Below, piece by piece: positions 1-34,845 of a DNA stretch of 34,845 nucleotides. The stretch comes from Bacteroidia bacterium (GTDB lineage: Bacteria > Bacteroidota > Bacteroidia > Bacteroidales > UBA7960): contig REEA01000113.1 in NCBI GenBank assembly GCA_007695305.1, positions 1-34,845 of the forward strand, read 5' to 3'. Each line of letters starts with the position of its first letter. Positions within the stretch are counted from its first letter, which is position 1. A model generated the notes under the pieces. The model did no database searches. It had not been told where the DNA came from and saw nothing but the letters and a program-made list of their open reading frames with translations. Position numbers and translations under genes: made by a program.

Positions 1-37
1 TGTTTATATTTGGTTGTTCTGTGATATTTTTTTTGAA

Positions 38-75
38 CGCGGATAATCGCTGATAAAAATCCGCGGTGATCAGCG
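38..75. repeat. Interleaved double inverted repeat (pseudoknot-capable)
   Basis: Four related seven-base units occur in order: CGCGGAT (38-44), CGCTGAT (48-54), ATCCGCG (59-65) and ATCAGCG (69-75). Unit 1 is a perfect reverse complement of unit 3, and unit 2 of unit 4. The two stems therefore interleave, as in an H-type pseudoknot, with connecting segments of 3, 4 and 3 bases. Same-direction units start 10 bases apart, close to one DNA turn. The element lies 128 bases past the stop of the amylase gene. From memory, elements built on CGCGGAT/CGCTGAT are dispersed in some Bacteroidota genomes; this window holds only one copy. Confidence 0.7.
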
Positions 76-202
76 TTTGCCAGAGTATTTCAAACCAAAA
101 ACATTCTTTATTGGTGCATGGGTATTAGCTGACTGTGGAACGTAAACAACGCGGCATATAATAGATGTGCGGGTTAACCAATTTGAAAAGGATGAAAACA
201 TC

Positions 203-3200
203 CTAACTACTCAGGCTTTCCCTTAGCTTATCCAGCTGATAGCCTGCTTTCTCGGACAATTGATTGATCATTAGCAGCAAACGAACCGCACGGGTAATTG
301 CCCCGGGCACCCTGCTTTTGCTTGCAGGGGCCGTTTTTTTTCTGAAGCCGGCAAAATATGCGGCAGAAAAGAGCCAAAGGGCCAGCTGTTCAAACTGTTC
401 TTTGCTGTAATACCAGGTACCTTCGTGCTGATTGACACCAATGTAGCTCTTCACAAGCGGATCATTCAGCATATTCAGGGCCATGGTTTTCTGATCGATA
501 ACAACAGGATCATCCGTATCTTTTGCCGGTTTTCTGCCACGTGGCAATTTCTTATCAAGAAAATCGAATACCGAGGCTCCATATTTGACAAGGATCATTA
601 TCAGCAACTTGTCACGTTCAATATCTGCAGGGCTCCGGCCTGTCTGTTGCATAACTTTTTCAAGCATTGGTTCCGGCATCATACCGGCAATAAGATCGAT
701 ATCATTGTTATGTAAACCTTCACGCACGGACCTTAGCGCAAGGTATGCGAGCATGACAAGTGAATTTTCGCGGTAGGTGTTTGTTCCTGACAATACCACC
801 AGATCCTCTGGAGATGAATAGATGGTGCCAGTGAGCAATGGGTTGAGAAAACGGTGGGAAATGTTCAGGAAGTGCATGGCATCGGGTATTGCCCGGAGGT
901 GTTGTTCAAAAGCCTCGTTGACAGACTCCCCGGCACCCTCAAGACCGAAGGTTGTGCAAACCGATTGACTAAAATCACGAAAACGGTTCATAAGTGCTTT
1001 TTCACTTTCTTCCTGTTGCGCGTTTTGTGCTGCTCTGATCAGGTTTTCTGTAAACAATTGAATGTTCTCATGATCAAACATTCTCAGGAAGGCCTCATGT
1101 ACAGCTGAAAGCCTTTGCATGCCCAAGGCAACTTCAACACTGGCTGTCCCCTGGCCGGCCAAATCCCGGTAAAGCCGTTCCAGGCTTCCGTCGTGATCGC
1201 GCAGCTCCCTGAAGTCAATAAACACCCGATATTCAAACCCCTGCAGGTGACGATAAAACCCGTTCTTATGAATGTCTTCCCCTTTGAGCAGGTATTCCTG
1301 ACCTGAAATATGCTCACGAAGCCTGTAAAAAAAGCCTGCACCGGGGTTCATTTCCAAGGCATCAGCAAGGTGCGTGGTAGTCATCTGTCTGTCGGTCAGG
1401 CGCGGCACCGACCTTTTGATATGGCCTTCGGTGGTATCGTATGTATTGTTGAACAGCACAAGGGCTTTTTCATCTCCGTGCCTGTTGGTAAAGGCAAACA
1501 CGTTTTCATTGATATGGCCTTGCGCATTCAGGAAATCATAAAACTGAAAATGGATTACCTCACTAAACAGGTATCTTTTACCGGCCAGAGGGAAAATTTC
1601 ACGTTCATGTTTTTCAACCAGCCATTGTTGCGGTTCTTCATGGTAATAGGCTCGTTGGTATTCCATCCCATATTTTTCTGTAAATCCTTCTATCTGTCCG
1701 TGTGCAAACATGGGCAGGCCGGGCAGGGTATTCATCAGGACACAGATCCCAAAATACTTGTCGCCAGTGCCAAATTGCCTGATGGCAGTTTCTTCATCAG
1801 GATTGCTCATAAAATTGACGTATCGCTTAAGGATCTCCGGTTCAAACTCAAGGGTATTGGTGATGAGATCGCGGTATTTTTCATTTTCCTCATTTTTCAG
1901 CATGTGCATAAAGGCAGAATTGTATACCCTGTGCATGCCGAGTGTTCTCACGAAATAACCTTCCATGAGCCAAAATGCTTCTGCGAGCAGGAGTGTTTCG
2001 GGGAGTTCACTATTGATTCGGTCAACCACTTCGCGCCAAAACTCAACCGGAAAATATTTATCGAAGGTTTCTTTGGTCATGGCATGTTCGGCGCGTGATG
2101 GGATATCGCCGCCACTGCCGGGCGCAGGATACCAGAGTCTGGAAAAATGTTTTTTTGCCAGTGTCATGGCTGCATCAAACCGGATGATGGAGAATTTGCG
2201 TGCTACTTCAAAAATTTTCTGCATCACGGCTTCTCTCACTTCTCCTTTGAGCATATCCAGCTGGGCTGTATCGTTCCAGGGCATCATGGTGCCATCGTTG
2301 CCATGATAAATGTAACGGACAGTGTTGTTATGCTTGTCAATTCTTTGAAACACCACGGCTGCATCCGTTTTGTCATAGTATCCGTCTTCGATGCGGATGT
2401 CGATACCGGGATGATCGGAAAGGTTCTCTCCTGAAAAAGAATAGTTTGGAAATGGGGACACGGGGCTTTGGATAAAATAGTCGGGATGTTCAATCATCCA
2501 CCTGGAGTAGATGCCGGTATGGTTTGGTACCATATCGCTTGCCAGTCGAATACCTTTTTGTTTTGCACGATGGTTGAGGTTCTGATAGGCCTGTTCGCCT
2601 CCGAGACCGGCAGCAATTTCATAATCATACAGCGCGTATGCTGAAGATATGGCATCCGGGTTTCCGGTCAGGTGTTTGATCTTTTGCGACGCCTTACTCC
2701 GCTCCCATATACCAATCAACCACAAAGCGTTGAAATGCCATTGCGCCATTTTGTCCAACTCTTCGTCGGGAATTTGATCAAGCTGGTTAATGTTTCGCTG
2801 ATATTTTTTTGAGAGCTGGTCGAGCCAAACATAGGCGTTTTTTGCCAACAGTACCACACGCGGCATCCAGTGAGTATCGCGTGTAAAGCGTTCTGTTTCG
2901 TCATAATCCTCTCCTGAGGCCTTTCGTGCATCAAAGCCTGATTTTCCCAAAAACAAAGACCCTTGTGTTTCCTTTTTGCCGTAGCCGGGAACCACTGTAG
3001 GGGCTTGTCCTCCCTTGAATCCTGCCGTTTGCAGATCTTCCCTCATCAGGTCTATTCCTTGCAGAACCTGTTTTACGAGCTCATCCGGAAGATAATGCCG
3101 CCAATGTTTGATCACATATTCCAGTTGGCCAAATAAATCATCGGGTGATTCCCGGAATGGGGTTCTGAATAGCGTAAAAATGTCGGTTTTTTCGCTGGTA

Positions 3201-3760
3201 AAAGGAGGCATTCCCCTGAAACAGGTTTCCAGATTTTGCGCCGTTTGTTCCAAAGATGCTTGTTCTGAAAGGGATTGTTTGTCAAACAGCACGGTCATTT
3301 TTTTGTTTGCAGGGTTTTCGTCTGCAAGACAAAACAACATGATCTCTTTGATTACCAGTATGCTGTTATTTCGACCACCGGTGTTACCTGAAAGATAGTG
3401 ACCGGCAGTTTCCTGGCCGGCATGTACTGATCCGGGCGGAAAATTTCTAACAAAGTCTTCCGAAAGCCTGCGGATTTTGTTTTCACCCAAGTGTTTCAAC
3501 AGGTGGTTGTAAACATCGGAGAAAACATCAGTAATGATTTCTTTTTCATAGGCTTTCAACATGTATTCGTATATTTCAAGCAAGAGTGCGGATGCGCGCA
3601 TTTCTCCCAGGTAAATCTGTTCAGCAGACTTTTTCGTGCTGTTAAAGGCGAAAAGGAATTGCCGGATTGCGGGGTAATCGAGAAATTGTAACCTGCCGTT
3701 CACCGGGAACAGGGTATGGGGCAACTGAAATTTTTGTCGTAATTCGCTATGGATATTCAT
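203..3760 (-). CDS. Large GH13 alpha-amylase family protein
   Basis: This 1185-residue protein has a glycoside hydrolase family 13 barrel at about 290-720, flanked by mostly helical N-terminal (about 290 residues) and C-terminal (about 450 residues) parts that I do not recognise. Conserved regions visible are region I DMVPNH (409-414), region II RFDAAM with the expected nucleophile Asp529, region III LLAEAFW with the expected acid/base Glu594, and region IV FMSNPDEE with Asp655. In region IV the usual Asn-His-Asp reads Asn653-Pro654-Asp655, so the substrate-binding His is replaced. Typical alpha-amylases have 450-700 residues, so this one is unusually long. No signal peptide is seen (start MNIHSELRQKF), so it probably acts in the cytoplasm on glucan or maltodextrin. 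It follows the lipid genes on the same strand after 71 bases and may be co-transcribed with them. The substrate is not predictable. Confidence 0.85.
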   Translation of the reverse strand: MNIHSELRQKFQLPHTLFPVNGRLQFLDYPAIRQFLFAFNSTKKSAEQIYLGEMRASALLLEIYEYMLKAYEKEIITDVFSDVYNHLLKHLGENKIRRLSEDFVRNFPPGSVHAGQETAGHYLSGNTGGRNNSILVIKEIMLFCLADENPANKKMTVLFDKQSLSEQASLEQTAQNLETCFRGMPPFTSEKTDIFTLFRTPFRESPDDLFGQLEYVIKHWRHYLPDELVKQVLQGIDLMREDLQTAGFKGGQAPTVVPGYGKKETQGSLFLGKSGFDARKASGEDYDETERFTRDTHWMPRVVLLAKNAYVWLDQLSKKYQRNINQLDQIPDEELDKMAQWHFNALWLIGIWERSKASQKIKHLTGNPDAISSAYALYDYEIAAGLGGEQAYQNLNHRAKQKGIRLASDMVPNHTGIYSRWMIEHPDYFIQSPVSPFPNYSFSGENLSDHPGIDIRIEDGYYDKTDAAVVFQRIDKHNNTVRYIYHGNDGTMMPWNDTAQLDMLKGEVREAVMQKIFEVARKFSIIRFDAAMTLAKKHFSRLWYPAPGSGGDIPSRAEHAMTKETFDKYFPVEFWREVVDRINSELPETLLLAEAFWLMEGYFVRTLGMHRVYNSAFMHMLKNEENEKYRDLITNTLEFEPEILKRYVNFMSNPDEETAIRQFGTGDKYFGICVLMNTLPGLPMFAHGQIEGFTEKYGMEYQRAYYHEEPQQWLVEKHEREIFPLAGKRYLFSEVIHFQFYDFLNAQGHINENVFAFTNRHGDEKALVLFNNTYDTTEGHIKRSVPRLTDRQMTTTHLADALEMNPGAGFFYRLREHISGQEYLLKGEDIHKNGFYRHLQGFEYRVFIDFRELRDHDGSLERLYRDLAGQGTASVEVALGMQRLSAVHEAFLRMFDHENIQLFTENLIRAAQNAQQEESEKALMNRFRDFSQSVCTTFGLEGAGESVNEAFEQHLRAIPDAMHFLNISHRFLNPLLTGTIYSSPEDLVVLSGTNTYRENSLVMLAYLALRSVREGLHNNDIDLIAGMMPEPMLEKVMQQTGRSPADIERDKLLIMILVKYGASVFDFLDKKLPRGRKPAKDTDDPVVIDQKTMALNMLNDPLVKSYIGVNQHEGTWYYSKEQFEQLALWLFSAAYFAGFRKKTAPASKSRVPGAITRAVRLLLMINQLSEKAGYQLDKLRESLSS

Positions 3761-3831
3761 TTATGTAACATCATTTAGTGATTAATGACTGAAAACATGT
3801 TTGTGAAGCGTTGATGTTGAGAGATATCACA

Positions 3832-4503
3832 TCAAAACATTAGCAAAATCATCAGGGCGGTCATTGGAACCGTAAGATTGTCCAGGCCTTTACCGCTGAA
3901 GGCTTCCACGATAGCTGCACCAACGGCCACTGCAACGGCAGCCATAATTGTTTTGGTACTATAGTTTCCAACATACCAGTGAAGTGTGTAAATAGATATG
4001 ATAAATGCAGTAACTAAAAACACGGAACTGCCGAGGTAAGTTTTGTTTAGCTGAAGCTTGTAAATGATGATCTTTCTGACTCTTTTCCCAAAAAATTCTC
4101 CGGTGATACCGGCCAGTGAATCACTGACGGCAAGGATCAGGATGGGGATAATAAACAATTTTGTGTCATTGAGCCATACAGAAACAACAAACGATACCGT
4201 AATGGTTACAGGTAGCAAAACACCGCCATACGTTGTTCTGGAAACATCATTGATCGATCTCAACAGGTCTTTTCGCTGGGCAATCAGCAGCACAAAGAAA
4301 AAAATTATTCCCATTGCCAGCACATGATGATAACTATTAAACACCAGCGGAAATGTAAGTGAAAGGAGGGATGCTGTACTGTGTGCAAACTTCCTGGTGT
4401 ATTCTGTATGGATTTTGAGAATGGAATGGAGTATTTCTCCGGTTGCAAGGATGGCCCCAAAGGCAATGATGTAAAGGACGGTGAAGATAAGTTCCTGGCT
4501 CAT
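3832..4503 (-). CDS. Dolichol/phytol kinase-like (cytidylyltransferase-clan) membrane protein
   Basis: This 223-residue polytopic membrane protein has about seven hydrophobic segments. It resembles the SEC59/VTE5 (dolichol kinase, phytol kinase) family, which uses CTP or another nucleotide to phosphorylate a membrane-embedded lipid alcohol. Visible family features are an Arg-Lys-x-x-His element (RKFAH, about 37-41), a DSLAGITGEFFGK motif in the middle, a following Lys-x-x-x-Gly-Ser (NKTYLGSS), and a C-terminal EAFSGKGLDNLTVP motif. Its ATG overlaps the stop of the upstream cdsA-like gene in an ATGA arrangement (4500-4503), which implies translational coupling. The neighbours are a CTP-dependent lipid activator and a CDP-alcohol transferase, so a role in lipid-alcohol phosphorylation or salvage is inferred. 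The substrate is unknown. Confidence 0.75.
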   Translation of the reverse strand: MSQELIFTVLYIIAFGAILATGEILHSILKIHTEYTRKFAHSTASLLSLTFPLVFNSYHHVLAMGIIFFFVLLIAQRKDLLRSINDVSRTTYGGVLLPVTITVSFVVSVWLNDTKLFIIPILILAVSDSLAGITGEFFGKRVRKIIIYKLQLNKTYLGSSVFLVTAFIISIYTLHWYVGNYSTKTIMAAVAVAVGAAIVEAFSGKGLDNLTVPMTALMILLMF

Positions 4504-5282
4504 GGCAATAGGATGTTTAAAACATACATGACAGCACCTGCGGGGATAAAACCGTCAAACCTGTCTAGAAATCCCCCATGACCGGGCAAAAGGTTGCTAA
4601 AGTCTTTTACCCCGTTTTTCCGTTTATAAAAGGATGCCAGCAGATCCCCTATCAAAGCAAAGATAACGATAATTGCCGTAATAAACATTGCGGATCCCAA
4701 ATTTTCTTTGATCAGTTCCGCTGCAAACAAGGTTGTAACCAATGCAGCAACTATTCCTCCTATTAAGCCTGATAGTGTTTTTTGCGGACTAATGGATGGG
4801 ATCAGCTTCCTCCCACCGAACAGTTGCCCGCTGATCTGGCTAAAAGCATCAAATACCATTACGATAATGAAAACGTAAAGCAAAACACTGCGCTCAAGCA
4901 GGCTGAAAAGGAAAAATGGAATGGCGAAAAGCAGGAATATCAGCAAAGAAAGCAGAAAAATTCGATTATTTTCTGAAGAAGGCTGACACAGGTTCAGCCA
5001 GGTTATTTCACCAAGTCCGGCAACTATCATGATTGCAGCTAAGATACTGAACCAGGGAGGTGAAAACAAAATCCCAAAATAGATGATATGAATAATCAGA
5101 AAATAGGTAACATATTTTGTCCATATTTCACGCTTTTTGATGCGGCTCTTTCCTTTACCAATGATTGCAAATGCTATTGCACCCAAAGCAAAATAAACCA
5201 GAATGATCAAATACAAGCTTTTTTCCATGTCAAGAGTGTTTATTTTTTCACTATTGTGGTGCTTTAAAAAGCGTGCAAGCAT
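4500..5282 (-). CDS. cdsA: Phosphatidate cytidylyltransferase (CDP-diglyceride synthase)
   Basis: This membrane enzyme converts phosphatidate and CTP to CDP-diacylglycerol, the precursor of all phospholipid head-group transfers. The CdsA signature is complete near the C-terminus: SFYKRKNGVKDF followed by LPGHGGFLDRFD, with the Ser-x-x-Lys-Arg, Lys-Asp, His-Gly-Gly and Asp-Arg-x-Asp residues in order. An upstream GQLFGGRKLIPSISPQKT segment is also typical. About seven transmembrane segments are present and the length of about 260 is normal for the family. The ATG at 5282 shares its A with the upstream TAA stop (TAATG), a common reinitiation arrangement, so I chose it. A start at 5228 (MEKSLYLII), directly before the first hydrophobic segment, is also possible. 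The product should supply the CDP-alcohol transferase encoded just upstream. Confidence 0.9.
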   Translation of the reverse strand: MLARFLKHHNSEKINTLDMEKSLYLIILVYFALGAIAFAIIGKGKSRIKKREIWTKYVTYFLIIHIIYFGILFSPPWFSILAAIMIVAGLGEITWLNLCQPSSENNRIFLLSLLIFLLFAIPFFLFSLLERSVLLYVFIIVMVFDAFSQISGQLFGGRKLIPSISPQKTLSGLIGGIVAALVTTLFAAELIKENLGSAMFITAIIVIFALIGDLLASFYKRKNGVKDFSNLLPGHGGFLDRFDGFIPAGAVMYVLNILLP

Positions 5283-5860
5283 TATCTGCGGTGTTCCTTC
5301 AGCACCCAAAAAATTCCTTTTGCGTCGGTACGCATTTCAGGTATCATTAGCTGGATAATAATGTGTTCTATGAATGCCAATATTCCCCATACGATCATCA
5401 CATAATAAAATGGCGTATAAAATCCGAAAGCAAACAATACGAAAAAGAATGTGCCCTGAATATAGCCGCCAATTTTCCAGGAATAGAGATGCAGGCTCGG
5501 GAACCGGCCAAATTTGATCAATGACAGGCCGAGTGCTATTATGAGTAAGCCGATAAACAGTGAGAAACTGAATACGTGCGGGGCAAAATCAGCGCGTTTA
5601 AACACCCAAATTCCAATAAACACCAACAGATAAGTGCCTATATCAGCTATGGAGTCAAGCCTGGCGCCAAATTTTGTTCTTTGACCCAGAATGCGTGCAA
5701 AGAATCCATCCAGGATATCTGTAATCAGGTTAATGATGATCAATATGGCAAATAATTGTTCTCGTTGGTTAAGAGCCATAAACAGAATCACCGGGAAGGC
5801 AAGCAGGCGGTAAAAAGAAAGAATATTTGGCAGGGTAATTTTATTCTTCAAATGCATCAT
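5282..5860 (-). CDS. CDP-alcohol phosphatidyltransferase family protein
   Basis: This 192-residue integral membrane protein is the first gene of a tightly packed lipid operon. The CDP-alcohol phosphotransferase motif is complete at about residues 48-72: DG-x2-AR-x8-G-x3-D-x3-D (DGFFARILGQ, then GARLDSIAD). It binds two metal ions and the CDP-lipid and transfers phosphatidyl to an alcohol acceptor. The family includes PgsA, PssA and inositol-phosphate synthases, and the motif alone does not name the acceptor. Five or six hydrophobic helices are present and the length is normal. Two adjacent ATGs (5860 and 5857) are equally possible starts. The stop overlaps the cdsA start by one base. A plausible promoter lies about 50 bases upstream. 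Confidence 0.85.
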   Translation of the reverse strand: MMHLKNKITLPNILSFYRLLAFPVILFMALNQREQLFAILIIINLITDILDGFFARILGQRTKFGARLDSIADIGTYLLVFIGIWVFKRADFAPHVFSFSLFIGLLIIALGLSLIKFGRFPSLHLYSWKIGGYIQGTFFFVLFAFGFYTPFYYVMIVWGILAFIEHIIIQLMIPEMRTDAKGIFWVLKEHRR

Positions 5861-5911
5861 TTGCTTGTTAAAAAAACCAAAACCTGCAGTTTAGATTGGT
5901 GCGTGGTTTTG

Positions 5912-5943
5912 CAAATTAACGAAATACAGGGCAATTATCCAAA
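5912..5943 (-). promoter_or_regulatory. Probable promoter of the lipid operon
   Basis: Read on the minus strand, TTTG (5943-5940) is followed after 20 bases by TTAATTTG (5919-5912), one mismatch from the Bacteroidota -7 consensus TAnnTTTG. The predicted transcript start near 5905 gives a leader of about 45 bases before the first gene. The 233-base divergent region 5861-6093 holds no gene. I found no equally good plus-strand promoter for the efflux operon; TATATTTC at 6000-6007 is one mismatch off but lacks an upstream TTTG. Confidence 0.45.
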
Positions 5944-6093
5944 TACAGGTAAAGTTTGCTCACGCATCATCCCTAAAACAATTCATCTTAATAACTGTTT
6001 ATATTTCAGTTACCATCTTAATCAATAAGCTATTTAAACCATCTGTATTATCCGTTATCTAATAAGGATATTTACAATTAACGATCACTCGTG

Positions 6094-7206
6094 ATGAATA
6101 AAACAATCCGGTTTTTTATCAATATTGCCATATTGACATTACTTATTGGGATCATCGCGTATCCCAAGGTTAAACCGTTTCTTTTCTCCGGCGGAAGTAC
6201 GGAGACGGAATTCAGGCCGCAGCAGAGACCCTCTTTGCGTGTAAGCGGTATTATCATTTCCCCCACCCTCGTGCGGGATGAGGTACGCAGTACGGGCAAC
6301 CTGCTTCCCGACGAAGAAGTGGATCTGGCTTTTGAGACCAGCGGGAAGGTTATTGGCATCTATTTTCAGGAAGGCAGCCATGTAAAGGAAGGTGATCTGT
6401 TGGCAAAAATGAACGACAGGCATTTGCAGGCTCAGCTTCAAAAGTTACAGGCGCAGCGCCGGTTACTGGTGGAACGGGAGTTCAGGCAGCGGAGTCTGCT
6501 GGAGAGGGATGCCATCAGCCAGGAGGCTTATGACCAGGCTGTGACCGAGCTGGAAACCCTTGATGCAGACGTTGAGCTGCTGAAGGCCCGCATCGCTGAA
6601 ACAGAAGTAAGGGCACCTTTTGACGGCGTTGTTGGCTTACGCTACCTGAGTGAGGGCAGTTTTGCTTCTCCGAGCACACGGCTTGCAAAGCTTATCAAAA
6701 TCAGCCCTTTAAAGCTGGAGTTCACCATACCTGAGCGTTATGCAGGGGATATTGAGCCCGGCTTTCCTGTATTATTCAGTGTTGACGGGATTCTCGAGCC
6801 CCTGGAAGCGGAGGTATATGCCGTAAATCCAATTGTTGATGAGAGAACCCGCACCATCAGGGTGCGTGCCCTTTACGATAATGTGGAGGAAGTATTGAAG
6901 CCAGGCCGTTTTGCATCCATTACGCTTCAACTTGCCGAAATGCAGGAGGCCATTGCTATCCCATCTGAAGCACTTATCCCGGAAATGGAGGGAGACAGGG
7001 TGTTTGTCTATCGCTCAGGCAGGGCGCATCCCATTTACGTTCGCACCGGCATTCGCATGGAAGACAGGGTGCAGATACTCGAAGGCCTTTCATTTGGGGA
7101 CACGCTGCTTACCACCGGTGTTCTTCAGCTCCGGCAGGGTATATCCATTGTTCTCGACAATATGGAAGAAGAAACAGCATACACAATAAATACATCAGCA
7201 GAATAA
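6094..7206 (+). CDS. RND efflux periplasmic adaptor (membrane fusion protein)
   Basis: This 370-residue HlyD/AcrA-type adaptor bridges the inner-membrane RND pump and the outer-membrane channel. An N-terminal hydrophobic segment (about 6-24, FFINIAILTLLIGIIAY) anchors or exports it. The first lipoyl half follows (about 70-105, with VKEGDLLAKMNDRHL), then a short alpha-helical hairpin rich in Gln, Arg and Leu (about 108-170), the second lipoyl half (ETEVRAPFDGVVGLRYLSEG) and beta-barrel domains ending near 355. A GTG at 6091 directly precedes ATG 6094; I prefer the ATG. It is the first gene of a three-gene operon with the pump 23 bases downstream. No adjacent regulator gene shows what the pump exports. 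Confidence 0.92.
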   Translation: MNKTIRFFINIAILTLLIGIIAYPKVKPFLFSGGSTETEFRPQQRPSLRVSGIIISPTLVRDEVRSTGNLLPDEEVDLAFETSGKVIGIYFQEGSHVKEGDLLAKMNDRHLQAQLQKLQAQRRLLVEREFRQRSLLERDAISQEAYDQAVTELETLDADVELLKARIAETEVRAPFDGVVGLRYLSEGSFASPSTRLAKLIKISPLKLEFTIPERYAGDIEPGFPVLFSVDGILEPLEAEVYAVNPIVDERTRTIRVRALYDNVEEVLKPGRFASITLQLAEMQEAIAIPSEALIPEMEGDRVFVYRSGRAHPIYVRTGIRMEDRVQILEGLSFGDTLLTTGVLQLRQGISIVLDNMEEETAYTINTSAE

Positions 7207-7229
7207 ACTTTCAAGACAAGTAATACACA

Positions 7230-10200
7230 ATGAGCCTTTCATCATTAAGTATCAAACGCCCGGTACTAGCCTCGGTATTCACCATCATTATCCTGCTTTT
7301 TGGCGCGATAGGCATGACATACCTTGGCGTGAGGGAATTTCCAAGCGTGGACCCTCCGGTGGTCTCTGTACGCACAAGTTACCCGGGTGCCAATTCGGAC
7401 GTGATTGAAACCCAAATCACCGAACCTCTTGAACAGGCTATCAATGCCGTACCGGGGATCCGGACGCTCACCAGTGTGAGCCGTCAGGGTAGCAGCAACA
7501 TCACCGTGGAGTTTGAGCTGAGTGTGGATATGGAAACGGCAGCCAATGATGTGCGCGACAAGGTTGCACAAGCCATGCGCATGCTTCCAAGAGATGTTGA
7601 CCCTCCCATTGTATCTAAAGCAGATGCTGACGCCAGCCCAATAATGTTTGTGACTGTTGAAAGTGAAACCCGTAATCTGCTTGAGCTTTCAGAAATTGCC
7701 GAGCTGACCCTGAGGGAACAGCTGCAAACCATTGACGGTGTTAGTGGCATCCTCATTTGGGGTCAAAAGCGCTACGCCATGAGACTTTGGCTGGACCCTG
7801 AGAAAATGGCCGGACATGGACTGACACCATTGGATGTCAGGAATGCCCTGCAGAGGGAAAATGTTGAGTTTCCTTCGGGTCGCATTGAGGGGAATACTGT
7901 TGAGTTGACTATCCGCACCCTTGGGCTGATGTCCACTCCGGAAGAATTCAACAATATGATCATTTCCGAAGACAATGGGCGTGTTGTCAGGTTCAGGGAT
8001 ATTGGCCGCGCCGAGTTGGGGCCGGAAGATATGCGGGGCATGGTGCGTCGCGATGGGGTGCCCATCACGGGTAACGCCATTATTCCCCAGCCGGGGTCAA
8101 ACCACATTGAAATTGTGGATGAGGTTTACCGTAGGCTTGCCCTGATAGAGCGCGACCTGCCCGATGACGTGACCATCAACATTGGCTTCGACAATACGGA
8201 GTTTATCCGCTCTTCCATCAGGGAGGTGAGAAACACGATATTCATTGCATTTACCCTTGTGGTGATCATCATTTTCCTTTTTTTGCGCGACTGGCGAACC
8301 ACCATTATACCGGTACTTGTGATTCCTGTTTCCCTCATCGGGTCATTCTTCGTCATGTATCTGGCAGGCTTTACCATCAATGTACTAACGCTGCTTGCCG
8401 TTGTTTTGGCTATTGGACTGGTTGTGGATGATGCCATTGTAATGATGGAAAACATCTATGTAAAAATCGAGAAAGGAATGAGCCCTGTACAGGCAGGGCT
8501 GGCAGGGGCAAAAGAGATCTTTTTTGCCATTATTGCGACCACCATCACTCTGGTTGCCGTGTTTTTCCCCATCGTTTTCCTGGAAGGTATTACGGGCAGG
8601 TTGTTTCGCGAATTCAGTATCGTTATTGCAGGTGCTGTCATTATTTCATCCTTTGTGGCACTGAGCTTTACACCCATGATTTCCACCAAAATACTGAAGC
8701 GGCGCAAAGTGAAGGGCCGTTTTTACAGGCAAACAGAAGGCTTTTTTCAGCATTTGAATCAAGTATACAGCCGTGCGCTGAATAAATTCCTCATGAGACG
8801 CTGGCTTGCTTTTGTTATTTTGCTTGGATCAGTAGGGATGGTGGTATTACTTTACATGAATATTCCCGGTGAGATGGCACCCCTGGAAGACAGATCCATG
8901 TTAAATGTGAACGCTCGCGCGCCGGAGGGCACCACTTATGAATTTATGCGCGATTACATGGAAGACATTGCTGATCTGGCAGAAGAAATTATTCCTGAAA
9001 GAGAATCTGTTACGTCTATCATATTTTCAGGTTGGTCTAACATAAGAATTATGCTGAAGAAGCCCAACGAGCGGCAAGCCACCCAGCAGGAGATCGCCAA
9101 TCGTCTCTCAGCCGCTTTGCGTGACAAAACAAAGGCTGTGGCCTTTGTTAACCAGCAATCCACTTTTGGCGGAAGGAGGGCAGGAAGACCGGTACAGTAT
9201 GTATTGCAGGCCCAAAGTATTGACAAGCTCAGGGAAGTGCTTCCTGAATTTATGGAAAAAGCCGGAGAAAGTGACGTTTTGGTGATGCCGGATGTTAACC
9301 TCAGGTTTAACCTGCCTGAGATGCAGATACACATTGACCGTGAAAAGGCCAATGCTTTGGGTGTTTCTACCTTTAACATCGGACAAACCCTTCAGCTTGC
9401 TTTGAGCGGTCAACGCTTCGGGTACTTTTTCATGCATGGCAAGCAATACCAGGTGCTTGGCGAACTAAGCAGGCAAAACAGAAATACACCGCTGGATCTG
9501 AAGTCACTTTACGTACGAAGCAACAATGGCGATATGGTGCAGCTCAGCAACCTGGTTACACTGAGTGAACATACTGCACCACCCCAGCTTTTCCGTTACA
9601 ACCGGTTTGTCTCTGCCACCGTTTCTGCCAATCTTGCTCCGGGACGAACAATCAGTGAGGGCATTGCTGAAATGGACCGGATCGCGGACGAAGTGTTGGA
9701 CGAAACCTTCCGCACGGCACTTGCCGGAGAATCGAGGGACTACCAGGAGAGTTCATCCAGCCTGGTTTATGCTTTTATTCTGGCCGTTATTCTGATTTTT
9801 CTCGTTTTAGCGGCCCAGTTCGAAAGTTTTAAAGACCCGCTGATCGTGATGATGACAGTACCTCTGGCTATCACCGGGGCTTTGCTCTTTATGTGGTATT
9901 TTGACATCACGATGAATATTTTCAGCCAGATCGGAATCATTATGCTTATCGGGCTGGTATCCAAAAATGGGATCCTAATGGTTGAGTTTGCCAATCAACG
10001 CAAACGGGCCGGGCTGGAGAAGCTGGCTGCCATTAAAGATGCTGCAGCTGCCCGTTTCAGGCCCATCCTGATGACAAGCTTGTCAACCATATTGGGTGTG
10101 ATGCCGCTCACCCTTGGTTTTGGAGAAGGTGCGCAGGGACGTATGGCCATGGGTGTGGCTGTGATCGGCGGGCTGATCCTTTCCACATTCCTCACGCTTT

Positions 10201-10274
10201 TTGTGGTGCCGGCCGTCTATACCTATATCTCTTCAAACATCAAAAACAGGATTGAACCGGAAGAAGAAGAATAA
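7230..10274 (+). CDS. RND family inner-membrane efflux transporter (HAE1/AcrB type)
   Basis: This 1014-residue proton-driven pump exports hydrophobic or amphipathic compounds from the inner membrane or periplasm. The architecture is the usual duplicated one: TM1 at about 10-30, a large periplasmic loop, TM2-6, a second TM7, a second loop and TM8-12. The proton-relay residues are present: Asp400-Asp401 in TM4 (AIGLVVDDAIVMMENI) and Lys912 in TM10 (GLVSKNGILMVEFANQ). The N-terminal motif FPSVDPPVVSVRTSYPGA is typical of HAE1 pumps. It is slightly shorter than AcrB (about 1049) but has no visible gap. It lies between its adaptor and outer-membrane partner. The substrate cannot be inferred. Confidence 0.95.
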   Translation: MSLSSLSIKRPVLASVFTIIILLFGAIGMTYLGVREFPSVDPPVVSVRTSYPGANSDVIETQITEPLEQAINAVPGIRTLTSVSRQGSSNITVEFELSVDMETAANDVRDKVAQAMRMLPRDVDPPIVSKADADASPIMFVTVESETRNLLELSEIAELTLREQLQTIDGVSGILIWGQKRYAMRLWLDPEKMAGHGLTPLDVRNALQRENVEFPSGRIEGNTVELTIRTLGLMSTPEEFNNMIISEDNGRVVRFRDIGRAELGPEDMRGMVRRDGVPITGNAIIPQPGSNHIEIVDEVYRRLALIERDLPDDVTINIGFDNTEFIRSSIREVRNTIFIAFTLVVIIIFLFLRDWRTTIIPVLVIPVSLIGSFFVMYLAGFTINVLTLLAVVLAIGLVVDDAIVMMENIYVKIEKGMSPVQAGLAGAKEIFFAIIATTITLVAVFFPIVFLEGITGRLFREFSIVIAGAVIISSFVALSFTPMISTKILKRRKVKGRFYRQTEGFFQHLNQVYSRALNKFLMRRWLAFVILLGSVGMVVLLYMNIPGEMAPLEDRSMLNVNARAPEGTTYEFMRDYMEDIADLAEEIIPERESVTSIIFSGWSNIRIMLKKPNERQATQQEIANRLSAALRDKTKAVAFVNQQSTFGGRRAGRPVQYVLQAQSIDKLREVLPEFMEKAGESDVLVMPDVNLRFNLPEMQIHIDREKANALGVSTFNIGQTLQLALSGQRFGYFFMHGKQYQVLGELSRQNRNTPLDLKSLYVRSNNGDMVQLSNLVTLSEHTAPPQLFRYNRFVSATVSANLAPGRTISEGIAEMDRIADEVLDETFRTALAGESRDYQESSSSLVYAFILAVILIFLVLAAQFESFKDPLIVMMTVPLAITGALLFMWYFDITMNIFSQIGIIMLIGLVSKNGILMVEFANQRKRAGLEKLAAIKDAAAARFRPILMTSLSTILGVMPLTLGFGEGAQGRMAMGVAVIGGLILSTFLTLFVVPAVYTYISSNIKNRIEPEEEE

Positions 10275-10332
10275 TAATGAATTGACAGGCATTGTATTGG
10301 TTTGATTGTACTGATTAAATGGGAAAGAAATA

Positions 10333-11649
10333 ATGAAGCATCTCAAAATAAGCACTTTACTAATACTATTCTCATCAATGGTAATGGCACAGCCACAGCC
10401 GATGAGTTTGCAGGATGTGATCGCCACAGGACTTGAAAACAATTATGCGATCCGGATTGCCCGAAACAATGAGCAGATATCGGCAAACAATTTTACCCGG
10501 GGCAATGCAGGTTTTCTGCCTTTTGTGGATTTTCGCTCTCAACACTCGGGCACTTATAACAACACTGACCGTACGGACTTTGAGGGTAACGAGACCTCAT
10601 TAAGGAATATTCACAATACGGTCAGCAGTGCAAGTCTGGGGCTTGGCTGGACATTGTTCGACGGTTTCCGGGTTCAGACCAATTATGAAAAGCTGGAAGC
10701 TTTAAAGAATATGGGTGAATTGCAGACGCGCATGTCTATTGAAAACCTTGTCGCCGCGATCACTGCCGAATATTTCAATTTCATTCAGCAACAGAGGTTG
10801 CTCAACAATCTGAAGTTTGCCGTGGATCTGTCCAGGGAGCGTATGCGCATTGACGAAGAGCGTTTTTTGCTGGGGTCCGGATCCAAGCTGCAGCTTTTGC
10901 AGGCGGAAGTTTTTCTGAATGCCGACAGTTCGCGCATGACCCGGCAAGAAGAAGTGGTGCGTGCTTCCAGGGTGCGGCTCAATGAATTGATGGCCATGGA
11001 TGACCTTCGTTTTAATCTGCAAACCACCGATACCATTATCCCGCTCAACGACATTCTGATATTTGAGACCCTTGAAAGATCATTAAGGAACAACAATACT
11101 GCGTTGCAAATGGTGGAAAAAGACATAATGATCGCGGAATATGATAAAAGAATTGTCCGTTCGCAGGTTTATCCTTACCTGAATCTGAGCACAGCCTATT
11201 CTTTTTCTCACAACACGTTTCAGTCGGGCTCATTCAGTGACCAGCAAACCTACGGTATGAACTATGGTGTAACGCTGGGTATGAATATTTTTGACGGTTT
11301 TAACCAGCGCCGCAGGGCAAGCAACGCCACCATTGCCGTTGACAACAGCCGTTTGCGAATGGAAGACACGGAAAACAGCCTTTTGGCTGACCTGATCACA
11401 ACCTACAATGTTTATCTGAATAACCTGCGCCTGGTTGAAATGGAATCGCAAAACCTGCTGGTGGCTTATGAAACCTTTGATATTGCTTTTGAGCGTTACC
11501 GGCTGGGTGATCTCTCAGGAATCGAGCTGAGGGAAGTCCAAAAGAACCTGCTGGAAGCGGAAGAAAGACTGGTGTCCATCCAGTATCAGGCGAAGCTTGC
11601 CGAAATATCTCTTTTACACATGTCGGGACGGATACTGGATTACCTGTAA
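10333..11649 (+). CDS. TolC-family outer membrane efflux protein
   Basis: This 438-residue outer-membrane channel completes the tripartite efflux system. An N-terminal signal peptide ends at about residue 19 (MKHLKISTLLILFSSMVMAQ). Two outer-membrane-efflux repeats follow, with long alpha-helical coiled-coil segments (about 60-215 and 265-430) and beta-strand stretches such as LGLGWTLFDGFRVQTNYE and the second-repeat equivalent LGMNIFDGFNQRRRASN. The duplicated FDGF element is characteristic. It begins 58 bases after the pump stop and is probably co-transcribed. It converges on cysS; the 68 bases between the two stops contain no clear terminator hairpin. Confidence 0.93.
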   Translation: MKHLKISTLLILFSSMVMAQPQPMSLQDVIATGLENNYAIRIARNNEQISANNFTRGNAGFLPFVDFRSQHSGTYNNTDRTDFEGNETSLRNIHNTVSSASLGLGWTLFDGFRVQTNYEKLEALKNMGELQTRMSIENLVAAITAEYFNFIQQQRLLNNLKFAVDLSRERMRIDEERFLLGSGSKLQLLQAEVFLNADSSRMTRQEEVVRASRVRLNELMAMDDLRFNLQTTDTIIPLNDILIFETLERSLRNNNTALQMVEKDIMIAEYDKRIVRSQVYPYLNLSTAYSFSHNTFQSGSFSDQQTYGMNYGVTLGMNIFDGFNQRRRASNATIAVDNSRLRMEDTENSLLADLITTYNVYLNNLRLVEMESQNLLVAYETFDIAFERYRLGDLSGIELREVQKNLLEAEERLVSIQYQAKLAEISLLHMSGRILDYL

Positions 11650-11717
11650 CAGAGGGCATTGTTCACATACAGCTCCCTGTTTAAATCCACTCAAAGCATA
11701 GAGATTCGGATGCCGGT

Positions 11718-13199
11718 TTAATTTGTCATTTCCCAGCTTGCACCATCTTTGCCATCTTTAACCAGGATATTTAGCTTCTGCAGCGCATCCCTCAGTTTGT
11801 CAGATGTTTCCCAGTCTTTGTTTTGACGTGCCTGCCTGCGCAGCTCCAGGATTATTTCCATTAAGCCGCTGATTACCCCGGTGGCATTATCCCCTGCCTG
11901 ATCATCCTTGCCGGTTAATCCGAAAATATCGGTTACAAAAGTATCAAAGCAGTTTCTCAGGATTTCCAGGTCTGATTTACTGATTCGTTCTTTTCCGTCG
12001 TTTACTGCATTGATTGTTTTAACGGCGTCGAAGAGATGTGCAATGGCAACCGGGCTATTGAAGTCATCCAACATGGCGTTACGGCAAAGTTGAGGCAGCC
12101 CTGACACATCGACAGTAGGGGTATCTGATCCTTCAAGATTTTTTAGGGTATCCATGGCATGCAACAATCGCCTGAGGCCTTTCCCGGCGGCCTCTAGGGC
12201 TTCATTGCTGAAGTCGAGTGTACTTCTGTAATGTGCCTGCAAAATAAAGAATCGGATGGTCATTGCCTGATAAGCCCCTGTGAGGGCTTTGTGGCTGCCG
12301 TCAAAGAATTCGCGGAGTGTGATAAAATTGCCCAGCGATTTTCCCATTTTCTGGCCGTTGATGGTGATCATATTATTGTGCATCCAGTATTTAACCGCGT
12401 CGTGGCCGAATGCAGCATTTGACTGCGCGATCTCACATTCGTGGTGGGGGAATAGGAGGTCCATGCCACCGCCGTGGATGTCGAATGATTGTCCCAGGTA
12501 CTTTGCGCTCATGGCGGAGCATTCCAGGTGCCAACCTGGGAAGCCTTCGCCCCATGGGGATGGCCAGCGCATGATGTGGCCCGGCAGCGCCTTTTTCCAG
12601 AGTGCAAAATCGGCGGGGTGTTTTTTTTCCTGTTGCCCGTCGAGCTCCCTGCTGCCCGCCATCATGTCTTCCAGCGAGCGGCCGCTGAGTTTACCATAAT
12701 GATATTTTTCATGGTAGGAGGTTACGTCGAAATAAACAGACCCATTCACAACATAGGCAAATCCTGCATCCAGGATGGTTTTTACCATTTCGATCTGTTC
12801 GATAATATGTCCGGAGGCCCTGGGCTCAATGCTGGGTTTCAGCACATTCAAACGATCCATGTCCTGATGATACCGGTCCGTGTAATACTGAACCACTTCC
12901 ATAGGTTCAAGTTGCTCCAGGCGTGCTTTTTTGGCAATTTTGTCTTCTCCTTCGTCGGCATCATTTTCCAGGTGCCCCACATCGGTTATGTTGCGCACGT
13001 AACGTACCTTGAACCCCAGATGTTTCAGAAACCGGAAAACCAGGTCAAAAGTCACGGCAGGCCGGGCATGGCCGAGGTGTGCATCACCGTAAACAGTTGG
13101 TCCGCATACATACAAACCGGCAAATGGCGGGTTCAATGGAGTAAAAACTTCCTTTTTGCGGGATAAGGAGTTATAGATGTGCAATTCCGGGAAAGCCAT
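11718..13199 (-). CDS. cysS: Cysteine--tRNA ligase
   Basis: This class I synthetase charges tRNA-Cys in the cytoplasm. The HIGH signature appears in [15 protein letters not shown] near the N-terminus and the KMSKS loop as [10 protein letters not shown] in the second half. Zinc-site residues are visible: Cys in CGPTVYG, Cys in HLECSAMS, and the HHECEIAQS cluster. The length of 493 is normal. The ATG at 13199 ([12 protein letters not shown]) is preferred over one nine codons upstream (13226), because a TACCTTTG -7 box at 13231-13224 places the transcript start between them. The patatin-like gene lies upstream on the same strand, but the separate -7 box suggests cysS has its own promoter. Confidence 0.97.
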
Positions 13200-13223
13200 G
13201 GCGAACAATTTTCTTAACAGCCG

Positions 13224-13231
13224 CAAAGGTA
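13224..13231 (-). promoter_or_regulatory. -7 promoter box of cysS
   Basis: Minus-strand TACCTTTG matches the Bacteroidota -7 consensus TAnnTTTG exactly. It ends 25 bases before the chosen start, so transcription should begin near 13217. No TTTG is found at the expected upstream distance, so the match is partial. Confidence 0.5.
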
Positions 13232-13300
13232 TAAAACTTTAGCGGCATCATATGGGACAGCTTTTGGAAATACTTGCCGGTTAGCTTGGGGAATAAGCCT

Positions 13301-14056
13301 TTAGCGTTTTTTTAATACTTCTTTTGCTTTTTTATAACCGATTTGGAACACCTCTTTTGCGCTTTCAAGGTCAAGTATGCCGAATTTTTCTAACTCTTCA
13401 GGTTCAATATAAATGTGACATTTGTCTTTTCTGCTTTCGGCATGGTTGCGCATGGACAGGTGGAACGACCGGATGGCAATGGTTTTTAAATTGTTGATTT
13501 TGTCTTCTTTACCAACGGGATTCACATTGATTCCGATAATGGTGTCACATTTGTCCACCAGCGGTTCCACCGGAAAGTTGTTTACGATACCTCCGTCCAG
13601 ATACTGGTAGCCATCTATCTCAACCGGTGGAAATACAATGGGAATTGATGAAGATGCCTTTATGGCCTGTATCAGGTCTCCTTTATCGAACTGTGTATAT
13701 TCAACGGTATTGATATTGACCGCATGGGTTAGCAGTGGAATTTCGAGGTCTTCAAAACGTTTGGCCTTCAATGTTTTTTTCAGTGTACGTTCGAAGCCGG
13801 TCATCTTCAGGAGACCTGTTCGCGGAATTATCAGTTTCAATAACCCGAGAAGGTTTTTGCTGATCAGGGCTTTGAGGGCCGTTTCCGCTCCCTGGCCGTC
13901 GGCATAGAGTGCGCCAACAATACTTCCGGCACTTACACCGGATATGATTTCGGGTTTAATCCCTTCTTCCTCAAGGGCCTTAATGGCACCCAGATGGGCA
14001 AACCCCCTGGTGCCGCCACCACTGAGCACCAGTCCATATTTGTATTTGTTTCCCAT
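13301..14056 (-). CDS. Patatin-like phospholipase
   Basis: This 251-residue single-domain serine hydrolase of the patatin/RssA family deacylates phospholipids or other acyl esters. The oxyanion-hole motif GGGTRGFAHLG lies near 13-23, the nucleophile elbow G40-V-S42-A-G44 follows, and the second dyad residue is Asp154 in DGGIVNNFP. No signal peptide or beta-barrel is present, so a cytoplasmic or membrane-peripheral location is likely, unlike the longer PlpD-type proteins. The ATG at 14056 (MGNKYKYGLVLSGGG) is preferred over a start at 14167: the -7 box at 14136-14129 lies inside the longer version, and homologues usually begin just before the glycine motif. Confidence 0.92.
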   Translation of the reverse strand: MGNKYKYGLVLSGGGTRGFAHLGAIKALEEEGIKPEIISGVSAGSIVGALYADGQGAETALKALISKNLLGLLKLIIPRTGLLKMTGFERTLKKTLKAKRFEDLEIPLLTHAVNINTVEYTQFDKGDLIQAIKASSSIPIVFPPVEIDGYQYLDGGIVNNFPVEPLVDKCDTIIGINVNPVGKEDKINNLKTIAIRSFHLSMRNHAESRKDKCHIYIEPEELEKFGILDLESAKEVFQIGYKKAKEVLKKR

Positions 14057-14128
14057 GGATACATTTTTTGATGAATGATTTGGTTTTTTGCACAGCGCGC
14101 CTGAAAGGGTGATTCCATATTTGTTTTC

Positions 14129-14159
14129 CAAATGTAAAGAATATGAACCAACATTGCAA
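14129..14159 (-). promoter_or_regulatory. Promoter of the patatin-like gene
   Basis: On the minus strand, TTG (14159-14157) is followed after 20 bases by TACATTTG (14136-14129), an exact TAnnTTTG box. The predicted start near 14122 gives a leader of about 65 bases and decides the start codon of the downstream gene. It is divergent from the promoter at 14233-14263. Confidence 0.55.
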
Positions 14160-14232
14160 GGAATCATGAGATTTCCTGAAAGAAAGATAAAACAAAGGAA
14201 GTTTATTGAGCGTTATAGATGCAGCAAAATAC

Positions 14233-14263
14233 TTTGCAGTCCGGGATTTATTTCCTATATTTG
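14233..14263 (+). promoter_or_regulatory. Consensus promoter of the small outer-membrane-type gene
   Basis: TTTG (14233-14236), exactly 19 bases, then TATATTTG (14256-14263) is a full match to the Bacteroidota housekeeping promoter. It lies 19 bases before the ATG at 14283, so the leader is very short, and it rules out the longer reading frame that opens at 14088. Confidence 0.75.
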
Positions 14264-14282
14264 TGGAGCAAACAAAACAGAC

Positions 14283-14948
14283 ATGAAAGCACGAAACATC
14301 ATTGCAGGACTTTTCCTGTCCATATTCTTATTCATCGGGTCATCGTTGCTTGCTCAGGACGGGGCCGAGTCATTGTTGTATGAGAGGGATGGTCTTTTTG
14401 ATCCAACTCCCCGTATGTCGATGCAGCTGGGCAGCAGTTTTTCGACCGGTTGGTGGGGTGGAAACATGTTTGTCCATTCTTTGGCACCCCGGATGAACTG
14501 GGACATGAGTCAAAACTTCCATCTTGAAGTGGGTACGATTTTTTCTTCTGCCAGGATGAATACCATGGAGGGTATGTTTCTGTTTGGCCCCCACTTTACC
14601 GATGGCGGGAGCATGCCGGGCAGCCAGCCGGGGACGCTGTTTTCATCAACAGTATATGCAGCGGGTGCCTACCGGGTTAATCCGCGTCTGAGCCTGATCG
14701 GTGCCACATGGCTTGAACGGATCGACCATGATTACCGGGGGGGCACACCACTAAATCCGTATGCGATGCAACAAAACCCGAAAGGCATGATGCTCGGTTT
14801 TGACTACCGTGTTTCTGAGAATTTTCGTTTTGGGGCTGAAGTAAGTTTTTCAACAGGCTATCATCCGTTCTCAAACATGCAAATGCAGCGTCATCCCTTT
14901 GGTGGTCTTTACAACCCCATGCCATTCCATCGCCAAAACAGATGGTAA
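14283..14948 (+). CDS. Met-rich outer-membrane beta-barrel-like protein, function unknown
   Basis: I do not recognise a family for this 221-residue protein. A clear signal peptide is present (MKARNIIAGLFLSIFLFIGS, cleavage probably after SLLAQ). The mature part alternates aromatic and hydrophobic residues in short strands (for example FHLEVGTIFSSARMN, SLIGATWLERID, KGMMLGFDYRV, NFRFGAEVSFSTGYH), as in small outer-membrane barrels, and it ends in Trp. It is rich in Met, with a C-terminal tail containing MQMQRHPFGG and NPMPFHRQNRW. The Met/His tail could bind metal, but that is speculation. The start is fixed by a consensus promoter 19 bases upstream. It is divergent from the patatin-like gene and precedes the mini-ORF unit at 15012-15129. 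Confidence 0.75.
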   Translation: MKARNIIAGLFLSIFLFIGSSLLAQDGAESLLYERDGLFDPTPRMSMQLGSSFSTGWWGGNMFVHSLAPRMNWDMSQNFHLEVGTIFSSARMNTMEGMFLFGPHFTDGGSMPGSQPGTLFSSTVYAAGAYRVNPRLSLIGATWLERIDHDYRGGTPLNPYAMQQNPKGMMLGFDYRVSENFRFGAEVSFSTGYHPFSNMQMQRHPFGGLYNPMPFHRQNRW

Positions 14949-15011
14949 TGTTGAAAAAAAAACACCAAAATATTTGCGAATCATTTAAGAATTTTTTATC
15001 TTTAGGCACTA

Positions 15012-15042
15012 TTTGAAACGAATTTAGCTTTCTATAGTTTTG
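15012..15042 (+). promoter_or_regulatory. Orphan consensus promoter in an intergenic region
   Basis: TTTG (15012-15015), exactly 19 bases, then TAGTTTTG (15035-15042) matches the Bacteroidota promoter completely. A second TAGTTTTG follows at 15045-15052. An alternative upstream promoter is TTTG (14973-14976), 20 bases, then TATCTTTA (14997-15004), with one mismatch. No ordinary gene follows on this strand: transcription would start near 15049, cross the seven-codon ORF at 15064 and stop at the hairpin 15094-15129, giving an RNA of about 80 bases. The region is AT-rich, so chance matches are possible. Confidence 0.5.
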
Positions 15043-15063
15043 GATAGTTTTGTTTATTGGTTA

Positions 15064-15087
15064 ATGTTGTTTTTGTTTTGGTGGTAG
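15064..15087 (+). CDS. Tiny Trp-ending ORF (MLFLFWW), possible leader peptide
   Basis: The codons read ATG TTG TTT TTG TTT TGG TGG TAG: seven residues ending in two tandem Trp codons. It starts about 15 bases after the predicted transcript start of the promoter at 15012-15042, and its stop lies 6 bases before a 13-bp hairpin terminator. The ORF at 34783 (MLLFWLVDW) has the same design and shares ATGTTG, TTGTTTTGG and TGGTAG. Tandem regulatory codons before a terminator are the hallmark of transcription-attenuation leader peptides. However, no plus-strand gene follows until 16465. Translation is not shown by the sequence; this is inference from pattern. Confidence 0.35.
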   Translation: MLFLFWW

Positions 15088-15093
15088 AAAGTT

Positions 15094-15129
15094 GCAAAAG
15101 GTGCCCTTAAACGGGCACCTTTTGCTTTT
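15094..15129. terminator. Strong intrinsic terminator hairpin
   Basis: A perfect 13-bp stem pairs GCAAAAGGTGCCC (15094-15106) with GGGCACCTTTTGC (15113-15125) around a six-base loop, followed by TTTT on the plus strand. It can end the mini-ORF transcript on the plus strand. It also lies 27 bases past the minus-strand stop of the radical SAM gene, so it is probably bidirectional. Confidence 0.85.
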
Positions 15130-15151
15130 ACCTGAACCCATAATTCATATT

Positions 15152-16216
15152 TTACTGCATCTGGAGGCGAAGGTTTGTGAGTCCTGCACCACGGGCAATA
15201 CTTACCACGTTGTTATATTCCGACCGTGTTATCCGTCGTGCAATCTCAGGATAGTCGAAAGCCTTGAACATGGGTGTATATTGAGACATGATATTGACGT
15301 AAGTGTCATGGGGGAGGTTGTTTGCGATCCATCTCATTACCCTGTCACTTCTTGCCACATTTCCCGGCATCACCAGGTGGCGAATCATCAGTCCCCGGTG
15401 CATAAGCCCCGAGTCGGTGTCGGGGTGGGCAACGCCAACCTGTCTGTTCATTTCAATCATCGCTTTTTGTGCTACTTCCGGGTAACAAACCGCGCCCGGC
15501 GAATATTTATCTGCCGCTTCAGGATCTGCATATTTGAAGTCGGCGAGGTAAATGTCAACGATGCCGTCAAGAAATTCCAAAACTTCAGCTTTTTCCCATC
15601 CACTGGTGTTGTAAACCAGGGGGATTCTCAAGCCTGCAGGGACAGCCCTGTCGAGTGCCATCAGAATGTGGGGTACATAGTGGGAAGGACTTACGATGTT
15701 GATATTGTGGCATCCCCGCCGTTGCAGGAGCAACATCATATCGGCCAGCTGCCTGATGCTGTATACGCGGCCATGGCCCAGCTGGCTGACCTCATAATTG
15801 ATGCAAAACACACAAAGCATGGAGCAATTGGTAAAAAAGATGGTGCCTGATCCGTTTCTTCCTACCAGTTCCCGTTCTTCACCAAAATGTGCACTGGCCG
15901 AAGAGATCTCCAGATCGCTGTTGGCGTTGCAATCGCCTCGCTGACCGCTCAACCTGTCGGTTTCGCAATCGCGGGGACACAAATCACAGCTTCGCATTCG
16001 CTCATACAAAATCTCTGCACGGGCTTTGAGTTCACCCGATTGTTGCATGTCAACATATTTGGGCACCTGTTTGGATTTCTCTTTCAGCATGGCGTGTTTA
16101 TTTGGAGTGAGAGAAGTGTCTGAATAAACAGATTGCAGAAAAAAATTATTGGCTAAGGCCGCGCTACCGACCGCCGCAATGGTACGCAAAAACTTTCTCC
16201 GGTTGTGCTTATACAT
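15152..16216 (-). CDS. Radical SAM protein (PflX/PFL-activase-like) with twin-arginine signal
   Basis: This 354-residue protein carries the radical SAM cluster motif C131-x3-C135-x2-C138 (NCSMLCVFC), which binds a [4Fe-4S] cluster and S-adenosylmethionine. Upstream is a second cysteine set, C77-x2-C80-x3-C84-x11-C96 (CDLCPRDCETDR...GDC), typical of the PflX-like group (COG1313). The real substrate of that group is unknown to me. The N-terminus MYKHNRRKFLRTIAAVGSAA looks like a Tat signal: Arg6-Arg7-Lys-Phe-Leu followed by a hydrophobic stretch. This is odd for radical SAM enzymes, which need cytoplasmic reductant. It may be a genuine Tat substrate folded with its cluster before export, or a membrane-tethered form. 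It is divergent from the DHOD-like gene, and a 15-base palindrome lies 29 bases upstream of its ATG. Confidence 0.85.
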   Translation of the reverse strand: MYKHNRRKFLRTIAAVGSAALANNFFLQSVYSDTSLTPNKHAMLKEKSKQVPKYVDMQQSGELKARAEILYERMRSCDLCPRDCETDRLSGQRGDCNANSDLEISSASAHFGEERELVGRNGSGTIFFTNCSMLCVFCINYEVSQLGHGRVYSIRQLADMMLLLQRRGCHNINIVSPSHYVPHILMALDRAVPAGLRIPLVYNTSGWEKAEVLEFLDGIVDIYLADFKYADPEAADKYSPGAVCYPEVAQKAMIEMNRQVGVAHPDTDSGLMHRGLMIRHLVMPGNVARSDRVMRWIANNLPHDTYVNIMSQYTPMFKAFDYPEIARRITRSEYNNVVSIARGAGLTNLRLQMQ

Positions 16217-16244
16217 GGTTGTTTTAATTTTGTCTAAATTAAAC

Positions 16245-16259
16245 TATTGACAGTCAATA
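16245..16259. promoter_or_regulatory. Palindromic operator-like site
   Basis: TATTGAC-A-GTCAATA is a perfect palindrome with seven-base arms. It lies between the radical SAM start (16216) and a near-consensus minus-strand -7 box TACCTTTA (16280-16273), so it would sit at the very start of that transcript, where a bound dimeric regulator could block transcription. No regulator gene is adjacent. The function is inferred from symmetry and position only. Confidence 0.35.
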
Positions 16260-16339
16260 CATAACAAAATGCTAAAGGTACGAAAAAATAAATAAATAAA
16301 AAAAGCGTACTGCCTTTAAACAATTTGCAAAGTCTGTTC

Positions 16340-16369
16340 ATTGAATATTGTGAGAAAAGTATAATTTCG
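16340..16369 (+). promoter_or_regulatory. Possible promoter of the DHOD-like gene
   Basis: ATTG (16340-16343), 18 bases, then TAATTTCG (16362-16369) resembles the Bacteroidota promoter with one mismatch in each box. It would give a leader of about 90 bases. The rest of the 248-base divergent region 16217-16464 holds only AT-rich sequence and the palindrome at 16245. Confidence 0.35.
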
Positions 16370-16464
16370 TACAATGGCGTGTCAAAACGCGAAAAAAGTT
16401 GTGTAAACCAAAATATCTAATTACATTTATTGGCTGAAACCATTAATCAAAAGGGAGACATTAT

Positions 16465-17478
16465 ATGGCAAATTTATCAACAACTTACATGGGGCTCGAG
16501 CTGAAGAATCCACTGATCGTTGGTGCATGTAATCTGAGCATGGAAACAGATCTGGCCAAAAAAATGGAGGATGCAGGGGCATCCGCAATTGTTTTCAAAT
16601 CATTGTTTGAAGAGCAGATCAATCTGGAAAGCATTCAGATGGAGGAGGAACTGAATGAATATGTTGAACGTCATGCGGAGATGATCAGCCTGTTTCCGGG
16701 CATTAAGCATGCGGGACCGGAAGAGCATCTGGACAAGCTCTCCAGAATAAAAGAAGTACTAGGCATACCTGTGATTGGGAGTTTGAACTGTATCAATGCC
16801 GACACATGGGTGGAGTATGCCATCGAGATGGAAAAAACAGGCGTTGATGCGCTGGAGTTGAATTTCTATGCCAATCCGGGTGATTTTCAGAAGACCTCCG
16901 TGGATATAGAAGAGGAGCAGATTGAAATTCTCAAAAATGTGAAGAAAAAGATCAGCATTCCCATCAGCGTAAAGCTAAGCCCTTTTTACTCCAATACGTT
17001 GCAATTTATTGGCAGGTTAGACAAAGAGGGTGTGGATGCTTTTGTTTTATTTAACCGGTTGTTCCAGCCCGACATCAACCTCACCAAGCAGGATCATGAT
17101 TTCCCGTTTAATTTGAGTCAGCCGGCGGACTATCGCCTTCCTCTGCGTTTTGCAGGACTGCTGTACAAGGAAATTAACGGAAGCATCTGCGGAAACACCG
17201 GGATCTTCTCCGGTGAAGACATGGTAAAGATGTTGCTTGCCGGTGTCGATTGCGTGCAGGTGGTGAGTGCTGTTTACAGGCACAAGATTCCCCATCTTAC
17301 ACAAATGATTGAAGACCTGGCAAGCTGGATGGACAGCAAGGGTTACGGCAAGCTGGATGATTTCCGCGGCAAGCTTTCCAAAGCCAATATAAAGGATCCT
17401 TATGCTTATCAGCGCGCTCAATACGTTGACTTGCTGATGAAGCCCTTTGACCTGCTGAAGAAATATCCACAGGTATAG
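16465..17478 (+). CDS. Dihydroorotate dehydrogenase-like flavoprotein
   Basis: This 337-residue TIM-barrel protein belongs to the class 1 dihydroorotate dehydrogenase-like group. The N-terminal YMGLELKNPLIVGACNLS and the C-terminal phosphate-binding part (about 235-270: ICGNTGIFSGEDMVKMLLAG, then VQVVSAVY) match the FMN-barrel pattern. In true class 1 enzymes the catalytic base is Cys in an NLSCPN motif; here the aligned segment reads NFYANP (133-138), with Ala136 at the Cys position. Classical PyrD activity is therefore doubtful. Genes of this type are often found beside pyruvate:ferredoxin oxidoreductase or in fermentative Bacteroidota, but no nifJ is in this window. A purine-rich AAGGGAG (16451-16457) seven bases before the ATG supports the start. 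The physiological substrate is unknown. Confidence 0.85.
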   Translation: MANLSTTYMGLELKNPLIVGACNLSMETDLAKKMEDAGASAIVFKSLFEEQINLESIQMEEELNEYVERHAEMISLFPGIKHAGPEEHLDKLSRIKEVLGIPVIGSLNCINADTWVEYAIEMEKTGVDALELNFYANPGDFQKTSVDIEEEQIEILKNVKKKISIPISVKLSPFYSNTLQFIGRLDKEGVDAFVLFNRLFQPDINLTKQDHDFPFNLSQPADYRLPLRFAGLLYKEINGSICGNTGIFSGEDMVKMLLAGVDCVQVVSAVYRHKIPHLTQMIEDLASWMDSKGYGKLDDFRGKLSKANIKDPYAYQRAQYVDLLMKPFDLLKKYPQV

Positions 17479-17594
17479 GTATTCCATGTATGGCTTACAG
17501 TATCCGGTCATTCATATCCCGGAAGCACATTACCGGGGGTGGTGATGGATAAGATGTTTTTCAATTGATCCATAGTATTAGAGAAGTTCGCTGA

Positions 17595-17658
17595 GCCGGC
17601 AGTTCTTAACCAGGCCGGCAAGCAAAAGGGCAAACCTGCTGCAGCGGGGTTGCCCTTT
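17595..17658. terminator. Hairpin pair between the convergent DHOD-like and ackA genes
   Basis: GCCGGC (17595-17600) can pair with GCCGGC (17614-17619). Next to it, AAAGGGCAA (17625-17633) pairs with TTGCCCTTT (17650-17658) over nine bases, extended by CC/GG inside. On the minus strand the second hairpin is followed by a short TTTTGCTT tract, so it probably ends the pta-ackA transcript. The plus-strand T-tract (TCTCTTTC) is weaker. The remainder of 17479-17689 holds nothing else recognisable. Confidence 0.65.
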
Positions 17659-17689
17659 CTCTTTCGGTTTTACCGATTGGCGGCGCAAT

Positions 17690-18916
17690 TTATATTTCTT
17701 CGTTTTTATCGTGCTGTGTCACAACTCTAAGGGTGTCGTGTGCGATCACAAGTTCTTCATTGGTGGGAACCACCATCACCTTTACCCTGGATTCATGTTT
17801 GGAGATCATTTCCAGTTTTCCGCGCAGGCCGGTATTTTTCTCAATATCGAAAACAACACCGAGGAACTCCAGGTTTTTGCAGACTTCTTCTCTCGTTTCC
17901 GGACCGTTTTCTCCAACACCGCCGGTAAAAATGATCAGATCCACGCCACCCATTGCCGCCGCATAGGCTCCAATGTACTTAACAATGCGGTAGAAATACA
18001 TGTCGAGGGCGAGTTGTGCTCTTTTGTTTCCTTCTTTCCATGCAGCATTTTCGATATCACGCATGTCGTAGGATATGCCACTCACGCCAAGCACTCCACT
18101 TTTTTTATTGATGAGGTTATTGGCTTCTTCGACGCTCAGACCTTTTTTGTTCATGATAAAAAGGAGTGCACCCAGGTCGAGGTCGCCGGTGCGCGTACCC
18201 ATGACCAAACCTTCCACGGGTGTAAGGCCCATAGAAGTATCTATAGACTTTCCATTTTTAATGGCAGTGATGGAAGCGCCGTTTCCAAGGTGACAGGTGA
18301 TGGCGCGCACATGGTCTTTGCGCATAAACAAGGCATCGCAGGCTTTCTCAAAAACATATTTGTGGCTTGTTCCGTGGAATCCATATCTTCTGATCTTGTC
18401 ATCCTCATAGAGTTCATAGGGTAAAGCATACATATATGCATGGGGTGGGATGGTTTGATGAAAAGCGGTATCAAACACGGCGACTTGTGGTACCGTTGGC
18501 ACCTGTTTTTCCATGGATACGATCCCTTTCAGGTTTGCCGGGTTGTGCAGTGGTGCAAGGTCGATCACCTCCTCGATGTTCTTTTTGACCTCGTCGGTAA
18601 TGAGGGCGCTGGCGCTGAATTTTTCGCCTCCATGTGCTACCCGGTGACCTACTGCCAGAATATCGTTTACACTCTCAATAACGCCGTGTTTGGGGTTAAG
18701 CAGGGCTTTTAATATGAGGTTAATCCCTGTTTCATGATTCTTTACATCCTGAATCAACATATAAGGGTCTTTGCCTTTGGGTTGATGTTTGAATTCGCTG
18801 TCTTTCAGGCCAATCCTTTCGAGCAGTCCTTTGGCCAGTAGCTCTGCGTTGTTGGCCATGTCAATCAATTGGTATTTGATGGAAGAACTTCCGCAATTGA
18901 GAACTAGAATTTTCAT
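17690..18916 (-). CDS. ackA: Acetate kinase
   Basis: This 408-residue cytoplasmic enzyme of the ASKHA fold converts acetyl phosphate and ADP to acetate and ATP. Family signatures are visible: the N-terminal phosphate-1 motif VLNCGSSSIKYQL, the HRVAHGG element, AVFDTAFHQTIPPHAY, the RYGFHGTSHKYV signature, and the C-terminal adenosine-binding LIIFTGGVGENGPETRE. The length is normal. It lies 47 bases after pta on the same strand, forming the classic Pta-AckA acetate-producing operon for substrate-level phosphorylation. An AT-rich 14-base palindrome (ATTATTTAAATAAT, 18925-18938) in the gap could form a weak hairpin. Confidence 0.97.
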   Translation of the reverse strand: MKILVLNCGSSSIKYQLIDMANNAELLAKGLLERIGLKDSEFKHQPKGKDPYMLIQDVKNHETGINLILKALLNPKHGVIESVNDILAVGHRVAHGGEKFSASALITDEVKKNIEEVIDLAPLHNPANLKGIVSMEKQVPTVPQVAVFDTAFHQTIPPHAYMYALPYELYEDDKIRRYGFHGTSHKYVFEKACDALFMRKDHVRAITCHLGNGASITAIKNGKSIDTSMGLTPVEGLVMGTRTGDLDLGALLFIMNKKGLSVEEANNLINKKSGVLGVSGISYDMRDIENAAWKEGNKRAQLALDMYFYRIVKYIGAYAAAMGGVDLIIFTGGVGENGPETREEVCKNLEFLGVVFDIEKNTGLRGKLEMISKHESRVKVMVVPTNEELVIAHDTLRVVTQHDKNEEI

Positions 18917-18963
18917 CTGTTTTGATTATTTAAATAATGATGTATTGGTTTTGTGTTGAAGGT

Positions 18964-19965
18964 TTACCTGCCTGCGGCCTGGTTCACGGTGATTGCCACC
19001 AGGTTTACGATGTCATCAACGGAGCAACCCCTTGAGAGGTCATTGATGGGTGCGGCCATTCCCTGCAGCACCGGGCCAACAGCTTCCGCACCTGCCAGCC
19101 TTTGTACCAGCTTGTAAGCGATATTACCCACTTCCAGTGTGGGGAACACGAGCACATTGGCTTTACCTGCGATGGGACTGCCGGGGGCTTTGCTTTGCCC
19201 GATGGCTTCCACAATAGCCGCATCGGCCTGCATTTCCCCGTCAATTAGCAAGGAGCTGTCCATTTCCCTTGCCAGGCGAGTAGCTTCTACAACCTTGTCA
19301 ACCATCGGATGTTTTGCACTACCCTTGGTGGAAAAGCTGAGCATGGCAACTTTTGGCTCAACGCCAACGATGGCTTTTGTGGTGCGTGCGGTCATCACGG
19401 CGATTTCGGCAAGTTCTTTGGCGTTGGGATCGGGGTGTACAGCGCAGTCGGCAAACACTAAAATGCCATTCTCTCCCCATTGCTGATCTTTCATGATCAT
19501 GATGAAGGCCCCGGATACCACGCTGATACCGGGCAAGGTTTTCACGATCTGGAAGGCTGGTCGCAGCACATTGCCGGTGGCATTCATGGCACCTGCCACC
19601 TCCCCATGGGCGGCACCGTTTTTGATCAGCAAGGTAGCCAAATACAGGGGGTCTTCGACAAGTTTGAGTGCTTCGTCCCTGGAGAGTCCTTTGTTTTTGC
19701 GGATCTCGTACAGTAGGTTGGCATAGCCTTCTTTTTCTTCAAATTTTGTTGGATCAATAATGCGGGCTGACTCTATATGATTTAGGTTATCCGATGATGC
19801 TTTCCCTAAGATTTCGTCTCTGTTTCCGAGCAGGATGATTTGGGCGATCCCTTCAGAAATGATGATATCGGCGGCTTTTAGTGTCCGCTCTTCCAGCCCT
19901 TCGGGCAATACGATGATTTTGTTTTGTTTTTTTGCTTTGTTTTTGATCGATTCTAATAATTGCAT
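18964..19965 (-). CDS. pta: Phosphate acetyltransferase
   Basis: This 333-residue short-form phosphotransacetylase converts acetyl-CoA and phosphate to acetyl phosphate and CoA, feeding the acetate kinase encoded 47 bases downstream. Recognisable elements are [18 protein letters not shown] near the N-terminus, the central [21 protein letters not shown] segment, [12 protein letters not shown], and the C-terminal [23 protein letters not shown]. It lacks the long N-terminal DRTGG extension of E. coli Pta, as is usual for the roughly 330-residue form. The ATG at 19965 ([13 protein letters not shown]) is chosen over 20010, because the transcript start predicted by the promoter at 20018-20048 falls at the longer version's start codon and the extra residues look unlike the family. 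Confidence 0.96.
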
Positions 19966-20017
19966 CTGTTTGTTATTGAAATGTATAGGGTGGATATGGG
20001 TGAATGTCAAAGGGCAA

Positions 20018-20048
20018 CAAAATTAGGATTTATTTGGATGGCAGCAAA
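20018..20048 (-). promoter_or_regulatory. Consensus promoter of pta-ackA
   Basis: On the minus strand, TTTG (20048-20045), exactly 19 bases, then TAATTTTG (20025-20018) is a complete match to the Bacteroidota promoter. Transcription should begin near 20011, giving a leader of about 45 bases before the ATG at 19965. Confidence 0.75.
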
Positions 20049-20246
20049 GTGTTTTTGTTATTTTTTTGATTTTGCAACAAAAATTAAATTTGTGCTTTGT
20101 GAAAAAAATAACATGGTTTTTCTTTTCGCGGGGCTCGGGGGCATTGGGGTTAATTGATAATCGACACCCGGTATCAATCATTATCCTACTGTGTGCTATA
20201 AATCTTCCGTCCGGGTGTTTTCATCTTCATATTCCCAAATTAGACG

Positions 20247-20254
20247 TACTTTTG
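20247..20254 (+). promoter_or_regulatory. -7 promoter box before the DUF4271-type gene
   Basis: TACTTTTG matches TAnnTTTG exactly and lies 24 bases before the ATG at 20279. A further exact match, TAAATTTG at 20085-20092, with TTTG 16 bases upstream of it, may be a second start. Neither has TTTG at the ideal 19-base spacing. Confidence 0.45.
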
Positions 20255-20278
20255 CAAAAAAAGAGCATGCTGCCCGAG

Positions 20279-21157
20279 ATGATCCCGAAAGCCTTTACAA
20301 GCCTTTTGATTTTCTTGTTGTTCTCTGCAAATACATATTCGGCGGAGCGAGATTCCATTGTCGGAACGGAAGCTATTTCTAACGGCGATATATTTTTTAA
20401 CGCGGTTGTACCCACAGTTTCACCTACGGCGAGTTTCTATGGGGGCCCGCACCACCTGGTGCCTGGTCAGGATTTGGTTTTTGAGCCGGTTTCTCAGCAA
20501 GATGTATCCGGCGACTGGGTCGTACTCCTATTCTTACTGTGCTTGCTGCTTTTGGCCATTTCAAGGTTTTTTTTTCCGGGAAGAACCAGGTATATCCTTA
20601 GATCAGCCGTTGGCCTGCGTTTTTTTTATATGGTTAACAAGCAGGGGAATCTGTATAGTGAAACACCCAGTTTTCTTTTGAAAATCAATTTCCTGCTGGT
20701 GGTATCCCTGCTATTGTACCAGAGCCTCGCCTATGCCGGCATGCACAAGGTGTTTGAACCTGTACCTTCCTTTCTTGTATATTGTTTTATTCTGCTAGGT
20801 CTGACATTTTTTTATGTGGCCAAACGAGTGCTGATGCAACTGCTGGGATGGGTTTTTGCTGCCAAAAGGCAAACAGAATTATATTTTAACAACTTGTTTG
20901 TTTTTAACCAGTTTGCAGGTGTGTTACTTATCCCGGCCGTTTTTTTTCATGCATATCATCCTTCCACAACCGGGCTGTATGCCGCATGGGCATTGTTAAT
21001 TCTTGTCAATCTATATAAGATCGTCAGGGGTGTTATCATTACCCATGGTGTATCCGGTTATTCTTTGTTTCACCTTTTTTTGTACCTTTGTGCCGTCGAA
21101 TTGGCACCCTTACTTATCATGGGGACAATGGTGTCTGTATATTTGTTTAATTCGTGA
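20279..21157 (+). CDS. DUF4271-type polytopic membrane protein
   Basis: This protein of about 292 residues begins with a signal-like segment (MIPKAFTSLLIFLLFSANTY) and a roughly 55-residue extracytoplasmic stretch. About seven transmembrane helices follow (for example VVLLFLLCLLLLAISRFFF and the C-terminal FHLFLYLCAVELAPLLIMG). The organisation and the YSLFHLFLYLCAVELAPLL ending recall the Bacteroidota DUF4271 family, whose role is not established. The reading frame is open from 20066, but the -7 box at 20247-20254 favours a start at 20279 (or 20267). The stop overlaps the annotated upstream GTG of hemD, and the gene heads a run that continues to hemD, rnpA and yidD. Confidence 0.8.
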   Translation: MIPKAFTSLLIFLLFSANTYSAERDSIVGTEAISNGDIFFNAVVPTVSPTASFYGGPHHLVPGQDLVFEPVSQQDVSGDWVVLLFLLCLLLLAISRFFFPGRTRYILRSAVGLRFFYMVNKQGNLYSETPSFLLKINFLLVVSLLLYQSLAYAGMHKVFEPVPSFLVYCFILLGLTFFYVAKRVLMQLLGWVFAAKRQTELYFNNLFVFNQFAGVLLIPAVFFHAYHPSTTGLYAAWALLILVNLYKIVRGVIITHGVSGYSLFHLFLYLCAVELAPLLIMGTMVSVYLFNS

Positions 21158-21170
21158 AATCAAACTTAAA

Positions 21171-21175
21171 AGGAG
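21171..21175 (+). promoter_or_regulatory. Shine-Dalgarno site selecting the hemD start
   Basis: AGGAG, within AAAAGGAG, lies eight bases before TTG at 21184. Such sites are rare in this window, so this one is good evidence for the TTG start. Confidence 0.55.
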
Positions 21176-21183
21176 ACGGGCTC

Positions 21184-21927
21184 TTGAAAATTAAACATGT
21201 TTTAATATCACAACCACCGCCGGAGAATGACAAATCGCCTTATGCCGATCTGATTGACGAATACAATCTGAATGTTTGCTTTCGGAAGTTTATTAAAATT
21301 GAAAGCGTCGGTACAAGAGAGTTCCGGAAACATCGCATTCAGATTCCGGAGCACAGCGCGATCATATTTACCTCCAAAAATGGTATAGATCACTTTTTCA
21401 GCCTTTGCGAAGAGTTACGTGTTCAGGTTTCGGAACAGATGAAGTACTTTTGTACTTCGGAGGCCATTGCGCTGTATTTGCAGAAATACGTACAATTCAG
21501 GAAACGCAAGATTTTTTACGGAAAAAATCACATATCCGACCTCATTGATGTGATCAAGAAAAACAAGGAGGATAAATTCCTGTTCCCCTGCGCTGAGAAC
21601 CACAAAAAAGACATTCCGCAGCTGCTGAAGCAAAACAAAATACCGTTTTCTGTGGCACCCATTTACCGGTCTGTTCCTGAGGACATTTCAGATGTTGATA
21701 TTGGCAAATACCAAATGCTGGTCTTTTTTAGTCCTTTTGGCATTCAGTCGCTCCGTTTGAATTTCCCGGATTATGAGCAAGGAGATACCGTTATTGCCAC
21801 TTTTGGGAAGGCAACCCTGAAAGCGGCAGAGAAAGACGGTTTGAAGGTTCAAATCGCAGCACCTACCAAAACTGCACCATCCATGGTTATGGCGATGCAG
21901 GAATACCTGAAGAGCGCAGGCAAGTGA
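21184..21927 (+). CDS. hemD: Uroporphyrinogen-III synthase
   Basis: This 247-residue cytoplasmic enzyme of tetrapyrrole synthesis cyclises hydroxymethylbilane with inversion of ring D. HemD sequences are poorly conserved. The call rests on the two-domain HemD pattern: VLISQPPPENDKSPYADL at the start, IIFTSKNGIDHFF in domain 1, KFLFPCAENHKKDIPQLL at the domain swap, and MLVFFSPFGIQSLRLNFP then VIATFGKATLKAAEKDG in domain 2. A frame open from GTG 21154 overlaps the upstream stop. The TTG at 21184 is preferred, because it follows a good ribosome binding site and homologues typically begin M-K-I-K-x-(I/V)-L-(I/V)-S-Q. The place next to rnpA and yidD is common in Bacteroidota. Confidence 0.9.
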   Translation: MKIKHVLISQPPPENDKSPYADLIDEYNLNVCFRKFIKIESVGTREFRKHRIQIPEHSAIIFTSKNGIDHFFSLCEELRVQVSEQMKYFCTSEAIALYLQKYVQFRKRKIFYGKNHISDLIDVIKKNKEDKFLFPCAENHKKDIPQLLKQNKIPFSVAPIYRSVPEDISDVDIGKYQMLVFFSPFGIQSLRLNFPDYEQGDTVIATFGKATLKAAEKDGLKVQIAAPTKTAPSMVMAMQEYLKSAGK

Positions 21928-21966
21928 TTCCGCTGTCGGGACGCCCCTTTTCTCTACCGATAATTG

Positions 21967-22440
21967 ATGGTCATGCATACTTTCAGGAAAAATGAACGGC
22001 TGGGAAACTACCGTCTGAACAGCATTCTCTTCAGCAAAGGGAAACACTTTTTTCAATACCCGTTTCGTGTTACCTACTTTTGTATGCCGGAGGATTCGAG
22101 CCGTAAAATTTTTTCCGGAAGAGAGATACCCCCGGGTGTTATCTTTCAGTATCCGGCAAAATGTGTGATCGGGGTATCCAAACACCATGTAAAAAAGGCG
22201 ACCAAAAGGAATCACATCAAACGTATGGTAAAAGAAGCATATCGAAAAAACAAAAGTACGCTTTACACGTTTTTACAAGACAGGCATGCGAATTGCCTGC
22301 TGGCGCTGATCTATGTATCCGGGAAGGCTTTGCCATTCAGGGAAATCGAAAAAAAGGTAAAGGGAGTTCTTGGCAAGCTCACGGAGGAGATCAACGAAGG
22401 CGGCCTTCAGGAGCTACCTGCCGGCACCAATGAGGATTGA
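21967..22440 (+). CDS. rnpA: Ribonuclease P protein component
   Basis: This basic protein of about 157 residues helps the RNase P RNA bind and process precursor tRNA 5' ends. The RNR signature is clear: [19 protein letters not shown]-terminal [21 protein letters not shown] and the central FRVTYF strand also fit. It is somewhat longer than the usual 110-135 residues because of an acidic C-terminal tail ([14 protein letters not shown]). ATG 21967 or 21973 can serve as start. The rnpA RNA partner gene is not in this window. It is followed immediately by yidD (start 3 bases past the stop), as in many bacteria. Confidence 0.95.
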
Positions 22441-22442
22441 TC

Positions 22443-22685
22443 ATGAAGCTATTGATTGACTATATTGGAAAAGCATTCAGCTATTTGTTCATTGGAATCA
22501 TAAGGTTTTACCAGGGAGCCATTTCACCCTACCTCCCACCCTCCTGCCGTTATACGCCAAGTTGTTCGCAATATGGTGTGGAGGCTATCCGGAAGCATGG
22601 TCCGGTGAAAGGTGGCTGGTTGACTGTCAAACGCATTTCCTCCTGTCATCCGTGGGGAGGCAGCGGTTATGACCCGGTACCGTAA
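22443..22685 (+). CDS. yidD: Membrane protein insertion efficiency factor YidD
   Basis: This 80-residue protein of the YidD family assists YidC-dependent insertion of inner-membrane proteins at the cytoplasmic face. The conserved core is intact: [20 protein letters not shown], then [18 protein letters not shown] and the ending [17 protein letters not shown], with the expected cysteines. An N-terminal amphipathic helix is present. An overlapping TTG at 22437 is possible, but the ATG at 22443 fits the family start. It sits between rnpA and an S41 protease gene that begins 21 bases after its stop. Confidence 0.96.
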
Positions 22686-22705
22686 ACATCAAAAAAAAAG
22701 AAAAT

Positions 22706-24376
22706 ATGTTCAACTATTTTAAAACTATCTCAAAAAGAACCAAGGCTCTTTTGCTGATCACCATTTTTGTTTCGTCAGCCGTAATTATCACCGGTGCGGG
22801 AAGCAGAAATTTTGAGATCTCCAAGAATCTGGATATTTTTTCACGAATGTTCAGAGAGCTGGTTGTGAATTATGTCAATGATGTCAATGTTTCCGAGGTG
22901 ATGCAGTCGGGCATCGATGGCATGCTATCCGCGCTTGACCCTTACACAACCTTTATTCCCGAATCGGAGATTGAGGATGTACGCATGATGACCACCGGTC
23001 AGTATGGTGGTATTGGCGCGGTGATCAGGGCCCGCGATGATTATATGATGATCGTGGAGCCGCATCAGGGTTTTCCTGCCTACAAGGCCGGTTTTTTACC
23101 CGGCGACCTCATCATCGAAATAAACGGGCAATCGGTAAAAGGGCGCAATGAAGATGAAGTGAGGGCATTGTTACATGGACAGCCGGGCACCAGTCTGAGC
23201 ATTTTGTTTAAACGAAATGGTGAGGAGCGACTGAAAAGTTTGGAGCGAGAGGTAATCCGCATTGAGAATATCCCCTATTTCGGTATGGTTGATGAGCATA
23301 CTGCCTATATCAAACTCACCGGTTTTACCCAAAGGGCCGGACGGGATGTGCGGAATGCACTGAGGGAGCTCACGGAAAACAATGATGTTAAAAGTGTGGT
23401 GCTTGATCTGCGCGACAACGGCGGTGGTTTGTTGCACGAAGCGGTGAACATCACCAATTTATTTGTTGACAAAGACCAGCTGGTGGTAAGCACCAGGGGG
23501 CGCATTCCGGAGCGGACAAGTACACACCGTACACTGAATGAACCTTTTGACACCGAGATTCCCCTTGCCATACTGGTAAACAGGCGAAGTGCTTCTGCTT
23601 CTGAAATTGTTGCCGGCTCCATCCAGGATTTTGACAGGGGGGTGGTCATTGGCGACAGGACTTTTGGCAAAGGTTTGGTACAGAACGTGGTTCCTCTCAG
23701 TTACAATACCCAGCTTAAAGTTACGGTGGCCGAGTATTTTATCCCGAGTGGACGAGGCATACAGGCCATCAATTATGCTGAGAGAAGAGAGGACGGCAGT
23801 GTTGCGGAGATTCCCGATTCTTTGAAAATGCCCTATGAGACAAGGGCCGGCCGCCGCGTATACGACGGTGGCGGGATTGAACCGGATATCACTGTGGAAA
23901 GACGCATTCGCGGCAATGTGACACGCGGGCTGCTTCGGCAAAACGTCATTTTTGATTTTGCCACCAATTATCAGCGGCAAAACACGGAAATACCTGAACC
24001 TGAAAATTTCGTGATAACAGACCAATTGTTTCAGGCATTCCTGGACTTTGCTGCCGAACAAAATTTTACCTACAATACCCAAACGGAAAGGCTATTGAAA
24101 GACCTGAAGAAAGCTGCAGAAGAGGAACACTATTTTGCAGTCATGGAAACCGAATATGAAAGGCTTCGCCTGCTGCTCGAACAGGAAAAGGCACAAGACA
24201 TGATCACTTTCCAGGATGAAATCAAACAGCAGCTCCGGCAGGAAATTGTTTCCCGTTATTATTATCAGCGAGGCAGGGTAATCGTTTCGCTCGATGATGA
24301 TCCGGACATCCGGAAAGCGCTCTCCGTTCTATCGGATCAGCAAATTTACAGAAACATACTGGCGGGCATAGATTGA
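22706..24376 (+). CDS. S41 family C-terminal processing peptidase
   Basis: This 556-residue envelope serine protease has one N-terminal transmembrane or signal segment (about 14-34, LLLITIFVSSAVIITGAG). A PDZ domain follows at about 90-170 (GGIGAVIRARDDYMMIVEP, then AGFLPGDLIIEING), then the S41 catalytic core at about 190-375. The catalytic dyad is Ser297 in RRSASASEIVAGS and Lys322 in RTFGKGLVQ, with the usual 25-residue spacing. VVLDLRDNGGGLL is the oxyanion-side motif. A C-terminal helical region of about 180 residues, rich in Glu, Gln and Arg, is typical of Bacteroidota members. It probably trims or degrades periplasmic proteins; the substrate is unknown. Confidence 0.94.
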   Translation: MFNYFKTISKRTKALLLITIFVSSAVIITGAGSRNFEISKNLDIFSRMFRELVVNYVNDVNVSEVMQSGIDGMLSALDPYTTFIPESEIEDVRMMTTGQYGGIGAVIRARDDYMMIVEPHQGFPAYKAGFLPGDLIIEINGQSVKGRNEDEVRALLHGQPGTSLSILFKRNGEERLKSLEREVIRIENIPYFGMVDEHTAYIKLTGFTQRAGRDVRNALRELTENNDVKSVVLDLRDNGGGLLHEAVNITNLFVDKDQLVVSTRGRIPERTSTHRTLNEPFDTEIPLAILVNRRSASASEIVAGSIQDFDRGVVIGDRTFGKGLVQNVVPLSYNTQLKVTVAEYFIPSGRGIQAINYAERREDGSVAEIPDSLKMPYETRAGRRVYDGGGIEPDITVERRIRGNVTRGLLRQNVIFDFATNYQRQNTEIPEPENFVITDQLFQAFLDFAAEQNFTYNTQTERLLKDLKKAAEEEHYFAVMETEYERLRLLLEQEKAQDMITFQDEIKQQLRQEIVSRYYYQRGRVIVSLDDDPDIRKALSVLSDQQIYRNILAGID

Positions 24377-24390
24377 TAAGTTTTCGGGTA

Positions 24391-25962
24391 ATGCACCTTT
24401 ATTCAAAAAGACGGACAGTACACCGGTGGATATATTTCGGGGGCTTAGTGCTGCTTGCCATCGGACTACCTTCGTCCGTTTTCCTGATGAGTATTTCTCA
24501 AATTATCCTTTTCCTCAACTGGCTGGCCGAAGCTCAATTCAGGGAAAAATTCAGACGTTTCTTTGATAACAGAGCTGCGCTGATCTTTACCTCGATTTAC
24601 CTGGTGCATGTCCTGGCACTTTTTTATTCTTCCAATTGGGATTATGGCGTTAGCACCTTGCGCACCAGGCTTCCCATCTTTTTGCTGACACTGATTGTTG
24701 TTTCGTCCGAACCGCTGCCCAAACAATCCAAAAAGTGGCTGCCGCTTGCCTTTGCGGGGGCAATCACCGTGGTATCACTCTTTAGTATCCGGATATACCT
24801 TAGCGGAGACTTCAATGATTATCGCGAGCTCTCTCCTTTCGTTTCACACATACGCTTGAGCCTGATGGTGGTGCTATCCGTATTTCTAATGTTGTACAGC
24901 GCGAAACGAACATTTGCTCATCATAAAAGCATGTCACTGCTCTGCTACGGGCTTGCCGCCTGGCATACTGCATATCTGCTGATGCTGTATTCCTTGTCGG
25001 GATTATTGGTTTTTGCAGCTGTAGTTGCAGTGCTGACAGCGACATCCATCTTATCCCTGCCCCGAAAGTGGCGTTTGGCTTTTTTTTCTGCAGGTCTGGT
25101 GCTGTTTGTCTTTGGCATCGTGTTTCTCCTGTCGCTTTGGGGCAATGTGACCAAAATAAGGGACAAAGACATCACGCACCTGGAACAGTATTCTACACTG
25201 GGGACGCCATACACACACAACCCCGGGGCATCTTTCAGAGAAAACGGTTATCTGGTATATATTTATATTGCAGAAGAGGAGTTGCGTGAAAAATGGAACA
25301 GGAGCAGTGAGCTTGATTATGACGGTTACAACCGGCGTGGCGAGCCGGTCAAACATGTGTTGTTCAGATATATGGCCTCCATGGGCTTGAGGAAGGATGC
25401 TTCAGGCTTTGCTCAACTGTCGGAGCGGGACATTGAAGCCGTGGAAGAAGGCATCACCAATATCCGTTATACACAATGGCCCTGGATCGTGACCCGCGTC
25501 CATCAAACCCTTTGGGAACTGCATCAGTACAGAATCGCCCGAAACCCATCGGGACATTCTTTCGCCATGCGGCTAGAGTTTTGGCAGGCTGCCTTAAAAG
25601 CCATAGAAAAAAAACCTTTTCTCGGATGGGGTACAGGAGACATCCGCGAAGCATCCTTTTACGGGCTCGAAAAAATCAACTCATCCCTGATATTTGAACG
25701 GTGGATGAAGCCTCACAATCAATACTTGTCGTTTGCCATCCTGTTCGGCATTCCGGGTATGTTATGGATCATATTTGCCATGGTGTATCCGCCATTGAAA
25801 AACCATTGCCACAGGAACTCACCCTGTGTCGCATTCTTTGTGATCCTGGCCATTTCCATGCTCAACGAAGACACCATTGATACCCAGGCGGGTTTGTCGT
25901 TCTTTGTTTTTTTCTACAACTATTTTGTTTTCCTGAGAGAGGATATTAACTACGATGAGTAG
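24391..25962 (+). CDS. O-antigen ligase-like (Wzy_C) polytopic membrane protein
   Basis: This protein of about 523 residues has roughly ten to twelve transmembrane helices and a large extracytoplasmic loop between about 280 and 440. The end of that loop carries the O-antigen ligase/polymerase pattern: MRLEFWQAALKAIEKKPFLG, WGTGDIREA, then MKPHNQYLSFAILFGIPG with the conserved His-Asn-Gln. Such proteins ligate or polymerise polysaccharide on the periplasmic face, but some family members attach glycans to proteins or teichoic acids. The frame opens at TTG 24373, overlapping the S41 stop; ATG 24391 (MHLYSKRRTVHRW) is preferred. No glycan gene cluster is nearby, so the role is uncertain. Confidence 0.85.
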   Translation: MHLYSKRRTVHRWIYFGGLVLLAIGLPSSVFLMSISQIILFLNWLAEAQFREKFRRFFDNRAALIFTSIYLVHVLALFYSSNWDYGVSTLRTRLPIFLLTLIVVSSEPLPKQSKKWLPLAFAGAITVVSLFSIRIYLSGDFNDYRELSPFVSHIRLSLMVVLSVFLMLYSAKRTFAHHKSMSLLCYGLAAWHTAYLLMLYSLSGLLVFAAVVAVLTATSILSLPRKWRLAFFSAGLVLFVFGIVFLLSLWGNVTKIRDKDITHLEQYSTLGTPYTHNPGASFRENGYLVYIYIAEEELREKWNRSSELDYDGYNRRGEPVKHVLFRYMASMGLRKDASGFAQLSERDIEAVEEGITNIRYTQWPWIVTRVHQTLWELHQYRIARNPSGHSFAMRLEFWQAALKAIEKKPFLGWGTGDIREASFYGLEKINSSLIFERWMKPHNQYLSFAILFGIPGMLWIIFAMVYPPLKNHCHRNSPCVAFFVILAISMLNEDTIDTQAGLSFFVFFYNYFVFLREDINYDE

Positions 25963-26047
25963 ATGCCCCTTTTGTGTGATCAGCGAGGGAGCGAAAGAGA
26001 CATTTCACAAATTCGACTTTTGACATTAAAAAAACCTGAAATAACCT

Positions 26048-27661
26048 ATGGAAAAATCATTGCGGTATTTTATTGACACTTATCAAAGAGAAGTTGAACC
26101 GCTGGAGAGGGAAAAACACACGGCTTATTTTGATGCTGCAGTGACCGGCGACATAAAGCATTACAAGCAATATGAAGTTCTGGAAAAGAAACATGCCAGT
26201 ATATTGAGTAACAAGGATGCATACGGTTTTCTTTCCGCTGCCATCAAGCGTGATGCAGTTGATGATCTGCTGCTGAAGCGCCAGGTTAAGGTTTTGCATC
26301 ATATTTTCCAGGCGCACCAGATCCCGGATCATATCCAGAAAGAGATGATAGAGCTGGAAACGATGGTGGCCAACAAGTTCTCTCTTTTCCGCGCAGAAGT
26401 TGACGGCAAAAGGCTTACCGACAACCAGATTGAAGAGATACTGGAAAGCTCGGCAGATTCTACGGAGGTAAAGTCTGCCTGGGACGCGTCAAAAATGGTT
26501 GGCAGCCTGGTGGAAGAGGATGTCAGAAGGTTGGTTACATTGCGCAATGAAGCAGCACGCTTATTGGGTTACGACGACTATCATCAGATGAGCCTGCAAT
26601 TGAGCGAGCTGGATCCGGCTGTTGTTCAGAATTTGTTTGACCGTTTGGATGCGATCACCAAAAAAGATTTTCAAAGGGAAAAGGATGCCATTGATGTTTT
26701 TCTGGCGGAGAAATTTGGCATTGATGTGATGGCGTTGCGACCCTGGCATTACCAGGACCGTTTTTTTCAGGAGGCATCTCAAGTGGACAGCCTTCCTTTG
26801 GATGAATGGTATGCCGGACAGGACCTTGCTTCGCTCACAGCCGATTTCTTTGGCGGCATAGGACTGCCGGTTGATGACATTATCAAAAGCAGTGATCTTT
26901 TTGAAAAGCCCGGCAAAAATCAGCATGCCTTCTGTATCCATATCGATCGCTATGGTGATGTAAGGGTACTTTGCAATATAAAGCCCAAATGGAAGTGGAT
27001 GAATACGATGCTTCATGAATACGGTCATGCTGTGTATGAGAAATACTATGCAGATGACCTTCCTTTTGTGTTGCGTGAGCCCGCGCATATTTTCGCCACG
27101 GAGGCGGTGGCCATGTTTTTTGGACGACTGGCATCCGATCCGTTTTGGATGGCTGACATGGGCATCATCGGCGAGGAGGATGCATCCCGTTTTGCCAACA
27201 AAGCGCAGCGCAAACTTCGGAGGGAGCAGCTGGTGTTTTCACGCTGGGCACAGGTGATGTACCGTTTTGAAAAAGCCATGTATGGCAATCCGGAGCAGGA
27301 CCTGAATGCACTCTGGTGGTTTTTGGTGGAGAAATACCAGGGGTTGACCCCTCCGGAAGATAAGCATATTCCCCATTGGGCTTCAAAAATCCATGTGGCC
27401 ACTGCACCCTGCTATTACCATAACTATTTGCTAGGGGAATTGCTTGCCAGCCAGTTTGATGCATGGTTGGCAGACAAAGTTGCCGGGCCGGGCAAAGGTG
27501 GCAGGCACCGCTATGTGTCAAACACACAGATCGGGGATTTTTTCCGTGACCGGGTATTTGCGCCGGGTGCACGGTTACCATGGAATGAAATGATCACAGC
27601 AGCTACCGGAGGGGCATTGGATCCCAGGTATTATGCAGAGCAGTTTACAACGGAGCAATAA
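26048..27661 (+). CDS. Zinc metallopeptidase, M2/M3 type (peptidyl-dipeptidase-like)
   Basis: This 537-residue mostly helical gluzincin peptidase has the zinc motif H323-E324-Y-G-H327 (MLHEYGHAVYEKYY). The third ligand, Glu352, lies 25 residues later in HIFATEAVAMFFGRL. The N-terminal region (FIDTYQREVEPLEREKHTAY, then LRNEAARLLGYDDYHQMS) resembles short bacterial M2 (ACE-like) peptidases, while the HEYGH-to-Glu spacing of 25 equals that of M3 oligopeptidases. I cannot separate the two clans further. No signal peptide is present, so cytoplasmic peptide turnover is likely. It starts 85 bases after the ligase gene and converges on the ABC-F gene; no clear terminator was seen in the 76 bases between the stops. 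Confidence 0.88.
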   Translation: MEKSLRYFIDTYQREVEPLEREKHTAYFDAAVTGDIKHYKQYEVLEKKHASILSNKDAYGFLSAAIKRDAVDDLLLKRQVKVLHHIFQAHQIPDHIQKEMIELETMVANKFSLFRAEVDGKRLTDNQIEEILESSADSTEVKSAWDASKMVGSLVEEDVRRLVTLRNEAARLLGYDDYHQMSLQLSELDPAVVQNLFDRLDAITKKDFQREKDAIDVFLAEKFGIDVMALRPWHYQDRFFQEASQVDSLPLDEWYAGQDLASLTADFFGGIGLPVDDIIKSSDLFEKPGKNQHAFCIHIDRYGDVRVLCNIKPKWKWMNTMLHEYGHAVYEKYYADDLPFVLREPAHIFATEAVAMFFGRLASDPFWMADMGIIGEEDASRFANKAQRKLRREQLVFSRWAQVMYRFEKAMYGNPEQDLNALWWFLVEKYQGLTPPEDKHIPHWASKIHVATAPCYYHNYLLGELLASQFDAWLADKVAGPGKGGRHRYVSNTQIGDFFRDRVFAPGARLPWNEMITAATGGALDPRYYAEQFTTEQ

Positions 27662-27737
27662 GATGGGCAAGAGAATGCCGGGCGAGCGTTTGTATTCAGA
27701 GTCAATGATATTCTGTTGCTAAATCATCTGCAAAATT

Positions 27738-29687
27738 TCAGGAAGACGGATTCTTTTCCATTTCTTCTTTGGCCAGGAGGGCTTGTTCCCATTCCTCCTC
27801 CTTCTCTGCAATTTGTTTTTTCAGCCTTTCATAGATTGAGAATACCTCTCCGGATTCCACTTTTTCGGGATCGAGGGAGGGGTTAGCGATAATCTCCTCC
27901 AGTGCAGCGGCTTCCTTTTCAAGCCTTTCTATGGTTTTTTCACAGTCAGTGATTTTTCTCTCCACGCGCCGGAGCTCACGTTCATATTCTTTTTTTTGTT
28001 CATAGGAAAGTCGTCCTTCCGAGGATTTATCAGTGTTGTTGCCATTTTTCCTTGTTGCGGCTTCAAGGGCGGTGAGGGATTCGATACGCCGGGCAGATAT
28101 AAAGTCGTAGATATCGCCGATAAACTCCCTGATTTGTCTGTTTCTGAACTCAAACACCTTTTCGGTGAGTCCTTGCAGGAAGTCGCGGTCGTGGGAAACA
28201 ACGATGATCGTGCCATTAAACTGCAACAGGGCGTTTTTGAGTATGTCTTTGGAGCGCATATCCAGGTGGTTGGTAGGCTCATCGAGTACCAGCAGGTTCA
28301 CGGGCTCCAGGAGCAGCCGGGCAATGGCCAGCCGTGCCTTTTCTCCGCCCGACAATACCTTTACTTTTTTGTCGATATCATCACCACTGAATAAAAAACC
28401 ACCCAGGATATTGCGTGTATGCTTCCGAACCTCTCCTGCCGCCACGTCATCCAGGGTCTGGAAGACTGTTTTATCCGGATTCAGGTATTCTGACTGATTT
28501 TGTGCAAAGTATCCGATTTTCACCTGGTGTCCGAGTTTGATGTTTCCACGGTGTTCGAGTTCTCCGATGATTACCCGCGCCAGTGTTGTTTTTCCTTCGC
28601 CGTTGCGGCCAACGAATGCGATCCGTTCTCCGCGTGCAATGATGAAGTTCAGGTCGGAAAGGACATGTTTGTCGTCGTAGCTTTTGCTGACATCCGTGGC
28701 TTCCAGGCTGATCTTTCCGGACGGGGGTGCTTCCGGAAACCGGAAATGGATCGCGCTTTTGTCGATTTCATCCACCTCCACCTTTTCCATTTTTTCCAGC
28801 AGTTTCACCTTTGACTGTACTTGTTTGGCTTTGGTGGCCTTAGCCCGGAAGCGGGTGATAAAACGTTCGATCTGGGCTATCTCCCGCTGCTGATTATTGA
28901 AAGCTGCCATTTCCCTTTCCATGCGCTCCTGCCGTAACAATTCATAGTCGGAATAACAGGCTTTATAATCATACATTTTACCCATACTGAGCTCAACGGT
29001 ACGACTGGTGATATTATCCAGAAAGGCCCGGTCGTGTGAAACAAGGATGACGGCACCGGGATATTCTGTTAAAAAGCTTTCCAGCCATTGGATGGATTCT
29101 ATATCGAGATGGTTGGTGGGCTCATCGAGCAAGAGCAGATCAGGACTTTGGAGCAGCAATTTGGCCAGCTCCACGCGCATTTGCCAGCCTCCGCTAAAGG
29201 TGGATAGTGGCCGGTTGAAATCTTTTCTTTCAAAGCCCAGCCCCAACAATACCTTTTCGGCCTGTGCCATGCGTGTGTTTCCGCCAAGCAGCTCGTAACG
29301 TTCGGTGGCTTCGGCAAGTTTTTGCGTCATCCGGTGATAGGCATCGCTTTCGTAATCATCTCTCAGGGTGACCTCCTCCGTTAGCTTTCTGATTTGGTTT
29401 TCCAGGGTCTGTATCTCAGAAAAAGCCTTTAATGTTTCATCCAGCACGCCTTTTTCACTATGAAAATTCATTTCCTGCGGAAGATAGCCGACACTGCTGT
29501 CGGAGGGCAGACTCACCGTGCCGTTCTCCGGGCTGAACTGCCCCATGATGATGCGCATCAGGGTGGTTTTCCCTGCACCATTTTTTCCCACAAGCCCGAT
29601 GCGGTCGCGTTTGTTGATAATAAAGCTTACATCATCAAACAGGACCTCGCCGGTGAACTGGACTGACAGATTACTGACGGAGAACAT
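27738..29687 (-). CDS. ABC-F family ATP-binding protein
   Basis: This 649-residue soluble protein has two ATPase domains and no membrane segment. It acts on the ribosome rather than in transport. Domain 1 has Walker A GLVGKNGAGKTT (about 31-42), signature FSGGWQMRVELAKLL and Walker B LLLLDEPTNHLD. Domain 2 has AFVGRNGEGKTTLARV, LSGGEKARLAIARLL and LLVLDEPTNHLD. The inter-domain linker (about 235-320) is rich in Arg, Lys and Gln, as expected for the P-site tRNA interaction motif. A C-terminal coiled coil (about 560-645) follows a basic, Ser/Asn-rich spacer. The architecture resembles Uup/YheS-type housekeeping members rather than antibiotic-resistance proteins, which I infer only from layout. 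The gap to aspS is 65 bases. Confidence 0.93.
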   Translation of the reverse strand: MFSVSNLSVQFTGEVLFDDVSFIINKRDRIGLVGKNGAGKTTLMRIIMGQFSPENGTVSLPSDSSVGYLPQEMNFHSEKGVLDETLKAFSEIQTLENQIRKLTEEVTLRDDYESDAYHRMTQKLAEATERYELLGGNTRMAQAEKVLLGLGFERKDFNRPLSTFSGGWQMRVELAKLLLQSPDLLLLDEPTNHLDIESIQWLESFLTEYPGAVILVSHDRAFLDNITSRTVELSMGKMYDYKACYSDYELLRQERMEREMAAFNNQQREIAQIERFITRFRAKATKAKQVQSKVKLLEKMEKVEVDEIDKSAIHFRFPEAPPSGKISLEATDVSKSYDDKHVLSDLNFIIARGERIAFVGRNGEGKTTLARVIIGELEHRGNIKLGHQVKIGYFAQNQSEYLNPDKTVFQTLDDVAAGEVRKHTRNILGGFLFSGDDIDKKVKVLSGGEKARLAIARLLLEPVNLLVLDEPTNHLDMRSKDILKNALLQFNGTIIVVSHDRDFLQGLTEKVFEFRNRQIREFIGDIYDFISARRIESLTALEAATRKNGNNTDKSSEGRLSYEQKKEYERELRRVERKITDCEKTIERLEKEAAALEEIIANPSLDPEKVESGEVFSIYERLKKQIAEKEEEWEQALLAKEEMEKNPSS

Positions 29688-29752
29688 AATCGGGTTTGGT
29701 GTTGGTATTGAAACGCAGCATAGAATCTCAGCGGGTCTTTTCCCGGGAACGC

Positions 29753-31498
29753 TTATTCAATGATTTTCATGTTAAGTTCCCGGAGCTGGCCGGGGTCTAT
29801 GGGTGCCGGACTGTCGATCATCACATCGCGTCCGGCATTGTTCTTGGGAAACGCGATGTAGTCGCGGATAGTTTCTGAACCACCAAAGAGGGCACACCAG
29901 CGATCGAAGCCAAAGGCCACGCCGCCATGTGGTGGTGCTCCATATTGGAAGGCGTTCATCAGGAAGCCAAACTGGTTTTGTGCTTCTTCGGCAGTAAAAC
30001 CGAGCACGGCAAACATTTTTTCCTGGAGCGGCCGGTCGAAGATGCGGATAGAGCCACCACCGATTTCCACGCCGTTGATCACCATATCATAGGCATTGGC
30101 GCGCACGCTGCCCGGATCCGAATCCAGGAGGGGGAGATCTTCCTTAAGGGGGGATGTAAACGGGTGGTGCATGGCATAAAAGCGTTGCGTTTCTTCATCC
30201 CACTCCAACAATGGAAAATCAGTAACCCACAGGCATGAAAACGTATCAGGGTCACGCAAGCCGAGCCGCTTGCCCATTTCCAGGCGCAATTCACCAAGGG
30301 CTTTCCTGGTATGATCCTTTTCACCGGCGAGGATCAGCAACAGGTCGCCCGGTTTTGCTTCAAAAGCGTTGGCCCACGCCTGCAGTTGTTCCTGGTCAAA
30401 GAACTTGTCAACCGAAGACTTAAAGCTGCCGTCGTCATTAAACTTTACATACACCAAACCTTTAGCCCCAATCTGCGGACGCTGCACCCATTCGGTGAGG
30501 GCATCCACCTGTTTACGGCTGTAACCGGCGCAACCTTCAGCGTTGATGCCAACCACAAGGTCGGCGTTATCAAAGACTTTGAACCCCTTGCCCTGGGCGA
30601 GGTGATTGAGTTCGACAAAACGCATGCCAAATCTTGTATCGGGTTTGTCGCTGCCATAATATTGCATGGCGTCCCGGTAGCTCATCCTGCTGAATGTGAT
30701 CCCATCGATCCCCTTTACAGCTTTAAAAAGATGCCTGGCAAGACCTTCAAATGTCTCCAGCACATCATCACGGGTAACGAATGACATTTCACAGTCGATC
30801 TGGGTAAATTCGGGCTGCCGGTCTGCACGCAGGTCTTCATCCCGAAAACACTTCACGATCTGGAAGTACCTGTCGAGCCCGCCGACCATCAATAGTTGTT
30901 TGAAGGTTTGCGGTGACTGCGGCAAAGCATAGAACTGCCCCTGATGCATACGGGAGGGAACGACAAAGTCCCTTGCTCCTTCGGGCGTAGATTTGATAAG
31001 TACAGGGGTTTCCACTTCGATAAAATCCTGGTCGTGGAGGTATTTCCTGGTTTCCAGCGCCATCCGGTGGCGCAGCTCCAGGTTCTTGCGCACCACATTT
31101 CTCCGGATGTCCAGGTAACGATACTTCATTCGGAGCTCATCACCACCGTCCGTTTCTTCTTCAATGGTGAAAGGCGGGGTTTTGGATTCATTCAGTATCT
31201 GCAGTTCCGACACAATGATCTCCACGTCTCCCGTTGGCATTTTGGGGTTTTTATTGCTTCGCTCGGTTACGGCACCACTGACCTGCAGCACATATTCACG
31301 ACCCAGCTCACGGGCCTGCCGGCAGAGGGAGGCATCGGTTTCCATGTTAAAAGCCAACTGGGTAACCCCAAAACGATCGCGCAAGTCGATAAATGTCATG
31401 CCCCCAAGGTCGCGTGATCGTTGCAGCCACCCGCATAATGTTACTTCTTTTCCGGCATCGGTGATGCGGAGTTCACCGCAGTTGTGAGTCCTTAGCAT
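29753..31498 (-). CDS. aspS: Aspartate--tRNA ligase (bacterial type)
   Basis: This class II synthetase of 581 residues charges tRNA-Asp. An N-terminal OB-fold anticodon domain (about 1-110, with [20 protein letters not shown]) is followed by the catalytic core. Motif 2 is [18 protein letters not shown] and motif 3 is [15 protein letters not shown] near the C-terminus. The bacterial GAD insertion lies at about 290-420, and [17 protein letters not shown] is strongly conserved. ATG 31498 ([11 protein letters not shown]) is preferred over 31516. Homologues start at this point, and the -7 box at 31534-31527 would leave almost no leader for the longer form. Whether it is discriminating or non-discriminating cannot be told here. 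Confidence 0.97.
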
Positions 31499-31526
31499 AG
31501 TTATCTGTTTTTGCATTTACAGGGGG

Positions 31527-31556
31527 CAAAGGTACAAAGAAAGTTGTGAGTGTAAA
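31527..31556 (-). promoter_or_regulatory. Promoter of aspS
   Basis: On the minus strand, TTTA (31556-31553), 18 bases, then TACCTTTG (31534-31527). The -7 box is exact and the upstream box has one mismatch. The predicted transcript start near 31520 leaves about 22 bases before ATG 31498. The ABC-F gene downstream may share this transcript. Confidence 0.5.
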
Positions 31557-31587
31557 GTCTTGCCGGTGTGTTTCCGGAATGAATGGC

Positions 31588-32475
31588 TCAGGATCCGTTA
31601 ACATAAGGCACAAACAGGCAGTTTGTGGGTGCAAGCTGGGCGAGGGCGCTGGCCGTGCTTCCGCACACCACGTCGGAGAAAAAGCCCTTCCCGTGTGTTG
31701 CAAGAACGATCAGTGATGCACCGGACAATTTGATTTCCCGCAGAATTTCAGGTACCACTACTCCAGTATTAAGAATACACTTAACCGGAGCATCTGTTTT
31801 GCTGCGCAAGTCCCTGGTACATTCATTCAACCGCTGGGTGTCGATTTGGTTGAAGTTTTCGATTTCTTCCGGGGTGCGGTGCCGCATCACAACGCTGTCC
31901 TGGACGTGCATAAGGCTGACCGACCGGAGGTTTGCAACGAGATGCTTCCGGGCATATTCAAAAACATTTCCGGCATGTTTGGAGAAGTCTGTTAAAAGAA
32001 TGGCGTGATCGGTGATTGTTTTTGATTCGAGTGAACAAACTGGCATCTCCATCTCGCCGGTTGTGGTTCTTATGCGCATCATCAGTACGGGATTGTGGCT
32101 GTGTTGGATCACCCTCTGGGTGGTGCTGCCGATAAGGTTGCGTTTTCGGGCTCCGTGACCATTGCTGCCAATGATGATCAATGCTCCAGGGTGTTCTTTG
32201 GCATAATCAACAATTACCTGTGACGGCAACCCTTCCCGAAAAACAAACCCGGATTCAATACCGGCTTCTGTAAGTTTATTCTGGAGGTTGAGCATCCGTG
32301 CCTCAATGTGCACACGCATGGAATAACCGCTGTATTCCATGTAGTTAAAGCTTATGGCCGGGATATGGAGAAGGGTGATTTTTTCAACACCCAATTTCTT
32401 GTACTCCGTCACGCAATCCATTAAAAGATCGCCGGCGGGTGAAAGATCAGTGGCTAAAATGGCATGCTTGATCAT
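31588..32475 (-). CDS. Universal stress protein with two Usp domains
   Basis: This 295-residue cytoplasmic protein consists of two tandem UspA domains. Domain 1 (about 1-137, beginning MIKHAILATDLSPAG) has a complete nucleotide-binding motif Gly-x2-Gly-x9-Gly-Ser in GSNGHGARKRNLIGS. Domain 2 (about 150-293, beginning DHAILLTDFSKHAGNVF) has the weaker ATHGKGFFSDVVCGS, where the first Gly is Ala, so only domain 1 is clearly predicted to bind ATP. Such proteins are induced by starvation or stress, but their biochemical role is mostly undefined. It lies 89 bases upstream of aspS on the same strand. The 208-base gap 32476-32683 on its other side contains no gene. Confidence 0.9.
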   Translation of the reverse strand: MIKHAILATDLSPAGDLLMDCVTEYKKLGVEKITLLHIPAISFNYMEYSGYSMRVHIEARMLNLQNKLTEAGIESGFVFREGLPSQVIVDYAKEHPGALIIIGSNGHGARKRNLIGSTTQRVIQHSHNPVLMMRIRTTTGEMEMPVCSLESKTITDHAILLTDFSKHAGNVFEYARKHLVANLRSVSLMHVQDSVVMRHRTPEEIENFNQIDTQRLNECTRDLRSKTDAPVKCILNTGVVVPEILREIKLSGASLIVLATHGKGFFSDVVCGSTASALAQLAPTNCLFVPYVNGS

Positions 32476-32683
32476 CGCTGTAAGATTTTTTTAAAAACAA
32501 TTTCTATCCCGAAGATACAAAATATATTTGAATACAGTTCTGCTTCTTGTGTTCCGGAGGGGAAACGCCACAACAATGAAGATGGTGCTTTACAAACCCT
32601 GAAAGTACAGGAAGATCAAATGATCAACCGGAAAGATCAATCAGCATTTGAAAAAAAATAATACCGCAAGCAGGATACTGTTA

Positions 32684-33292
32684 TTATTCCCTGGCTTTAA
32701 AATGCAACTCGAGCAGGCGTGCCACGTATTTGCCGATCACATCAAACTCAAGGTTTACGACGGAACCGGGCTTGAAGTTGCGGAAATTGGTTACCTCATA
32801 GGTATATGGAATAATAGCTACCGAGAACATATTGGGTTCAGAGTCAACCACTGTAAGGCTCACTCCATTTACAGAGACAGAGCCCTTTTCGACGGTAATG
32901 TTTTTTGGACCCGGATCATATTCAAAATAAAACTTCCAGCTGCCGTCCAGTTCTTCAACTTTGGTGCATACAGCAGTTTGGTCTACGTGTCCCTGAACTA
33001 TGTGTCCGTCCAGCCGGTCATCAGCTCGCATGCAACGTTCCAGGTTTACTTCATAACCCACCTCCCATGTACGCATATTAGTTTTGTCGAGGGTTTCCTG
33101 TATGGCGGTGAGGGTGTATTGATTTTTCTCTTTGTCAACATGTACGGTGGTCAGACAAACGCCATCGTGAGATACACTCTGATCTACCTTCAGCTCTTTG
33201 GCGATGGGTGTTTCAATGGTAAAATGGATATTACCCCGGTCTCTCACAATTTTTGCAACCTTGCCGGTTGTTTCAACAATTCCTGTAAACAT
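32684..33292 (-). CDS. ribE: Riboflavin synthase (alpha chain)
   Basis: This 202-residue cytoplasmic enzyme performs the last step of riboflavin synthesis, the dismutation of two 6,7-dimethyl-8-ribityllumazine molecules. Two lumazine-binding repeats are visible: the N-terminal MFTGIVETTGKVAKI with DGVCLTTV, and a second starting at GHIVQGHVDQTAVCTKVE with GSVSVNGVSLTVVD. The length is typical. It is isolated from other rib genes. A -7 box TACATTTG lies 30 bases upstream of the ATG, and the gene is divergent from the Cys/Met PLP enzyme. The symbol ribE follows common usage (ribC in some species). Confidence 0.96.
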   Translation of the reverse strand: MFTGIVETTGKVAKIVRDRGNIHFTIETPIAKELKVDQSVSHDGVCLTTVHVDKEKNQYTLTAIQETLDKTNMRTWEVGYEVNLERCMRADDRLDGHIVQGHVDQTAVCTKVEELDGSWKFYFEYDPGPKNITVEKGSVSVNGVSLTVVDSEPNMFSVAIIPYTYEVTNFRNFKPGSVVNLEFDVIGKYVARLLELHFKARE

Positions 33293-33321
33293 AAGCGCTT
33301 TATTTTAATTTTTATCAGATG

Positions 33322-33329
33322 CAAATGTA
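33322..33329 (-). promoter_or_regulatory. -7 promoter box of riboflavin synthase
   Basis: Minus-strand TACATTTG is an exact TAnnTTTG match 30 bases before the ATG. No TTTG is found at the ideal upstream distance. No FMN riboswitch fits in the short leader of about 23 bases. Confidence 0.45.
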
Positions 33330-33441
33330 GTGGTTTTTAAGAAAATTGCCCCGGAAAATCGGAAAGGGCCGGAGCACCTTCATCCAATAAATAAAACGGA
33401 AAAACAGGGATATTTGATCCCAACATCCGGGTTGAAATTCA

Positions 33442-33449
33442 TACTTTTG
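33442..33449 (+). promoter_or_regulatory. -7 promoter box of the Cys/Met PLP enzyme gene
   Basis: TACTTTTG matches TAnnTTTG and lies 25 bases before ATG 33474. A TTTG lies 25 bases upstream of the box, farther than the ideal 19. The box supports ATG 33474 over a frame that opens at 33330. Confidence 0.45.
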
Positions 33450-33473
33450 CAGTTCACGAAAAACATACTTGTT

Positions 33474-34676
33474 ATGAAAAAATATGACCCTGCATCCAAC
33501 ATTCAGGATTTGCTTCAGTTTGGTGAGTTTGGCGATGTAAATCCTTCCATTACCGATTCGGCCACCTATACTTTTATGGAGGCCAAGACCATGGTTGACA
33601 CGTTCCATGGAGAACAGGAGGGCTGTTTTCTGTATTCACGACACTGGAACCCTTCCAACAAATACCTGGCGGATGCCCTGGCTGCCATGGAAGGTACAGA
33701 AAGCGCGTGGGTTACCGCTTCCGGTATGAGTGCCATTACCACGGCCATTTTGCAACTATGCAACACCGGCGACCACATTGTATCCAGCATTACAACGTAC
33801 GGTGGCACATTTGCTTTTCTGGCCAATTATCTCAAAAAATTCAATATTGAAGTTTCCTTTGTGGATATCACGAATACGGAAAAGGTAGAACAATCGATCC
33901 GCCAGAATACAAAGCTAATTTACACGGAATCGGTCACCAACCCGATGCTTCAGGTTTCTGATCTGCCTGCCCTGTCGGACATTGCCCGCAAGCATGGGGT
34001 GAAGTTGCTGGTTGACAACACATTTACCCCCATGATCATCCGGCCGGCGGCACTGGGCGCCGATATTGTGCTGTATAGCCTCACCAAATTTGTGAATGGA
34101 AAAAACGACTGTGTGGCCGGAGCCATTTGTGCGGACAAATCTTTTGTGGAAGCCATCTCTGATGTCAACAGTGGTTCGGCCATGCTGCTTGGGCCCATCC
34201 TTGATCCGTTGCGCTCCTCCTCCATCCATAAAAACCTGCACACGCTCCACATCAGGATGCAGCAGCACAGCAAAAACGGTATGTATCTTGCAGAGAGGTT
34301 CAGAGAAACCGGCCTGCGGGTAATCTATCCGGGACTTCCGGAGCATCCGCAGCACAAACTCATGAAAAAGCTCATGCATCCTGACTTCGGGTTTGGAGGC
34401 ATGATCGCCATCGACTTCGGCACTTCCCAGAAAGCCGCTGAACTGATGGAAAAGATGCAGGAGGAAGGCGTTGGCTACCTGGCCGTAAGCCTCGGATATT
34501 TCAAAACTTTGTTCAGCAATTCCGGGAAAAGCACTTCCAGTGAAGTTCCCGGTGAAGTGCAAAAAGAAATGGGGTTATCGGAGGGATTGATCAGGTTTTC
34601 GGTTGGGTTGGATCATGATATTGAAAGGAGTTGGCAGAAAATTTTCCATTGTTTGAAAATTACCGGAGCCATTTAA
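33474..34676 (+). CDS. Cys/Met metabolism PLP-dependent enzyme (methionine gamma-lyase/cystathionine synthase family)
   Basis: This 400-residue fold-type I PLP enzyme has the cofactor lysine at Lys205 in YSLTKFVNGKNDCVAGAI. The substrate-loop tyrosine-arginine pair is in FLYSRHWNPSNKYL, PLP-ring stacking and phosphate residues are in AWVTASGMSAITTAI, and the PLP-pyridine Asp is in LLVDNTFTPM. The family includes methionine gamma-lyase, cystathionine gamma-synthase and O-acetylhomoserine sulfhydrylase, and I cannot assign the exact reaction. The C-terminal SLGYFKTLFSNSGKSTSSEV and the ending SVGLDHDIERSW are typical. ATG 33474 is chosen because the -7 box at 33442 lies just upstream. No S-box or other methionine riboswitch is visible in the short leader. 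Confidence 0.92.
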   Translation: MKKYDPASNIQDLLQFGEFGDVNPSITDSATYTFMEAKTMVDTFHGEQEGCFLYSRHWNPSNKYLADALAAMEGTESAWVTASGMSAITTAILQLCNTGDHIVSSITTYGGTFAFLANYLKKFNIEVSFVDITNTEKVEQSIRQNTKLIYTESVTNPMLQVSDLPALSDIARKHGVKLLVDNTFTPMIIRPAALGADIVLYSLTKFVNGKNDCVAGAICADKSFVEAISDVNSGSAMLLGPILDPLRSSSIHKNLHTLHIRMQQHSKNGMYLAERFRETGLRVIYPGLPEHPQHKLMKKLMHPDFGFGGMIAIDFGTSQKAAELMEKMQEEGVGYLAVSLGYFKTLFSNSGKSTSSEVPGEVQKEMGLSEGLIRFSVGLDHDIERSWQKIFHCLKITGAI

Positions 34677-34782
34677 CACTTTTTATTCTTTTTTTGCTTA
34701 TCTTTCAAAACAAAAGCAATAATTTTCAGTTATTCTCTTGTAAGAAAGATAAAAAGCCATCCGGCTTATAATCATAATCTTC

Positions 34783-34812
34783 ATGTTGTTGTTTTGGTTA
34801 GTTGATTGGTAG
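34783..34812 (+). CDS. Tiny Trp-ending ORF (MLLFWLVDW), possible leader peptide
   Basis: The codons read ATG TTG TTG TTT TGG TTA GTT GAT TGG TAG: nine residues with Trp at positions 5 and 9. The stop codon abuts, and by two bases joins, the 5' arm of the terminator at 34811-34845, so a ribosome at the stop would cover the hairpin. The ORF at 15064 has the same design. No consensus promoter directly precedes it. TATCTTTC (34699-34706) and TAATTTTC (34720-34727) are one mismatch from TAnnTTTG. It may instead be read from the upstream PLP-enzyme transcript. Downstream sequence is outside the window, so a regulated gene cannot be ruled out. Confidence 0.35.
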   Translation: MLLFWLVDW

Positions 34813-34845
34813 CCCCGGAGTTCTGAACAGCTCCGGGGTTTTTTT
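34811..34845 (+). terminator. Intrinsic terminator at the window end
   Basis: CCCCGGAG (34813-34820) pairs with CTCCGGGG (34831-34838) around a 10-base loop. AG (34811-34812) can extend the stem with TT (34839-34840). At least seven T residues follow to the window edge. It lies 135 bases after the PLP-enzyme stop and directly after the tiny ORF. The region 34677-34782 also contains small hairpins, AATAA/TTATT (34718-34734) and AAGCC/GGCTT (34754-34767). Confidence 0.88.

Follow-up and report, generated by a model that had tools for sequence, protein, structure and literature searches.

The analyzed stretch of DNA, a window of 34,845 nucleotides from a Bacteroidales genome, contains a short unit in which a Trp-rich mini-ORF is followed by a terminator, raising the question of what such a unit may do where nothing lies behind it to be regulated. 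An earlier note had interpreted it as a leader peptide that senses Trp, with the ribosome translating it in control of the terminator, and had mentioned a free-standing small RNA as a side guess. It was right about the elements themselves: the ORF MLFLFWW* at 15064-15087 contains two Trp codons, a perfect 13-bp terminator (15094-15125) begins six bases after its stop, and there is no same-strand gene for 1.3 kb, the next one starting at 16465. Our data support a stand-alone unit reaching from promoter to terminator, and it is the side guess that gained ground. Of the 47 genomes of the family, 38 yielded the unit, which is conserved as nucleotides and not as a peptide. The unit is termed A in the following; its features and those of a second locus, termed B, are compiled in Table 1.

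Table 1. Positions of A, its elements and its neighbours in the window, and of B elsewhere in the same genome
Feature	Position	Strand	Remarks
Small RNA gene A, ~118 nt	15010..15128	+	Kept at one syntenic position in the family; start deduced
Probable promoter of A: TTTG (14973-14976), 21 bases, TATCTTTA (14998-15005)	14973..15005	+	Consensus match
Possible stem closing the core loop of A, 5' arm AGCUUUCUA	15026..15034	+	Complementary to 15085-15093
Conserved antisense core of A, UUAUUGGUUAAUGUUGUUUUUG	15054..15075	+	22-nt perfect complement of B loop
Near-invariant seed of A, UGGUUAAUGUUG	15058-15069	+	Inside the core
Mini-ORF MLFLFWW*, ATGTTGTTTTTGTTTTGGTGGTAG	15064..15087	+	Probably an accident of the core; frame not conserved
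Possible stem of A, 3' arm UAGAAAGUU	15085..15093	+	Complementary to 15026-15034
Intrinsic terminator hairpin of A, 13 bp, 6-nt loop, U-rich tail	15094..15125	+	Terminator scan
Outer-membrane-protein-like gene upstream of A	14283..14948	+	Adjoins most A loci; no Pfam match
Radical SAM gene, convergent with A	15152..16216	-	Pfam PF04055; adjoins most A loci
Partner RNA B	G000:C59 ~4306-4421	-	A complement in hairpin loop; promoter-like sequence ahead, terminator behind

The consensus of promoters recognized by the Bacteroidetes primary sigma factor is TTTG/TAnnTTTG (PMC7366714). The full-consensus promoter reported previously (TTTG at 15012-15015, 19 bases, TAGTTTTG at 15035-15042) does exist as far as its boxes are concerned; the complete pair is confined to this genome, while G020 and G008 retain the second box together with a first box matching in three of four positions. 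Promoter-like matches lie approximately 45-68 nt upstream of the A core in most homologues, where a box some 60 bases ahead of the core recurs, and because most relatives possess such a match at the position corresponding to 14973-15005, the A RNA probably starts near 15010. Among perfect 13-bp hairpins with a loop of 3-12 nt, the terminator is the only one in the window. The convergent radical SAM gene has its stop codon 26 bases away, so that the hairpin, lying past it, could serve both strands. Relatives of A have a hairpin at the same place, the stem sequence of which is unrelated and free to differ between genomes. The possible stem around the core revealed partner changes in some relatives of the homologue alignment (GGCUUUCUA/UAGAAAGUC, CUUUCUGC/GCAGAAAG, UUUUAA/UUAAAA), and it was absent from the RNAalifold predictions. 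We concluded from the sequence that A has its own terminator and its own promoter, the latter assigned by consensus only, in an intergenic locus that is conserved as RNA.

DNA comparison yielded matches to A in 29 of 59 related genomes, all of them members of the window's own family. The covariance model that detected the 38 homologues found one clear copy in each genome, besides three weak second matches in the family. Most of these loci have the same two neighbours, the outer-membrane-protein gene on one side and the convergent radical SAM gene on the other, and the aligned homologues share a common core (TTGGTTAATGTTGTTTTTGTTTTGGTGG) followed by the terminator. Named contigs belong mostly to Bacteroidales MAGs; their labels, CSSed, T1Sed and B1Sed among them, we take to stand for soda-lake sediments. 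Outside the family, no convincing copy was found. The A model gave weak matches (E 1e-5 to 1e-3) in further families of the same order, and these looked like chance; the one bearing the seed, in G199, turned out to be where a transporter gene ends, with a terminator behind it, and the other weak matches had no seed. Two exact pattern matches outside the Bacteroidota-labelled family relatives (in Chitinophagaceae and Clostridiaceae MAGs) reside in a context unlike that of A and were likewise attributed to chance. A search of Rfam with A did not disclose any match at the gathering threshold, nor a credible one at E values up to 5. Judged by the 29 DNA matches and the 38 model matches, the predicted unit at 15010-15128 is far from chance.

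The homologues also made it possible to follow the mini-ORF. In this genome an ATG, two Trp codons, a stop and, six bases on, the terminator are arranged as would be needed if the position of a ribosome on MLFLFWW set the terminator in the manner of trp or tna attenuation, and each of the 38 homologues has the ATG. Conservation of the frame and of the Trp codons in close relatives had been suggested as a check on this idea, and the check went against it: MLFLFWW* is encoded by merely six homologues. In 16, the frame is stop-free through all 20 codons translated; ML* occurs four times and MLFLF* three times, a missing T shifted the frame to MLFCFGG* in another three, and MLFLFWL*, MLFLFW*, MLFSFW*, MLLLFWC*, MLFLL* and MLFL* were each found once. 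Despite these changes the underlying nucleotides (GGUUAAUGUUG) are near-invariant, a pattern that is unlike codons, and the antisense seed UUAAUGUUG accounts for the constant presence of an ATG. Furthermore, an attenuator should have its regulated gene directly downstream, whereas here 1.3 kb contain none on this strand and it is the convergent radical SAM gene that is kept in most loci. The peptide reading was rejected on account of the unconserved frame, and we regard Trp sensing as very improbable.

What the core of A may recognize emerged from a search of its own genome. An exact match of 22 bases was detected on contig C59 (G000:C59:4332-4353), constituting the perfect complement of the core, and this locus, B, was the sole perfect antisense match to AAAAACAACATTAACC elsewhere in the genome. 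Many family genomes contain UGGUUAAUGUUG at A and B only, or at one or two extra sites, which is about the background of the reversed control, and the 12-mer TGGTTAATGTTG is rare beyond A and B across the family. The longest perfect A:B complement averaged 13.9 nt in 33 genomes as opposed to 7.1 nt for shuffled B, and the duplex energy was -28.7 vs -18.2 kcal/mol. Cognate pairs had a small energetic advantage over non-cognate ones (p = 0.005 with 18 genomes and 0.028 with 33, uncorrected for kinship). The motif in B is predicted to be largely unpaired (0.83 vs 0.46 for the whole hairpin), and the predicted openness of the folded A core is moderate (0.47). Mismatches within the seed complement of B were seen in G005, G010, G014, G016, G019 and G030. 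A second A complement in the terminator loop of the own-genome B (ACCACCAAAACA) was dropped as it is not kept in G012 or G013. According to these predictions A has a specific complementary target at another locus, which is what characterizes a trans-encoded antisense small RNA.

A might also regulate several mRNAs as a general small RNA, B being only one of its targets or a sponge for it. Its G/U-rich seed could match A/C-rich leader regions, and A has a conserved GU tract (UUUUGGUGG), lying past the B complement, that is not clearly used for B; moreover, FopS, a group of small RNAs from Bacteroides, has many susC leaders as targets (PMC11697453). However, 18 sites in the own genome differ from the core at two positions or fewer, barely more than the 13 of the reversed control, and we consider a many-target A rather unlikely.

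B was found in 41 of the 47 family genomes, and genomes sampled from other families gave no B; Rfam yielded nothing credible, the sole match being a chance one to CrcZ. The B hairpin, as derived from 39 sequences, consists of an outer stem, an inner stem (AUGGCCGC/GCGGCCAU) and a small accessory hairpin. Pairing was maintained in 91.4% of the cells, nine pairs exhibited two-sided changes, and covariation amounted to 0.190 as compared with 0.118 for shuffled (0/500) and at most 0.080 for slid alignments. B lies in the order TPR gene, B, often a lipoprotein-like gene, and ECF sigma gene; on L117 (188-1629), the ECF sigma gene has an unassigned lipoprotein-like gene next to it, and many genomes have kept this arrangement near B. 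Nearly all B loci are preceded by the ECF-like promoter CAGCGTTT-N13-CGTCTT or a close variant; a B transcript would be expected to start just behind CGTCTTATAA and to end at the terminator. Additional conserved blocks were observed between promoter and hairpin at the B locus of L034 (~1620-1780, minus strand). They comprise GTTCTTT, TTCCCGG..CCGGGTGTTTTTCTCC and, in some genomes, a 5' hairpin whose sequence varies (CTGTGAGAA..TTCTCACAG). One block (AGAATACAAT) is the complement of the later TTGTATTC, and the blocks may form alternative structures.

While A and B co-occur in most of the family, some genomes possess B without A. G011 has a B locus with the motif kept and no A was seen there; G023, G029 and G026 revealed a B with a near-complete motif and no A was found. 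In G015, the sister of G011, A has clearly been lost from the syntenic site between the radical SAM and outer-membrane-protein genes (L148, 2538-2620), and B is kept with its motif. G069 (L120, 850-967) has kept the B hairpin with GGATTAACCAAACCTAACC in place of the A-complement, and no A turned up there.

Unlike the stems of B, the A:B duplex did not show covariation in excess of shuffles (flanks 77.2% vs 78.2% paired, covariation 0.075 vs 0.085); its seed hardly varies and the flanking pairs do not track each other. A tract that is invariant instead of covarying, and whose orientation is indifferent, is what one would find if the sequence shared by the two loci were a double-stranded DNA site bound by a protein and the RNAs did not pair. 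Against such a site stand the few further copies present per genome and the location of the tract, which in A lies between promoter and terminator and in B is predicted to be unpaired, within a hairpin loop of an RNA whose stems covary. Since coding copies of B also carry the tract inside a codon-constrained hairpin, we deem the DNA-site explanation improbable, and RNA pairing remains the preferred one.

These coding copies indicate where B may come from. In G022, G027, G032 and G034, the B slot is occupied by an intact gene of approximately 215-226 codons with the B hairpin inside. One of the two copies of G032 (C259) is distinct; the other (C302) agrees with the contig of G022 and may have been binned wrongly. 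Indeed, G032:C302 (L125) and G022:C132 (L124) seem to be the same DNA in different genera, one of them probably misbinned. The conserved blocks of B correspond to codons of the coding copies (SPFF, G.VFVSG.TVMAA, NINxY and GHxP), and a protein search with the G027 product matched the noncoding B of G015, interrupted by two internal stops. Where the four coding copies have identical amino acids, they all use one codon in 12 of 20 columns of the hairpin and in two of 29 columns elsewhere (Fisher p = 8e-5), and the between-genus pair G027/G034 gave p = 0.003. Synonymous changes are thus depleted exactly at the B hairpin, and the invariance of its codons means that the nucleotides are constrained beyond the protein. 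From the ECF-like promoter, which is present ahead of the coding loci too, to the hairpin the distance is ~370-390 bases in intact coding copies and ~115-315 bases in the others.

A pseudogene was identified in G028, which belongs to the genus of G022 and G034. Its frame is broken and the seed complement is kept; in the stem, a compensatory double change (AUGACCGC/GCGGUCAU) preserved pairing. G023 still contains coding remnants at B, and in other genomes the frame is gone while hairpin and A-complement mostly remain. The decay in G028 and the remnants in G023 make loss of the frame more likely than its gain. A Pfam search with the coding copies gave no match above the cut-off, and protein searches found no clear outgroup gene; a weak relative of the same style was seen in G073, from another family of the order. 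The TPR-gene tree includes a single coding genome, on a long branch, and therefore does not give the number of frame losses. We see about even chances that a hairpin within a gene, kept because a trans-acting antisense RNA reads it, persisted longer than the protein. In this view the frame was lost at least twice in this one Bacteroidales family with promoter, hairpin and complement kept, and what had been an mRNA next to an ECF sigma gene became a regulatory noncoding RNA.

Taken together, we think it probable that A is a stand-alone trans-acting antisense RNA of B, and that B is an mRNA turned into a noncoding RNA in most lineages. A would be made from a primary-sigma promoter and B from the ECF-type promoter near the ECF sigma gene. 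B would originally have been part of a protein-coding mRNA, as it still is in four genomes, with the frame lost in most lineages. In the cell, B would expose the seed complement CAACAUUAACCA unpaired in the loop of its long conserved hairpin, and the G/U-rich core of A would pair in trans with this A/C-rich loop via UGGUUAAUGUUG. The duplex would then be cleaved or would stop B from acting; in the coding relatives the same pairing would act within the coding sequence of the mRNA. The most likely effect is that A and B titrate or destabilize each other, A tuning an ECF-driven transcript.

Trans-acting antisense small RNAs are well known. To our knowledge, clear bacterial cases in which a message became a noncoding RNA and relatives are still coding are rare. 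B may represent a bacterial gene that is losing its protein while keeping an RNA hairpin read by a small RNA. At one syntenic locus, the genomes of this family display B as an intact gene, as a fresh pseudogene and in noncoding forms of long standing, with the candidate partner A still present in most of them; the family would thereby let one ask directly whether the regulation of an mRNA by a small RNA can outlast the protein. In addition, the pair suggests that an ECF sigma locus of uncultured Bacteroidales has a small-RNA arm.

In the trp and tnaC leader peptides, a short ORF with Trp codons precedes a terminator. A resembles them in this genome by such an ORF ahead of its terminator and differs by its unconserved frame and by having no regulated gene behind. 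The antisense RNAs of CopA/CopT, RNA I/RNA II and hok/sok are encoded opposite to their targets, and a structured loop offers a short unpaired recognition sequence. A/B share this feature of the target loop, whereas A is encoded away from its target and has a linear G/U-rich core. GibS and FopS, trans-encoded small RNAs of Bacteroides and thus of the same phylum, are like A intergenic, with a primary-sigma promoter, a single-stranded seed region and an intrinsic terminator. FopS is multicopy, about 65-70 nt long, acts at susC start regions with RbpB and has been deposited in Rfam (PMC11697453); A, in contrast, is single-copy, ~118 nt long and matched by no Rfam model. In Campylobacter, the small RNA CJnc190 and its RNA antagonist CJnc180 are cis-encoded at one locus (PMC8687705). 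A and B are similar in being two complementary RNAs, one of which may antagonize the other; unlike the Campylobacter pair, they are encoded apart from each other, and B probably goes back to an mRNA.
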